64,000 bases of DNA from Bifidobacterium animalis subsp. animalis ATCC 25527 (lineage in GTDB: Bacteria; Actinomycetota; Actinomycetes; Actinomycetales; Bifidobacteriaceae). The DNA lies in the NCBI RefSeq assembly GCF_000260715.1, contig NC_017834.1, positions 744,001 to 808,000 on the forward strand, read 5' to 3'. Shown here piece by piece: positions 1 through 64,000 of this stretch (the stretch's first letter is position 1; each line of letters opens with the position of its first letter). The translations under genes were made by a program, and so were the position numbers. The notes beneath the pieces were generated by a model, which worked only from the letters and a program-made list of their open reading frames with translations, was not told the DNA's origin and did no database searches.

Positions 1-40
1 AATTCCCGAGATTCCATGGCTTCCAAGAAGGAGAACGCGA

Positions 41-48
<8 letters not shown>
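1..48 (+). CDS. carA: Carbamoyl-phosphate synthase small subunit, 3' end only (probable)
   Basis: The window opens inside a reading frame that ends with TAA at 46-48, giving a Lys/Glu-rich tail ([14 protein letters not shown]). It overlaps the carB start at 41 by eight bases, the arrangement expected of carA followed by carB. Only 15 codons are visible, so identity rests on position and translational coupling. CarA would supply the glutamine amidotransferase (ammonia) for carbamoyl phosphate synthesis. Confidence 0.55.
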
Positions 49-3447
<3,399 letters not shown>

Positions 3448-3451
<4 letters not shown>

Positions 3452-4419
3452 CACAATCGCTCACAGACAAGGAACGCGAGGCCATGCACTCCGACTTCGG
3501 ATTGCGGCTGAGCAACTCAATGAAGCAATACGGGCCGCTATGCGTGGGCATTGACCCGCATAGGGGCGTGCTCGAGAACTGGGGGTACAGCGTCGACGCC
3601 GAAGGCGCGGAGCTCTTCGCCATGCGTATGCTTCAGGCGGCCAGCGGCAGGGCCGCAGCCGTCAAGTTCCAGCTCTCCATGTTCGAACGCTACGGCTCCC
3701 GCGGTTTTGTGGCGCTGGAACGCGCCCTGTACGCGGCCCGTCAGATGGAGCTCATCACCATTGTCGACTGCCTGCATGGCGGCTTGCCAACCACCATCTC
3801 GGCCATTGCCGACGCCTATTTCAAGCCGGGTGCGCCCATGCTTGCCGATGCGATCACGTTGTTGCCATACTACGGTGCGCGGTCGCTCGGCGGTGTGATC
3901 AACGATGCGCTTGACAATGGGAGGGGAGTCTTCATCGCCTCGCTCACGTCGAACCCGGAGGGCGCGAGTCTGCAGACCGCAATCCGCCAGAACGGCGAGT
4001 ACAAAGGCAAGACAGTGGCCTATGGCATCGCCGCGACCGCTCAGAAGTACAATAATTCGGTGAAGGGCCTCGGCTCGGTCGGACTCATCATTGGCGCGAC
4101 CATTAGCCAATGGCTGCAGGAAAGCGGCATCGAACCGGGCGATTTCACAGGGCCGATCCTCTCGCCGGGCTACGGTTGGCAAGGTGCGGAGGGCAGCGAT
4201 CTGAAGAACGTGTTCCATGGCACCAACGGCAATGTGTTGGTGACGGTGTCCCGCGCGATTTCGCAAAGCGGGCCCGACATGGATGCGCTCATCGAAAGCA
4301 CCCAGACCATTGCCGCCGATGTACGCAAGGCATTGCGCGAAGCCACCGACGGCACGTCGACGGCGCCACGCGGACACATGGCGAATCCAAAAGGATTGCG
4401 CACTTGGGAGGAACAATGA
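3448..4419 (+). CDS. pyrF: Orotidine-5'-phosphate decarboxylase-like protein with altered catalytic motif
   Basis: This 323-residue protein has the layout of actinobacterial (type 2) OMP decarboxylase, the last step of UMP synthesis: GIDPH near residue 32, VKFQLSMFE with the conserved Lys at 73, TSNPEG near 170, and the phosphate-binding strands GLIIGAT and LSPGYGWQG. The catalytic signature DxKxxD, however, reads D107-C-L109-H-G-G112, so the catalytic Lys and the second Asp are missing. From the family mechanism the protein should be a poor or inactive decarboxylase. It may be a regulatory or structural paralogue, with the true pyrF elsewhere on the chromosome. It overlaps carB by four bases and gmk by four bases, so it has been kept in frame in a housekeeping operon. 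An alternative is an unusual but active variant. The symbol reflects family, not proven activity. Confidence 0.85.
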
Positions 4420-5045
4420 GCGAACAATCCCGGCAATCGCAGGCAACCGAGCGGCAAGGCGGCCGGCTGATCGTACTCACCGGTCCCACAGCCGTGGGCA
4501 AGGGCACCGTCGAGACGGCGTTACGCAAGGCTCATCCGGAGGTCTGGGTTTCGGTCTCTGCCACCACGCGCGATCCACGGCCGGGGGAACGCGATGGCGT
4601 GAACTACTGGTTCATAAGCGAACCCGAATTCCTGCGCAGGCAGGAGGCGGGGGAGTTCCTCGAAACCGCCGTCGTGCATGGCATGGCGCACTACGGCACG
4701 CCGTTGGAACCCGTACGTGAGCACTTGGCGGGGAACGTGCCGACGATCCTCGAGATCGACCTGCAGGGTGCGCGCCGCGTCAAGGAGCGCGCGAAGGAAC
4801 TCGGACTCGACGTGGTTTACGTGTTCATCGCGCCACCAAGCTTCGACGAGCTCAAGAAACGTCTGATCGGGCGTGGGACGGAGACGCCTGAACAGCAGGC
4901 GAAGCGGCTCGAGACCGCGAAGGTGGAGCTGGCGGCGGAGCCCGAGTTCGATGTGACGATCGTGAACGAGCAGGTGGACAAAGCGGCACGGGACTTGTGG
5001 AACGTCATCGCACAGGAATACGGATTGCCACAGGACTCCGACTGA
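4416..5045 (+). CDS. gmk: Guanylate kinase
   Basis: Converts GMP plus ATP to GDP plus ADP. The 209-residue protein has the P-loop LTGPTAVGKGT at about residues 19-29, the GMP-binding region SATTRDPRPGERDGVNYWF, and EIDLQGARRVK as the Walker-B-like strand. The reading frame is open far upstream, but the ATG at 4416 is chosen because it follows a good ribosome site (GGGAGGAAC) and overlaps the preceding stop as ATGA. In many actinobacteria an integration-host-factor gene (mihF) lies between pyrF and gmk; here there is no room for one. A perfect 21-bp hairpin follows. Confidence 0.96.
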   Translation: MSEQSRQSQATERQGGRLIVLTGPTAVGKGTVETALRKAHPEVWVSVSATTRDPRPGERDGVNYWFISEPEFLRRQEAGEFLETAVVHGMAHYGTPLEPVREHLAGNVPTILEIDLQGARRVKERAKELGLDVVYVFIAPPSFDELKKRLIGRGTETPEQQAKRLETAKVELAAEPEFDVTIVNEQVDKAARDLWNVIAQEYGLPQDSD

Positions 5046-5061
5046 CGGCATGCAGCATCGA

Positions 5062-5110
5062 ATGCGAGTGGGGGTGCCACCGAGGAAACCGGTGGCACCC
5101 CCACTCGCAT
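5062..5110. terminator. Perfect 21-bp hairpin between convergent gmk and ilvD
   Basis: Arms 5062-5082 and 5090-5110 are perfectly complementary around a 7-base loop. There is no T-run on either side. Its place between two convergent genes suggests a bidirectional terminator or an mRNA 3'-end stabiliser. Confidence 0.75.
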
Positions 5111-5141
5111 AGGTTCTAGGTATCGAGGATTCCCGGCCGAA

Positions 5142-7007
5142 TCAGGCCAGTCCCGAAAGACGGTCGATGAGCTCGGGGTCGCGGGTGGCGCCCTTGTCGG
5201 CCGACCTGGCGAAGGCGGCGAAGGCCTTGAGTGCTTGGCTCACCTTGCGATCACGGTGTGCGACATAGCCATCGCCGGCCTCGAGTTTGGCACGGCGCTC
5301 GGCGAGTTCCTCGTCGGTCAGCTCGACGTTGATCGTGCGGTTCGGGATGTCGATGGTGATGATGTCGCCGTTCTCGACGAGCGCGATGTTGCCGCCGCTC
5401 GCCGCCTCAGGCGCCACATGGCCGATTGACAGGCCCGAGGAGCCGCCCGAATAGCGACCATCGGTGATCAGTGCGACGTCCTTGCCTATGCCCTTGCCTT
5501 TGACGAACGAGGTCGGGTAGAGCATCTCCTGCATGCCTGGGCCGCCCTTCGGTCCCTCATAACGGATGATGAGTGCCTGACCTGGTTTCAGCGTGTCGTT
5601 GAGAATGACCTCGACCGCCTGCTCCTGCGATTCGACGACGAGCGCGGGACCACGGAACTTCCAGATCTCCTTCGGCACACCTGCGGTCTTCACCACAGCG
5701 CCATCCGGGGCGAGGTTGCCACGCAGCACGGCAAGACCGCCTTCGGTCACGGCGGGGTGGTCGATGTCGTGGATTGCGCCGTTCACACGGTCGGTGTCAA
5801 GCGAATCGAATTTCGTCTCATGGGTCCATGGCTCGGGGGAGACGATGTGGCCTGGAGCCGCCCTGTAGAACTCCTTGGCGTATTCGGTGCAGGAGTCGCG
5901 CATGATGTCCCACTCGTCGAGCTTGGCCTCGAGCGAGGGGTAGTCGATTGAATGCACATCGCGGTGGAGCTTGCCGGCACGGTCGAGCTCACCCAGGATT
6001 CCGGTGATGCCTCCGGCTCGGTGTACGTCGGAGATCTCCCATTCGCCGGATGGCGATGCCTTGCAGATGCACGGCACCGTATGCGAGATGCGTTCGATGT
6101 CATTGAGTGTGAAGTCGACGTCCGCGGACTGTGCCATCGCGAGAATGTGCAGCACGGTGTTCGTCGAGCCGCCCATCGCCACATCCATCGTCATGGCGTT
6201 CTCGAAGGCGTGCTTCGTGGCAATCGAACGGGGGAGCACGGATTCGTCGTCATGCTGGTAGTACTGGTTGGCGATCTTGACCACCTGTTGTGCCGCCCGC
6301 TCGAACAGCTGCTTGCGGTAGCCGTGCGAGGCGAGCACCGTGCCGTTGCCGGGCAGTGCAAGGCCGATCGCCTCCGTGAGGCAGTTCATCGAGTTCGCGG
6401 TGAACATGCCGGCGCATGAGCCGCATGTCGGGCACACGGTGCGCTCGAAGGCGAGGAGGTCGTCGTCGCTCATGGAATCGTCGGCAGAGGCGTACATGAC
6501 GTCGATGAGATCGGTGTTCTCCTTCACGGTGCCGTCCGGCAGCACGGTGGTGCCGGCTTCCATGGGGCCGCCGGAGACGAACACGGTCGGAATGTTGAGA
6601 CGCAACGCCGCCATGAGCATGCCCGGTGTGATCTTGTCGCAGTTCGAGATGCAGATCAGCGCGTCCGCACAATGCGCGTTCACCTGGTATTCCACGGTAT
6701 CGGCGATGATCTCGCGGCTAGGCAGGGAGTACAGCATGCCGGTGTGTCCCATGGCGATGCCATCGTCGACGGCCATGGTGTTGAACTCGCGTGGGATGCC
6801 GCCGGCCTTCTTCACGGCCTCGGAGACGAGACGTCCTACTTTGTTGAGATGTACGTGCCCGGGGACGAATTCGTCGAAGGAGTTGGCAATGGCGACGATC
6901 GGCTTGCCGAAATCCTTGCTGTCAACGCCGGCCGCACGGTAGAGCGCACGGGCACCGGCGAACATTCGTCCGTTCATGATTTTTGCAGATCGCATTTCCA
7001 TGAGCAT
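5142..7007 (-). CDS. ilvD: Dihydroxy-acid dehydratase
   Basis: Dehydrates 2,3-dihydroxy acids in valine, isoleucine and pantothenate-precursor synthesis, using an Fe-S cluster. The 621-residue protein shows both cluster/metal signatures: CDKITPGM near residue 125 and [18 protein letters not shown] near 195, plus the C-terminal [14 protein letters not shown] strand. The start chosen gives [16 protein letters not shown]; an internal Met at residue 3 or 5 is possible. It stands alone and inverted between gmk and rpoZ, splitting the usual actinobacterial gmk-rpoZ pair. It shares a 166-base divergent spacer with rpoZ. Confidence 0.96.
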
Positions 7008-7101
7008 CTATTCAACTCGAACTTCGCGGAGAGTGGGCAACGCTTCCGCATGCTGGAATTTCCGTCCGTAATCTCAACAGAATAGGCACATCTGTCAGAG
7101 T

Positions 7102-7131
7102 TTGCCTATTTTCGCTGACTTGAAGTATACT
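7102..7131 (+). promoter_or_regulatory. Promoter for rpoZ
   Basis: TTGCCT at 7102-7107 and TATACT at 7126-7131, spaced by 18 bases, lie about 42 bases upstream of the rpoZ ATG. Both boxes match the housekeeping sigma consensus at 4-5 of 6 positions. Confidence 0.6.
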
Positions 7132-7173
7132 GAACCTTTGCATAAGCATTTGCTAGTGATTTGGAGATTTCAA

Positions 7174-7458
7174 ATGGCATTCGGCACTGAGCCTACCCCG
7201 ACCGGTCTTGCGGATCCGCCGATCGACGACCTCATGGAGCATGCGGATTCCAAGTACGCACTGGCCATTTTCGCTGCCAAGCGTGCTCGCCAGATCAATT
7301 CCTACTTCACGCAGCTCAATGAGGGTCTGCTGCAGAACGTCGGTCCGCTCGTCGAGTACAAGAGCCAGGAGAAGCCGCTGTCGATCGCGTTCCGTGAGAT
7401 CGACGAAGGCCTGCTTGAGGAGACGCTCGGCGAAGACGATCTGAGCGAAGGCAACTAG
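7174..7458 (+). CDS. rpoZ: RNA polymerase omega subunit
   Basis: Small subunit that helps assemble the beta' subunit of RNA polymerase. The 94-residue protein contains the family core: [18 protein letters not shown] at the N-terminus followed by [11 protein letters not shown], and the later IAFREIDEG strand. The frame is open upstream to 7102, but the ATG at 7174 follows a plausible ribosome site (TTGGAG) and begins the conserved region. The gene is followed by a strong intrinsic terminator. In many actinobacteria coaBC lies between rpoZ and metK; it is absent here. Confidence 0.93.
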
Positions 7459-7479
7459 ACTTTCACGAACATGCATGTG

Positions 7480-7514
7480 CGCCCTGCCAGGTATTGGCAG
7501 GGCGTTTTTGTTTT
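7480..7514 (+). terminator. Intrinsic terminator of rpoZ
   Basis: A perfect 10-bp GC-rich stem (7480-7489 with 7495-7504, 5-base loop) is followed at once by TTTTTGTTTT, a classical rho-independent terminator. Confidence 0.93.
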
Positions 7515-7639
7515 GCCATCCCAGCTCGGCTCAAGCGCAAATTCCGGTAGTGCTAAGTTACGCTTGCGTATGAAAGTAGCGAAGATGTGATTGAATTGTG
7601 GAGACAAACGCCCGCATATTGAAATAGAGAGGAAGAGTC

Positions 7640-8866
7640 ATGGCAGAAGTGAAGCTGATCTCCGCGGAATCCGTTACCGAAGGGCATCCCGACAAGATCT
7701 GTGATCAGATTTCCGACGCCATTCTCGACGACATGCTCCGCCAGGACCCGCATTCCCATGTGGCGGTGGAGACATCCGCCACGAAGGGCCAGTTCTGGGT
7801 GTTCGGCGAAGTGACGAGCAAAGGGTACTCCGACATCCAGAGCATTGTGCGCGATACAGTGCGTAGGATCGGGTACACCAGTTCGGTGATTGGTCTGGAT
7901 GCGGATTCCTGTGGCGTTCTTGTTTCACTGAGCGAACAAAGCCCCGAAATCAACCAGGGTGTTTCCCGAATCGAGTCGGACCGGGAGAACGCCGTCTCGC
8001 GCGAGGAACGCTACGAGGCCCAGGGGGCGGGCGACCAGGGCGTCATGTTCGGCTATGCAAGCGACGAAACCGATGTGCTCATGCCATTGCCGATCCATCT
8101 GGCGCATCGTCTGGCATACCGGCTCGCCGAGGTGCGTAAGAACGGCGAGGTGAAATTCCTGCGCCCTGACGGCAAGACGCAGGTGACCATTGAATACGAT
8201 GAGGAGAACAGACCGCTGCGCGTCGACACCGTGCTCATCTCCACACAGCACGATCCCGAGGTCTCGCAGGAGGCATTGCGCGAGGATCTGCGGGAGCATG
8301 TGATTGAGCCGGTGCTCGATGAGGTGCTGGGGGATGCGGTGAAGCACGACGACTACCGCGTGCTCGTCAATCCGACAGGTTCGTTCATCATGGGCGGTCC
8401 GGCAGCGGATGCAGGGCTGACCGGTCGCAAGATCATCGTCGACACCTATGGCGGTGCGGCCCATCATGGCGGCGGCGCGTTCTCGGGCAAGGATCCGAGC
8501 AAGGTGGATCGTTCCGCGGCCTATGCCGCACGTTGGGTCGCCAAGAACATCGTGGCCGCGGGTTTGGCCCATAAGGTCGAGGTGCAGGTTGCCTACGCCA
8601 TCGGCGTGGCCGAGCCGGTGAGCATCAATGTGGAGACCTACGGCACCGAGGCGGACGGCGTGACCCGCGAGCAGATTCAGGAAGCCGTGCGCAAGGTGTT
8701 CGATCTGCGTCCTGCCGCGATTGTGGACGAGCTCGACCTGCTGCGTCCGATCTATTCGAAGACGGCTGCGTACGGCCACTTCGGCCGTGAGGACGATGAC
8801 TTCACTTGGGAGCACACCAACAAGGTCGATGAGCTCAAGCAGGCCATCGCCACCCTCGTCGACTGA
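7640..8866 (+). CDS. metK: S-adenosylmethionine synthetase
   Basis: Makes S-adenosylmethionine from methionine and ATP; cytoplasmic tetramer. The 408-residue protein has the start [20 protein letters not shown], the ATP-binding [12 protein letters not shown] near residue 134, and the P-loop-like [19 protein letters not shown] near residue 280, all diagnostic. The start follows a good ribosome site (GAGAGGAAGAG). No SAM riboswitch fold was recognised in the 125-base spacer upstream. The product also supplies the methyl donor for the cyclopropane synthase encoded next door. Confidence 0.97.
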
Positions 8867-8883
8867 CACGAATACCACCAAGT

Positions 8884-8913
8884 CCATCCCGGCATGCTGC
8901 TCATGCAGGATGG
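8884..8913 (+). terminator. Possible metK 3' hairpin
   Basis: CCATCC and GGATGG (8884-8889 with 8908-8913), with an inner GCATG/CATGC pairing, form a hairpin just after metK. No T-run follows, so termination is uncertain. Confidence 0.4.
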
Positions 8914-8985
8914 GCAACGGCATATCTCAATACAACAGCTGCACCGCATGTGCCGTGCAGCAAGGAATCTCCAAAGGAGATGAAT

Positions 8986-10269
8986 ATGGCCGCAATGACC
9001 GTAGCACAGATGATTGAGCTGTTCCTCAAGCCGGGTGCACCTGTGCATATTGAAAGTTTCGATGGGTCGTCGTATGGGTCCGACGATGCTCCGCTGACGT
9101 TGCAAGTGAAGAACTCGCGCGCCATCTACTACATGGTGAATGCGCCGAGCGAGCTCGGCCTGGCCCGCGCCTACCTGCAGGGGGACATCGATTCGCCGCA
9201 GCTCGTGCCCGGCAATCCATATGCGCTGTTCAAGGAACTCGTACCGCTCAAGTCGTACCTGCGTACACCAAATCCAGCCCAACTGGCCAAGGCGCTCGCT
9301 TCGGTGGCCTACCATGGGTTCCACCGTCCCGCGCCTCCCGATATCGAGGGCCCAAGCCGTGCCCGCCGCATCAGCGAAGGACTGCTGCCGCATTCGAAGG
9401 CCGGCGACGAGGCCACGGTGAGCTACCATTACGACCAGTCGAACGAATTCTATTCGATGTTCCTGGGACCATCCATGACCTACACCTGCGCGGTGTTCGA
9501 CTCCCCGCTCATGTCGCTCGAGGCCGCGCAGAAGAACAAGATCGACCTCGTGCTCGACAAGCTCGCACTCCAGCCGGGAGAACGACTGCTCGACATAGGT
9601 TGCGGTTGGGGGTCCATGGTGATCGAAGCTGCCAAACGCGGCATCAAGGCCCTCGGCGTCACGCTGAGCGAGGAGCAGGTCGAATGGGCTCAACGCTGGA
9701 TCAAAGACGAAGGACTGGAGGACCTTGCCGAGGTGCGACTCATGGACTATCGTGACGTTCCCGAAGGCGATTTCGACGGCATCTGCTCCATCGGCATGAT
9801 GGAGCATGTCGGGCACAAGCACTACCCGTCGTATTTCAAGGAGATCTACGACAAGCTCAAACCGGGCGCCAAATTGCTTAACCACCAGATCACCCGGTGC
9901 AACTCGCATCAGGGCAAGAAAGCCGGTCAGTTCATCGACCGTTACATATTCCCGGACGGCGAGCTCTCCTCACCGGCCGAGATCGAGATGGTGATCCAAG
10001 ACACGGGCTTCGAGGTGATCGATCAGGAGAACCTCCGCCAGCACTATGCACTCACGCTGCACCGTTGGAACGAGAATCTGGTGGTGCATTGGGATGACGC
10101 CGTCAAGCTCGTCGGTGAGCCGAAGGCCCGTTTGTGGGGGCTCTATATGGCCGGTTGCGCGTTCAATTTCGAGATGAACAACATTCAGGTGCATCAGTTC
10201 CTCGCCATCAAACCAAACGATGAGGGCACTGACACCTACCCGTTGCGTCCATGGTGGCCGAACCACTGA
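8986..10269 (+). CDS. cfa: Cyclopropane-fatty-acyl-phospholipid synthase family protein
   Basis: Transfers a methylene from S-adenosylmethionine to double bonds of membrane phospholipid acyl chains, an acid and stress adaptation. The 427-residue protein has an N-terminal lipid-binding domain, then a Rossmann methyltransferase core with the SAM motif LLDIGCGWGS at about residue 203. Further family strands are YHYDQSNEFY, SMTYTCAVF, CSIGMMEHVGH and RYIFPDGEL. The start at 8986 is chosen because AAAGGAG ends seven bases upstream; the ATG at 8980 overlaps that ribosome site. It lies between metK and priA, where most actinobacteria have no gene. Confidence 0.93.
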   Translation: MAAMTVAQMIELFLKPGAPVHIESFDGSSYGSDDAPLTLQVKNSRAIYYMVNAPSELGLARAYLQGDIDSPQLVPGNPYALFKELVPLKSYLRTPNPAQLAKALASVAYHGFHRPAPPDIEGPSRARRISEGLLPHSKAGDEATVSYHYDQSNEFYSMFLGPSMTYTCAVFDSPLMSLEAAQKNKIDLVLDKLALQPGERLLDIGCGWGSMVIEAAKRGIKALGVTLSEEQVEWAQRWIKDEGLEDLAEVRLMDYRDVPEGDFDGICSIGMMEHVGHKHYPSYFKEIYDKLKPGAKLLNHQITRCNSHQGKKAGQFIDRYIFPDGELSSPAEIEMVIQDTGFEVIDQENLRQHYALTLHRWNENLVVHWDDAVKLVGEPKARLWGLYMAGCAFNFEMNNIQVHQFLAIKPNDEGTDTYPLRPWWPNH

Positions 10270-10293
10270 GTCGGTAAGCTGACGCCCACGTGG

Positions 10294-10325
10294 AAAGCGG
10301 CATGCTCATACGCATGCCGCTTTTC
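10294..10325 (+). terminator. Intrinsic terminator of cfa
   Basis: A 12-bp stem (10294-10305 with 10312-10323, 6-base loop) centred on GCGGCATGC runs into a short T-run. Confidence 0.8.
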
Positions 10326-10361
10326 CGTATGTATGGAGCTGGACACGCGCATGCTGACGCC

Positions 10362-10390
10362 TTTACCTGAATGAGGGGAGAGCCTAGACT
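10362..10390 (+). promoter_or_regulatory. Promoter for priA, apparently leaderless
   Basis: TTTACC (10362-10367) and TAGACT (10385-10390) are separated by 17 bases. The -10 box ends only 8 bases before the ATG at 10399, so transcription should start at or next to the start codon. Confidence 0.55.
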
Positions 10391-10398
10391 GGGGCACT

Positions 10399-12666
10399 AT
10401 GAGTGGAACACCCGAAGAAGCGATGCAGCCGGCTTTCGACGGCATGGGCATGCGGCGGCGCTCGCCGCGCAAGGCCGCGCCCAGAAAGCCTGCTGCCCAG
10501 CTGCCGGTGGCGCGGGTGGTGCTGGATGTGCAGGCCACGCATCTGGGGCAGCCCTTCGACTATTTCGTCGACGATAGCATGAGCGAAGCCGCGCAGCCGG
10601 GTGTGCTGGTCCGGGTCAGGTTCGGAGGCCAGCGTGTCAACGGCATTATTTGGGAACGGGTGAACGACAGCGATACGCCGACAAGTGCCATTCGCTACAT
10701 CGAGAAGGTCGTTTCGCCGCGCGTGCTCGTACCGAGTCAGATGCGCCGCGACATCACCGCCGTGGCCAATGCCTACGGCGGCACCATAGCGAACGTGTTG
10801 CGCGTGGCCATGCCGGGCAGGGTCGCCGGAGTGGAGAAGGAGCCTAACGTCACCTTGCAATCGGCAAGCGACGCAGAGTCGGCTGCCGATGAGGCGCCCT
10901 ATGCCGATTCGTCGATGGTTGATCGCAGAGGTCGTTTCGCCTCACGTGCCGAAGACCATTTCCCCGTGATCGCCAAAGCCTATGAGCAGGCACAGACCCT
11001 ACGTGCCTCACTCACTGCACCGCAGGGGTTCTCGGCGTTCGTCATCGATGCCCTTCCGGGGGTTGGTGCATGGGAACGGACACTGGCCTGGATGGCGCTC
11101 ACCGCCATGGGAGCGGGGAAATCCGCCGTGTTGGTGATGCCCGGCATGCGTGAGGTGTGGAGCATGGTGCATGCGTTGGAGAACATGGGGCTCCATGTGT
11201 TCGCGCCAAATGCCAAGCAGATATATGAGGGAGACATCGCGGTGTTGAGCGGAGCGCTCTCGCCGGCCGACAGATACCGGGCGTATCTGGCCATTGGCGA
11301 GGGACGGGTCAATTGTGTGGTGGGTACGAGGGCGGCCATGTACGCGCCCGTACCGGACGAGGCGCTGTTTGCGGTTGTGGACGACGACGCCTACCAGTAT
11401 GCGGATGGCCTCATGCCCTATGCGAATGCGCGTGGTGTGTGCCGTCTGCGCGCCAAGCTCCATGGAGGCGTCTTCGTCGCGATCGGAAGGGCGCGTAGCG
11501 TGTTGAGCGAATGGGAAAGCCAGACCTCCTCGGTCGTGTTGGAAGTTGCTGGCCCGAGTGTGGCGGTGCACGGCTTTTCCGATGTGATTAAAAGCCAGGC
11601 ACCGCCGGTACGGTGGCTGAACCGTGATGAACTCAACCGACTCGCCGATCCCAGCGTCGGTGCCAGGGTGCCGCACACTGCGGTGCGTGTGCTGTCGAAG
11701 GCGCTTGAGCATGGCCCCGTGCTGTTCTCCATACCGCACGATGGCGTCACCGAGTCGTTGAGTTGCGCGCAGTGCCTGCAACTGGCTCGATGCCTGCGTT
11801 GCAGTGGACCATTGGTGCGTGTTCCCGCGGCCGATGCCCCGCGATGCAGCTGGTGTGGCTCATCCGCCGTGGACTGGCATTGCCGGCATTGCGGAGCAGA
11901 GCGGTTGCGTGTGATCCGGGTGGGGGCGGTGGGGACCGTGCAGGAGTTGCAGGGGCTGTTCCGTGGCGTTCCCATGCTCGTTTCAAGCCAAAGCCAAGGG
12001 GTTGTGGATCATGTGGATGCCACCCCACGCATTGTCGTCGCCACTCCGGGATGCGAACCCATGGTGCATACGCAGGACGGTACGACGGGAACCTATGAGG
12101 CGGTGGCGATTCTCGATGCCTGGACGAGTCTGTACGACCTGCGTCTCGATGCTCGTGTGGATGTGCTGTCCAATTGGATGCAGGCGATGTCGCTGTGCAA
12201 ATCACGTGCCGCCGGAGGCAGGGGACTGCTGATTGGCGAGACGTATCCGACGCTGGCTCGTTCACTCATGCTCTGGGATCCACGCGTGGTTGCAGGCAAT
12301 GAGCTCGCGGACCGCACTGAGACGGGGCTGCCCCCAGTCGTTAGCGCCGCCTGCATTTGGGGGAGACGTGATGCGGTGGAACGTGCCCTGCACAACATAG
12401 GCATTGCGAACGGAGATTGGGCGTGGGTCGAAAGCGAAGAAGGGAAGGTCCCCTCACTGCTCGGCATCACCCCTCTCGCTCCAGATCGCACGATCGATGC
12501 CCGTGAACTCGATGAGATGGGCGATAGGGTGAAGGCGGTCGTGCGCGTCTCGCATGCCCGACGTGCCGAACTCGCATTGCGGTTGCGCACTGAGGTGGCG
12601 CGTCATGTGGCCTCTCGCGAAAGTGGGGAACTGCGGTTCAGAATGGACCCGAAAGATCTGCTGTGA
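10399..12666 (+). CDS. priA: Primosomal protein N' (PriA), helicase-degenerate actinobacterial form
   Basis: PriA restarts stalled replication forks by loading the replisome. The 755-residue protein keeps the N-terminal 3' DNA-binding domain (VARVVLDVQATHLGQPFDYF) and all eight zinc-binding cysteines in four CxxC pairs (CAQC, CLRC, CSWC, CRHC) near residues 455-500. The helicase core is degenerate. The P-loop GxTGSGKT region reads LPGVGAWERT, and the DEEH box appears as VVDDDAYQ. This matches other actinobacterial PriA proteins, thought to act as DNA-binding loaders rather than helicases. It sits in the conserved metK-priA-fmt block. The ATG at 10399 has no convincing ribosome site and fits a leaderless transcript. 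Confidence 0.9.
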   Translation: MSGTPEEAMQPAFDGMGMRRRSPRKAAPRKPAAQLPVARVVLDVQATHLGQPFDYFVDDSMSEAAQPGVLVRVRFGGQRVNGIIWERVNDSDTPTSAIRYIEKVVSPRVLVPSQMRRDITAVANAYGGTIANVLRVAMPGRVAGVEKEPNVTLQSASDAESAADEAPYADSSMVDRRGRFASRAEDHFPVIAKAYEQAQTLRASLTAPQGFSAFVIDALPGVGAWERTLAWMALTAMGAGKSAVLVMPGMREVWSMVHALENMGLHVFAPNAKQIYEGDIAVLSGALSPADRYRAYLAIGEGRVNCVVGTRAAMYAPVPDEALFAVVDDDAYQYADGLMPYANARGVCRLRAKLHGGVFVAIGRARSVLSEWESQTSSVVLEVAGPSVAVHGFSDVIKSQAPPVRWLNRDELNRLADPSVGARVPHTAVRVLSKALEHGPVLFSIPHDGVTESLSCAQCLQLARCLRCSGPLVRVPAADAPRCSWCGSSAVDWHCRHCGAERLRVIRVGAVGTVQELQGLFRGVPMLVSSQSQGVVDHVDATPRIVVATPGCEPMVHTQDGTTGTYEAVAILDAWTSLYDLRLDARVDVLSNWMQAMSLCKSRAAGGRGLLIGETYPTLARSLMLWDPRVVAGNELADRTETGLPPVVSAACIWGRRDAVERALHNIGIANGDWAWVESEEGKVPSLLGITPLAPDRTIDARELDEMGDRVKAVVRVSHARRAELALRLRTEVARHVASRESGELRFRMDPKDLL

Positions 12667-12783
12667 GGCGGCATCCTACTCAGCTGTGACCGTAAGCCGA
12701 CTGCCTGCGCCTTGTGCGTACTATGCTTGGGATTCAGTGAAAACCACAGCCCATGAGTTGCACGGGCGGAAGAGAGGACATCA

Positions 12784-13749
12784 ATGTTACGAGTGCTGTT
12801 CGCGGGAACCCCGGAGGTGGCGGTTCCCTCTTTGCGTATGTTGGTCAAAGACACCGAGCATTTCGAAGTGGTCGCAGTGCTCACCCGGCCTGATGCGCCC
12901 ACGGGGCGCGGCCGCAAGATTATGCCCAGCCCGGTGAAAATGGCCGCCCGTGAACTCGGCCTCGATGTCATCGAGTGCGATCCGGCCGACGAATGCTTCC
13001 TCTCCGCATTGAAGGCCACCGGAGCCCAATGCGCGGCGGTGGTGGCCTACGGCAAGATTCTGCGCGAATCGGTGCTGGAGGCGCTGCCGCTGGGATGGTA
13101 CAACCTGCATTTCTCGCTGCTGCCGCAGTGGCGTGGCGCCGCTCCGGTTCAGCGCGCGATCTGGGCTGGCGACGAAGTGACCGGATGCTCGGTGTTCCGC
13201 ATCACTGCAGGTATGGATCGTGGGCCGGTGCTCGGACAGAGCACGGTGACCATAGGTGCGCATGAGAATGCCGGCGAGCTGCTCCACCGTCTCGCCGAAG
13301 ATGGCGCCGGTCTGCTCGCGGCATCGCTGCAGGCCCTTGACGAAGGAGTCGTCAACGCCGTCGATCAGCCGGCAGGCTCCTACGATGTCGCCGCCAAGAT
13401 CGCCACGCAGGACGCTCACATGCGTTTCGACGTGCCGGCTTTCGCGCTTGATCGCCAGATTCGCGCCTGCACGCCGGTGCCGGGGGCATGGGCGAATCTG
13501 CATCCACATGGTGATGATGCCAGCGAGACGCTGCATGTGTCGAAGGCCATCCCGGCGGATATGACGGTCGATGAATCACCTCGGAATCTCAAGCCGGGCG
13601 AGCTGCACGTCACCAAGCATCATGTGTGGGTGGGCACTTCCACCGATCCGTTGGAATTGCTGGTCGTCAAGGCTGCTGGCAAGCGAGAGATGGGGGCTCC
13701 GGAGTGGGCCCGTGGCGCCCATCTGGCTGAAGGTGCCTATCTCGACTGA
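12784..13749 (+). CDS. fmt: Methionyl-tRNA formyltransferase
   Basis: Formylates initiator Met-tRNA using 10-formyltetrahydrofolate. The 321-residue protein opens with VLFAGTPEVAVPSL and carries the catalytic/folate region LHFSLLPQWRGAAPVQRAI near residue 110, followed by GCSVFRITAGMDRGPVL. A C-terminal OB-like tRNA-binding domain follows. The ATG at 12784 follows GAAGAGAGGAC. It completes the conserved priA-fmt pair and converges on serB. Confidence 0.96.
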   Translation: MLRVLFAGTPEVAVPSLRMLVKDTEHFEVVAVLTRPDAPTGRGRKIMPSPVKMAARELGLDVIECDPADECFLSALKATGAQCAAVVAYGKILRESVLEALPLGWYNLHFSLLPQWRGAAPVQRAIWAGDEVTGCSVFRITAGMDRGPVLGQSTVTIGAHENAGELLHRLAEDGAGLLAASLQALDEGVVNAVDQPAGSYDVAAKIATQDAHMRFDVPAFALDRQIRACTPVPGAWANLHPHGDDASETLHVSKAIPADMTVDESPRNLKPGELHVTKHHVWVGTSTDPLELLVVKAAGKREMGAPEWARGAHLAEGAYLD

Positions 13750-13763
13750 CGTGTCTCACCAGA

Positions 13764-13805
13764 ATGCCCGGAGCCGGCTTTCATCGAGGTGCCGGCGCCG
13801 GGCAT
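13764..13805. terminator. Bidirectional hairpin between fmt and serB
   Basis: A 15-bp stem with one mismatch (13764-13778 with 13791-13805, 12-base loop) made of ATGCCCGG..CCGGC lies between the two convergent stops. Confidence 0.7.
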
Positions 13806-13848
13806 CCCAGTGAATCGCTGTGGCTTCCTGACAGCAGACATTGTTCTG

Positions 13849-14550
13849 CTACTGCAGGAAATCAAGCACCTTGCGAAGATCGCGCTCGTCAATCGTGTGG
13901 GGGGCCGCCGTGCGCACAGTGGGTTTGGCGCAGAATGCGATGCCCAGTCCGGCAGCGCCGATCATGGGCAGATCGTTCGCGCCATCGCCCACGGCAACCG
14001 TCTGGATGCGCGCGATGTCGTTCTCTTGAGCCCATGACCGCAACCGGGAGAGCTTGACCTCCTTGGTCACGACATCACCGACCACTTCGCCGGTGAGCAT
14101 GCCGTTGCGAGCATCCACGCTCAGCCGGTTCGCAATATGGTAATCGAGATGCGCGTCCACTGCGAGCCTGTCGACGATTTCGTGGAAGCCACCTGAGACG
14201 ACACCCACCTTCCAACCATGCGCATGGAGCGTGTCGATGAGTTCATGTGCGCCATTGGTGAAATGCAACCGTTCGTACACGCGGTCGAAGATCTGTGCTG
14301 GCATTCCTCTCAGCAGCGCCACACGTTCGTCCAATGCCTGCCGGAAATCAAGCTCGCCGTTCATCGCCCGCGCGGTGATGGCCGCGATCTCGTCGCCCAC
14401 ACCCGCCTCCTCGCCGAGTTCGTCGATCACCTCTTCATCGATGAGCGTGGAATCGACATCCATCACAAGCAGGCCCGGCATGCCGAGAGCGGGTAATGGG
14501 CCAGCGAGTGTGTCGGTGTCGTCGAGATGTTGCGAAAGTGGTGCGCTCAT
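13849..14550 (-). CDS. serB: Phosphoserine phosphatase
   Basis: HAD-superfamily hydrolase releasing serine from phosphoserine. The 233-residue protein has HAD motif I VMDVDSTLIDEE (near residue 29), motif II VVSGGFHEI, and motifs III/IV KLSRLRSW and VGDGANDLPMIGAAG. No ACT regulatory domain precedes it. The ATG at 14550 is preferred over a TTG at 14580 because homology begins there and the upstream DNA serves the divergent DedA promoter. The two genes' 5' ends are only 37 bases apart. Confidence 0.92.
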   Translation of the reverse strand: MSAPLSQHLDDTDTLAGPLPALGMPGLLVMDVDSTLIDEEVIDELGEEAGVGDEIAAITARAMNGELDFRQALDERVALLRGMPAQIFDRVYERLHFTNGAHELIDTLHAHGWKVGVVSGGFHEIVDRLAVDAHLDYHIANRLSVDARNGMLTGEVVGDVVTKEVKLSRLRSWAQENDIARIQTVAVGDGANDLPMIGAAGLGIAFCAKPTVRTAAPHTIDERDLRKVLDFLQ

Positions 14551-14554
14551 GCCT

Positions 14555-14581
14555 TTGATTGTCGAAAAACGTTGGGACAAT
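14555..14581 (+). promoter_or_regulatory. Probable leaderless promoter for the DedA gene
   Basis: GACAAT at 14576-14581 ends six bases before the ATG at 14588. A TTGATT lies 15 bases upstream, a shorter spacer than ideal. Confidence 0.4.
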
Positions 14582-14587
14582 CAAAAC

Positions 14588-15283
14588 ATGCATTTTACTG
14601 TTACCCTGGCTGAGGCCCAACTGCAATGCGCCACGAGTTCCGATGGCCTGATTGGCGCCATGACGGCGTGGCTCGTCTCTCTCATGGAACATGTGGGCGG
14701 TGTGGGCGTGGCCTTGGCCATCGCCCTCGAATCAATCTTCCCTCCCATTCCCAGCGAGATCATTCTGCCGCTTGCCGGTTTCACCGCTGCCCGTGGCAGC
14801 ATGAGCCTGTTCGGTGCGATCCTATGGGCGACAATGGGATCGCTGCTCGGCGCCTGGGCACTGTACGGCATCGCACGCTGGTTTGGTCTCCACCGCATCC
14901 ACAAGGCAGTCGATAGGATTCCGGGCGTGAGTCGCAAGGATGTGAACAAGGCAAACGAATGGTTCAACAAGTATGGCACCTGGTCGGTGCTCATCGGACG
15001 CGTGATTCCCGTTGTTCGCTCGCTCATCTCGATTCCGGCCGGATTCAACCAGATGAACTTCGTGAAGTTCTCCGGCTGGACCTTCCTCGGCTCGGCAATC
15101 TGGAACACAGTGCTCGTCACCGCCGGTTACATGCTCGGCGACCAGTGGTGCTCCATTCTCGGTGTGCTCAATGTGTTCGAAGATGTGATCATCGTGGTGT
15201 TCGCGCTGGTGCTGGTGTTCTTTGCGTGGCGGTGGGTTCGCAATCTGATACGCGAACGTCGCTCGACGCAATCTCATGAGTAG
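14588..15283 (+). CDS. DedA family membrane protein
   Basis: DedA proteins are polytopic inner-membrane proteins linked to lipid (undecaprenyl phosphate or phosphatidylethanolamine) translocation and proton-motive-force homeostasis. The 231-residue protein shows the family signatures ESIFPPIPSEIILPLAGF (near residue 50) and RVIPVVRSLISIPAGFNQM (near 140). It has an amphipathic re-entrant region, two further hydrophobic segments and an Arg-rich C-terminus. The substrate is not predictable here. The frame is open far upstream over serB, but ATG 14588 is the first start after the promoter and has no ribosome site, implying leaderless translation. Confidence 0.85.
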   Translation: MHFTVTLAEAQLQCATSSDGLIGAMTAWLVSLMEHVGGVGVALAIALESIFPPIPSEIILPLAGFTAARGSMSLFGAILWATMGSLLGAWALYGIARWFGLHRIHKAVDRIPGVSRKDVNKANEWFNKYGTWSVLIGRVIPVVRSLISIPAGFNQMNFVKFSGWTFLGSAIWNTVLVTAGYMLGDQWCSILGVLNVFEDVIIVVFALVLVFFAWRWVRNLIRERRSTQSHE

Positions 15284-15316
15284 ACTGTCGATGCGCGTTA
15301 GGCGCTGAAGTCAGTT

Positions 15317-15350
15317 CGGGTTCGTGCTCTCCTGCACGGACCCGTTTTTC
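15317..15350 (+). terminator. Intrinsic terminator after the DedA gene
   Basis: An 11-bp stem with one G-T pair (15317-15327 with 15334-15344) is followed by TTTTTCTTT. Confidence 0.85.
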
Positions 15351-15408
15351 TTTGCGGGGCCGTGCATTACAATGGCATACGGAACATTCGGATTGAACGA
15401 AGGTGGGT

Positions 15409-16977
15409 ATGGGGCAGGAGAAGCACACGGACGCGGCTTCGCAGTCCGTGAATCCCGAGGCTGTGGCGGCGCATGAGAACGACCAGCTGCGGCAGCGCAA
15501 CCACGCGCTCGCCAAAGCGCTCACCCGTGCCACCGAGGAGCTTCGCAAGGCGAAGGCGCAGCTCGAGCAGTTCATGGCACCGCCATTGACAATGGCGACC
15601 ATGGTCCGCGTGCATCGCTGTTCCACCGATGAGCATGGTGTGCGGCGTGCAAGCGCGGAGATTCTCAATGGCAACAGACGCCAGATCGTCCCGCTATCGC
15701 CGACTGTCAATCCCGCACGGTTGGGGAGCGGCCAAGGCGTGTTGCTCGATGCCAACATGGTGATTGTCGATTCCTGCGAGACACCTACTACCGGTCCGAT
15801 GCGTGCGGTCTCGGAAAGCCTTGCCGACGGCAAGCTCATCGTCTCCGATGCCGGAGGCAATCGCGGTGTGGTCATGCGTGCGAGCGCGGTGGCACGAACT
15901 CCGATCAACGTTGACGACCGTGTGGTGATCGATCCCTCCGGTACCTATGTTTTGTCTGTACTGCCGCAGGAACAGGCGCAGGATCTGCTTCTCGAGGAGA
16001 CCCCGGATGTCTCCTTCGCCGACATCGGAGGTCTGGATGAGCAGATCGCACGGATTCGCGATGCCGTGCAGTTGCCGTTCCAGCATCGCGACCTCTTCGC
16101 CCGGTTCGACCTGAAAGCGCCGAAGGGCGTGTTGCTGTATGGGCCTCCAGGCAATGGCAAGACGCTCATAGCCAAGGCCATCGCGCATGAGCTGGCCGCG
16201 GGCAGTGGTAACGACGGCGTGTTCCTGTCGGTGAAGGGACCGGAGCTGCTCAACAAGTTCGTAGGCGAGTCTGAGCGCCTCATTCGCAGAATCTTCGAGC
16301 GGGCGAAGGAGCTGTCGGGTGCCGGACGCCCCGTCATCGTGTTCATCGACGAGATGGATTCGCTGCTGCGCACCCGAGGCACAGGCGTCTCCAGTGATGT
16401 GGAGACGACGATCGTGCCGCAGTTCCTCACCGAGCTCGACGGCGTGGAGAGCCTGGACGACGTGATGGTGATCGGTGCCTCGAATCGCATCGACATGATC
16501 GATCCAGCGGTATTGCGTCCGGGACGTCTGGACGTCAAGATTCATGTCACACGGCCGGACGAGACGGCCGCCCTGGCCATCACCCGCCATTACCTCACCG
16601 ATGCGCTGCCTCTTGAGCCCGGCAGGGACGCGGATGCGCTGGTGGCCTCGCTGGTGCGTGATCTTTTCCGCAGGGATGAATCCCGGTTGCTTGCCATGCT
16701 CGATGAACAGGGCCATCGGCGTGGGATTTACATGGCCGACATCGTCAGCGGTGCGATGCTGCGCAACATCGTCGACCGGGCGAAGACCAAGGCGGTGAAG
16801 GCCGAAATCCTCCATGGGTCGACGAGCGGGGACGATGAACCGCAAGGCATCACCGAAGCGCGGATCCATGAGGCCATTGACGATGAATACGAACAGAACC
16901 GCTCCACGATCAACGAGACGGATCCGGGGCAATGGCTCAGAATCAACGCGTTGACGTTGGCGGCCGACGGCGTCTGA
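15409..16977 (+). CDS. arc: AAA ATPase ARC/Mpa (proteasome-associated ATPase family)
   Basis: Hexameric AAA unfoldase that, in mycobacteria, recognises pupylated proteins through an N-terminal coiled coil. The 522-residue protein has the coiled coil (about residues 20-65), OB-fold inter-domain, Walker A GPPGNGKTLIAKA near 244, Walker B VIVFIDEMDSLL near 310 and an SRH region. The C-terminus ends in LAADGV, without the GQYL tail that docks Mpa to the 20S proteasome, matching the absence of prcBA from the neighbourhood. The ATG at 15409 (two codons after a GTG at 15403) follows GAAGG. It leads the dop-pup-pafA locus. Without a protease it may act as an unfoldase or disassembly machine. Confidence 0.9.
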   Translation: MGQEKHTDAASQSVNPEAVAAHENDQLRQRNHALAKALTRATEELRKAKAQLEQFMAPPLTMATMVRVHRCSTDEHGVRRASAEILNGNRRQIVPLSPTVNPARLGSGQGVLLDANMVIVDSCETPTTGPMRAVSESLADGKLIVSDAGGNRGVVMRASAVARTPINVDDRVVIDPSGTYVLSVLPQEQAQDLLLEETPDVSFADIGGLDEQIARIRDAVQLPFQHRDLFARFDLKAPKGVLLYGPPGNGKTLIAKAIAHELAAGSGNDGVFLSVKGPELLNKFVGESERLIRRIFERAKELSGAGRPVIVFIDEMDSLLRTRGTGVSSDVETTIVPQFLTELDGVESLDDVMVIGASNRIDMIDPAVLRPGRLDVKIHVTRPDETAALAITRHYLTDALPLEPGRDADALVASLVRDLFRRDESRLLAMLDEQGHRRGIYMADIVSGAMLRNIVDRAKTKAVKAEILHGSTSGDDEPQGITEARIHEAIDDEYEQNRSTINETDPGQWLRINALTLAADGV

Positions 16978-17059
16978 TCCCGGCAGCGTGTCTCGATGGA
17001 ATGGAATGTGTTCGAAATGTGCCGTTGGCATGGAACATGTCGTGAGAGGAGCGGAGTGA

Positions 17060-18664
17060 ATGAGCGTGCGCAGAGTGATGGGGACGGAGACCGAGTATGC
17101 CGTGTCGGTACGGCAGGATCCCCATGCCAACCCGGTGCAGTCGTCATTCGATGTGATTGCCCATGCAGGCGATGAGGAGACGAGGCATATTCGTTGGGAC
17201 TACCGGCAGGAGGATCCGGTGCATGATATGCGGGGTATGACGATGCCCCGCGCTGCTGCACGTCCCGACATGCTTACCGACGAACCGCAACGCAATATCA
17301 CGAACGCCTTCGCAGCCAATGGAGGGCGCATGTACGTGGATCATGCGCATCCCGAATACTCCGCGCCGGAGACGCGCGATCCGTTTGAGGCCGTGGCCTA
17401 TGATTTCGCCGGCGATCTGCTTATGCGCCGGGCCGCCCAATCCGCGAGCACTGAGCGGCATCAGTTCGAGGTGTTCCGCAATAATGCGGATGGCAAGGGC
17501 GCTGCGTGGGGGAGCCATGAGAATTATCTGCTGCGTCGCGATGTGGACTTCGATGTAGTGACTGTGCTCATGCTGGTCCATTTCGCCACCCGGCAAATCT
17601 ACACGGGCTCTGGACGCGTGGGGCTCGGCGAGCGTGGCGAACGGGCAGGCTACCAGTTGAGTCAGCGTGCCGATTACTTCCATATGAAAGTGGGTTTGCA
17701 AACCACTTTCGACAGGCCGATCGTGAACACCCGCGACGAGTCGCATGCGCCTGACGAGATGCGCAGACTCCATGTGATCGTGGGCGATGCTAACCGCCTG
17801 GAAGTGCCGGACGTGTTGAAGCTCGGTACGACAAGCATGCTGCTGTGGGTGGCCGAGCAGGCATCTGCATTGGATTACGACCTGACGGACGAGTTGCGTT
17901 CCCTTTCGCTTCTCGACCCGGTCGCCGCCATGCACACGGTGTCGCACGACCTGACCTTCGACGAACCACTCGCTTTGGCCGATGGAGGTTCGAGCACGGC
18001 GTGGCAGCTGCAGGTGTCGCTGCACGGGCTCGTCTATGAGGTGGCGTCGATCGTGTACGGCACTGATTCGCTCGGGGAGCCGGTATGGCCGGATTCGCAG
18101 ACCCGCTCGGTCATGGCGATGTGGCGTCAGGCATTGATCGACGTGGCCGAGGTGCGCCATGCCGACGACGACACCCGAATGACGATGACCGCGCAGGCCT
18201 CTCGACTGGAATGGCTGCTCAAATGGCAGCTGCTCGAACGCATGCGCCGACGCATCGCCGGTTGCGGCGCATCCTCCGCCTCGAGCTGGGACAATCCACA
18301 GGTGCGCGCGCTCGAATTGCGATGGGCTTCACTCGCTCCCGAGAACGAGGCGGTGTTCGCCAAGGTGCGCTCCCGTGCCGAGCGTGTGGTGACGGATGAG
18401 CGTATAGCCGCGGCGGCGACCGATGCCCCGGCGGACACGCGCGCATGGCTCCGTGCCGCGATACTGTACAGGTTCCCCGATGAATTGCGTGCGATCTCCT
18501 GGACCCGAATCACCACCGTTGCCGATGGAGCCGGTGATTCCTGGACGCTCGACATGCGCGATCCCACGCGGTTCACCAAAGATGACACCGAACGGCAGGT
18601 GGAGGAGGCGTCCAGCGCGGCGCAGCTCATCAGGAGTCTCGGCGGCATCTGTGAACATTCGTAG
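17060..18664 (+). CDS. dop: Pup deamidase/depupylase Dop
   Basis: Carboxylate-amine-ligase-fold enzyme that removes Pup from targets and, where needed, deamidates Pup's C-terminal Gln. The 534-residue protein starts RVMGTETEYAVSV. It contains the Dop-specific loop (about residues 37-75), the YVDHAHPEYSAPE strand holding the catalytic Asp, and the nucleotide-binding GSHENYLLRRD. These features distinguish it from PafA, encoded downstream. A good ribosome site (GAGAGGAGCGG) precedes the ATG. Because the local Pup already ends in Glu, only the depupylase activity should be required. Confidence 0.93.
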   Translation: MSVRRVMGTETEYAVSVRQDPHANPVQSSFDVIAHAGDEETRHIRWDYRQEDPVHDMRGMTMPRAAARPDMLTDEPQRNITNAFAANGGRMYVDHAHPEYSAPETRDPFEAVAYDFAGDLLMRRAAQSASTERHQFEVFRNNADGKGAAWGSHENYLLRRDVDFDVVTVLMLVHFATRQIYTGSGRVGLGERGERAGYQLSQRADYFHMKVGLQTTFDRPIVNTRDESHAPDEMRRLHVIVGDANRLEVPDVLKLGTTSMLLWVAEQASALDYDLTDELRSLSLLDPVAAMHTVSHDLTFDEPLALADGGSSTAWQLQVSLHGLVYEVASIVYGTDSLGEPVWPDSQTRSVMAMWRQALIDVAEVRHADDDTRMTMTAQASRLEWLLKWQLLERMRRRIAGCGASSASSWDNPQVRALELRWASLAPENEAVFAKVRSRAERVVTDERIAAAATDAPADTRAWLRAAILYRFPDELRAISWTRITTVADGAGDSWTLDMRDPTRFTKDDTERQVEEASSAAQLIRSLGGICEHS

Positions 18665-18690
18665 GTCGTGCATCCGCTGTATCCAGCGCG

Positions 18691-18710
18691 CTCGCATAGG
18701 GCGAGTTTTT
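18691..18710 (+). terminator. Weak intrinsic terminator after dop
   Basis: A 5-bp CTCGC/GCGAG stem (18691-18695 with 18701-18705) followed by TTTTT. It is short and may only attenuate read-through into the next gene. Confidence 0.45.
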
Positions 18711-18783
18711 CAGAATACTCACAGATTATTTGCTAGTCTTGGAACAGATTTTTCCAAGACATAAGGTCACAGGAGGCATTGGT

Positions 18784-19677
18784 ATGCAGGCCGGATTACG
18801 GGAGCTCGCAGTGCAGGTGAGCCGCATCGCCGAGGATGCCGGCAAGCATGCGCTCAAGGACCAGCTCATGCCGAAGGATCTGGTGACGCTGAACACGGTG
18901 CAGCGTGACTACTCACGCGGGCTCAAGGTGGACGACCGCCTGTCGCAGTTCATCTACAATCGTCTCACCTACATCGATCCGTTCAAAGGCCGTTGGGAGG
19001 ACCGCACCGACGAATGGGCGCCCGGAGACCGGTACTGGTGCGTGGGCGGTGTCGATGGCGTGATCAACTATTCGCGCAGCATGGCCGAATGGAGCGTGAC
19101 CATCTCGCTGTTCGAATTCAATGAGTTCGGATCGGCCCAGCCGATCCTGGGGGTGATTCACGCGCCGGCACTGAACCTCACCTATTTGGCCGCCCGACAG
19201 CAGGGCGCGATTCGTATGCGCAATACGCCGGTGGGGGAGAAGCGCGAGAAGATCATGCCATCCACAATCAGCCACCTCGATGGCTCCATCGTGAGCTTCG
19301 GCATGTCGTATGTGCCACAGGAGGCACAACATGCCCTCAATGTGGTCGCGAGCCTCGCCGGCAAGCCCGCCGACATCAAACGGATCGGGCCCGTCTCGCT
19401 CGATGTGTGCAAAGTGGCCGATGGTACCTATGACGCATATTTCGAACCGCATCTGCATGAACGTGACGTGCCGGCCATCTCAGCCGCCGCCGTGGTGCTC
19501 TGGGAGGCCCAAGGGCAGTTGAGCACATGGGAGGGCGGGCTCATCCACTGGCGCAGCCAGAACGATCTCGTGGCCACCAACGGGCAGATCATACAGGAGC
19601 TACAGCCCTACCTCATCAACTCCGATTGCGGGGAATCCTACCATCATCACGAGCAGAAGCCAGCGGGACAACAGTGA
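18784..19677 (+). CDS. Inositol-monophosphatase-fold protein lacking metal-binding residues
   Basis: The 297-residue protein follows the inositol-monophosphatase/HisN fold order: LDDRL-type N-terminal helices, the central strand, ILGVIHAPAL, ATNG near the C-terminus, and the VVLWEAQG helix. The Mg-binding sites are gone. The GEE strand reads KGRWED, the DPxDGT motif reads GGVDGV (residues 88-93, with only Asp91 kept) and the WDxAAG motif reads PAISAA (residues 230-235). It is therefore probably a non-catalytic pseudo-phosphatase. It lies between dop and pup on the same strand, so a role in the pupylation system is an inference from position. The ATG at 18784 follows ACAGGAGG; an earlier Met would lack a ribosome site. 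Confidence 0.8.
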   Translation: MQAGLRELAVQVSRIAEDAGKHALKDQLMPKDLVTLNTVQRDYSRGLKVDDRLSQFIYNRLTYIDPFKGRWEDRTDEWAPGDRYWCVGGVDGVINYSRSMAEWSVTISLFEFNEFGSAQPILGVIHAPALNLTYLAARQQGAIRMRNTPVGEKREKIMPSTISHLDGSIVSFGMSYVPQEAQHALNVVASLAGKPADIKRIGPVSLDVCKVADGTYDAYFEPHLHERDVPAISAAAVVLWEAQGQLSTWEGGLIHWRSQNDLVATNGQIIQELQPYLINSDCGESYHHHEQKPAGQQ

Positions 19678-19765
19678 TCTCAAATCCTGAGCCACCTTGA
19701 ACAGCACATGTGGCACAGGGCACATCCGACGTCGATATTGGAATCCACACCAGATTGGGGGAGCA

Positions 19766-19981
19766 ATGCCATCTGCATCCGAACACCATCAGATCCCCGC
19801 CGAGACACAGCGGCATGATGACGACCAGACCCAGGGAACGGCCCAGGGTCTTTCCGCGGCGGCCATGCTCGCACAGGAGCAGGCTGACGATCTCGATGCG
19901 ATTCTCGACGACATCGAAACCGTTCTCGAGACGAACGCCGAGGAATATGTGAACAGCTTCGTGCAGAAAGGCGGCGAGTGA
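19766..19981 (+). CDS. pup: Prokaryotic ubiquitin-like protein Pup
   Basis: Intrinsically disordered 71-residue modifier attached through its C-terminal Glu to lysines of target proteins. The C-terminal part is recognisable: AQEQADDLDAILDDIETVLE (coiled-coil binding helix for ARC), then EEYVNSFVQKGGE. It ends in Gly-Gly-Glu rather than Gly-Gly-Gln, so it is made ready for ligation without deamidation. The ATG at 19766 follows GGGGGAG. Its stop overlaps the pafA ATG by one base (TGATG), so the modifier and ligase are translationally coupled. Confidence 0.93.
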   Translation: MPSASEHHQIPAETQRHDDDQTQGTAQGLSAAAMLAQEQADDLDAILDDIETVLETNAEEYVNSFVQKGGE

Positions 19982-21471
19982 TGCCACAGCTGCACGACAG
20001 TGGCAGCAGGGCGATACAGCCGTCAGACCAGACGCATAGGCATGATTTCGCGCGCATCTTCGGCATTGAGACCGAATACGGTGTGAGCGTCACCGATATT
20101 CCGGAACCCATGGACGCCAGTCATGTGGCGATGACCATGTTCCAGCCCGTCGTGCGCAGGGCCCGTTCCACCAACACCTACGTGGAGAACGGCTCACGTC
20201 TGTACCTCGATGTGGGATCCCATCCGGAGTATGCGACCGCCGAGGCGATATGCCCCTCGGATGCGTTGCTGAGCGATCTGGCGGGGGAGCAGATCATGCG
20301 TTCGATGGGGCTTGACGCCCAGCGGAGGCTGCGGGAATCCGACGCGCGGAATCGGCGTGCGACCTTGCATCTGTACAAGAACAACGCCGACAGTGCCGGT
20401 CATTCATTCGGTTGCCATGAGAACTACCTCGTGCGCCGTTTTGTGAATCTGGACATGATACAGCATGTGTTGCTGCCATTCCTCATCACCCGGCAGATCT
20501 ACACCGGGGCCGGCAAGTTCGACGGTGAACGTCTCCTGTTCACCCAACGTGCGGCATTTGTGGACGAGACAGTCTCCAGCGCCACCACACGGTCGCGCCC
20601 CATGATCAACACCCGTGACGAGCCGCACGCCAACCCCGAGGACTACCGGCGTCTCCATGTGATCATAGGCGACTCCAATCGTTCCCAGTGGGCCACCCTT
20701 ATGAAATGCGCCACCACGCATCTCGTGCTGTGCATGATGGAGCATGCAGCACGCAGCGGATGTGATGGTGGGCTCGAGGCATTCGCGCTCGCGGATCCGA
20801 TCGCCGCGAACCACGCCATCAACGCCGACGGGCCGCATGCCCGCATCGCACTGGCATCGGGGTGTTCGACCACCGCACTGGAACTGCAGCAGCGGATGCT
20901 GGAGCAGGTCGAGACCTTCTCCGCACACCATGGTGATGCGTTGGGTGCGTCGTTGCGGTATGACGCGCAGTGCAATGTCGAATGGATTGTGGGCCAATGG
21001 CGGTGGATCCTCGACAGATTGGCGGCCAATGACATCGAGACGCTGTCGCATGTGATCGATTGGGCATCCAAGCAGATGTTCTTCACTCGGTTGCGGCTGC
21101 GCGGCACCGTCACACCGGCCAGATTACGCCAGCTTGACCTGGACTATCACGACATCGCCAACGGCAGGCTCTACCCGTCGTTGTGCGCGCATGGCCTGAT
21201 GCGCACCTTGGTGGATGCGGATCAGATTCGCGATGCCGTGTCCACGCCACCCTCTCATACGCGTGCCGTGCTGCGTGGACGTTTCGTGGCGGCGGCATCG
21301 CACACCGATGCCGTCTACGACTGCGATTGGACGACGCTGAAGCTTGTGCGTCCGGTGCATATGGAGGCGGTGCTGCTCGATCCGTTCCGCGACGAGCCGA
21401 CCAAGCAATATGACGAACTCATGGGCGAATTGCGTGATTCGCGAGAGGATGGCGATGAAGCGCCCGTCTGA
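19981..21471 (+). CDS. pafA: Pup--protein ligase PafA
   Basis: Uses ATP to form a glutamyl-phosphate on Pup and joins it to a lysine side chain of a substrate protein. The 496-residue protein has the N-terminal RIFGIETEYGVSVT strand, LYLDVGSHPEYATAE carrying the catalytic Asp, GCHENYLVRR and the shared NTRDEPHANPEDYRRLHVI strand. It lacks the long Dop loop. A GTG three bases earlier (19978) is possible, but the ATG at 19981 fits the TGATG overlap with pup. No prcB or prcA lies beside it. An intrinsic hairpin follows. Confidence 0.93.
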   Translation: MPQLHDSGSRAIQPSDQTHRHDFARIFGIETEYGVSVTDIPEPMDASHVAMTMFQPVVRRARSTNTYVENGSRLYLDVGSHPEYATAEAICPSDALLSDLAGEQIMRSMGLDAQRRLRESDARNRRATLHLYKNNADSAGHSFGCHENYLVRRFVNLDMIQHVLLPFLITRQIYTGAGKFDGERLLFTQRAAFVDETVSSATTRSRPMINTRDEPHANPEDYRRLHVIIGDSNRSQWATLMKCATTHLVLCMMEHAARSGCDGGLEAFALADPIAANHAINADGPHARIALASGCSTTALELQQRMLEQVETFSAHHGDALGASLRYDAQCNVEWIVGQWRWILDRLAANDIETLSHVIDWASKQMFFTRLRLRGTVTPARLRQLDLDYHDIANGRLYPSLCAHGLMRTLVDADQIRDAVSTPPSHTRAVLRGRFVAAASHTDAVYDCDWTTLKLVRPVHMEAVLLDPFRDEPTKQYDELMGELRDSREDGDEAPV

Positions 21472-21497
21472 GCATGGGTTCCGAGGCGGTCTGACAT

Positions 21498-21525
21498 GAA
21501 AAAACCCGGCCGTCACTGGTCGGGT
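21498..21525 (-). terminator. Terminator of hup (also downstream of pafA)
   Basis: An 8-bp stem (21504-21511 with 21518-21525, one G-T/A-C difference) is preceded on the plus strand by six A's, giving a U-run for the minus-strand hup transcript. Confidence 0.8.
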
Positions 21526-21548
21526 CATTTTCTAGCGTAGGCTGCGAA

Positions 21549-21830
21549 TCACTCGCTCACTGCCTTCTTCAGCAGGGAGCCAGCGGAGATGCGAACACCA
21601 TAGGTGGCCGGGATCTCAATGGTCTCACCGGTACGAGGATTGCGGCCGGTGCGGGCGGCGCGCTTGACACGCTCTGCGGAGAGCAGACCGGTGAGCTTGA
21701 GGCCTTCGCCGTTCTTCATGGCTTCGATGAAGACATCGCGGAAAGCATTGACGGCAGCCTCAGCCTGAGCCTTGGTGAGACCGGACTTCTGGGAGATCTT
21801 TGCAACGAGATCAGACTTATTGTATGCCAT
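21549..21830 (-). CDS. hup: DNA-binding protein HU
   Basis: Small histone-like dimer that bends and compacts DNA. The 93-residue protein begins MAYNKSDLVAKISQKSGLTK and contains the DNA-binding arm GRNPRTGETIEIPA. It is the short HU type, without the Lys/Ala-rich tail of mycobacterial HupB. AAGGACG precedes the ATG. It is the only nucleoid protein in the window; no mihF gene was found at its usual place by gmk. Confidence 0.96.
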   Translation of the reverse strand: MAYNKSDLVAKISQKSGLTKAQAEAAVNAFRDVFIEAMKNGEGLKLTGLLSAERVKRAARTGRNPRTGETIEIPATYGVRISAGSLLKKAVSE

Positions 21831-21996
21831 AGAAGCGTCCTTCTTTGTCAGGGGTAATCCTCATTGCGGATAACCACATGTTCAAGAAGCATCTTACCTC
21901 AAGATTCGGTCAAATCCGCGTGTTTGCAACGATTTCCCTCGATTTTTTCGCATTTGGCCACGTTCTGGGCATCAAAAGCTTACAAAATGAAACAAA

Positions 21997-24501
21997 TCAG
22001 ATCAGATTGTGCTTATCCAGCCACTTCATAGCCAACGCACCCAACGGAATACGCAACCAGTAGAACACGATACGGTAGAGCAATGTGGCTGATAACGCCA
22101 ATGCGGCGGGGACCCCGACGGCGCTGAACGCCACCGACAGCGCGGCCTCGACGGCACCGAGGCCACCCGGTGTGGGCACCGCTGAACCAAGTGTATTCGC
22201 CAGCAGGAAGATGAACGTCGTCTCGATGGGGTTCATGTTGAATCCAAACGCCATGAGCGCCGCCCAGAAGCCGAAGCCTGTGGAGAGATTCAGAATGAGG
22301 GAGCCGGCCACCGAACCGAGCAGCTTACGCGGCTGCGTGAGCGTTTCCAACAACGATCTGGCATATGACTTCACCAGGGGAAGATACTTGTCGGCGATCT
22401 TCCTGCGCACCGAGGGGATCGCCATAATCACGCTGATCACTAGGGCGACGACCGCGATAGTGAGAATCAGTGTGTTCGTGGGAATCATGCCGGAAAGGGT
22501 GTTACGGCCGGTGAAAATGCCAATGAGCAGCAGCAGGACCACTGTGATCACCCCCTGCACGGCGAGCACGGCGCTCATGATGGCAGTGGCGGTCGTATTG
22601 CGGTAGCCGCTCTTGCGCAGGTACTGGAGGTTCACAAAGGCCGGGCCGATGCCGGCAGGCATCGACACCGCAGTGAATCCGGCGGCAATCTGCGAGCAGA
22701 GCAAACCGAAAGGCCGACGGCGGTCCCTGTCCATGAAGGCGCCGAGGGCCATGGCCGAACCCACCCATGCGAGGAAGCCGAACAGCATGACAACGAATGC
22801 CCACCAGAGATTCGCCTGCTTCACGGCGCGAATCATCTCGTCCGGCCGCATCTGGGTCAGCATCACGTAGACGGCGATCACCAGCAACACAAGACCGAAG
22901 AACGATCGCGCATTGAATCGCGTGAGCGTCACCTGCTCCATCGATTCTGCCACTTCTTCAGGGGCCAGTTTACTGAGTGCGGTGCGCAGATCCTCGACGA
23001 TCTGCTTGTTCCAGCCTTCCATCTGCCGGGTGGCGGTGGGGACGGCGGCCTTCTGCACAAACGGAATCAACGAGATGAGTGTCGATTCGCCCCAGGCACG
23101 GCGTGCGAGCGAGACGGTGCGTTCAATGCCGAGCATCGTGCTGAACAAGGTGAGCAGCTGCACTTTGTCGAGCGTGATGTTCGTGGTGGCGGACGCGTAA
23201 TCGCCATTCTGCCAGCCGGCAATCACCATATCTCCATTGGCGGAGCGCGCAATGGTGTCCGCCGTGATCTGGCGGTGAGTGAAGCCACGCTGATGCGCAT
23301 GCTGCAGATAGTTCATAAGCGAGAGCACTTCGGTATCGTCGAGCTCCTCGCAATCCACGGCGTGAATGGTCTCGCGGTGTTCGAACACGACTATGGAGGA
23401 TTCACCGTAGTCGCAGACACCATAGGGTCTTGCACAGGTCAGATCTATGTCACGCAGCCCCAGCAGCATGGAATAGTGGTGATGCGTGGCGCTCACGGCG
23501 GAGCGATCATGGCGCACCGCGACGCCGCTGAGCCGAATGAGCTGCCACAGCTGTGAGAAATAGCCGGTGATCTGCATTTGGTTGTCAAGCACCGACACCA
23601 CATAGTGCACGCCACTCTCATCAGTCAGATCGTAGAGTCGGGAATGGTCGGTCAGGTCGTCCGCAAGCATCGGTGCATGGTCGGATGCCTCGGGGCGTCG
23701 GTCAAGGACGGCCGGATGCAAGCCTATTGAGCTCAGCGCCTGCACGATCTGATATCCCCATGCTCCCGAGTTCTTCGTGCCCACGCCGAAACGGATGGAC
23801 AGTCCCACCATGCGACCGATGCAAATGGCCACCAGCACACCAGGCAACGAGCTCCACGAGGTCATGATGAAGATCACGGCGCCGGCGAGGAGTATATTCC
23901 AGCTCCACTTCACCGACGACCGGGTGTCACGGGGACCTGCGACCGTGAGGAATGAAGCTATGGCGGCGTAGAAGTCGGGCAACAGAGAGGGCCCTACACG
24001 GGTGCCACTCGACAGCAATGTGTTGATGAGCATGGCGCTGCTGTGGTAGGAGAGCAGTTCGGAGACACCCCAGCAGACAAGGAAGCCGATGAGCAGCGCG
24101 CCGACCGAGCAGGCGGACTGAAGCCATTCCCGGTTGAGCACCAATTGGATGAGCACCCCTACCACGATGGAAATCACAATGAGCTGTTGCAGCAACGACG
24201 ATGGCAGGTCGACAAGCCAGTCGAATGCCTGACTGGCGGAATGGGCGTCATCTTCGACGCCGGTGGTGAGCCCATGGAGATAGACGGCGACCAGGATCAC
24301 CAGAATCCCGAATACGAGAGCCGCACCTGCGTGCAGCAGATCGCTGGTCACGTGGTTGCGCTTCGGTGCCACATCGTTGACCTTCACGTTGGGGAACCTA
24401 CTTGCCAGTGCATGCTCGGGGGTCTTCTCGATGGACGGTTGTTGCACATCCGTCTGATCGGAGGGCACCCGACCTGAGCCGGACGAATTGGGCGTTGTCA
24501 T
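21997..24501 (-). CDS. Membrane fusion protein: N-terminal TM region, pseudokinase-like domain, flippase-like (UPF0104/LPG-synthase TM) domain
   Basis: An 834-residue protein in three parts. Residues about 50-240 hold several membrane helices. About 260-530 form a cytoplasmic domain resembling a protein/aminoglycoside kinase. About 540-830 form the multi-helix TIGR00374/YbhN-type domain with GIGPAFVNLQYLRKSGY and the diagnostic PTPGGLGAVEAAL. In the kinase-like part the catalytic loop reads HAHQRGFTHRQITADTI (His409-Arg-Gln where HGDL/HRDL is expected) and the DFG position reads AGW, so catalytic and Mg-binding Asp residues are missing. The family is associated with lipid translocation or aminoacylation, but no soluble lysyl-transferase domain is present. 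GAAGGAC precedes the ATG. The substrate is unknown. Confidence 0.8.
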   Translation of the reverse strand: MTTPNSSGSGRVPSDQTDVQQPSIEKTPEHALASRFPNVKVNDVAPKRNHVTSDLLHAGAALVFGILVILVAVYLHGLTTGVEDDAHSASQAFDWLVDLPSSLLQQLIVISIVVGVLIQLVLNREWLQSACSVGALLIGFLVCWGVSELLSYHSSAMLINTLLSSGTRVGPSLLPDFYAAIASFLTVAGPRDTRSSVKWSWNILLAGAVIFIMTSWSSLPGVLVAICIGRMVGLSIRFGVGTKNSGAWGYQIVQALSSIGLHPAVLDRRPEASDHAPMLADDLTDHSRLYDLTDESGVHYVVSVLDNQMQITGYFSQLWQLIRLSGVAVRHDRSAVSATHHHYSMLLGLRDIDLTCARPYGVCDYGESSIVVFEHRETIHAVDCEELDDTEVLSLMNYLQHAHQRGFTHRQITADTIARSANGDMVIAGWQNGDYASATTNITLDKVQLLTLFSTMLGIERTVSLARRAWGESTLISLIPFVQKAAVPTATRQMEGWNKQIVEDLRTALSKLAPEEVAESMEQVTLTRFNARSFFGLVLLVIAVYVMLTQMRPDEMIRAVKQANLWWAFVVMLFGFLAWVGSAMALGAFMDRDRRRPFGLLCSQIAAGFTAVSMPAGIGPAFVNLQYLRKSGYRNTTATAIMSAVLAVQGVITVVLLLLIGIFTGRNTLSGMIPTNTLILTIAVVALVISVIMAIPSVRRKIADKYLPLVKSYARSLLETLTQPRKLLGSVAGSLILNLSTGFGFWAALMAFGFNMNPIETTFIFLLANTLGSAVPTPGGLGAVEAALSVAFSAVGVPAALALSATLLYRIVFYWLRIPLGALAMKWLDKHNLI

Positions 24502-24573
24502 ATCAGTCCTTCATATAGAATGCCCATGCCCGGGTGAAAGGCCCAAGCATGAGCATCGCACATCAGCACGTAT

Positions 24574-24603
24574 ATTCTACGCGATGGATTGAAAAAGGAC
24601 TAA
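24574..24603 (-). promoter_or_regulatory. Possible promoter for the 834-residue membrane protein
   Basis: On the minus strand TTAGTC (24603-24598), overlapping the purB stop, and TAGAAT (24579-24574) are separated by 18 bases. Only the -10 box is a strong match. Confidence 0.4.
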
Positions 24604-26045
24604 GGGCGATCGTAACCGACCAGCATCGATGCAAGGCCCACATAGGTGGCCGGCGTCAAAGCCTTGAGACGGGCTGCGGTCTCGTCGTCGAAGTCAAGCG
24701 AATCGATGAAGCTCTCGACATCGGCCTGCGAGATGGAGTGGCCGCGCATGAGCTCCTTCACCTTCTCGTAGGGGCGTTCCATGCCGGAGCGGCCGGCCAG
24801 CTCCTGGGCGCGCATGGCGGTCTGGATCGGCTCGCCCAGCACCTCCCAGTTCTCATCGAGCTCGCGATCCATCACCTGCGTGTTCGGATGAACCGACTTG
24901 AGGCCGCCGAGCAGGTTGTTGTGCGCCAGCACCGAATACCCCAATGCTGAGCCGATGTTGCGCTGCGTGGTGGAGTCGGTCAGATCGCGCTGCCAACGGG
25001 ACTCCACAAGCGTGGCCGCCAACGTGTCGAGCAGCGAGCAGGAGATTTCGAAGTTGGCTTCCGCGTTCTCGAAACGGATCGGGTTCACCTTGTGGGGCAT
25101 CGTGGACGAACCGGTTGCGCCCTTCACCGGTACCTGGGCGAACACGCCACGGGAGATGTACATCCATGTGTCCACACACAGATTGTGCATGATGCGATTG
25201 GTGTGCGAGATCGTGTCGAACAGCTCCGCCTGCCAGTCATGCGATTCGATCTGGGTGGTGAGCGGGTTCCAGGTCAGGCCCATGCGGTTCTCCACGAATT
25301 CATGTGAGACGGCGACCCAGTCGACATTCGGCAATGCGGCCAGATGCGCACCGAAAGTGCCGGTGGCGCCATTGATCTTGCCCAGGTATTCCTGCTCACG
25401 AACATGCTTGAGCTGGCGCCCAAGCCGGTACACGTAGACGGCGAGCTCCTTGCCGAGTGTGGTCGGTGTGGCCGGCTGCCCGTGCGTGAGGGAGAGCAAC
25501 GGCATGTCCTTGAACTCCTCGGCACGCTGAGCCAGCAGGCTGACAATGGCATCCGCGCCCGGTAGCCATACGTGTTCGATTGCATTTTTCACGCAGCGTG
25601 CGATGGAGAGGTTGTTAATGTCCTCGCTGGTGCAGGCGAAATGCACGAGAGTTTTCAGGTCGGTGAGCTGGGTGGGGGCACCGAGCACCTGCTCCGCGCT
25701 ATCCAGATAGTCGTCGATGTAATATTCGACAGCCTTCACATCATGGTGGGTAACGGATTCATGCGCGGCATGCCTGGCAATGCCCTGTGCCCCGAACTCC
25801 TCGGGGATGGAACGCAGGAATGCCTGTTCCTGTTCGGTGAGCGGCTTGACGCCGTTGACAATCGGCTTCCAGTCGTTTCCGGCGAAGCCGTTGGCGAGCA
25901 TAATCATCCATTCGACTTCCACGCGCATGCGTTCGCGGTTCAGTGCCGGTTCGCTCAAGTATTCCACCAGAGCGGCGGTCTGGGCATGATAGCGCCCATC
26001 CAGAGGGGTGAGGGCGATGGCTGGTGAGATCTCGGAAAGGTTCAT
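24600..26045 (-). CDS. purB: Adenylosuccinate lyase
   Basis: Splits SAICAR and adenylosuccinate in purine synthesis. The 481-residue protein carries the fumarase/aspartase superfamily signature GSSTMPHKVNPIRFENAE near residue 310 and the conserved TSEDINNLS and SLTHGQPATPTTLGKEL regions. Its length fits the longer E. coli-type PurB. The start at 26045 gives MNLSEISPAIALTPLDGRY, the expected N-terminus. It is followed closely by the membrane-protein gene on the same strand. Confidence 0.96.
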   Translation of the reverse strand: MNLSEISPAIALTPLDGRYHAQTAALVEYLSEPALNRERMRVEVEWMIMLANGFAGNDWKPIVNGVKPLTEQEQAFLRSIPEEFGAQGIARHAAHESVTHHDVKAVEYYIDDYLDSAEQVLGAPTQLTDLKTLVHFACTSEDINNLSIARCVKNAIEHVWLPGADAIVSLLAQRAEEFKDMPLLSLTHGQPATPTTLGKELAVYVYRLGRQLKHVREQEYLGKINGATGTFGAHLAALPNVDWVAVSHEFVENRMGLTWNPLTTQIESHDWQAELFDTISHTNRIMHNLCVDTWMYISRGVFAQVPVKGATGSSTMPHKVNPIRFENAEANFEISCSLLDTLAATLVESRWQRDLTDSTTQRNIGSALGYSVLAHNNLLGGLKSVHPNTQVMDRELDENWEVLGEPIQTAMRAQELAGRSGMERPYEKVKELMRGHSISQADVESFIDSLDFDDETAARLKALTPATYVGLASMLVGYDRP

Positions 26046-26095
26046 GGTTCCACCCTAAACCAAGCCCTTGAGCCATGGATGGTGTATGTCCATTT

Positions 26096-27646
26096 TCACT
26101 GCGTGTGCGTGTCATCCATCTCGATGCCGTGCTTGCCGTGTTTCATGCGGCCGCGCCAGTAGGTGGTCTCCATATAGTCGCCGCGAATGGTCGCCATGAA
26201 ATGGCTGTCATGGTTCGCAAGCGCCTCGGACCCCAGCGACAGCGCATTCTCATAGGCGGCGGTATGGTAGGCGAGGTCGTGTGTGAGTTCGTATTTCCCC
26301 TGATGGGATTGATCGACGGCGGTCATGGCGGCGGTGCCGTCATCCACGGCGCCATTCGCATCGGCAGGTGACCCGTCGGCCACATTGCGCACCTCGCCTC
26401 GAATGGTGAGCCACTGCTCGCTCCGAGGATTCACCTCGCCGTCCAACGCGGCAACCAGTTCGTCTTCCATCTCGATGCTGGTCACCCATGTCCCCTTGCC
26501 CATCGGATGGTTGGCGATGGGGGAGCCGGCGGTCACGATATGTTCGATGCGATACTCATCGGCATAATCGCTGGCCAGCGTTGCCGCGATGATGCCGCCC
26601 TGAGAATGACCGATCAACGCCACGCGCTCATCGCGGCCGATACCCGCCTGCCGCATGGCTCCGACGACCATACGTGCGCTGTCTGCGTTACGTCGTTGCA
26701 TGGCATTGGCGCTCATGAGCTCCACATTCTGCTCCCATCCCAAGGGGGAGTCGAAGTTGCCGTCGGTTCCCGGAATGGTCACCAGCCAGGAACGCCGGCC
26801 ATCGGCATCCATATACCGTGAGATGGCGATGGTTGCATATTCACCATGCGCGCTGTCCGCGTTCGCTGCCGAGAGCCTTCGCAGATTCGCTAGTGCACCG
26901 CCCATGTCCGACACAGGGGCGACGGATGGTTCATGGGGATCCACGGATTCGACGGTCAGCGCATCACCTTGAATCAGATTCGTTGCTCGCGATGAGATTC
27001 CCGCGATGGCATATGCTCCTGACGGCACCGGTGATTGACCGTCATGCAGGCCTATGGCTGCGCCGGCCGCACGCATCAGCCCCTCCTGCTGCCATGAGAT
27101 GGCATTCAAGGCATGGGCTGCCGAGAAATTGCCCTCAGTGACCACACCGTATAGCCATCCGCCCAGAGCCTGTGCAATGATGAATTTCGCCATTGTCGCA
27201 GGTGCCACCCGTGCGGCCCATTGCAGTGCCCTATTAGTGGCCATGCGGCTTTTGGTTTCGGCCTCGGAATACAGGCCGTATGCACGCGCCAATACATCGG
27301 CGATTCTCTCGCATTGGACGGCCAGCGCATGCAGCTGTAATCCGGCGGATTCAGCGTGGTCCGTCAGGCGAAGGTACTCGACATGGACATGGAGGGAACG
27401 ACCGAATCCACTTGATTCACAGACGGGAGCTCGCAATGCCGCCATGCCGTTCTGTTCCGGACACCATTGAAGAGTTGAGGTGCGCAGCACGGCAACACGC
27501 ATTCTGGCGTTCGACAAGGCGATGGCCTGTGCCTTCAAATCGGCGGCGCAGGCCCCCAACCGTGAGCAGATGCCGTGAACGAGGTCGAGCGTGGCAGTGG
27601 CATACTGAGCGCCACCATGAATGGATGATCTCACCATCTTCGTCAT
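26096..27646 (-). CDS. Alpha/beta-hydrolase with helical N-terminal domain (possible type VII-like effector)
   Basis: A 516-residue protein of unrecognised family. The C-terminal half has a lipase-type nucleophile elbow, VALIGHSQGGIIAA (Ser about residue 347), followed by IEHIVTAGSPIA, so an esterase or lipase fold is likely. The N-terminal ~200 residues are mostly helical and resemble the coiled N-terminal domains of WXG/LXG-type secreted proteins. No signal peptide is obvious. The ATG at 27646 lies eight bases after the stop of a WXG100-like small gene, with AGGGG between, so the two are probably co-translated. An in-frame ATG at 27703 would overlap that gene. Role and secretion are inferences. 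Confidence 0.65.
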   Translation of the reverse strand: MTKMVRSSIHGGAQYATATLDLVHGICSRLGACAADLKAQAIALSNARMRVAVLRTSTLQWCPEQNGMAALRAPVCESSGFGRSLHVHVEYLRLTDHAESAGLQLHALAVQCERIADVLARAYGLYSEAETKSRMATNRALQWAARVAPATMAKFIIAQALGGWLYGVVTEGNFSAAHALNAISWQQEGLMRAAGAAIGLHDGQSPVPSGAYAIAGISSRATNLIQGDALTVESVDPHEPSVAPVSDMGGALANLRRLSAANADSAHGEYATIAISRYMDADGRRSWLVTIPGTDGNFDSPLGWEQNVELMSANAMQRRNADSARMVVGAMRQAGIGRDERVALIGHSQGGIIAATLASDYADEYRIEHIVTAGSPIANHPMGKGTWVTSIEMEDELVAALDGEVNPRSEQWLTIRGEVRNVADGSPADANGAVDDGTAAMTAVDQSHQGKYELTHDLAYHTAAYENALSLGSEALANHDSHFMATIRGDYMETTYWRGRMKHGKHGIEMDDTHTQ

Positions 27647-27654
27647 GGCAGCCC

Positions 27655-27933
27655 CTACATTGCCGAGAGCAATCCGTCGAGCATCTGCAGCGTTTGCATG
27701 CATGCAGATGCTCGTGGTTCCATGGCCTGCAGCCTTTCATGGAACAATTCGGCGGCACGGCCGCTCCATGTTCCTGTATCGGACCGGCACGCGGCCATCA
27801 GGCCATCAAGCGCATGGAACGAACCGCGCACCAATGGCACGAGCAATGCGATGCATTCCTGTGCATTGCCCGCACATACGCACTGCGTCGTGGTGCCCGA
27901 CGTGGCGTTGAACGCTGAATTGGAACCGATCAT
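27655..27933 (-). CDS. Small WXG100-like protein
   Basis: A 92-residue helical protein with the pattern TWSGRAAELFHERL (Trp56), matching the W-x-G turn and following amphipathic helix of WXG100 (ESX) proteins. No YxxxD/E tail is seen, as is common for the signal-less partner of an ESX pair. The ATG at 27933 is preferred to a GTG at 27948. It lies directly upstream of the alpha/beta-hydrolase and 130 bases downstream of the MoxR-VWA gene block on the same strand. It might be a chaperone or partner for the hydrolase. Confidence 0.55.
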   Translation of the reverse strand: MIGSNSAFNATSGTTTQCVCAGNAQECIALLVPLVRGSFHALDGLMAACRSDTGTWSGRAAELFHERLQAMEPRASACMQTLQMLDGLLSAM

Positions 27934-28063
27934 GATTCCATTGCACACCGTAGTCGACTATGAATCCAACTGAATCGACGATTGTGGTCAGTGAACGGCG
28001 TGAATGCATTGACTCCGGAAACTATCCACAGTGCAACACTGCATAGCCATTCACCGTCGTGGT

Positions 28064-28663
28064 TTACCACGGTTTCACATTCGACGGGCGAGAGGGGCTA
28101 TTGTTTTCCCTCTCGCCTTGGCCGCCATTCGATTCGTTCGTGGAATCCTCGGATTTGCCCAGCTCTTCGTTGCTGCGCAGCAACTCCTCCACTTGCTTGC
28201 GCTGTTCTTCGGTGAGCGAGTCGAGTGATTTAGGCTGCTCACCGTGCTGCCCCGACTGCTGGCTGTCGTTCTTCGCGGCATCGGCGTCGACCTGTTGTTG
28301 CACCAAGTCGGTCAGCTGTTTCGAAACCTGCGCGTTATAAGTGGTGCTCTCGCTGATCTGCGGCAGCAGCACCGCCGATGTTCCGGTGATACTGGCGAAT
28401 CGTGCGTCCAGCTCGTGTTGTGAGGTCATCAGTTGCTTGAGATCGGCGTCGTTGCGGGACGCGGTCTCAAGATTCTCGGTGAGCGTTTGAGTCGCGGCAT
28501 CATACTGACGTTGTGCGTCGATGTTCACGCCGGCCAATACGGCGAATGCAATGGCCAGGACGGCGAATGCCGCAAGCATGATGCGCACGCCGAGAGGCGA
28601 GCGTTTCGTGAAAGACCTGCTCGCCGTGTCGCGATCCAGGCGCCCGGATATGTTCCCGCTCAT
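28064..28663 (-). CDS. Single-pass membrane protein with coiled-coil and Ser/Asn-rich tail, MoxR-VWA operon
   Basis: A 199-residue protein of unrecognised function. A basic N-terminus (RSFTKRSPLG) precedes one membrane helix (about residues 28-50). Then comes a predicted extracytoplasmic helical segment rich in Gln, Asp and Glu, and a low-complexity tail ending SPSRPSNVKPW. The ATG at 28663 follows GAGGAGGC and overlaps the stop of the upstream VWA gene as ATGA, so it is the last member of the tightly coupled block. It is probably an envelope component working with the VWA proteins. Confidence 0.7.
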   Translation of the reverse strand: MSGNISGRLDRDTASRSFTKRSPLGVRIMLAAFAVLAIAFAVLAGVNIDAQRQYDAATQTLTENLETASRNDADLKQLMTSQHELDARFASITGTSAVLLPQISESTTYNAQVSKQLTDLVQQQVDADAAKNDSQQSGQHGEQPKSLDSLTEEQRKQVEELLRSNEELGKSEDSTNESNGGQGERENNSPSRPSNVKPW

Positions 28664-29664
28664 AGAAGCCTCCTCGAAGTGGCGATCCATGTGCCCAGCT
28701 CCCATGCCAGCAACGCAGCCAATGCAATGGCCAGTGGCCAGACAATCGGATTGATGCGCGTACGCTCCTTCTGCGTGTCGTCTTCACGCCAGCGCCCGGC
28801 CTGTTGCGCGATCTGTGCGCTCGCCACCGTGTCGTTCGCCGAGGTGATCACCACTTTGCCACTGAGCTCGTCGGCCAGCGACCGAATCTGTCCTTCATCC
28901 ATGATCGATACGCCGGGCTGGCCCGTAGAGGGATCGGTGACCCATTGACCTGCAGTCTTCGAAGGTATCCGGCCACCGGTGGTGGAGCCGACGCCGATCA
29001 CGCAGGCATCGTCAATATAGTGGCGCAGCGACGAGAATGTGCGGCGTGTGTTCTGCACAGTCTGTTCCCCATCCGTGATGACGTACAACACAATGCGATC
29101 GTCTGGGTGGGCGTCGCGAATCGATTTGAGTGCACGCAGCAACGGATCGATCACCACATCAAGCGATGAACCGCTGGAACTCGAGGAGTCCTCGGTATCA
29201 AGGGACTGCGCCCAATTCGTGATGGCACGGGTGTCGGGCGTCAGCGGCACATCCACCGCTCCCGATGCCCCAACGGATACTGCGGAGAAACTCGAATTCG
29301 GGTAATCCCCGACGATGTCTGCAATGGCGGACTTCGCCGCTTCGAGGCGGGAAAGGTCGGACTTGGAGCCATAGCGGGCATCCTGCACACCCATCGACGG
29401 CGTGATGTCCGAGACAATGACCACATCCGTGGTGCTGATGGCACGGCTGGTGGTCTTGGTCATCATGCTTGGTGTGAAGGCCATGAGCGCCACGATGACG
29501 CATGCCAGCACACGCCTTACGCACGACCAGAGTGTCTCATCGGTACCATCGGCGCCGCGACGTGCATGCAGCACGACACACGTCACAGCGCATGCCACCA
29601 TCGCCGCGGCCACAAGGGAGCCGCCGCTCCAGCCGAGGGCCGGTGCAAAGCCGAACGTACTCAT
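28660..29664 (-). CDS. VWA-domain membrane protein (second)
   Basis: A 334-residue protein with two N-terminal membrane segments, an extracytoplasmic von Willebrand factor A domain and a C-terminal membrane helix (about residues 300-325). The MIDAS metal motif reads D-I-T-P-S (near residue 86), a DxTxS variant of DxSxS; downstream strands include VLYVITDGEQTVQ. The topology resembles BatA/BatB-type proteins. It overlaps its neighbours on both sides by four bases (ATGA), which fixes the start at 29664. In such operons the MoxR ATPase is thought to remodel VWA-client complexes at the envelope. Confidence 0.8.
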   Translation of the reverse strand: MSTFGFAPALGWSGGSLVAAAMVACAVTCVVLHARRGADGTDETLWSCVRRVLACVIVALMAFTPSMMTKTTSRAISTTDVVIVSDITPSMGVQDARYGSKSDLSRLEAAKSAIADIVGDYPNSSFSAVSVGASGAVDVPLTPDTRAITNWAQSLDTEDSSSSSGSSLDVVIDPLLRALKSIRDAHPDDRIVLYVITDGEQTVQNTRRTFSSLRHYIDDACVIGVGSTTGGRIPSKTAGQWVTDPSTGQPGVSIMDEGQIRSLADELSGKVVITSANDTVASAQIAQQAGRWREDDTQKERTRINPIVWPLAIALAALLAWELGTWIATSRRLL

Positions 29665-30722
29665 CGCTTCAACCTCCACGCCATAGCCAACCAGCCCGCA
29701 AGCAGAATCGCCACAGTGAGAGTCCACCATCCCGGGGCGTCCGTCAGGGCAGTCTGTGATTGGGCCTGTGCCTCATGTGAACGACGACCGTCTATCTCAC
29801 GCACCAATTCATCGATCGACGCGCTGTTCGACTGGGTGAGGAACAGACCACCATGCCGCTCGATGAGTTGGCGCATCTCGTTGGTTGTGGCGTCACCCTC
29901 ACTGGATTGCGGTCCCGAATACAGACCGTCCACATTGATGCCGGCTTGGGAGGTGAGATCAAGCGCCTGAGCCAGCGAATAGGTGGGGGAGCCCGAGACC
30001 ACATTGTCGGTGGCCAGCACAATCGATGCCTCCCGCGACCGAGATTGCGCAGTGTCGGCCTTCGAATAGGCGAATCCGGGAAGCATTGCGGCACAGCCCA
30101 CCAATCCATCTCCAATGAGCGAAGTGGCGTTCTTGCGGTTCTGTGTGCCCTCAAGCCAGTCGGCAATCTGCTGGTACTGTTCGTCGCTCATCTTATCGAT
30201 ATCGTCTTGGGTCTGCACGCCTTTGAGCATGTCGTTCGCCTGCGTGAGTTGCTCGGTCACCATCGCGTAGTCATCGGTGAGCGGGAACACCGTACGCGAC
30301 GATGAGTTGAAAATGCTCAGGCCTATGCGCTCACCCTTGAAATGCTGCAGCAGATCCAAATATGTGGAGAGCACCTGATGATCGTAGGGAAGCGTGGATC
30401 CAGAGACGTCGAGACACAGGATGATGTCGCGGTTCGATGATCGCTCGTCCTGTGCATCCACATGCGCAGGCCTGCCTACGAGAATGCAGGAGAGGACAAG
30501 CGCACAAACGAGCAATGCCACGGCGATGCGATTCAGACGGCGCCAGACGCGCATCAGCGCACCGGCATGCTCGGTCTCAAGATCATCCTGCACACCGTAG
30601 ATTTTCGCTTCATCGTGGTCGGCGCGCCGATGTGACGATACCATGACGATCATCAGGCATACCAGGGCGGCGATCAGCAGTGCGGCCACCAATGCCCACG
30701 GCCATTGCCAACGAAGCATCAT
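29661..30722 (-). CDS. VWA-domain membrane protein (first)
   Basis: A 353-residue protein: N-terminal membrane helix, a second helix near residue 75, an extracytoplasmic VWA domain with an intact MIDAS motif D-V-S-G-S (near residue 105), and a C-terminal membrane helix followed by a basic tail (AWRLKR). BatA/BatB-like. The ATG at 30722 overlaps the preceding stop as ATGA; a GTG at 30728 and an ATG at 30719 are alternatives. With an intact metal site this is the more likely of the two VWA proteins to bind ligand through metal. Confidence 0.8.
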   Translation of the reverse strand: MMLRWQWPWALVAALLIAALVCLMIVMVSSHRRADHDEAKIYGVQDDLETEHAGALMRVWRRLNRIAVALLVCALVLSCILVGRPAHVDAQDERSSNRDIILCLDVSGSTLPYDHQVLSTYLDLLQHFKGERIGLSIFNSSSRTVFPLTDDYAMVTEQLTQANDMLKGVQTQDDIDKMSDEQYQQIADWLEGTQNRKNATSLIGDGLVGCAAMLPGFAYSKADTAQSRSREASIVLATDNVVSGSPTYSLAQALDLTSQAGINVDGLYSGPQSSEGDATTNEMRQLIERHGGLFLTQSNSASIDELVREIDGRRSHEAQAQSQTALTDAPGWWTLTVAILLAGWLAMAWRLKR

Positions 30723-31231
30723 TGCCACCTCTCAATCAGGTCGAGCACCCAGTCGGCCGCCTGCCTCACGCTGACGCCACGCGCTTGTGGATGCTCGGCT
30801 TGCGCGAACTCCGGCGGATACAGCGCGGCGATCGTCTGTCGGAGCAGATCCCAGTTGCCGGCGACGCCGGTGCGGCGCAGACGGCGTAGATCAGTCAACG
30901 TGTTCGCCTGCATGCGTCGTCCCGACATATTCGATGCGAAATCGCGCGCAATCGCGGCCAGCTGCGCGAAGGCCTCGTCTCGCGTGATGTCCTGAGCGTC
31001 ATACCGAGCGACCACCTGGTTCACCCGCGCGGCCCACTCCTCCTTGGGAAGAGTCTCCTCATCTTGCGACCTGGCGGTTTCCGGGCGACGTCGAGGGCCT
31101 GACAGTACGCAGCATGCCACAATGAGGATCAACGCCAGCACGATGGCGCAGATCAGTGCAATCCAGAGCGATTGCGTGATGGCGATGGCTCCGCGCGGAT
31201 GGAGGTTCTGGGTGTCTATTGCCACAATCAT
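30719..31231 (-). CDS. Small membrane-anchored protein of the MoxR-VWA operon
   Basis: A 170-residue protein with one membrane helix (about residues 18-46) followed by a basic linker and a cytoplasmic helical domain ending VRQAADWVLDLIERWQ. Its slot between DUF58 and VWA genes is where DUF4381-type proteins lie in comparable operons. The sequence is compatible with that family, but I cannot confirm it. It starts immediately after the DUF58 stop (no gap) and overlaps the next gene by four bases. Confidence 0.65.
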   Translation of the reverse strand: MIVAIDTQNLHPRGAIAITQSLWIALICAIVLALILIVACCVLSGPRRRPETARSQDEETLPKEEWAARVNQVVARYDAQDITRDEAFAQLAAIARDFASNMSGRRMQANTLTDLRRLRRTGVAGNWDLLRQTIAALYPPEFAQAEHPQARGVSVRQAADWVLDLIERWQ

Positions 31232-32197
31232 TTATGCGTTCGCAGTTCCTTCGGGAATCGTGACGGGCGTGAAGACCGATGCATGGGAAAGGGAGAGAAG
31301 TCGCACGAATGCGTGGAACATCCCCTCGCTCGACGAGGCATGAATCATACGCGATCCACAGCGAGACAGTTCCCGGTCAAGCGCCTGCAACAAGTAGGCC
31401 CTGTGGGTGTCCAGTTCCTGCGCCGCTTTCGTGTTGCGCAGAAACGCGGGAATCCTCCTGCCGGTCGCACCGTCGACAAGGGGCGCATGCGGCATGGAGG
31501 GAATGGGATCGTTTGAGAACGGATTAACCGTGCCCACATTGATCAATACCAGCGGATGCGTCTGTGTGATTCGCCGGATTGCGCGCATATGCGTGTCGTC
31601 GAGGGCATGATCGTCGGTGGCGAGCACAATGAGCGCCTCACGGTCGCGAATATGCGCGGCATAGTCGAGCAGTGCGTCGATATTGCGCGGGAAGAGCCAG
31701 TTCCGGTCAAGAGCCTTGTCGAGTGTGTGCTCGAATTGGGCCAGACCTCCATGGAACGGCACCCGGGTGATGTTCGAGGAGTCACCGAAGACGAGCGACA
31801 CCTCGTCGCTACGCCGCAGGCTCAGCGCCGCGAACATGCATAAGGCATTGGCTGCAATGCGATACGCCATCTCGTCTGAAGGGCACACCTCGGTCATCTC
31901 CACGCCTGCGTCCAGCAGCAGGTACACACGGGTACTGGAGAGACGCTCGCGCTGCGCAATCATCGCCCTGCCATTTCGCGCGCTGATCTTCCAATCAATC
32001 TGCCGCGCTTCATCGCCCACCTCATAGGCACGAATGTCCAGCAGGTCGTCATTGCCACCACGTCGTGCGGAAGCATGCTCCCCCTCGAGGATGCCCATGG
32101 CGCGGCGCACGGTGGGCAGACTCAACGATGTGCCGAGCATCTCGATCTTACGCCGGATCGGATCCGATCGATCGGCATCATGATTGGTGCCGATCAT
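31232..32197 (-). CDS. DUF58 domain protein
   Basis: A 321-residue cytoplasmic protein with the DUF58 hallmark DIRAYEVGDEARQIDW at about residues 53-68, followed by a VWA-like fold (VYLLLDAGVEM; the metal motif is not conserved). DUF58 proteins nearly always accompany MoxR ATPases and are thought to be adaptors. It overlaps moxR by four bases and abuts the next gene. Confidence 0.85.
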   Translation of the reverse strand: MIGTNHDADRSDPIRRKIEMLGTSLSLPTVRRAMGILEGEHASARRGGNDDLLDIRAYEVGDEARQIDWKISARNGRAMIAQRERLSSTRVYLLLDAGVEMTEVCPSDEMAYRIAANALCMFAALSLRRSDEVSLVFGDSSNITRVPFHGGLAQFEHTLDKALDRNWLFPRNIDALLDYAAHIRDREALIVLATDDHALDDTHMRAIRRITQTHPLVLINVGTVNPFSNDPIPSMPHAPLVDGATGRRIPAFLRNTKAAQELDTHRAYLLQALDRELSRCGSRMIHASSSEGMFHAFVRLLSLSHASVFTPVTIPEGTANA

Positions 32198-33258
32198 GGA
32201 ACGGGCACCACCTGAACAATCTGGTCGACAATCTGATCGCTGGTCACGCCGTCGGCGAGCGCCTCGAACGTGAGCAGGATGCGGTGACGGAACACTTCGT
32301 GCGCGAAGCCCTTCACATCCTCCGGAATCACATAATCCCTGCCTGCCATCAATGCCGAAGCCTGTGCAATGCGTACCAATGCAATCGAGGCGCGGGGGGA
32401 GGCTCCGAGACGCACCAGGGAGGAAAGGCCCTGAATGGGTTTTGGTCCGGCGCCACGAGAGGTCTCGGAGAGTGCAGCCGCATACTGCATGATCGCATCG
32501 GAGACATGCACGCGGCGCGCGGTCTCACGCAGCCAGTCGACATCTTGAATAGAAATGACATCGCGGGGGAGTTTCGTCGGATCGATGGCATCCGATCCAC
32601 GATTGATCAGCAGCCCCAGCATGCGCTGTTCCTCGTCGGCGCTGGGATAGGTCATGATCGCCTTCATCATGAAGCGATCCATCTGCGCCTCAGGCAGATT
32701 GAATGTGCCCTCCTCTTCGATGGGGTTCTGAGTGGCGATCACCATGAACGGTTTGGGAAGTTCGATTCGTTGACCTCCAATGGTGGTGGCACCCTCGGCC
32801 ATGGCCTCCAGCATGGCGGACTGAGTTTTCGCATTGGCTCGGTTGATTTCGTCGAGCAACACGAAATTGGCATGGATCGGTCCGATTTGCGTGGTGAAGT
32901 GTTGGGTGGAGAAATCGAACACCTGCGTTCCCACAAGGTCCGAAGGCATGAGGTCCGGCGTGCACTGCACGCGTTTGAACGAACCGGAGACGGAGGTGGC
33001 CAATGTCTGCGCGGCGGTCGTCTTCGCCAGGCCGGGCACAGATTCTATGAGAATATGACCTCCTGCCACCAAGGTGGTGATCAGGGATTCTCGTAGATTG
33101 GTCTGGCCGACAAGCGTCTGCGCGAATCGCGAACGGATGCTGTTGACCAACCGGCCGGCCCGTTCCGTATCGTTTCTTGAGATCGGGACGGTTGGAGACT
33201 GGAGGGTGGAGGGGGCTGGCGGAGGCGTGGTCGGTTGGGAGGGGGAGAAGAAAGGCAT
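32194..33258 (-). CDS. moxR: MoxR-family AAA ATPase
   Basis: A 354-residue AAA+ ATPase proposed to act as a chaperone in assembly of envelope or metallo-protein complexes. Walker A reads ESVPGLAKTTA (near residue 76), Walker B FVLLDEINRA (near 134), and sensor and arginine-finger regions follow (ATQNPIEEEGTFNLPEAQ). The N-terminus is a Pro/Ser-rich stretch absent from most homologues. It is the first gene of a six-gene block (moxR, DUF58, small membrane protein, VWA, VWA, coiled-coil protein) with essentially no intergenic DNA. AGGTGG precedes the ATG. Confidence 0.9.
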   Translation of the reverse strand: MPFFSPSQPTTPPPAPSTLQSPTVPISRNDTERAGRLVNSIRSRFAQTLVGQTNLRESLITTLVAGGHILIESVPGLAKTTAAQTLATSVSGSFKRVQCTPDLMPSDLVGTQVFDFSTQHFTTQIGPIHANFVLLDEINRANAKTQSAMLEAMAEGATTIGGQRIELPKPFMVIATQNPIEEEGTFNLPEAQMDRFMMKAIMTYPSADEEQRMLGLLINRGSDAIDPTKLPRDVISIQDVDWLRETARRVHVSDAIMQYAAALSETSRGAGPKPIQGLSSLVRLGASPRASIALVRIAQASALMAGRDYVIPEDVKGFAHEVFRHRILLTFEALADGVTSDQIVDQIVQVVPVP

Positions 33259-33384
33259 GTGCCACCTACTATGTTTGAGCGTTTCGTATGCTGTTCTGTT
33301 TCAGTTGGTTAGTGTAATGCATGGCCGTGCAATGGGCACACGACGCAGCCGTGCAGTGTGCTCGCCTTCATGTGCCTCCAGCTA

Positions 33385-34104
33385 TTACCGTGCAGGGCAA
33401 TCGGACGATGGCAGCGACCAGTCGACCGGTTCGGCTCCCATCTGCTTGAGTGCCGCGTTCGCGCGGGAGAAGGGATGTGATCCGAAGAAACCGCGCGATG
33501 CCGACAGCGGGCTGGGGTGTGCGGATTTGATGATGGCGGCATTCGTCAGCAACGGCTCCAGGGTCTGGGCGTTACGCCCCCAGAGAATCGCTACCAGCGG
33601 CTTTGGCTTGCCGTGCTCATCGACACGGTTGTTGAGTGCACGCACAGCGCAATCGGTCACAGGTTCCCAGCCCAGGCTCTGGTGGCTGTTCGGCCTGCCA
33701 ATCGTGACGGTGAGGCAGCGGTTGAGCAATTCCACCCCCCGGTGGGTCCAAGGAGTGAGGTCGCCGTTGCAGGGTGGCGGCACGTGCAGATCATCCTCAA
33801 GCTCCTTGAATATGTTGACAAGACTCTTCGGCAGCGGGTGGACGTTTGGCGCCACTGAGAAGCTCAATCCCACTGCGTAGCCTGAAGTGGGGTAGGGGTC
33901 TTGACCCACGATGAGTACACGGATGGAGTCGAAGGGAATGGTGAAGGCGCGCAGTATGTTCCGACTGGCGGGGGCGATATGTTCGCCATGCCCGATACGT
34001 TCACGCAACAGACGCCCCATATGGCGAATTTGCGGTTCCACCGGGCGCAGCGCCTCGGCCCACCCCGGATCCATGAGTTCCTCAAGAGGTTTGATTTCGG
34101 TCAT
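33385..34104 (-). CDS. ung: Uracil-DNA glycosylase (family 1)
   Basis: Removes uracil from DNA as the first step of base-excision repair. The 239-residue protein has the water-activating motif [18 protein letters not shown] near residue 66 and the DNA-intercalation loop [14 protein letters not shown] near 198, both family-1 signatures. It is monocistronic, on the minus strand, downstream of a LytR_C-domain gene that runs the other way. Confidence 0.95.
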
Positions 34105-34209
34105 GCCTCCACTCTAGCCCGCCCGTGCAACTCTAGGATTCTTGCGCGAATGGGGCCGCGGCGTATAGACGTCGGCTGCCGGTATTCGTGTGCGATGGCC
34201 CTTGTGACT

Positions 34210-34239
34210 CCGACTTGGTATACCCCGACTTGGTATATT
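34210..34239 (+). repeat. Tandem 15-bp repeat upstream of the LytR_C-domain gene
   Basis: Two direct copies, 34210-34224 and 34225-34239, share CCGACTTGGTATA and differ only at the last two bases. They lie 43-72 bases upstream of the ATG. The second copy ends in TATATT, a possible -10 box, so the repeat could be an operator overlapping the promoter. Confidence 0.6.
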
Positions 34240-34281
34240 GGAGCCGACACTTGTTTGCATTGCGCACGGGAAGGGACGGCC

Positions 34282-34947
34282 ATGGCTCGCAACGATGACC
34301 ATAAGTATGAGTCGTATCCGAAGGATTCCTTCGATAATCCGCCGACCGGCCCGGTCGGCGTCCACAATGGCCGTCGTTCCTGGCCAGTGCGTCTGACCCC
34401 CTATGCGATCGTGATTGTCGTGGCCGCCGCCGTTGGTGTGTTGTTCTGGAGCGCGTTCTCCGGGGAGGCTGCGAACATGTTCAAACATGGCGATCGAGAG
34501 ACCGTGGTGGCATCCACCAGTGCAACCACGACCACCATGCCGTCGTCGACGAGTGCCAGTGAGAGCGAATCCCCCTCACAGAGTGCCAGCGCCTCTGCGT
34601 CGGAATCGCCGTCGCCATCGCAGCCTAGTGAGTCGCCGTCTCAGAGCCCGAACGAAGAGCAGACGCCCGAGCAGAAAGTCAATCTCGATGCTTCGATCAG
34701 TGTGATCAACGGCACTGCCACCAATGGATACGCCGCCCAGGAGGCGCAGCGACTGCAGGGCGCTGGCTTCACGAACGTGGCGCCCAGCAATCCGAACGGT
34801 ATGCAGCTTCCCTCCCAAAGCGTGGTGTGGTATCAGAACGACGCTGATCTGGCCACTGCACAGAAGGTGGCAGAAACCCTTGGGGTGAGCACCGTTCAGA
34901 AAGCTGAGGGCATTGCAGTGCCAGTGGCCGTTGTGCTTATGAATTGA
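34282..34947 (+). CDS. Membrane-anchored protein with LytR_C-type C-terminal domain
   Basis: A 221-residue protein: short cytoplasmic N-terminus, one membrane helix (about residues 40-62), a Ser/Pro/Glu low-complexity linker (about 80-128), and a C-terminal LytR_C-like domain beginning SISVINGTATNGYAAQEA and ending VPVAVVLMN. Such domains often accompany LytR-CpsA-Psr wall-polymer ligases, but no LCP catalytic domain is present. A cell-wall binding or accessory role is plausible. The ATG at 34282 follows GGGAAGGGA and is preferred to upstream in-frame starts lying inside the ung promoter region. Confidence 0.75.
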   Translation: MARNDDHKYESYPKDSFDNPPTGPVGVHNGRRSWPVRLTPYAIVIVVAAAVGVLFWSAFSGEAANMFKHGDRETVVASTSATTTTMPSSTSASESESPSQSASASASESPSPSQPSESPSQSPNEEQTPEQKVNLDASISVINGTATNGYAAQEAQRLQGAGFTNVAPSNPNGMQLPSQSVVWYQNDADLATAQKVAETLGVSTVQKAEGIAVPVAVVLMN

Positions 34948-34986
34948 GTCGCCTGCGTCGCATGCCGACGGAGTTCTTCCGCGACG

Positions 34987-35009
34987 AACCGGCCCGAGGG
35001 CCGGTTTTC
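34987..35009 (+). terminator. Intrinsic terminator of the LytR_C-domain gene
   Basis: An 8-bp GC-rich stem AACCGGCC/GGCCGGTT (34987-34994 with 34999-35006) followed by TTCTT. Confidence 0.8.
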
Positions 35010-35010
35010 T

Positions 35011-35252
35011 TATGCTAATTTGGACTTTGTAAAATCAGTAAAGTTGGATTGTCGGTTAGGCAGATGCGCGTTCTGCGGTATTTTCTTATATAAGAACCGG
35101 TTTGAAACGCCGAAGCTGTGTTAATACCCCCTCATAACTATCATGGGGAAGGGGTGGATGGTTCCGGGCCGCAAATCGGGGAAGTTTGCGTTGCGTTCCT
35201 CTCATGAGTCGTTCGCCTTCACGGAGTCCTTCACGAAGGAAGATACAAGGGT
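35011..35252 (+). promoter_or_regulatory. AT-rich leader region of the cold-shock gene
   Basis: About 240 non-coding bases precede the cold-shock gene, unusually long for this window. They contain a 14-bp palindrome (TTCTTATATAAGAA, 35082-35095) and a GGAAG ribosome site near 35239. A long structured leader is typical of cold-inducible csp mRNAs. The exact promoter is unclear; a TTAGGC-N17-TATTTT pair at 35056-35084 is one weak candidate. Confidence 0.45.
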
Positions 35253-35465
35253 ATGCCAAGGGGAACGGTTAAATTCTTCAATGTAGGTCGCGGCTACGGG
35301 TTCATTACTCCCGAGGATGGTGGGGCGGATGTGTTCGTCCATTATTCCTCCATCGAGGCCGAGGGGTTCAAGGCGCTTCGCCAGGGGGATTTGGTGGAGT
35401 ACGACAGCAAGCCCACTGACAAGGGTGAACTTGCCACGAGGGTGGTCAAGATTCGTCATTCCTGA
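35253..35465 (+). CDS. csp: Cold-shock protein (short CspA type)
   Basis: A 70-residue single cold-shock domain, an RNA chaperone. RNP1-like GRGYGFITP and RNP2-like VFVHYSSIE are present. It differs from the longer CspB-like protein at 41607 by having no C-terminal extension. The stop is followed by 215 bases leading to groEL, including the CIRCE operator. Confidence 0.93.
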   Translation: MPRGTVKFFNVGRGYGFITPEDGGADVFVHYSSIEAEGFKALRQGDLVEYDSKPTDKGELATRVVKIRHS

Positions 35466-35564
35466 ACGGTTACGGAGTTCGTTCACGATATCTGCGCGAG
35501 ACTCTGCCCCGATATTCCCGAAACGCCGTCATCTAGCCCATAGCGCAAAAGACGGTCCGAAAAG

Positions 35565-35594
35565 TTGGCACTCGACCACTGAGAGTGCTAATCT
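35565..35594 (+). promoter_or_regulatory. CIRCE operator overlapping the groEL promoter
   Basis: TTGGCACTC (35565-35573), nine bases, then GAGTGCTAA (35583-35591) is a CIRCE element, the HrcA repressor site, with a single departure from consensus (G for A at position 3). TTGGCA (35565-35570) and TAATCT (35589-35594), 18 bases apart, are likely the -35 and -10 boxes, so HrcA binding would cover the whole promoter. Confidence 0.92.
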
Positions 35595-35662
35595 GCCCTG
35601 TAGCACTTCGGGAACGGGTGCGGGAGCTGACGCCCGTCTCGGACCCAAGTGGGTAAGCATGA

Positions 35663-37294
<1,632 letters not shown>

Positions 37295-37322
37295 TCTAGG
37301 GTCTTTCCGGTACCGTTCCGGG

Positions 37323-37390
37323 ACATACATAGAAAAGAGGTGGGGCGTTCCGCAGATCGATCTGCAGAACACCCCACCTCTTTTGTATGT
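37323..37390. terminator. Long bidirectional terminator between groEL and the WXG100 gene
   Basis: A stem of about 25 bp (37323-37350 with 37367-37390, with one 4-base bulge) encloses a second palindrome GCAGATC/GATCTGC. A-rich and T-rich flanks on the two sides suit termination in both directions. Confidence 0.85.
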
Positions 37391-37433
37391 ATTTTCTATG
37401 TGTTCCTTCCTGATCGCGCAGCTCGAGGCGACC

Positions 37434-37727
37434 TCACGATGTCGCGAACAGCCGTGTCGCCTGCATCTCGGCATCCGCATAAACTGTGGAGGCTTGCGTC
37501 AGGGCCTGCTGCATGGCCTCGAGCGATAGCTCCATTTGCTGCTGGGTGCGACGCCATTCGGTGGCAACCATGTTGAACTGCGCCGCGGCGGCTCCGCGCC
37601 ATGCATCCTGCAGGGTATTCAGGTTCGCATACATGGTGGTGACCGCATCGCGGATGGCGGTGATAGATGAGCAGACGGCCGCGCTCGAGGCGGCGATGCG
37701 TTCAGAATCGACTTGGTATTGTGACAT
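37434..37727 (-). CDS. WXG100 family (ESX-type) protein
   Basis: A 97-residue all-helical protein with the central DAWRGAAAAQF turn (Trp43) typical of WXG100 proteins secreted by type VII systems. The C-terminal YADAE (Tyr83-Glu87) matches the YxxxD/E export signal. No partner WXG gene and no EccC-type ATPase lie beside it, so any secretion machinery must be elsewhere. AAAGGAG precedes the ATG at 37727. A divergent promoter region of 77 bases separates it from a TPM-domain membrane protein. Confidence 0.82.
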   Translation of the reverse strand: MSQYQVDSERIAASSAAVCSSITAIRDAVTTMYANLNTLQDAWRGAAAAQFNMVATEWRRTQQQMELSLEAMQQALTQASTVYADAEMQATRLFATS

Positions 37728-37768
37728 TGCATGCTCCTTTGCATCGTGTTCGTTGTAATAAAAACCGC

Positions 37769-37797
37769 GGGACAACGTGCAGCTCTCCCGCTACTGT
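37769..37797 (+). promoter_or_regulatory. Probable leaderless promoter for the TPM-domain gene
   Basis: GGGACA (37769-37774) and TACTGT (37792-37797), 17 bases apart; the -10 box ends seven bases before the ATG at 37805 and no ribosome site is present. Confidence 0.4.
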
Positions 37798-37804
37798 TGA
37801 ATTT

Positions 37805-38815
37805 ATGGCGAACAACAATGAATGGACAGCGCAACAGGCAATTGTGGTCGGAGGACGTGGTGACGATCCGGTCATTGTGGATAACTTCGGGGGCCTCAAG
37901 CGGCAGGACCGCGTCTGGACGGCGGTTCTCTCCGTCATTATGTTGTTCGCGGCGCTCCTCGTAGGCGCCACTGGTGCCCAAATGGCCGCGGCAGATGATT
38001 CCCCGTCGCCGTCTGCCAGCGAATCGTCGAGTCCGAGTGCCTCGGTGGAGGACTCTCAGGGGTACATCACCGATCCGCAGAACCTGCTTGGCGACAATCT
38101 CACCAAGGTGATCGATGCGGCGAATCGGACGAAGCAGGAGACGGGCGTGACGGTGCGTCTGCTCTACCTCGAATCGTTCAATACCACAGAGAAGCCGGAA
38201 CAATGGGCCTCTCAACTGTTGGAGTCGCTCAACCCTCCAGCCAACACCGTCATGCTTGCGGTGGCCTCCCATGATGGCAATCTCGTCGTTGTGGTCTCAC
38301 CGAATTCCGACGAATGGCTTCGCAGCCAAAGCACCGTGGACCAGCTTTCGGAGGCCGCGAGCAAACCGCTGCTCGATCAGCAGGCTGGGCAGGGGCCGAA
38401 CTGGTCCCAATCCGCCATCGACATGATGGATGCCATTGCCAGCGCGAAATCGACCGCCACCACCCATGCCGTGAGTTCAGTGAGCATCATCGTCATGATC
38501 ATTGTGTTTGTCGTGCTCATCGTTGTCGTGCTGGTCATGATCTTCATGCGTCGTAAGCGTGAAGTGAGCGAAGACTCCAAGCAGACCGAGGCGGTTGGGA
38601 AGACGCGGAACGACGACTCCATGCAGTTGGACAACGCCGATGATGACCTTGATGTCACTGCCATGGCCCCGGAGGAGGCCGCTGGGCAATCCGAAGGCAA
38701 AGAGACGGAGGAAGATCGGAATCCGGCTCCCGAGACGTCTGAAACGGGTGCCCCACGGCGTGGCCGACATGCCGCGCCACCGCGTGACGACGAACGGTTC
38801 AAACGTCCGAATTAA
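37805..38815 (+). CDS. TPM-domain (YgcG-like) membrane protein
   Basis: A 336-residue protein: N-terminal membrane/signal helix (about residues 36-60), a Ser/Pro-rich linker, and a TPM-like domain (about 85-215) with GYITDPQNLLGDNLTKVI and ETGVTVRLLYLESF. A second membrane helix (about 222-245) follows, then a long acidic cytoplasmic tail ending in Arg-rich GRHAAPPRDDERFKRPN. TPM domains occur in envelope proteins tied to photosystem repair or phosphatase-like activity in other lineages; the function here is unknown. It lies next to a PhoP-like two-component pair and may be a signalling or envelope accessory. Confidence 0.7.
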   Translation: MANNNEWTAQQAIVVGGRGDDPVIVDNFGGLKRQDRVWTAVLSVIMLFAALLVGATGAQMAAADDSPSPSASESSSPSASVEDSQGYITDPQNLLGDNLTKVIDAANRTKQETGVTVRLLYLESFNTTEKPEQWASQLLESLNPPANTVMLAVASHDGNLVVVVSPNSDEWLRSQSTVDQLSEAASKPLLDQQAGQGPNWSQSAIDMMDAIASAKSTATTHAVSSVSIIVMIIVFVVLIVVVLVMIFMRRKREVSEDSKQTEAVGKTRNDDSMQLDNADDDLDVTAMAPEEAAGQSEGKETEEDRNPAPETSETGAPRRGRHAAPPRDDERFKRPN

Positions 38816-38818
38816 GTT

Positions 38819-38861
38819 TTCAGAGAGCATTCAGAAAACTTCCAGAGTGTTGCGTGATTAT
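38819..38861 (+). promoter_or_regulatory. 11-bp-spaced direct repeats and leaderless promoter of the response-regulator gene
   Basis: Three direct repeats of 11 bp (TTCAGAGAGCA 38819-38829, TTCAGAAAACT 38830-38840, TCCAGAGTGTT 38841-38851) precede GATTAT (38856-38861), a -10 box ending seven bases before the ATG. Seven-base boxes spaced by four match the layout of PhoP/PhoB-family binding sites, suggesting autoregulation. Confidence 0.6.
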
Positions 38862-38868
38862 AGGTGCC

Positions 38869-39606
38869 ATGAGTAAAGCAACTGAAGCAACAATCGTGGT
38901 TGTCGATGACGAACCCTCCATTCGCGAATTGCTCGTCGCGTCGCTGCATTTCGCCGGCTATGAGGTGGAGACGGCGGCATCCGGCTCCGAGGCCATCGAG
39001 GTGATCAGTCGTACGAAACCCGACATGATCATTCTCGACGTGATGTTGCCCGATATCGACGGATTCACCGTCACTCGACGCATTCGTCAGGAGGGCATCA
39101 CGGCTCCGGTGCTGTTCCTCACCGCGCGTGACGACACGCAGGATAAGGTGATGGGCCTGACGGTGGGCGGTGACGACTATGTGACCAAGCCATTCAGCCT
39201 CGAGGAGGTGGTCGCCCGCATCCGCGCCATACTGCGTCGCACCCGCGAGCAGGTGGAGGATGATCCGATCATTCGCGTCGGTGATCTGGAGATCAACGAG
39301 GATTCACACGATGTGACCCGCGCCGGGCAGACCATAGATCTGAGCCCCACCGAATACAAGCTGCTGCGCTACCTCATGGACAACGAGGGCCGTGTGCTCT
39401 CGAAGGCGCAGATTCTCGACCATGTATGGCAATACGATTGGGGTGGCGACGCCGCAATTGTGGAATCATACATCTCATACCTGCGTAAGAAGGTGGACGA
39501 CGTCACAGTGACCGATGAGGATGGCACCACGCATAAAGTGACCCCGCTCATCGAGACGAAGCGCGGCATCGGATACATGATTCGTGCACCGAAGGCACAG
39601 AAGTAG
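38869..39606 (+). CDS. PhoP-like response regulator (OmpR family)
   Basis: A 245-residue DNA-binding response regulator. The receiver domain (about residues 10-122) has the acidic pair VVDDE, the phospho-acceptor in MIILDVMLPD and Lys in FLTARDDTQDKVMGL/VTKPFSLEEVVAR. The winged-helix domain contains LSPTEYKLLRYL and VESYISYLRKK. Residue agreement with mycobacterial PhoP is very high across both domains. The upstream repeats suit autoregulation. The kinase gene follows 11 bases later. No phosphate-transport genes are nearby, so the signal is unknown. Confidence 0.92.
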   Translation: MSKATEATIVVVDDEPSIRELLVASLHFAGYEVETAASGSEAIEVISRTKPDMIILDVMLPDIDGFTVTRRIRQEGITAPVLFLTARDDTQDKVMGLTVGGDDYVTKPFSLEEVVARIRAILRRTREQVEDDPIIRVGDLEINEDSHDVTRAGQTIDLSPTEYKLLRYLMDNEGRVLSKAQILDHVWQYDWGGDAAIVESYISYLRKKVDDVTVTDEDGTTHKVTPLIETKRGIGYMIRAPKAQK

Positions 39607-39617
39607 ACGGAGGGGAC

Positions 39618-41426
39618 ATGGGGCAACAGCCACGGGAACCGGGCGGAGATCATTCGGCGTTACCCTCCCCGAAATCAGCGGTGAAAGACACGCCGTTGGC
39701 CCAGGCGGCCGCAGCCGATGCCAAGAAAGGGCGATCCTCGCAGAATCAGCCGCACTTCCACCGATCACAGCGCCTTACTGCGCTCAATGAGTGCATTCCG
39801 TTGAGCGTGCGGCTCATGTCAATCATTGTGGTCATGCTTTCGATCGGCACCATCGTCATCACCTTCTCCATACGGTGGCTGGTAAGTAGCTATCTGATGG
39901 AGCGTGTGGATCAGCAGTTGTTGGAGCAGGCGGATCTGGTGTTCCCGCAGATGCTCAATACGGACGCGAACACCCAAAACGGTTTCACAAGCTATTACGT
40001 GAAGGTGTATAACACCAACACCGGCTCATCGGCGGTGATGTTGCAGCCAGTGCTCAAAGATGGTGTAGTCTCCAGTCCGAAGCTGCCGGATGACGGTTCG
40101 TTGGACGGCCATGAACTCGGGGTGCCGTTCACCACGCCTGCCGTGGTGAATACGAAGAACGTGGTGGGAGTTCCCGATCATGCCACCATGCAGTTCGCCG
40201 AATGCCCCTGGCGCGTTGTGGCCCTCAAGGGTCTGACGAAATCAGGCAAGGGGGAGTTCCAGGATCTCGGCATCGTGTATATAGGCCTCTCGCTGGGTGA
40301 CCAGATTGATGTGATCAGCACATTGACCCGGTTCTGCATCATGGTGAGCATAGCCGTGGTGCTGCTTGGGGGGTCCTTGGGCGCACTGGTGGTACAACGC
40401 ACCCTGAGCCCGCTCAAACGAATCGAGAAGACCGCTGCAAAGATTGCGGCCGGAGACCTTTCCCAACGCGTGCCCGAAAGCGGTGAATCCACGGAGATAG
40501 GTTCGCTGGCCAGATCGCTCAACAGCATGCTCACGCAAATCGAGCGAAGTTTCCATGAGCAGGAGGCCGTGACACAGAAGATGCGGCAGTTCGTCTCCGA
40601 CGCAAGTCACGAGTTGCGCACGCCACTTGCCGCCATCCATGGCTATGCCGAACTGTACAAGATGCAACGGGATGCGCCCGGAACGTTGGAACGGGCGGAT
40701 GATGCCATCTCTCATATCGAGGCATCGAGCTCGCGCATGACGGTGCTGGTCGAGGATCTGCTCTCGTTGGCCCGCTTGGATGAGGGGCGCGGCGTCTCAA
40801 TGAATCAGCGTGTCGATTTCACCTCGGTGATGCAAGATTCCGTGGATGACCTTCATGCACTCGATCCGGATCGTGAAATCACCACCATGCAACTCGACCT
40901 CGATCTGAGTGTGCCGAGGAAACCGAAGCTGAGCGAGACTCCGGGGCCGTTGCCGAAGATTGCATTGACCGGTGACGCCACTCGGCTTCATCAGGTGATT
41001 ACAAATATCGTGGGCAACATCCACCGCTACACTCCTTCGGATTCGCCCGTCGACATCGGTCTGGGCGTCATAGAGTCGAGCCGTACCCCCGAGGAACTCG
41101 CCGCAATGCCTCAGGACGGCGACATGCTTGGAGCATTGTTGCAGAGGGCTCGCAAAAGCAAGTCCGGCAAGCTTCTGAACATGTACGCGGTGGCCGTGTT
41201 ACGCGACCATGGCCCTGGCGTGCCTGAGAAATCGCTGCACAACATATTCGAACGCTTCTACACCGCCGATCCATCCAGGGATCGTCAGAAGGGCGGCACC
41301 GGCCTTGGCCTCGCCATCGCGTTGTCAATTGTGAATGCGCACGGGGGTCGCATCTATGCCAGTCCGACCGAGGGCAATGGGCTAACCTTCACGATCATTC
41401 TGCCCATGGAGGCCGGCACGGACTGA
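39618..41426 (+). CDS. Sensor histidine kinase
   Basis: A 602-residue membrane kinase, partner of the regulator just upstream. A long polar N-terminal cytoplasmic extension (about 60 residues) precedes TM1 (about 62-94). An extracytoplasmic sensor of about 145 residues is followed by TM2 (about 238-262), HAMP, HisKA with the phospho-acceptor SDASHELRTPLAAIHGY (His331), and HATPase with N-box NIVGNIHRYT, G1 DHGPGVP and G2 GGTGLGLAIA. GGAGGGG precedes the ATG. The stimulus is unknown. Confidence 0.93.
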   Translation: MGQQPREPGGDHSALPSPKSAVKDTPLAQAAAADAKKGRSSQNQPHFHRSQRLTALNECIPLSVRLMSIIVVMLSIGTIVITFSIRWLVSSYLMERVDQQLLEQADLVFPQMLNTDANTQNGFTSYYVKVYNTNTGSSAVMLQPVLKDGVVSSPKLPDDGSLDGHELGVPFTTPAVVNTKNVVGVPDHATMQFAECPWRVVALKGLTKSGKGEFQDLGIVYIGLSLGDQIDVISTLTRFCIMVSIAVVLLGGSLGALVVQRTLSPLKRIEKTAAKIAAGDLSQRVPESGESTEIGSLARSLNSMLTQIERSFHEQEAVTQKMRQFVSDASHELRTPLAAIHGYAELYKMQRDAPGTLERADDAISHIEASSSRMTVLVEDLLSLARLDEGRGVSMNQRVDFTSVMQDSVDDLHALDPDREITTMQLDLDLSVPRKPKLSETPGPLPKIALTGDATRLHQVITNIVGNIHRYTPSDSPVDIGLGVIESSRTPEELAAMPQDGDMLGALLQRARKSKSGKLLNMYAVAVLRDHGPGVPEKSLHNIFERFYTADPSRDRQKGGTGLGLAIALSIVNAHGGRIYASPTEGNGLTFTIILPMEAGTD

Positions 41427-41525
41427 CGGGGCGACGTTCGCCCAAGGCTCCAGAGGGCTTGTACCGGAATAGCGCACGGGGTAGCTTGGTTGTTAGGTGA
41501 GCCCCCGCGTAAGCTTGCAATGGTT

Positions 41526-41554
41526 TTGCCAGCGTTGCGCGCTGGCGGTAGAAT
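41526..41554 (+). promoter_or_regulatory. Promoter of the CspB-like gene with inverted repeat in the spacer
   Basis: TTGCCA (41526-41531) and TAGAAT (41549-41554) are spaced by exactly 17 bases, among the best promoter matches in the window. A perfect 7-bp inverted repeat GCCAGCG/CGCTGGC (41528-41534 with 41540-41546) fills the spacer and is well placed to be a repressor site. Confidence 0.7.
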
Positions 41555-41606
41555 GAACTTTTGGTATGCGGCGGGGCCGCACATATTCGAGACGATAGAG
41601 GTGAAC

Positions 41607-41996
41607 ATGCCCAGCGGACGCATTCGTTGGTTTGACGCGAAGAAAGGCTATGGATTCATTGCAGGCGATGACGGCAAGGATGTGTTCCTGCCCCAGACCG
41701 CATTGCCGCAGGGAGTGAGAAACCCGAGAAAAGGCGCGAAGGTAGAGTATTCGGTGATCGAGGGCAACCGTGGACAGGTCGCCATGGGGGTCACCATGGT
41801 CGCTTCGGCGCCATCCTTGGTGAAGGCCACCAGGCCGAAACCGGATGACATGGCCGCCATTGTGGAGGATCTCATCAAGCTCCTCGACTCCGCCGGCAAT
41901 GGTTTGCGACGCCACCGCTACCCGTCGGCGGCGGATAGCCGAAAGCTGGCCACACTGCTGCGTGCCGTGGCCGATGACTTCGATGTACAGGACTGA
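41607..41996 (+). CDS. cspB: Cold-shock protein with C-terminal extension (actinobacterial CspB-like)
   Basis: A 129-residue protein: an N-terminal cold-shock domain (GRIRWFDAKKGYGFIAGDDG and VFLPQTALPQG) and a helical C-terminal extension of about 60 residues ending RAVADDFDVQD. This two-part form is the actinobacterial CspB type. GAGGTGAAC precedes the ATG. The stop is one base before the start of the DUF3027 gene, an association I recall as common in actinobacteria, so the two likely share an RNA-related role. Confidence 0.9.
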   Translation: MPSGRIRWFDAKKGYGFIAGDDGKDVFLPQTALPQGVRNPRKGAKVEYSVIEGNRGQVAMGVTMVASAPSLVKATRPKPDDMAAIVEDLIKLLDSAGNGLRRHRYPSAADSRKLATLLRAVADDFDVQD

Positions 41997-41997
41997 T

Positions 41998-43131
41998 ATG
42001 GCAACAAGTGAATTCGATCCCATCGCCTTGGCGAGGGCGGAGGCAATCGACACCGCGCATGAACCGGAGGATGTTGGTGAGTTCGTCACCAGCGAGTCCC
42101 ACGATGATGGTGTGACCGATTTCCGCTTCGAGGCGCTCATGAAGGGATACGAGGGCTGGCAGTGGTCGGTGACGCTGTACCACGATGTCGAGCTCGACCA
42201 TTGGACCATCGACGAATCGTCGCTGATCCCCACGGACAAGGCCCTTCTGCCACCGAAATGGGTGCCTTGGAAGGATCGTCTGCTTCCCAGTGACCTCTCC
42301 GTGACCGATTCAATCGGTACTTCGGAGGACGATGAACGGCTTGATGATGGCATCAGCATTGACGAGGCGGTCAGCCGCACGGAGGAGCTCAATGCCGAAC
42401 AGCAGGCGGCTGAAGCCGTGGAGTCTCAGGAGGCGGGATCCCCCGATGAGCAGGCTGACGCGTTGACCGCCGTTGAAGATGTGGTGGAGGCCGTCGAGGA
42501 ACTCGACCTGTCGAGGCGTCATGTGCTTTCGGAATTGGGGCAGACGCAGACGGCGCAGCGTTGGTATGAAGGTCCCCATGGCCCCAAGTCGCTCTCCACG
42601 AAAACCGCCGATGGCAACTTGTGTTCAACCTGCGGGTTCTTCATTCCGCTCACCGGAAGCCTCAAAACGATGTTCGGCGTATGCGCAAACCGTTGGAGCC
42701 CGGATGACGGGAAAGTGGTCTCAGTGGATCATGGTTGTGGAGAACATTCCGAGATTCGTCCGCCAGAGCCGAGTCGTATGTGGGTGCAGACAAAGCCCGC
42801 CTATGATGATCTGCATATTGATGTGGTGGCCCAGCAGGGCCGTGACGAGCGCAAGGATGAGGAACTGCTCGAAAGCCTGGATGAGATCGATGCGGAATCG
42901 CTGGCAGAACTCAAACAGAAGACGCTCAGTACGAACGATGACCCATCCGACGTCAATGCGTTCAGTGTCGAGTCGGTACCGCCGCAGGATTCTTCCGACG
43001 CGCAGGAACCGGAAGGAGGATCTACAGCGGAGCCACCCGCTGCCGCAGAGATACCCGAGGGCGAAGATTCCAAGCAGATTGATTCGGTGCGCACCAGCGA
43101 GACGGTGATTGCGGAGGAAGCTGGCGAATAA
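41998..43131 (+). CDS. DUF3027 family protein
   Basis: A 377-residue acidic protein. The N-terminal ~110 residues and a central zinc-ribbon-like segment (CSTCGFFIP, then GVCANRW and HGCGEHSE, four cysteines near residues 205-248) are the conserved DUF3027 parts. They are separated by a long Glu/Ala-rich region, and the C-terminal ~110 residues are low-complexity. Function is unknown. It starts one base after the CspB-like stop, so translation is coupled and a nucleic-acid-binding partnership is plausible. Confidence 0.85.
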   Translation: MATSEFDPIALARAEAIDTAHEPEDVGEFVTSESHDDGVTDFRFEALMKGYEGWQWSVTLYHDVELDHWTIDESSLIPTDKALLPPKWVPWKDRLLPSDLSVTDSIGTSEDDERLDDGISIDEAVSRTEELNAEQQAAEAVESQEAGSPDEQADALTAVEDVVEAVEELDLSRRHVLSELGQTQTAQRWYEGPHGPKSLSTKTADGNLCSTCGFFIPLTGSLKTMFGVCANRWSPDDGKVVSVDHGCGEHSEIRPPEPSRMWVQTKPAYDDLHIDVVAQQGRDERKDEELLESLDEIDAESLAELKQKTLSTNDDPSDVNAFSVESVPPQDSSDAQEPEGGSTAEPPAAAEIPEGEDSKQIDSVRTSETVIAEEAGE

Positions 43132-43136
43132 AACGC

Positions 43137-43204
43137 CATACGAATTCAGAAGGGTGTCTTTCATATGTGAATCCATATGAAAGACACCCTTCTGAATTCG
43201 TATG
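43137..43204. terminator. Perfect 31-bp hairpin after DUF3027
   Basis: Arms 43137-43167 and 43174-43204 are perfectly complementary over 31 bp with a 6-base loop, between two convergent genes. No T-run is needed for a structure this stable. Confidence 0.8.
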
Positions 43205-43218
43205 CAATATCGGGTCGA

Positions 43219-44232
43219 TCACATGTCGTTCCCGGATTCCGTTCCGCTGGATTTCGTGGTGTTTGAACCGTTTCCTGTGGATGGCGAGGATGTCGTAGTG
43301 TCAGCCTCCTTCGATTTGTGCTTGCCGGTGCCCGCGTTCCCGGAGGCTGGTGAGGCGCTGGCGGATTGCGAGGGACTGGGTTCCGGAGAAGGCTTGGAAG
43401 TGCGGGATGGTTGTGGCAAAGGGGATGCGGATTCCCCGGCTTCGCCTTCGTCGTTCTGCGATTGCGCATCGTCCGATGTCATGTCATGGGCGTTGGAATC
43501 GGCGCTGGGGGAGGTGCGTGTCTCCGGTGATTCGGTCGGTTCCTGCGTATCTGACGGCGAATATGTGGGCGCATCCGCCTGTCCATCGCCCTGCAGCTCC
43601 TGGGGAAGCACGCCGGTCGTCGCCAACAGCAGGTCATGGGTCAGCGTCGTGGCGTTCTGTGCGAGCTTCTTGGCGTTAACGGCATTGGTTTGCAGAACGC
43701 CATCGTTGGCGATGATTGAGCATGACGGCACCGAAGGCTGCTGTGCGGATTGGTCGAGATACGAGGTCACATTGCGCAGTTGCTCGTCGGACATATCTGT
43801 GACATGCGATGCCCGGTACGTTTTCGCATCACCCACCGCGGTGGTGAGCAGGTTGCGCGCCGAATTCGCATGGGAGACGTTGGCTCGGCAATCGCTCATC
43901 GCAGCCGCGCGGGGCGTTCCCGAGATGTTCCCATTGGCATACAGGTACAATCCGGCGATTAGGATCACAATGACACCGAGCACAATCGTGGTGATATGCA
44001 GGGGCAGACGCCGTCTGGTTCCGCCACGGGCGCTTTCCGAAGGGTGCCGCGTGGCATGGGTGTTTTCGGCCGGATCCGCCTCATCATGGTGTGGGGGAAA
44101 CGATGGCGGGACTGCCGCGCCGTGCATTCCATCCTGATCGTCCGTTGTCGATTGCTTCGCAGACTCTGGGTCTGCGGTCATCTGGCCGCTCGTTTCGCCG
44201 ACATTGTCTGCAGACTCGTCATCCGTACTCAT
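43219..44232 (-). CDS. Single-pass membrane protein with Ser/Pro/Thr-rich C-terminus
   Basis: A 337-residue protein of unknown function. About 88 polar N-terminal residues are followed by one membrane helix (ITTIVLGVIVILIAGLYLYA). An extracytoplasmic domain of about 120 residues follows with two cysteines (MSDCRANV and VPSCSIIAND) that could form a disulphide, and then a long Ser/Thr/Pro/Glu-rich tail. The ATG at 44232 follows AGGTGAG. The tail composition suggests a surface-exposed stalk, similar in style to linkers in the proteins at 34282 and 37805. Confidence 0.65.
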   Translation of the reverse strand: MSTDDESADNVGETSGQMTADPESAKQSTTDDQDGMHGAAVPPSFPPHHDEADPAENTHATRHPSESARGGTRRRLPLHITTIVLGVIVILIAGLYLYANGNISGTPRAAAMSDCRANVSHANSARNLLTTAVGDAKTYRASHVTDMSDEQLRNVTSYLDQSAQQPSVPSCSIIANDGVLQTNAVNAKKLAQNATTLTHDLLLATTGVLPQELQGDGQADAPTYSPSDTQEPTESPETRTSPSADSNAHDMTSDDAQSQNDEGEAGESASPLPQPSRTSKPSPEPSPSQSASASPASGNAGTGKHKSKEADTTTSSPSTGNGSNTTKSSGTESGNDM

Positions 44233-44315
44233 TAACCACTCACCTATCCATTGCCATACCAGAGCCCAGTGTAGGGAGTGGCTCTGGTTGCGGCAATAGA
44301 GGTGTCGCTCAAGGT

Positions 44316-44350
44316 GAACAGATGGCGTGTCAGCGCAAGGCCATCTGCTC
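44316..44350 (-). terminator. Possible terminator hairpin after the Usp gene
   Basis: GAACAGATGGC (44316-44326) and GCCATCTGCTC (44340-44350) pair at ten of eleven positions around a 13-base loop, just downstream of the Usp stop. Confidence 0.5.
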
Positions 44351-44393
44351 ATTCATGGTGCCGATATCTCGGGTGGAAGCAGACAACCGAGTA

Positions 44394-45371
44394 TCAGTGC
44401 ACAATGGTGAGGTTGCATTCCGCGAGGTTGATGAGCTGCTTGGAGACCGAACCCAGGAAATGCGCATCGGCACCGGAGAGCCCGCGGGAACCCACCACAA
44501 TATGGCGGCAGTAACGTGAGGCGCTTACCAATCCCTTGCCTGCGCTGATATGGAAGACGTCCGTCTTGATGGGGAGCCCTTCGGGCAACGTGCTTGACGC
44601 GATGAGCTCCTGCACCACCTGCTCGGCATGCTGTTGGGCCACATCGAGCGGCGGCACGCTTGTCTCATAGCCGGGGATCCCGGTCATGTCCTTCAATTGC
44701 CAGCAGTACATCACATGGAGGGGAGCATGGTTCAGGTTCGCCAACCATGCGGCGAACTCGAGTGCTCGACGGGACGTGTCCGATCCGTCCACGCCTACGA
44801 CGATCGGACGACTTGTTCGAGGCGTGTCGGGGGCGGGAAGTTCGAAGTGGACCTCCTGAGAACCGGGCGTCAGCGCGCTGGCAATCTCATCCTGCACCGA
44901 TTGATCCTCGTTCTCCACGCGAATGATCGTCACTGGAATCTGCGATTCCTCGGCAAGCGAGGAAGACAGGGAGCCGGAGAACCAGCGGGCGACGCGCCCG
45001 AGTGTGCGCCGCCCCACGACGATCTGCTGGGCGTCGCTGCCAATCTCAAGCAGCGCAGATGCGCCGGAGGCACGGAACGAAGTAAGGCGGATCTGGTCGG
45101 AGGAGATGTCGATGCCCTCGGCTGCGTCCTTCACCCAATCCCGCAGTTTCTCGGCAATCTGCGTACGCAGTTTCGCAAGCTCGTCGTCGGTGGTGGGTTC
45201 AGGGCCCATGTCCCATGAGTATGACCAGCCGTACACGGCGTTCACGGTCTGCCCGGAAAGGGCGGCTTGGCGCAACGCCCAACGCAATGCGCCGAACGAT
45301 TCCTGAGAGCCATCCACACCCACCACCAGATCTCCCTGTGGGTTCAGCGACTGCACTGTTGCCGGTTCCAT
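44394..45371 (-). CDS. Universal stress protein, tandem UspA domains
   Basis: A 325-residue protein with two UspA domains (about residues 12-160 and 180-325). Each opens with VVGVDGS. The second carries the ATP-binding loop GSRGLSGADAHFLGSVSKQL near its end. The first has GRRTLGRVARWFSGSLSSSL, a related but altered loop. Usp proteins help cells survive starvation and stress; tandem forms are common in actinobacteria. It is monocistronic with its own promoter and AAGGAG ribosome site. Confidence 0.92.
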   Translation of the reverse strand: MEPATVQSLNPQGDLVVGVDGSQESFGALRWALRQAALSGQTVNAVYGWSYSWDMGPEPTTDDELAKLRTQIAEKLRDWVKDAAEGIDISSDQIRLTSFRASGASALLEIGSDAQQIVVGRRTLGRVARWFSGSLSSSLAEESQIPVTIIRVENEDQSVQDEIASALTPGSQEVHFELPAPDTPRTSRPIVVGVDGSDTSRRALEFAAWLANLNHAPLHVMYCWQLKDMTGIPGYETSVPPLDVAQQHAEQVVQELIASSTLPEGLPIKTDVFHISAGKGLVSASRYCRHIVVGSRGLSGADAHFLGSVSKQLINLAECNLTIVH

Positions 45372-45394
45372 GACATCTCCTTGCCTTTGGTCGA

Positions 45395-45423
45395 ATAATC
45401 ACTATCACCTAAGCATAGTGTAA
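45395..45423 (-). promoter_or_regulatory. Promoter for the Usp gene
   Basis: On the minus strand TTACAC (45423-45418) and GATTAT (45400-45395) are separated by 17 bases; the -10 box ends 23 bases from the start codon. Confidence 0.55.
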
Positions 45424-45597
45424 GCAGTTGGAGGTGTCATGCTCCGGCGCATATCCATGAACCGCCCGGAAAGGGTGCGTTGCCCCCGGTCTGCCTCGCG
45501 GCGCGGAATGCAATGGCGGGAATAACACAATAGACGAACCTGTTCAGCGTATACATACCATTCACCTGGCGTATGCGGCACGCGCCGTCTACGCCTA

Positions 45598-45615
45598 TCC
45601 CGCAATTTCGCGGGA
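45598..45615 (+). promoter_or_regulatory. Candidate operator upstream of clpC
   Basis: An inverted repeat TCCCGC-N6-GCGGGA (45598-45603 with 45610-45615) lies 70-87 bases before the clpC ATG. It is loosely like a ClgR-type CGC-spacer-GCG site but has a 6-base spacer. No HspR (HAIR) or CtsR site was recognised. The 313-base spacer between the divergent genes is otherwise unremarkable. Confidence 0.3.
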
Positions 45616-45684
45616 AACCGGAAATAAACGTTCCATGAATTCTGTAGAGTGGTTTGGAATTGTATTGATTATGGAAGGACAAGC

Positions 45685-48237
45685 ATGTTCGAACGGTTTA
45701 CCGACCGTGCGCGCCGGGTCATCGTGCTCGCGCAGGAAGAGGCTCGTGCCCTCCAGCACAACTACATCGGCACCGAGCATCTGTTGCTTGGGCTGATTCG
45801 TGAGGGAGATGGCGTGGCCGCCAAGGCTCTCGAGGCCAAAGGCGTGACGTTGGAAGACACCCGCAAGCAGGTCGAGGAGATGATCGGCAAGGGCACTGCG
45901 GCTCCAACAGGCCACATTCCCTTCACTCCGCACGCCAAGCAGGTGCTGGAGCTTTCGCTGCGTGAAGCGTTGCAGCTGGGGCATAGCTACATCGGAACCG
46001 AACATATTCTGTTGGGCCTCATCCGTGAGGGTGAGGGCGTGGGCACTCAGGTGCTCATCAAGATGGATGTCGATCTTTCCGACCTGCGCAGCACCACGAT
46101 CGACATGATCCGCGGCAACTCCGGCAACGGTGAGGGTGACAAGGGCGACATGGCCAACGCGGGTTCCGTGCAGGACAAGCGCAGCCAGAGCGGTTCCGCC
46201 ATACTGGATCAGTTCGGGCGCAACCTGACGGCCGAGGCGAAGGACGGCAAACTCGACCCGGTCATCGGCCGCAGCACGGAGATCGAACGCGTCATGGTGG
46301 TGCTTTCGCGCCGTACGAAGAACAATCCGGTGCTGATCGGCGAGCCGGGTGTGGGCAAGACGGCGGTGGTCGAGGGGCTTGCGCAGAAGATCGTTGCCGG
46401 TGACGTGCCGGAGACGCTCAAGGACAAGCAGGTGTATTCGCTCGATCTGGGTTCCATGGTCGCGGGATCGCGGTATCGCGGCGATTTTGAGGAGCGCTTG
46501 AAGAAAGTGCTCAAGGAGATCAAGACTCGCGGCGACATCGTGCTGTTCATCGATGAGATTCATACGATCGTAGGAGCAGGTTCTGCGGATGGTGCCCTCG
46601 GGGCCTCCGATATGCTCAAACCGATGCTGGCACGTGGCGAACTCCAGACCATTGGCGCCACGACCACCGACGAGTACCGCAAGTACATCGAGAAGGATGC
46701 TGCCCTGGAACGCCGCTTCCAGCCGATTCAGGTGTCGGAACCGTCAATCGCCGAGACGATTGAGATTCTCAAGGGCCTGCGTGCACGTTACGAGAATCAC
46801 CACCATGTGACGATCACCGATGGTGCGCTGCAGTCCGCCGCTGAACTTTCAGCACGGTACATTCAGGACCGCAACCTTCCCGACAAGGCGATCGACCTGA
46901 TTGACGAGGCGGGTGCGCGTCTGCGTATCAAGCGCCTGACCGCGCCCCCCGAGCTCAAGGAACTCGACAATCGCATCGCGCGCATTGCCAAGGAGAAGGA
47001 CCAGACGATCAAGGACCAGCAGTTCGAGAAGGCTGCCGAGCTTCGCGACAAGCAGGAGAAGCTTGAGGCCGAGCGCAAGGAGAAGGAGAAGTCCTGGCGT
47101 GAGGGCGAATCCGACGTCCGTATGGTCGTCGATGAGGATGTGATCGCCGAGGTGATCTCGCAAAGCACGGGCATTCCGGTGTTCAAGCTCACCCAGGCGG
47201 AGTCCAAGAAGCTCATGTCGATGGAGAAGGAACTGCATAAGCGCATCATCGGTCAGGATGAGGCTGTTTCTGCGCTGTCTCGTTCCATCCGTCGTACGCG
47301 TGTGGGACTCAAGGACCCGAAGCGTCCGGCGGGATCGTTCATCTTCGCCGGCCCCACTGGCGTGGGCAAGACCGAGCTTGCCAAGGCCCTTGCCCAGTTC
47401 CTGTTCGACGATGAGGACGCACTCATTCGTGTCGATATGTCGGAGTTCTCAGAAAAGTACGCGGCTTCGCGCCTGTTCGGAGCCCCTCCGGGATACGTTG
47501 GCTATGAGGAGGGCGGCGAGCTCACCGAGAAGGTGCGCCGCAAGCCGTTCTCCGTCGTGCTGTTCGACGAGATTGAAAAGGCCCACCCCGACATCTTCAA
47601 CACATTGCTGCAGGTGCTGGATGATGGCCACCTGACCGATGGTCAGGGCCGCAAGGTTGACTTCAAGAACACCATCATCATTCTGACGACCAATCTGGGC
47701 ACGCGTGACATCGCGAAGACCGCCAACACGGGCTTCACGATGGGGGGCAACACCGAGTCGAGTTATCAGCGCATGAAGGACCAGGTGTCGAGCGAGCTCA
47801 AGCAGCAGTTCCGCCCCGAGTTCCTCAACCGTTTGGATGACATCATCGTGTTCCGCCAGCTCACTGAACCGCAGGTGCGTCAGATTGTCGATCTCGATGT
47901 CACGAAGATCAACGATCGTCTGTTCGAACGTCATATGGAACTCGACCTGACCGACAAGGCCAAGGATCTGCTCGCGGAAAAGGGCTTCGACCCGTTGCTT
48001 GGTGCCCGACCGCTGCGTCGTGTGATTCAGCGTGATATTGAAGACACCATTTCCGAGAAGATCCTCATGGGCGATCTGCACGACAACGAACGTGTGATCG
48101 TCGATGCCGAAGGTGATGGCATTCTCGGGGAGTTTACGTTCCGCGGCGAGCCTTTCGAGCTCCCGGCAGCAGGCGAAGGGGACGAGTCGAAGGATGTCGT
48201 GCCCGAACCTGCGGCTGCGGCGAGTGAGGCCGAATAA
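45685..48237 (+). CDS. clpC: ATP-dependent Clp protease ATP-binding subunit ClpC
   Basis: Hexameric AAA+ unfoldase that feeds proteins to ClpP. The 850-residue protein begins [20 protein letters not shown], with two Clp-N repeats (about residues 1-140), AAA1 Walker A GEPGVGKT near 219, a UVR-like middle region (about 420-450), AAA2 Walker [10 protein letters not shown] near 555, and a D2-small domain. An acidic/Ala tail follows ([12 protein letters not shown]). The ATG at 45685 follows GGAAGGAC; an upstream in-frame GTG would add 12 non-conserved residues. A strong terminator follows. Confidence 0.96.
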
Positions 48238-48263
48238 CAGTCGAGACAACGAACGCCGAATTG

Positions 48264-48306
48264 GAGGCGGTGCAGACGGAATTCGTCTGCACCGCCTCTT
48301 CTTTTT
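48264..48306 (+). terminator. Intrinsic terminator of clpC
   Basis: A perfect 15-bp stem GAGGCGGTGCAGACG/CGTCTGCACCGCCTC (48264-48278 with 48284-48298) followed by TTCTTTTTC. Confidence 0.93.
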
Positions 48307-48563
48307 CCCTCCATTGAAGACACCGTTGAATCGTGATTGGAAAACACCGTTAAAGACAAGAAAAAATACTGAATATGGGTAGTATGTGAAGAATATTTAA
48401 GAAATAGGGTATCGTATTTCGGAAAGCTGTATAGTCGGAAGCATAGGGGAGGGTGGCACATATAGAAAAGGGAAACAGGAATCAGGCCGGGTGTGCAAGG
48501 GGGGGGCATGCGACGGCAGATGTTGTGGCATGCATCTGTACGGAGAGGAAAACGCACCACAAC
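48307..48563. other. Non-coding AT-rich spacer between clpC and aspS
   Basis: About 250 bases between the two terminators, distinctly more AT-rich than its surroundings in the first half. The only structure noted is a short imperfect direct repeat (ACACCGTTGAA near 48321 and ACACCGTTAAA near 48345) and a G-run near 48500. No credible gene, tRNA or known RNA fold was seen. Confidence 0.6.
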
Positions 48564-48606
48564 GCATGGAAGGGGGATGCGCAGTTTGCGCATCCCCCTT
48601 CCATGC
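48564..48606. terminator. Perfect 20-bp hairpin after aspS
   Basis: Arms 48564-48583 and 48587-48606 match perfectly over 20 bp with a 3-base loop, lying 22 bases beyond the aspS stop on its downstream side. Confidence 0.8.
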
Positions 48607-48628
48607 TCTGAGCGGTTGAGTGAGGAAG

Positions 48629-50431
48629 TCAGTCCTCATCCTCTTCCGGATCGTAATCCACACCGGTTTCCGCACGCTGTTCGTCGGAAATCGGGGCAGG
48701 TGCGCCTGTCAGCGGATCGCGACCGCCACCTGCCTTCGGGAAGGCGATGACATCGCGAATCGAATCCGCACCGGCGAGCAGCGCGACCGTGCGGTCCCAA
48801 CCGAGGGCGATGCCTGCGTGCGGCGGCGCGCCGTACTTGAAGGCCTCCAGCAGGAAGCCGAACTTATCCTGAGCCTCCTGAGGCGTGATGCCAAGCACAT
48901 TGAGCACGCGGTCCTGAATGTCGTCACGGTGGATACGCACCGAGCCGCCGCCCATTTCATTGCCGTTGCACACGATGTCGTAGGAATCGCTCATCGCATG
49001 CTCGGGATCCTCATCGAAGGTGTCGATCCAGTCCTTCGACGGCATTGTGAACGGGTGGTGCATCGACGTCCACTTGGAATGGCCGACTGCCACGTCATCG
49101 TCGTCCGGGTCGTCGGTGCGCTTGAACAGCGGGAAGTCGACCACCCAGCAGAATGCGAATTTCTTCGGGTCGAGCAGACCGGCGCGGTTGGCGAGTTCGA
49201 CGCGTACGGCACCGAGCAGCAACTGGGAGGATTCGCGGGCACCTGCCGCGAAGAACACGGCATCGCCATCCTCGGCACCCACAGCTTCCTTGAGCCCATT
49301 GCGTTCCTCGTCGGAGAGGTTCTTTGCGACAGGTCCCTTGAGCTCTCCATTCTCGCCGAACACGACGTACGCAAGACCCTTGGCGCCACGCTGCTTGGCC
49401 CAATCCTGCCAGGCGTCGAACTGGCGACGGGGGGTGGAGGCGCCGCCCTTGAAGAGCACCGCGCCCACGTATGGGGCCTGGAACACGCGGAACGGCGTGT
49501 TCTTGAAATAATCGGTGAGTTCGATGAGCTCGTTTCCGAAGCGCAGATCAGGCTTGTCGGAGCCATACTTGTCCATGGCCTCCTGCCACGGGATGCGGCG
49601 GATCGGCGTCTCGATGTCGTATCCATCGGCCTTCCAGATGGCCTTGATCACCTGTTCGGCCATGGCGATGACATCTTCCTGATCCACGAAGCTCATCTCC
49701 ATGTCAAGCTGGGTGAACTCGGGCTGACGGTCTGCGCGGAAGTCCTCATCGCGATAGCAGCGCGCGAACTGGTAGTAACGTTCGACACCGGCCACCATGA
49801 GCAGCTGCTTGAGCAGCTGCGGGGACTGGGGGAGCGCATACCAGGAACCGGGAACCAGACGTGCCGGGACAACGAAGTCACGGGCGCCCTCGGGCGTCGA
49901 CTTGATCATCGTCGGGGTCTCGACCTCGGTGAAGCCGAGCTTGTCGAGTTCGGTGCGAGCGGCGCGCATCATGTCGGAACGCAGCTTGATGTTGCGCTGC
50001 ATGGCCGGACGTCGCAGATCGAGGTAGCGGTACTTGAGACGCACATCCTCGCCCGGCAGCTTGTTCTCGGATTCGTTTTCGAGTGCGGTGGACACCTGGA
50101 AAGGCAACGCGTCGGACTTTGCGAGCACGCGGATCTTCTCGGCCACGACCTCGACCTTACCTGTCGCCAGATGGTCGTTCTCGTTGCCCTCCGGACGCAG
50201 GCGAACCTTGCCGTCCACCTCGATCACGTATTCGCTGCGCAGCGGATGAGCCATCTCCTCGTCGTTGATGACCACCTGCACCAGACCGGTGTTGTCACGC
50301 AGATCGATGAATGCCACGCCGCCATGATCACGGCGGCGGTCCACCCAACCGGCAAGCGTGACGTGCTCGCCGACCAGACCTTCGGTCACGTCGGTGGCGT
50401 GATGTGTACGATAAGCCGTCTGCTGGCTCAT
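48629..50431 (-). CDS. aspS: Aspartyl-tRNA synthetase
   Basis: Charges tRNA-Asp. The 600-residue class II enzyme has the N-terminal OB anticodon-binding domain ([21 protein letters not shown]) and motif 2 [20 protein letters not shown] near residue 215. The bacterial GAD insertion (about 310-420) and motif 3 [13 protein letters not shown] near 557 follow. The start at 50431 gives [15 protein letters not shown]; an upstream in-frame codon would add a non-conserved 43-residue leader. It follows hisS by 58 bases on the same strand, so the two synthetases form a pair. Confidence 0.96.
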
Positions 50432-50489
50432 GCTTCCTCTATTCTCCATTGCATTGTTCTTGGGTAAAACTGTTCTGAACGCCGATTTT

Positions 50490-51890
50490 TCAACGGTTGT
50501 CGGCATTGATGGAAACGGTTTGCTGGGCATACACAGTATCCGGTTGCCACGACTGTGCATCAGCTGGACGCTGATCTCCGGTGATGATGTTCTTCACCTC
50601 GTCACCGCCGTCGTTCTCGGGGTTCTCATTCGGGAACCAGACGTATGGGATTCCGAGTTTGTCGGCGTACTTGATCTGCTTGCCGAGTTTGGCCGCCGTG
50701 GGGGCCACATCGGCCGCGATGCCGCGGGAACGCAACGTATTGGCGATGGCATTCGAGTCCCCTCGGTTCTCCTCGTTCCATACGGCCACGAGCACACACG
50801 CCGGCGACATGCGGCTTGCCGTGGCGCCCGCCCTGTGCAGCATGTAGGAGACCAGGCGAGACAGGCCGATTGAGAGACCCACTCCAGGGTATTTGCGGTT
50901 GCCCTGCGTGGCCAGATTGTCGTAACGGCCACCTGAGCAGATCGATCCCAGATCGCTTGCACCTTCGAGGAACGTCTCGTATACGGAGCCCGTGTAGTAA
51001 TCAAGACCGCGGGCGATCTTGAGATCGGCGATGACCGAGCCGGGGCGAATGCGGCAGGCCTCGTCGATGATCATTGAAAGGGTGTCCAGACCCTCCTTCG
51101 CCATGGCGTACTCGTCGCCGTCGAACGGGATGTGGTGGATTTCGCACAGTCCATTGAACTTCTCAATGAGCTCCTGGCCGTCTTTTGCGGTGACTTGTGC
51201 AAGCTCCAAGCAGGCATTAGCCTGTGCCTCGGTGGCACCGCAGGTCTCAACGAGCAGATCGGTCACCGCTTGGGGTCCGATCTTGTCGAGTTTGTCGATC
51301 TCACGCAGCACGCCTTCGATGTCGGTCAGACCAAGCCCGCGGTAGAAGCCCTCGGACAGCTCGCGGTTGTTCGCATGCACGGTGGCCTTCGGCAGGCCGA
51401 ACTCACGCAGCCGTTCCAATGCGTTCACCATGACCAACGGAAGCTCCACCTCGTAGTGCGAGGGGAGCGTGCCGTCGCCGACCACGTCGATGTCGGCCTG
51501 CACGAACTCGCGGAAACGCCCCTCCTGAGGGCGTTCACCCCTCCACACCTTCTGGATCTGCCAGCGTTTGAACGGGAACGGCAACGCGCCGGAATGTTCC
51601 ACCACGTACCTGCTCAGCGGAACCGTCAGATCGAAGTGCAGGCCGAGTCGCTGTTCGACAGGGGCGTCGGATTCGTGGCCGACCTCCTGAAGACGGGAGA
51701 GCAGGTAGATCTCCTTGCTCGTCTCGCCTTTCTTCAACAGACTCGACCCCTGTTCGACGGCACGTGTTTCGATGCCGATGAACCCGTTGAGCTCGAATAC
51801 CTCACGAAGCGTGTCAATGACACGCTGCTCCACCACGCGTTCAGCGGGGAGCCATTCTGGGAAACCTGATATAGATGCACCTTTTGCCAC
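50490..51890 (-). CDS. hisS: Histidyl-tRNA synthetase
   Basis: Charges tRNA-His. The 466-residue class II enzyme contains motif 2 [20 protein letters not shown] near residue 110, the histidine-binding [15 protein letters not shown] near 298, and a C-terminal anticodon domain. Translation appears to start at a GTG (51890). TATTAT on the minus strand (51903-51898) ends seven bases before it, with no clear ribosome site, so the mRNA may be leaderless. Confidence 0.95.
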
Positions 51891-52022
51891 GTTCCATATA
51901 ATAAGTGAGGTCGGGGAAAAACGTCGGTGGCGGACTATCGTGAGTCTTGTCTATACTGGGCTAGTGTGTTCCGAGGAAGGGAATGTGCTTCCCTCCCCAT
52001 CTCGCAAGCTAAGGAGCTGACC

Positions 52023-53441
52023 ATGGCCGATTCCAACGTCACCGAATCCAAGATCACAGACAACGCAGTCGCGAACGACGAGGCGACGAAGCCGACCGCA
52101 GCCGCGCCGAGCCCGGCGGCCATGAAGGCGCATGCTCCCTCCCCGGCTGTTCTCGCCAAGAGCCCTGTGGCGCATCCGGCGCCATCGTCGTCGCATGACG
52201 ATGTCGAGCTCAAGGAGGCGGAGAGCTTCGGCCGTGTGGATGACAACGGCACCGTATATGTGAAGGAAGGCGAGGGCGAGCGTGAGGTGGGGCAATTCCC
52301 TGACGCGTCGGCAGACGAGGCGTTGGCCCTGTACGCGCGACGTTACCTCGATCTCAAGGCCAAACTCGACGTGTTCGCAAACCGACTCAAGTCCAACTCG
52401 ATTAAGCCCCGTGAAATCGACGAGACGCTCGCCGCGCTGACCGAGGAGGTTAAGCAGCCGGCTGTTGTGGGCAACATCCCCGCACTCCAATCCCAGTTGG
52501 AGGAGCTGCGCAAGAAGGCCGCCGCGAAAAAGGAGGCCATCGCGAAGGCTCGCAAGGAGGCCATGGCCAAGGCGATCGCCGAACGCACCTCCATTGTGGA
52601 AAAGGCCGAGGCCCTTGCCGCCGGACTGGGCGATAATACGAACTGGCGTTCCACCGCCGACAAGTTCCGTTCACTGTTCGAGCAGTGGCAGGAGCATCAG
52701 CGCACCACGATCCGCATCGATAAGTCTGAGGCGGATGCTCTGTGGAAGCGCTTCTCAGGTGCCCGCACCACCTTCAATCAGGCTCGTCGCAAGTGGGCCC
52801 AGGCCCGTGACGCCGAGCGGTCCCACGCCAAGGCGCAGAAGGAGGCGATCATCGCCGAAGCCAACGAAATCAAGGATTCCACAGCTTGGGGCGAGACCTC
52901 GCGCCAGTTCAACGAACTCATGGACCGTTGGAAGAAGGCAGGTCGCGCCGGTCGGAATGAGGATGATGCACTGTGGGCGCAGTTCCGCGCTGCTGCCGAT
53001 ACGTTCTTCAATGCGCGTCAGGCCGACCGTGAACAGATCAGCTCCAACGAGAAGGAGAATCTGGCGCAGAAGGAGGCGTTGTTGGTGAAGGCCGAGGCAC
53101 TCGTGCCGGTGAAGACCGAGGAACAGGCCAAGCAGGCACGTGCCAAGCTCGCGCAGATTCAGGAGGAGTGGGATCAGATCGGCTATGTGCCGCGTGAGGA
53201 CATGCGCCGCATCGAGGGGCGTCTGGATGCCGTGGACAACCAGATCAAGGCCGTCGAAGATGCTGCTTGGAAGAAGACCGACCCCGAGGCAGACGCCCGT
53301 AAGTCGAGCTTCGAAGGCCAACTCAAGGCGCAGCTCGCCGAGCTGGACGAGCAGATTGCCAAGGAGTCCGACGCCAAGAAGAAGGCCAAACTGGAAGCCG
53401 AGAAGGCGACCAAGGAGCAATGGCTCAACGCCATCATGTGA
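52023..53441 (+). CDS. DUF349 domain protein
   Basis: A 472-residue, mostly helical and highly charged protein. After an Ala/Pro-rich, disordered N-terminus (about 60 residues) it contains repeated DUF349 units, seen as W-x(2)-T/S...FRxLFEQWQ, then LMDRWKKAGRAGR and EEWDQIGYVPREDMRRIE, followed by a Lys/Glu-rich coiled coil. Function is unknown; DUF349 proteins elsewhere have been linked to stress and cell-wall phenotypes. AAGGAG precedes the ATG at 52023. It diverges from hisS. Confidence 0.87.
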   Translation: MADSNVTESKITDNAVANDEATKPTAAAPSPAAMKAHAPSPAVLAKSPVAHPAPSSSHDDVELKEAESFGRVDDNGTVYVKEGEGEREVGQFPDASADEALALYARRYLDLKAKLDVFANRLKSNSIKPREIDETLAALTEEVKQPAVVGNIPALQSQLEELRKKAAAKKEAIAKARKEAMAKAIAERTSIVEKAEALAAGLGDNTNWRSTADKFRSLFEQWQEHQRTTIRIDKSEADALWKRFSGARTTFNQARRKWAQARDAERSHAKAQKEAIIAEANEIKDSTAWGETSRQFNELMDRWKKAGRAGRNEDDALWAQFRAAADTFFNARQADREQISSNEKENLAQKEALLVKAEALVPVKTEEQAKQARAKLAQIQEEWDQIGYVPREDMRRIEGRLDAVDNQIKAVEDAAWKKTDPEADARKSSFEGQLKAQLAELDEQIAKESDAKKKAKLEAEKATKEQWLNAIM

Positions 53442-53458
53442 TTACGTCGCAATCACGC

Positions 53459-53519
53459 CACCATACATGACGGAAGCGGCCGACCCTAGGCGGGTCGGCC
53501 GCTTCCGTCATGTATGGTG
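53459..53519. terminator. Perfect 28-bp hairpin after the DUF349 gene
   Basis: Arms 53459-53486 and 53492-53519 are perfectly complementary over 28 bp with a 5-base loop, between two genes on the same strand. Confidence 0.8.
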
Positions 53520-53548
53520 TGCCTGTTATAGCCAATAGCTTGAATCGA

Positions 53549-53565
53549 GAAGAACCGGGTTCTTC
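53549..53565 (+). promoter_or_regulatory. Palindromic operator upstream of the esterase gene
   Basis: GAAGAACC-G-GGTTCTTC is a perfect 17-bp palindrome 54-70 bases before the ATG, with TTATAG (53526-53531) as a possible -10 box upstream. The layout fits a dimeric repressor binding at or just after the transcription start. No regulator gene is adjacent. Confidence 0.5.
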
Positions 53566-53618
53566 GCATTACGATGAGATGCAGAACACCAGTACGCGCA
53601 TCCCATGCAGGAGGCAAT

Positions 53619-54407
53619 ATGACGACGAGCACACATACCGAGGAAATCACCGTGATGCGTGATGGGCTGAAGCTTCATGGACGCATCGACGCACCGCAGG
53701 GCGAACCGAAGGGGCCGGTGGTGATTCTGATGCACGGGTTCATGGCCGATCTGGGGTATGAACCCGGCAGCCTGCTTCAGCAGGTGAGCGACCAGCTCGT
53801 CGAAGCGGGATTCACGTCCGTGAGGTTCGATTTCAACGGTCGTGGCAACAGTGATGGTTCATTTGCGAATTCCGACGTCTACAATCAAGTGGAGGACGCC
53901 ATCGCGGTACTCAATTTTGTACGCGACCGCTTCGAACCGGCGGAGATCTCGTTGCTCGGGCATTCACAGGGCGGTGTGATTGCAGGCATGACGGCAGGCA
54001 TGTATGCCGATGTGGTCCATTCCCTGGCCCTGCTTGCGCCTGCGGCTTCGATCAAGGATGACGCATTGCGCGGACGTGTGCTGGGAGTCCCATTCGACCC
54101 CTATCACATTCCGCGGCGCATTACGCTCGCTGATGGCAAGCATGAGGTCACCGGCAAGTACTCTCGCATCGCCAAGACGATTCCGGTGTATGAGGCGGCT
54201 GCCATGTTCAAGGGACCCGCTCTGGCGATTCAGGGCGAGCAGGACAAGGTGATCGATCCCAACTGCGCGCGCAACTACGGCAACGCGATGGCGAACTGCA
54301 CCGTGAGCCTGTACACGAACCTCGACCACAAGTTCAACGGCGATGACCGCATGCGCGCGATAGGCGAGGCAGTGGCATTCCTTCAGACGCATCACGAGGT
54401 GGCCTGA
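53619..54407 (+). CDS. Alpha/beta-hydrolase, cinnamoyl/feruloyl esterase-like
   Basis: A 262-residue cytoplasmic hydrolase closely resembling lactobacillar/rumen cinnamoyl esterases (LJ0536/Est1E type), which free ferulic, caffeic and related acids from plant esters. Shared features in order: oxyanion HGF near residue 44, SVRFDFNGRGNSDG, GHSQGGV with nucleophile Ser116, LLAPAASIKDDALRG starting the lid insertion, Asp209 in GEQDKVID and His237 in LDHKF. There is no signal peptide, so substrates must enter the cell. CAGGAGG precedes the ATG. The palindrome upstream suggests induction by a phenolic or ester compound. Substrate specificity is inferred. Confidence 0.85.
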   Translation: MTTSTHTEEITVMRDGLKLHGRIDAPQGEPKGPVVILMHGFMADLGYEPGSLLQQVSDQLVEAGFTSVRFDFNGRGNSDGSFANSDVYNQVEDAIAVLNFVRDRFEPAEISLLGHSQGGVIAGMTAGMYADVVHSLALLAPAASIKDDALRGRVLGVPFDPYHIPRRITLADGKHEVTGKYSRIAKTIPVYEAAAMFKGPALAIQGEQDKVIDPNCARNYGNAMANCTVSLYTNLDHKFNGDDRMRAIGEAVAFLQTHHEVA

Positions 54408-54535
54408 CTCGTTGGCACTCATTGTGCCGAACTATGCAAAGGTTCTTCATATGTCTAGTTATTTCGGAATGCGAGACGTCAGTGGCATTGATTTTGCATG
54501 ATATCGGCCCAATATTCCGTGATGAGCGAACGAAG

Positions 54536-54565
54536 GTAACATCTCGTTACACATAGGATTATAAA
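54536..54565 (+). promoter_or_regulatory. Promoter of the amino-acid ABC transporter with inverted repeat
   Basis: GTAACA (54536-54541) and TATAAA (54560-54565) are spaced by 18 bases. GTAAC-N5-GTTAC (54536-54550) forms an inverted repeat over the -35 box, a candidate operator. The -10 box ends 10 bases before the first gene's ATG. Confidence 0.5.
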
Positions 54566-54575
54566 CTATGCCGCT

Positions 54576-55361
54576 ATGAGCGAAAACAACACTGTGGAAC
54601 AATTGTCGCCGAGCGGCGAGAACGCCCATCATCTCGTGGAACTCGAGCATGTGGAGAAGTACTACGGTAATCTGCATGTGCTGCGCGACATCAATCTGAA
54701 AGTAGACAAGGGCGAGGTGCTCGTGATCGTCGGACCGTCTGGTTCCGGCAAATCGACGATGTGCCGCACCATCAACCGACTGGAGACCATCGATTCCGGT
54801 GTCATCCGCATAGACGGTCAGGCATTGCCCCAGGAGGGCAAGGGGCTGGCCCAGTTGCGCGCCGAAGTGGGCATGGTGTTCCAGTCGTTCAATCTGTTCG
54901 CGAACAAGACGATCCTCGAGAACGTCACACTTGCGCCGATCAAGGTGCGTCACATGGACCGCGATCAGGCCGAGAAGGAGGCCATGGACCTGCTTGCGCG
55001 AGTTGGCGTCGATTCGCAGGCCATGAAGATGCCGTCGCAGCTATCGGGTGGACAACAGCAGCGCGTGGCCATCGCGCGCTCGCTGGCCATGCATCCGAAG
55101 GTCATGCTGTTCGACGAGCCGACCTCGGCGCTCGATCCTGAAATGGTCAACGAAGTGCTCGACGTCATGGTCGAACTCGCCCAGGAAGGCATGACGATGC
55201 TGTGTGTCACGCACGAGATGGGCTTTGCGCGCAAGGCGGCCAATAAGATCGTGTTCATGGCCGACGGCCAGATTCTCGAACGTGGCACGCCCGACGAGTT
55301 CTTCGAGCACCCCCAGACGGAGCGTGCCCAGGAGTTCCTGTCGAAGATTCTCACGCACTGA
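54576..55361 (+). CDS. gluA: Amino-acid (glutamate-type) ABC transporter ATP-binding protein
   Basis: ATPase of a polar-amino-acid importer. The 261-residue protein has Walker A GPSGSGKST near residue 53, the Q-loop MVFQSFNLF, the ABC signature LSGGQQQRVAIARSLA near 160, Walker B VMLFDEPTSALDP and the H-loop VTHEMGFAR. First gene of a gluABCD-order operon with a periplasmic-type binding protein and two permeases. The upstream region lacks a ribosome site and the promoter sits close to the ATG, so translation may be (near-)leaderless. Confidence 0.93.
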   Translation: MSENNTVEQLSPSGENAHHLVELEHVEKYYGNLHVLRDINLKVDKGEVLVIVGPSGSGKSTMCRTINRLETIDSGVIRIDGQALPQEGKGLAQLRAEVGMVFQSFNLFANKTILENVTLAPIKVRHMDRDQAEKEAMDLLARVGVDSQAMKMPSQLSGGQQQRVAIARSLAMHPKVMLFDEPTSALDPEMVNEVLDVMVELAQEGMTMLCVTHEMGFARKAANKIVFMADGQILERGTPDEFFEHPQTERAQEFLSKILTH

Positions 55362-55447
55362 TGCAGTATGGGCCATGCACGTCCTATGGGTCCCGTTGAG
55401 GAGAGCGGAATCTGGTTCGTCATGCATGGCTCGGTGAAGGGAGAACG

Positions 55448-56287
55448 ATGAAACATAGATACAAGAAGGGGTTGGCGCGCAAGGCAATCGCCATGGTGTG
55501 CGCCGCCAGTGCGCTGTTCGGGATGGCGGCCTGCGGTTCGTCGTCTGCGGACGGCGAGAAGAAAATCAGAATCGGCATCAAATACGACCAGCCCGGCTTG
55601 GGATTCAAGAAGAGCGGCACATTCGAGGGCTTTGACGTCGATGTGGCGCGATATGTAGCCAACCAGCTGGGGTATACCGATGCCGAGATCGAGTTCCTCG
55701 AGGCTCCGTCGAAACAACGCGAAGCCATGTTGCAAAACGGTGACGTCGACATGATCCTGGCGACCTATTCGATCACCGACGAGCGCAAGAAGGCGGTTTC
55801 GTTCGCGGGGCCGTACTTCGTGGCAGGGCAGGATCTGATGGTGCGTGCAGACGACCATTCGATCAATGGCCCGGAGGACCTCAATGGCAAGCGCCTGTGC
55901 TCCGTGACCGGCTCCACGTCAGCCAAGGTGGTGAAGGAGAAATTCGCCAAGGAGGTCCAGCTGATGGAGCAGCCCGGCTATGCCGAATGCGCCACGGCGC
56001 TCTTCTCCGGCATTGTCGACGCCGTGACCACCGATGACATCATTCTGGCCGGTCTGGCCTCGGCGTCTCGTGGCAAGCTGCGTGTGGTGGGCAAGCCCTT
56101 CACGCAGGAATACTACGGGGTGGGCATCAAGAAGGGTGACACCGCATTCGCCAAGCAGATCAATGCCGCCATTGAAGACATGATCAAGAGCGGTGAGTGG
56201 GAACGGGCCATCGAGAAGAACACCGAAGGCACCGATTACCAGCCGGATCCGAAATATAATCCACCGACACCGGACGAAGGGGAGTGA
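55448..56287 (+). CDS. gluB: Amino-acid ABC transporter substrate-binding lipoprotein
   Basis: A 279-residue solute-binding protein. A basic N-terminus, hydrophobic h-region and lipobox GMAAC (Cys near residue 30) mark a lipoprotein anchored outside the membrane. The mature part has the two-lobe type-3 fold: GTFEGFDVDVARYVA, MILATYSITDERKK, and the hinge strand GSTSAKV. The spacer before it carries GAAGGGAG. Together with GluA, C and D it imports glutamate or a related acidic or polar amino acid. Confidence 0.93.
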   Translation: MKHRYKKGLARKAIAMVCAASALFGMAACGSSSADGEKKIRIGIKYDQPGLGFKKSGTFEGFDVDVARYVANQLGYTDAEIEFLEAPSKQREAMLQNGDVDMILATYSITDERKKAVSFAGPYFVAGQDLMVRADDHSINGPEDLNGKRLCSVTGSTSAKVVKEKFAKEVQLMEQPGYAECATALFSGIVDAVTTDDIILAGLASASRGKLRVVGKPFTQEYYGVGIKKGDTAFAKQINAAIEDMIKSGEWERAIEKNTEGTDYQPDPKYNPPTPDEGE

Positions 56288-56292
56288 GCGGC

Positions 56293-56970
56293 ATGGAAGG
56301 ATTCATTTCCCTGTTCAGAAGCTATAACATTCCCGGTGCGTTCCTCGTCAACATCGAACTGACGCTATGGGCTGCGCTGTTCTCGACGGTTCTGGGCCTC
56401 ATTCTCGTCATGATGCGCATCTCGCCGGTCTCGTCGCTGCGCAGGGTGTCGGCCGGCTATGTCGAGCTGTTCAAGAACATGCCATTGACGATCATCATGG
56501 TGTTCATGGTGCTGGGTGCGTTCGCGCAGCTCAAGCTGAGCTTCTCCGACAACTTCCAGACGAACTTCTTCTGGCTCGCCGCGACGGGCCTAAGTCTGTA
56601 CACCGCCGCGTTCGTGGCGGAATCGTTGCGCTCGGGCATCAACACGGTGCCCAAGGGGCAGGCGGAGGCAGCTCGGGCCATGGGCCTCAACTTCATGCAG
56701 TCCGCCACACTGATCATCATGCCGCAGGCCATTCGAGGATCTGTTGCGCCGCTCGGCAACACGCTGATCGCATTGCTCAAGAACTCGACCGTCGCCGCAG
56801 CGGCGTCGGTGGCCACCGAGACTTCGTCGCTCATGAGCGAGATGATCGAATTCCGGCCCGATGTGATCATCCAGATCTTCCTCATCTTCGCGATGGGATA
56901 CGTGATTCTGATTCTGCCGATCGGCATCCTCACCACGTACCTGTCCAACAAGCTCGCAGTCAGGAGGTGA
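56293..56970 (+). CDS. gluC: Amino-acid ABC transporter permease (first)
   Basis: A 225-residue permease with five or so membrane helices, the N-terminal HisM-type region NIELTLWAALFSTVLG and the ATPase-contact EAA loop GQAEAARAMGLNFMQSATLI near residue 125. ATG 56293 is preferred because AAGGGGAG ends eight bases upstream. A GTG at 56284 that overlaps the gluB stop (GTGA) is the alternative and would add three residues. Confidence 0.9.
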   Translation: MEGFISLFRSYNIPGAFLVNIELTLWAALFSTVLGLILVMMRISPVSSLRRVSAGYVELFKNMPLTIIMVFMVLGAFAQLKLSFSDNFQTNFFWLAATGLSLYTAAFVAESLRSGINTVPKGQAEAARAMGLNFMQSATLIIMPQAIRGSVAPLGNTLIALLKNSTVAAAASVATETSSLMSEMIEFRPDVIIQIFLIFAMGYVILILPIGILTTYLSNKLAVRR

Positions 56971-56973
56971 ACC

Positions 56974-58065
56974 GTGGGTAATTCAGACGAAAGCTCCCTG
57001 CTGTTCGACCAGCCGGGCCCCAAGGGCCTCAAGCGCATCCGCATCATCAACTGGGTGGCCACGATTCTGTTCGTGGTCGTGCTCGTGCTCATTGTGCTGC
57101 GTCTGCACAATCCACCGGACGGCGAGAACCAGCTCAGCTGGGAATTGTGGAAGCCGGCGTTGGATGGCGAGGCGTGGTCGGACTTCTATCTGCCGGGCCT
57201 GTGGGCCACACTGCGCGCCGCGTTCCTGGCGGTGATCGGTTCGGTCGTGTTCGGTCTGGTATTCGGCATCGGTCGTCTGCTGCCGAGCAGAATCGTGCAG
57301 GGGATCTGCGCGATCGTCATCGAGTTCTGCCGTGCCGTGCCGGTGTTGATCATGATGATCTTCTTCTGGCGTGCATTCGCCTTCCTGGATTTGCCGAGCC
57401 CCTCCTATTGGGCCGTCGTGATCTCGCTCGTGCTCTATAACGGTTCGGTCGTCGCCGAGCTCATCCGCTCGGGTGTCGGAAACCTGCCGGGCGGCCAGCA
57501 TGAGGCCGCAGTGGCACTGGGTATGACCCGTACACAGTCGCTGATGAGCATCGAAGTGCCGCAGGCCATCTACGCGATGCTCCCCGCTGCCGTGACCCAG
57601 CTCGTCGTCGTGCTCAAAGACACGGCGCTCGGTTCGATCATCATGTACACCGATCTGCTACAGGAATCGCGGCGCTTGGGCTCGATGTACTTCAATATTC
57701 TGCAGACGCTCGTTGTGGCCGCTGTGATCTACTTCATCATCTGCTGGCTGCTGTCGAGACTGGCCGAATGGTTGCCGGTACGCATGCAGCAACACACGCT
57801 CGCACCCACCGAGCCCGAACCGGTGGCGCCGATCGCCATCATGGACCCGTCCAACGTCAACCAGATCGCGGTGGCGAAGGAGGGGCGCCCGCTCGGCGGC
57901 TCCCAGCGTCTCTATCATGTGCATCATCGTGGCACCAATGCGAGGATTCACGGATGGCGTCGCACGCGCTATGTGCAGGGCTATGATGAAACACAGCCGC
58001 AGAGCCAGCATGTTCCGGCCGAGCACCACATGCACCACCGTTCGAAGGGTGCAGGGGGTCGATGA
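56974..58065 (+). CDS. gluD: Amino-acid ABC transporter permease (second) with His/Arg-rich C-terminal tail
   Basis: A 363-residue permease: TM1 (about residues 24-45), four more helices, and the EAA loop GGQHEAAVALGMTRTQSLMS near 172. Beyond the last helix (about residue 270) an extra cytoplasmic tail of some 90 residues is rich in His, Arg and Gln (for example YHVHHRG, HVPAEHHMHHRS), not part of the usual permease. It starts with GTG at 56974, three bases after gluC, behind an excellent AGGAGG. The tail could bind metal or the ATPase; no function is known. Confidence 0.9.
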   Translation: MGNSDESSLLFDQPGPKGLKRIRIINWVATILFVVVLVLIVLRLHNPPDGENQLSWELWKPALDGEAWSDFYLPGLWATLRAAFLAVIGSVVFGLVFGIGRLLPSRIVQGICAIVIEFCRAVPVLIMMIFFWRAFAFLDLPSPSYWAVVISLVLYNGSVVAELIRSGVGNLPGGQHEAAVALGMTRTQSLMSIEVPQAIYAMLPAAVTQLVVVLKDTALGSIIMYTDLLQESRRLGSMYFNILQTLVVAAVIYFIICWLLSRLAEWLPVRMQQHTLAPTEPEPVAPIAIMDPSNVNQIAVAKEGRPLGGSQRLYHVHHRGTNARIHGWRRTRYVQGYDETQPQSQHVPAEHHMHHRSKGAGGR

Positions 58066-58104
58066 CCGGCCGTGCCATGTGAACCGTAACGCATACGGCA
58101 TGCG

Positions 58105-58142
58105 ATGTGGGGTGCGCACTTGCGCACCCCACATTCTTTTTT
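58105..58142 (+). terminator. Intrinsic terminator of the glu operon
   Basis: A 14-bp GC-rich stem (58105-58118 with 58121-58134) followed by TCTTTTTT. Confidence 0.9.
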
Positions 58143-58171
58143 GACCAGTGCACGTGTCACATGCCTAGAAT
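58141..58171 (+). promoter_or_regulatory. Leaderless promoter of the PPK2 gene
   Basis: TTGACC (58141-58146) and TAGAAT (58166-58171), spacer 19 bases (18 if TGACCA is used). The -10 box ends six bases before the ATG at 58178 and no ribosome site is present. Confidence 0.55.
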
Positions 58172-58177
58172 GTTGGT

Positions 58178-59146
58178 ATGGCAAGCGACAAGAAAAACGG
58201 CAGAGGTTCGAAAAAGGGCGAAGCCATCACAGCGGTGGAACGCAAGGCCAGGAAGATGGCTGAGCGCCTCGCGCGGGAGGCAAAGAGCAGTGAAACGCTC
58301 AGCGCCGCATGGTCGTTGCCCCCGGCGCAGTTATTGCGGTTCCATTCGCATACGCGTTTGGTCGATATCGATGCCGGATCAAAACCAGGGTTTGACGGTG
58401 ACCAGGCGGCCGGTGAGCAGTTCATCGCCGACAGCAGCTCCGAAATAGCCAACTATCAGCGGCTCATGTACGCCAACGGCATCCATGGTGACGCGCATCG
58501 CGTGCTCATCGTGCTGCAGGGCATGGACGCCTCCGGCAAAGGTGGCATTGTGCGCCATGTATTCAGTCAGGTGGATCCAATGGGCATTCACTACCATGGC
58601 TTCGGCAAGCCGAGCGAGGAGGATCTCGCCCACGACTACCTGTGGCGTATTCGCAGGGAGTTGCCGGCAAATGGCTGGATATCCATCTTCGACCGTTCGC
58701 AATACGAGGACATCGTGATGCCGCGCATCACAGGTTCCCTGCCTGAGGCGACATGGCGCGCACGATACGGGCAGATCAATGACTTCGAGGCAGAGCTCGC
58801 GGGGTCAGGTTGTGCGATCATCAAGATTTTCCTCGTGTCGAGCAGGCAAGCGCAGAAGCAGCATTTTCTGCGACGTCTCGACGATCCGACACGATACTGG
58901 AAGTTCGACCCCTCCGATCTCGATGCCCGTGACAGATGGGACGATTACATGGCCGCCTGGCAGGAGGTGTTCGAACGGACGAGCACCTCGATTGCACCGT
59001 GGTATCTGATCCCCGCGGACAAGAGATGGTACTCCCGCATGGTCGTTTCGGAGTTGCTGCGCACGACCATGAAGAATTTCAATCAGACATGGCCGCCACT
59101 CGACGCCGATCGTGACGAGGCTCTGGCCAGACTCGGCGTCGAGTGA
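58178..59146 (+). CDS. Polyphosphate kinase 2 family protein
   Basis: Transfers phosphate between polyphosphate and nucleotides (PPK2; related to the polyphosphate:nucleotide phosphotransferase group). The 322-residue protein has Walker A QGMDASGKGGIVRHV near residue 114, HGFGKPSEEDLAHDYLWRI, Walker B/DR motif SIFDRSQYEDIV near 168, and the lid RLDDPTRYWKFDPSDLDARDRW. A basic N-terminal extension of about 50 residues could bind the polyanion. Whether it makes NTP or consumes it cannot be told from sequence. Confidence 0.9.
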   Translation: MASDKKNGRGSKKGEAITAVERKARKMAERLAREAKSSETLSAAWSLPPAQLLRFHSHTRLVDIDAGSKPGFDGDQAAGEQFIADSSSEIANYQRLMYANGIHGDAHRVLIVLQGMDASGKGGIVRHVFSQVDPMGIHYHGFGKPSEEDLAHDYLWRIRRELPANGWISIFDRSQYEDIVMPRITGSLPEATWRARYGQINDFEAELAGSGCAIIKIFLVSSRQAQKQHFLRRLDDPTRYWKFDPSDLDARDRWDDYMAAWQEVFERTSTSIAPWYLIPADKRWYSRMVVSELLRTTMKNFNQTWPPLDADRDEALARLGVE

Positions 59147-59157
59147 ACAGTTGGGTC

Positions 59158-61746
59158 TCAGCGCGCCTTCACGGTGGCGGCATCGTTGTCGTTGACTACG
59201 TCACGCACCGAGTAGTCGGTGAACACCACTTCTCCGCTATCTTGCGTGGCATCGAGATCTACAGTGCCGGTGATCGCCCAATCGTGGTCGCCGTCGGAAT
59301 CATCGATGATCTGCCGCACCGTCCACTCGTGGCAATCCTGCTCATGGCGGGTATCGAGGACGAAATACTCACCGCCGCGAGCTCTGGCATCCGTGTTCAC
59401 ATATTCGTGCTCATCATAGAAGTCATCGAGCACATCTTCCCACGTGTGCACATCGTAATACCATGCCTTGTCGAGTGCCCCCAACTCATCGGGCCGGTCG
59501 AGGTCCATGAGCTGCACACGGCGGAACATCGCATTGCGAATGAGCACGATGAGCCCGCGACGATCTTCCACCACGGCGTTCGCCACATTCGGTGCGGCGA
59601 GGTTCGCGGCCTCCTGCGCCTGTGTACCGGCATTCTCCCATTCGTCCACGAGACTGGAATCAATCGAGCGGACCAGAACGCGCAACCATGCGATAATGTC
59701 GTCGAGTTCCTCGTTGCGTTTCTCCGGGGGTACCGTTCTGGCCAGCACGCGGTATGCATCGGAGAGATAGCGCAGCAGCGTCCCCTCCGAACGGGCCGCG
59801 TTGTAGCGTGTGATGTAGCCGTTGAAATCGGAAGCGGTCTCGACCATGTCGCGCACCACGGACTTGGGATTGATCCAGTAGTCGTTGGCCCAGGGAACGT
59901 CTTTCCTATACTGGTCGAATGCCTCAGTGAGCAGGTCGTTCAATGGTTTGGGATAGGTGATGTCCTGCAGACGGTCGAGACGTTCATCGTAATCGACGCC
60001 ATCGGCTTTCATCTCCTCCATCGCCCTGTCCCGGGCCTGCCGCTCCTGGGCGCGCAGGATCTGCTTTGGATCCTCCAACGTGGCTTCGGCCATTGAGATC
60101 ACATCGAGTGCATATGACGGGGAGTCGGGATCGAGCAATTCAAGGGCGGCAATGAGGAATGGGCTCAGCGGTTGGTCGAGCGCGAAATCCTGCGGAAGAT
60201 CGACGGTGGTGTAGTAGTAGTCGCGGCCGTCCTCCTGTTCGATTTCGATCACATCGGTGTCGATGAGTGTGCGGAAGATCTCATCGGCGCGGGTGCGCAA
60301 CGCATTCTTCTGCTCCTCGGTCTGCGCGGAATCGTCGATGAGTCGCTCGATGCGTTTTCTGGCATCGCCGCCCTGGGCGACCTCATTGAGCACCATCGAA
60401 TGGGTGATCTTCATATGGGGGATCAGCGTTTCCGGTTCTTTCTCGATCAGCTTGTCGAATGTGGACTCATTCCATGTCACGAATCCCTCCGGTGCCTTCT
60501 TTCGCTTGATCTTCCTGAGTTTCTTCGGATCACCCCCCGCCTTCGCCACGGCACGGGCGTTTTCAATTTCGTATTCGGGAGCTTCGGCGATCACCAGTCC
60601 TTCGGTGTCGAAGCCCGAGCGGCCTGCGCGTCCGGCTATCTGATGGAACTCACGTGCGCGCAGTTTTCGCATATGGATGCCATCGAATTTGGTCAGCTGC
60701 GTCAGGATCACCGAATGGATCGGTACATTGATGCCCACGCCAAGCGTATCAGTGCCGCAAATGACGGGCAGCAGCCCCTGCTGGGCGAGTTGCTCCACCA
60801 GACGACGGTAACGGGGGAGCATACCTGCATGGTGGATTCCCACGCCGGTACGGAGCAGCCGTTGGAGGATCTTCCCGAAGCCCGTTGTGAACTTCGTGCC
60901 CGACATCGCCTTGGCGATTGCCTCGCGCTGCTCCTTGGTGGACACACCGGTGTTCGACAGTGACTGCGCGGTGTCGAGTGCGGCATCCTGTGAGAAATGC
61001 ACGATGTATATGGGGGTCTCACCGTTCTGTACCGCCAGTTCCACCGTTTTCTCGAGCGGATCGGTGGTATATCGGTAGCTGAGTGGCACAGGCCGGCGTG
61101 CCTCGGCGATGATGTCCACGTCGGTGTCAGTGAGGTCCTCGAGCGAATCCGCAATCGTGTCCACATTGCCCAACGTCGCGCTCATGAGAAGGAACTGGGT
61201 CTGTGGAAGGGTAAGCAGCGGCACCTGCCACGCCCAGCCGCGTTCCGGATCGCCGTAGTAGTGGAATTCATCCATGGCCACGCAGCCGATGTCAGCCCGA
61301 CGGCCTTCACGCAGCGCCTGATTAGCGAGAATCTCGGCCGTGCAGCATATGATTGGCGCTTCGGCGTTGATATGCGAGTCACCGGTGATCATACCCACAT
61401 TCTCTCTGCCGAACACATTGACCAACTCGAAGAACTTCTCGGAGACCAGCGCCTTGATCGGCGCGGTGTAGTACGAGCGCCGTCCAGTGCACAATGCCGC
61501 GAAATGCATACCCAGCGCGACCAGCGACTTTCCCGAGCCGGTAGGTGTGTTGAGTATTACATGGTCTCCAGCGAGCAGGTCGAGCACCGCCTCCTCCTGA
61601 TGCGGCCATGGCTCTATGCCACGCTCCTCGACCACCCAGTCGAAGAATCGTTCATAGATCTCATCGGCATCCAGTGATCTGTTGTCCTCCCCGCGGGAGG
61701 GCACCAATCTCATCAATGCCGTCCGTTCGTCATCTACCTCTGCCAT
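59158..61746 (-). CDS. DEAD/DEAH-type superfamily 2 helicase with DUF3516
   Basis: An 862-residue actinobacterial helicase. Motifs in order: Q-like PWPHQEEAVLDLL, Walker A LNTPTGSGKS (near residue 66), Walker B as DEFHYY (near 157), MSATLGN, and motif VI QIAGRAGRSGFD. The C-terminal ~280 residues match DUF3516. It belongs with Ski2-like RNA/DNA helicases, so a role in RNA turnover or DNA repair is possible. GAGG precedes the ATG. It diverges from rarA across a spacer containing a perfect LexA box 75 bases upstream, so it may belong to the SOS regulon. Confidence 0.88.
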   Translation of the reverse strand: MAEVDDERTALMRLVPSRGEDNRSLDADEIYERFFDWVVEERGIEPWPHQEEAVLDLLAGDHVILNTPTGSGKSLVALGMHFAALCTGRRSYYTAPIKALVSEKFFELVNVFGRENVGMITGDSHINAEAPIICCTAEILANQALREGRRADIGCVAMDEFHYYGDPERGWAWQVPLLTLPQTQFLLMSATLGNVDTIADSLEDLTDTDVDIIAEARRPVPLSYRYTTDPLEKTVELAVQNGETPIYIVHFSQDAALDTAQSLSNTGVSTKEQREAIAKAMSGTKFTTGFGKILQRLLRTGVGIHHAGMLPRYRRLVEQLAQQGLLPVICGTDTLGVGINVPIHSVILTQLTKFDGIHMRKLRAREFHQIAGRAGRSGFDTEGLVIAEAPEYEIENARAVAKAGGDPKKLRKIKRKKAPEGFVTWNESTFDKLIEKEPETLIPHMKITHSMVLNEVAQGGDARKRIERLIDDSAQTEEQKNALRTRADEIFRTLIDTDVIEIEQEDGRDYYYTTVDLPQDFALDQPLSPFLIAALELLDPDSPSYALDVISMAEATLEDPKQILRAQERQARDRAMEEMKADGVDYDERLDRLQDITYPKPLNDLLTEAFDQYRKDVPWANDYWINPKSVVRDMVETASDFNGYITRYNAARSEGTLLRYLSDAYRVLARTVPPEKRNEELDDIIAWLRVLVRSIDSSLVDEWENAGTQAQEAANLAAPNVANAVVEDRRGLIVLIRNAMFRRVQLMDLDRPDELGALDKAWYYDVHTWEDVLDDFYDEHEYVNTDARARGGEYFVLDTRHEQDCHEWTVRQIIDDSDGDHDWAITGTVDLDATQDSGEVVFTDYSVRDVVNDNDAATVKAR

Positions 61747-61820
61747 GTTCGTTCCTCACGCCTGCGCATCCATATTCCGTTGCAATGCTAGTCGAAGAGC
61801 ATGATGGACACACCATAACG

Positions 61821-61836
61821 TCGAACATTTGTTCGA
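61821..61836. promoter_or_regulatory. Perfect SOS box (LexA operator)
   Basis: TCGAAC-ATTT-GTTCGA is a perfect 16-bp palindrome and an exact match to the actinobacterial/Bacillus LexA consensus (CGAAC-N4-GTTCG). It overlaps the -35 box of rarA and lies between rarA and the divergent DUF3516 helicase. Confidence 0.9.
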
Positions 61837-61857
61837 ATTCGTTGTAGTGGTTACACT
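61829..61857 (+). promoter_or_regulatory. Promoter of rarA
   Basis: TTGTTC (61829-61834) and TACACT (61852-61857) are spaced by 17 bases. The -10 box ends seven bases before the ATG at 61865. The LexA box covers the -35 hexamer, so LexA would block polymerase binding. Confidence 0.6.
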
Positions 61858-61864
61858 GTTGCCT

Positions 61865-63391
61865 ATGAGCGATGACATGACGAACGACCTGTTCGCGGCG
61901 AGCGACCCATCCGAAGACGTGGTGAGACCGCTGGCGGTGCGTATGCGCCCGACCACCCTCGATGAGGTGGTGGGGCAGCGCCATGTGCTTGCGCCGGGTT
62001 CCCCATTGCGTCGTCTCGCCGACCCCGCCTCGACGGGTTCGCTCACCGCCCCGAGCTCGGTGATTCTGTTCGGCCCTCCGGGTGTGGGCAAGACAACACT
62101 GGCCCATATAGTCGCGAAGCAATCCGGGCGGCAGTACGAGGAACTCTCCGCCGTCACGTCCGGCGTCAAGGATCTTCGCGAGGTGCTGCGCCGTGCCCAT
62201 GAGCGACTGGTGAGTCAGGGCAAAGAGACCGTTCTGTTCATCGACGAGGTGCACCGCTTCTCCAAATCGCAGCAGGATGCATTGTTGCCCAGCGTGGAGA
62301 ACCGTGACGTGACCTTCATCGCGGCGACCACGGAGAACCCGAGCTTCTCGGTGATCAAACCGCTGCTGAGCCGTTCCGTCGTGGTCAAACTCGAATCGTT
62401 GGAACCTGAAGAGCTCCGGACGGTGATCGAACGGGCGGTGTCGAACCCTCGTGGCTTGGGGGGCAAGGTGCGTGTGCAAGACGATGCCGTGGATGAGATC
62501 ATTCGTCTGGCAGGTGGAGATGCCAGGAAATCTCTGACCATACTTGAGGCGGCAGCAGGTGCCGTTGACGAATCGGGATCGAACGTTCCTGCCGAGATCA
62601 CTGCAGACGTGGTCTCCACCGTGATGAACGTGGCGGCTGTGAGGTATGACAGGAACGGTGACGATCACTACGATGTGATCTCGGCGTTCATCAAATCGAT
62701 GAGAGGTTCCGATGTGGACGCCACGCTGCATTACCTGGCCCGCATGATCCGGGCCGGGGAGGATCCGAGGTTCATCGCGCGCCGCATCATGATCGCCGCT
62801 GCCGAGGAGGTCGGCATGGCAGCGCCGCAGATCCTGCAGACCACCGTAGCTGCGGCTCGGGCGGTGCAGATGATCGGCATGCCGGAGGCCCGGATCATTC
62901 TATCGGAGGCTGCGATAGCGGTGGCGACCGCGCCGAAGTCAAATGCCAGTTATATGGCCATCAATCAGGCATTGGCCGATGTGGATGCGGGGCTCATAGG
63001 TCAGGTGCCGCTGCATATTCGCAATGCACCCACGACATTGATGAAATCGTGGGGCAATCACGAGGGATACCGCTATGCCCATGATTACCCGAATGCGGTG
63101 GTGGAACAGCAGTACATGCCTGACGAGCTCGTCGGGCGTGAATACTATCATCCCAACAGTCGCGGCTATGAACGAGAGATAGGTCCGCGGCTCGACCGGA
63201 TTCGCGCCATCATACACGGCGAACCGGCTCCACCGGCCCCGACCCAGACGGAACGGAAACCGACGGAACCGGTGGATCCTGCGCATACTGAGCATCCCGG
63301 TGAAACTCAACGCTCACAGATGAAAGGCAAGAATGACGACGCGACCGACACAGGCCGGAAAGAAGAGGATCGCGAACACGGCGGCGAATGA
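61865..63391 (+). CDS. rarA: Replication-associated recombination protein RarA (MgsA)
   Basis: Clamp-loader-like AAA+ ATPase acting at stalled forks. The 508-residue protein has RPTTLDEVVGQRHVL, Walker A FGPPGVGKTT near residue 72, Walker B LFIDEVHRFSKSQQDALLP, sensor ATTENPSF and the MgsA C-terminal domain (NGDDHYDVISAFIKSMRGSD). A polar, Pro/Thr-rich tail of about 50 residues is extra. The start at 61865 lacks a ribosome site and follows the promoter by seven bases. The last 59 bases overlap the next gene in another frame. Confidence 0.94.
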   Translation: MSDDMTNDLFAASDPSEDVVRPLAVRMRPTTLDEVVGQRHVLAPGSPLRRLADPASTGSLTAPSSVILFGPPGVGKTTLAHIVAKQSGRQYEELSAVTSGVKDLREVLRRAHERLVSQGKETVLFIDEVHRFSKSQQDALLPSVENRDVTFIAATTENPSFSVIKPLLSRSVVVKLESLEPEELRTVIERAVSNPRGLGGKVRVQDDAVDEIIRLAGGDARKSLTILEAAAGAVDESGSNVPAEITADVVSTVMNVAAVRYDRNGDDHYDVISAFIKSMRGSDVDATLHYLARMIRAGEDPRFIARRIMIAAAEEVGMAAPQILQTTVAAARAVQMIGMPEARIILSEAAIAVATAPKSNASYMAINQALADVDAGLIGQVPLHIRNAPTTLMKSWGNHEGYRYAHDYPNAVVEQQYMPDELVGREYYHPNSRGYEREIGPRLDRIRAIIHGEPAPPAPTQTERKPTEPVDPAHTEHPGETQRSQMKGKNDDATDTGRKEEDREHGGE

Positions 63392-64000
63392 CGACCGCAT
63401 CTCCCCGAAGCTCATTGGCTCGATCGTTTCGGTGGGATCCTTGGCGTTCATAGGAATCCTGACCGAGACCGTGATGACCGTACTGTTCCCCGAACTTATG
63501 GTGGAGTTCTCGGTGAACACTGCAACCGTGCAATGGATCACCACGATCTATCTGCTATCGGTGGGTGTCACCATGCCCGTCTCCTCTTATCTCAAGCGTC
63601 GTTTCACGATGAAATCCGTGTTCGTGACAGCTGTGGCGCTCGCTGTTGTCGGTTCGTTCATCATGATCGTGGGCACCAGCTTCCCTGTCATCATCATTGC
63701 CCGCGTCATTCAAGGTGTGGGTTCCGGCATCGCGACGCCGCTGATGATCAACATCATTCTTGAACAGTCTCCCCGCTCCAAGGTGGGTAGGCTCATGGGC
63801 GTGGGGTCGCTCGTCATCACCGTCGCCCCGGCCATAGGTCCCACCGTTGGTGGTGCTGTGGCCAGTATCTGGCCGTGGCGTTCGATTTTCGTCATCGTCA
63901 TCCCCGTTATTGTGCTCATCTCGTTGCCCATAGGACTCAAGTGCATCACGCAGACGAAGCCCACGGAGGCGGTGAGTCTGAATCCGTTGCAGTTCCTCGC
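63333..64000 (+). CDS. MFS transporter, DHA2-like drug exporter (5' part; runs off the window)
   Basis: The 222 visible codons encode an N-terminal basic, cytoplasmic stretch and the first five to six membrane helices of a major facilitator protein. Motif A-like SVGVTMPVSSYLKRRF and motif C-like GPTVGGAVASIWPWRSIFV point to the 14-helix EmrB/QacA type of proton-driven drug exporter. The ATG at 63333, preceded by AAAGG, lies inside rarA, giving a 59-base overlap in a different frame. An ATG at 63474 (Met48) or later would avoid the overlap but would cut off the first membrane helix. Confidence 0.8.
   Translation, partial: MTTRPTQAGKKRIANTAANDDRISPKLIGSIVSVGSLAFIGILTETVMTVLFPELMVEFSVNTATVQWITTIYLLSVGVTMPVSSYLKRRFTMKSVFVTAVALAVVGSFIMIVGTSFPVIIIARVIQGVGSGIATPLMINIILEQSPRSKVGRLMGVGSLVITVAPAIGPTVGGAVASIWPWRSIFVIVIPVIVLISLPIGLKCITQTKPTEAVSLNPLQFL

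Follow-up and report, generated by a model that had tools for sequence, protein, structure and literature searches.

The imp gene, which lies between dop and pup in the pupylation locus of Bifidobacterium animalis subsp. animalis ATCC 25527, encodes a conserved, lineage-specific, probable pseudo-enzyme of the inositol monophosphatase (IMPase) fold with a core role, and this we regard as a solid finding. At about even chances, the protein acts as a non-catalytic, ligand-binding regulator or scaffold that is specific to the Bifidobacteriaceae, belongs to their core set of proteins and works independently of pupylation. The stretch of DNA analysed here (the window) comprises 64,000 nucleotides of a 1.93 Mb genome.

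The imp reading frame runs from an ATG at 18784 to the stop codon at 19675-19677, giving a protein of 297 residues; an in-frame TTG at 18730 makes a longer form possible. All four genes of the arc-dop-pup-pafA pupylation locus of actinobacteria flank it (Table 1), and its placement between dop and pup by an earlier, sequence-only reading is confirmed. Family scans of pafA covered 19990-21468 and gave a TIGR03686 score slightly below the cut-off of 551.3 bits; the ATG of pafA overlaps the pup stop codon by one base, and a GTG at 19978 is an alternative start. A search of the same genome for the 20S proteasome (PF00227) returned no match. The nearest named relative of the imp protein is found in Bifidobacterium canis (87% identity). 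A perfect inverted repeat (CTTGGAA-N7-TTCCAAG, 18738-18758), located by eye 25 bases 5' of the imp start, was not seen in the upstream region of B. canis. On the minus strand, 21997-24501 encodes a membrane protein with an LPG_synthase_TM domain at 535-821, the middle part of which resembles a degenerate protein-kinase domain by eye and has no Pfam match there; this gene remains near imp in several loci that lack dop.

Table 1. Features of the imp locus in window coordinates.
Feature	Position	Strand	Basis or remark
arc/mpa, proteasome-type ATPase	15403..16977	+	TIGR03689, 602.6 bits
dop	17060..18664	+	TIGR03688, 562 bits
Weak terminator-like hairpin and T run, dop-imp gap	18689..18713	+	Scan of the region gave 6 sites of this kind; 3.3 expected
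imp, IMPase-fold protein, 297 residues	18784..19677 (stop included)	+	Homology, conservation, predicted model
Former GEE region, codons 71-74 (WEDR)	18994..19005	+	Invariant W71; D73 aligned with Glu70
Former DPxDGT motif, codons 88-93 (GGVDGV)	19045..19062	+	D91 present; D (88), which bridges the metals, and T (93) absent
Retained C-terminal half of the pocket, codons 197-233 (DIKRIGPVSLDVCKVADGTYDAYFEPHLHERDVPAIS)	19372..19482	+	Conservation
pup, 71 residues from ATG, GGE end	19766..19981	+	TIGR03687, 65.9 bits
pafA	19981..21471	+	PF03136, 447.7 bits; TIGR03686, 526.7 bits

The imp protein matches the IMPase family PF00459 with 58.2 bits (Pfam cut-off 27), and its predicted structure, for which the alignment input was the window protein and 69 of the 80 named loci (the best 80 of 129 confirmed loci), has the IMPase fold; the homology and motif order proposed from sequence are thus borne out. 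The protein shares with bacterial SuhB/IMPase members of the family (e.g. PDB codes 2p3n and 8wdq) the fold, the order of the motifs and the residues D91, D228 and E221, and its KRxGPxSLDxCKVADGxYDAYFE segment resembles the canonical GSAALDL...VAxGxxDxxFE. The imp orthologues form a single group apart from other IMPases (SH-aLRT 99) in a quick tree, calculated without bootstrap, in which long branches leave the exact origin unsure.

In IMPases, Thr95 and Glu213 have roles involving the catalytic water and the substrate. In the account of the human enzyme consulted here, Glu70, Asp90 and Ile92 are given as ligands of Mg-I, Asp90, Asp93 and Asp220 as those of Mg-II and Glu70 as that of Mg-III, with Glu213 named as a metal contact in passing only (PMC4954947). 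We compared these positions in an alignment of 81 orthologues and 33 canonical enzymes, 13 of them family members and 20 drawn from the order, so that the pocket geometry is that of an alignment to canonical IMPases and not of measured coordinates; the 81 orthologues and the tree omit L001, a duplicate of the window gene, and L066, which lies near a contig end and has an unclear start, and a generic IMPase locus without a tblastn match (L079) was excluded from the 13 family sequences. The Asp90 position (codon 88), Asp in all 33 canonical enzymes, is Gly in 78 orthologues and Cys in three. At the Thr95 position (codon 93), Thr in 33/33 canonical enzymes, we find Ala (29), Val (25), Ser (10), Pro (8), Ile (6), Thr (2) and Gly (1); one lineage (L062, CPIDGT; L065, CPLDGT) keeps the Pro and Thr of the motif beside a Cys that replaces Asp90. 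The Glu70 position (codon 73), Glu in every canonical sequence, is Glu in 31 orthologues, Asp in 29 and another residue in 21. By contrast, D91 (human Asp93), D228 (human Asp220) and E221 (human Glu213) are invariant in all 81. Among the four acids of the human metal pocket (Glu70, Asp90, Asp93 and Asp220), one is therefore strictly lost, one relaxed and two kept. Compared with canonical IMPases, the imp protein has also gained new invariant residues (W71, E102 and P203) and a short insertion after the Asp of the WD motif (VPAISAA).

These counts revise the sequence-only reading, which had taken all three metal-binding motifs to be lost. For DPxDGT, the first Asp and the Thr are indeed gone, but the second Asp is not; for GEE, the motif has disappeared, but its first position remains acidic in 60 of the 81 orthologues, including Asp73 here; and the supposed loss of the WDxAAG metal residue is contradicted by D228, which was probably overlooked because of the insertion that follows it. 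The best-conserved stretch of the protein lies within codons 197-233, at about 197-230. The metal side of the pocket has thus decayed and the other side has been frozen, and we consider it probable, with good confidence, that the protein lacks canonical metal-dependent phosphatase activity. The description of imp as a conserved but catalytically empty IMPase-fold protein accordingly holds for its conservation and is probable for the loss of catalysis, with D91, D228 and E221 intact in the pocket.

Those three residues, together with the mostly acidic position 73, make a weaker or re-wired activity possible, and the Pro and Thr kept in L062 and L065 also tell against the pseudo-enzyme reading. 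The imp protein could still be an enzyme whose re-wired pocket works with a single metal, or with a different acid substituting for Asp90, and has taken on a new substrate such as a phosphorylated inositol lipid or some other core metabolite. It is the sole PF00459 match in 104 of the 110 genus genomes with a match, and inositol-1-phosphate synthase is found in 18 of 21 genomes tested (the window's own and 20 without dop) and in 110 of the 189 family genomes, so that a phosphatase step could otherwise lack its enzyme; taken together, the two observations could mean that a phosphatase step does take place in many genomes. However, the residue common to both catalytic metals is missing from every orthologue, Thr95 is missing from 79 of 81, position 73 is non-acidic in 21, and 56 of 165 genomes with imp have no match to the synthase. 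On balance we judge a re-wired enzyme to be unlikely.

The 56 genomes also led us to reject imp as a partner of the inositol pathway. Identity with HisN, another member of the IMPase family (PDB codes 5yht and 5zon), was likewise rejected: the TIGR02067 score is 49 bits against a cut-off of 275.15, catalytic residues are missing from imp, and HisG, present in the window's own genome, is missing from all 20 of the imp-bearing genomes without dop that were tested. Since imp is kept in genomes without HisG and in genomes without the synthase, neither histidine nor inositol synthesis is its common denominator.

A search of 189 family genomes gave matches in 168, three of which (G121, G124 and G161) were only weak generic-IMPase matches, leaving 165 genomes with imp. 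Within the genus, imp was found in 110 of 112 genomes and in all 105 of those with completeness of 90% or more and contamination of no more than 5%. Among 396 genomes of the order, 32 of the 36 family members matched at 429.5 bits or more and four gave no match, and the best genome outside the family reached 115.5 bits; L067, the deepest orthologue (260.6 bits with the window protein as sole query), lies outside those 32 genomes. Unlike the pupylation locus, which is a feature of actinobacteria, imp is therefore confined to the Bifidobacteriaceae in the genomes searched. The 165 strong family orthologues, the window's own included, and low dN/dS values rule out a chance open reading frame or artefact. 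A group of small Bifidobacteriaceae genomes (G174-G183; 0.6-1.4 Mb, 87-100% complete) has neither an imp nor a Dop/PafA match.

The linkage of imp to pup is close. In the named loci (the best 80 of 129 confirmed), a pup match is present in 71, including the decayed pup of B. xylocopae, and every one of these 71 matches follows imp directly among the genes queried, on the same strand and beginning 4-374 bases after it; gene order across relatives thus agrees with the expectation that imp adjoins dop or pup. In five loci (L133, L140, L143, L154 and L173), dop and arc are on the opposite strand and imp, pup and pafA stay together; most other named loci have a single-strand order. No such linkage was detected outside the family: in 20 order-level IMPase loci of 3.5 kb each, drawn from 349 non-family order genomes with a match, dop, pup, pafA, arc and the other neighbours were unmatched. 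The Pup C-terminus in the 71 loci is GGE in 51, as here, GGQ in 18 and odd in two (L134 and L186); only the GGQ form requires deamidation by Dop.

The unbroken adjacency of imp and pup is as compatible with a functional link as with a transcriptional one. A -10-like hexamer occurs upstream of imp in 44 of 79 regions (21.2 expected) and before pup in 12 of 71 (11.4 expected). At the window's own locus, a simple scan for sigma-70-type promoters gave nothing at threshold, so the case for a promoter depends on upstream regions compared across loci and not on this genome. From this comparison, imp would be the first gene of an imp-pup-pafA transcription unit and co-transcribed with its two neighbours.

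As a component of pupylation, imp might be an adaptor, a receptor for Pup conjugates or a regulator of PafA or Dop. The adjacency to pup and the five loci in which imp stays with pup-pafA speak for such a role, as does the presence of imp in 141 of the 142 family genomes with a Dop/PafA match, but its distribution does not follow that of the pathway. TIGR03688 also detects PafA, with two matches in most genomes, so that its failure to match should mean that neither Dop nor PafA is present. On this basis, the 189 family genomes comprise 141 with both imp and Dop/PafA, one with Dop/PafA and no imp (G096, 82% complete and in 340 contigs), 24 with imp alone and 23 with neither, incomplete and reduced genomes being among the last. 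Of the 24, 21 are at least 90% complete. Gardnerella species, B. bombi, Bombiscardovia coagulans and B. xylocopae are named examples of the dop-less state. On the imp tree, with 23 of the 24 included (G107 was left out), the dop-less state requires at least five changes, all forced by starred branches. The change count is silent as to direction; remnants at the loci argue that the state arose by loss rather than gain. In all 20 dop-less loci fetched, imp has kept its place next to or close by fmt/serB and/or hup. In B. xylocopae (L186, 4200-7700; partly by eye), arc is frameshifted with stops, pafA is decayed, pup lacks a normal end and dop was not found, and imp is complete.

Purifying selection on imp persists in these genomes: dN/dS is 0.03-0.12 in seven usable dop-less pairs and 0.05-0.15 in seven usable pairs with dop, five of the 19 pairs having been dropped for saturated dS. 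In an alignment of 277 columns, 56 are invariant and identical in imp from genomes with and without dop, and relaxation is confined to columns 192 and 193, which are constant in the former and variable in the latter, a comparison that omits the deepest row (L067) besides other dropped rows. Two columns are too few to be read as a pupylation-specific surface. Unlike arc, dop, pup and pafA themselves, imp outlives the pathway, and natural deletions mostly refute the pupylation interpretation. The earlier suggestion of a dedicated component, whether adaptor or Pup-conjugate receptor, thus finds no support; it is disfavoured because imp is retained after the loss of pupylation and not because the linkage is broken. 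We rate a pupylation component as the least likely of the alternatives and decidedly improbable, and hold with high confidence that imp has a core role independent of pupylation.

A housekeeping role would fit this core conservation, and one candidate is a non-enzymatic factor resembling SuhB, which would take part in transcription or ribosome biogenesis and act through its surface and not through a ligand. SuhB is described as a Nus-associated factor in Escherichia coli (PMC4807359; PMC6614801), and the best sequence matches of imp in the PDB are SuhB chains, including those of rrn antitermination complexes. The two proteins are alike in their fold (PDB codes 6ib8 and 6tqn), with the transcriptional role of SuhB taken from the literature and imp known here from sequence. 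However, SuhB keeps the canonical motifs (TEE and DPLDGT) that imp has lost, its partner in E. coli is the NusA AR2 domain according to the title of entry 6ib8, and the strongest conservation of imp is in the former pocket segment. We consider a SuhB-like factor improbable.

The reading that we favour is that of a non-catalytic, ligand-binding regulator. Of the roles first suggested for imp, that of a ligand sensor survives. In this mechanism, imp would have lost metal-dependent phosphatase chemistry and kept the substrate side of the pocket, which would still recognise a small phosphorylated ligand; binding would not lead to hydrolysis, because the protein no longer has the Asp shared by the catalytic metals. 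The ligand-bound protein would then regulate a partner in some housekeeping process independent of pupylation. If imp is the promoter-proximal gene before pup-pafA, its constant linkage to pup would follow without a shared biochemical function. Whether the protein is a ligand-binding regulator rather than serving in some other non-catalytic role is roughly an even call. A bolder version, which we offer as a speculation with a low chance of being right, is that in the Bifidobacteriaceae an IMPase became an essential non-catalytic receptor for a metabolite through loss of the metal-bridging Asp and fixation of the pocket's substrate side, with the expression of pup and pafA, where present, tied to the promoter of this receptor.

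Literature searches, judged by titles and opening abstracts, brought up no evident paper on imp in this setting. COG1218/CysQ presumably belongs to the COG class 'Inorganic ion transport and metabolism'. In a transposon screen of B. breve UCC2003, a single essential gene appears in the category 'Inositol phosphate', which seems to be placed within a COG class of that name (PMC5514069), and a figure of the IMPase family includes proteins of B. longum (PMC1590026). If COG1218/CysQ is in that class, the essential gene of B. breve could be imp.

The imp protein is a candidate for a lineage-specific essential function. It is part of the core in 105 of 105 near-complete genus genomes, and its PF00459 match would label it a phosphatase, which it probably is not. 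The repeated loss of the flanking pupylation genes provides a natural experiment that parts linkage from function, and the case of imp cautions against assigning proteins to pathways by gene order. If the expression of pup and pafA does depend on the promoter of a metabolite receptor, protein tagging in these bacteria would be coupled to a central signal of metabolism or growth.
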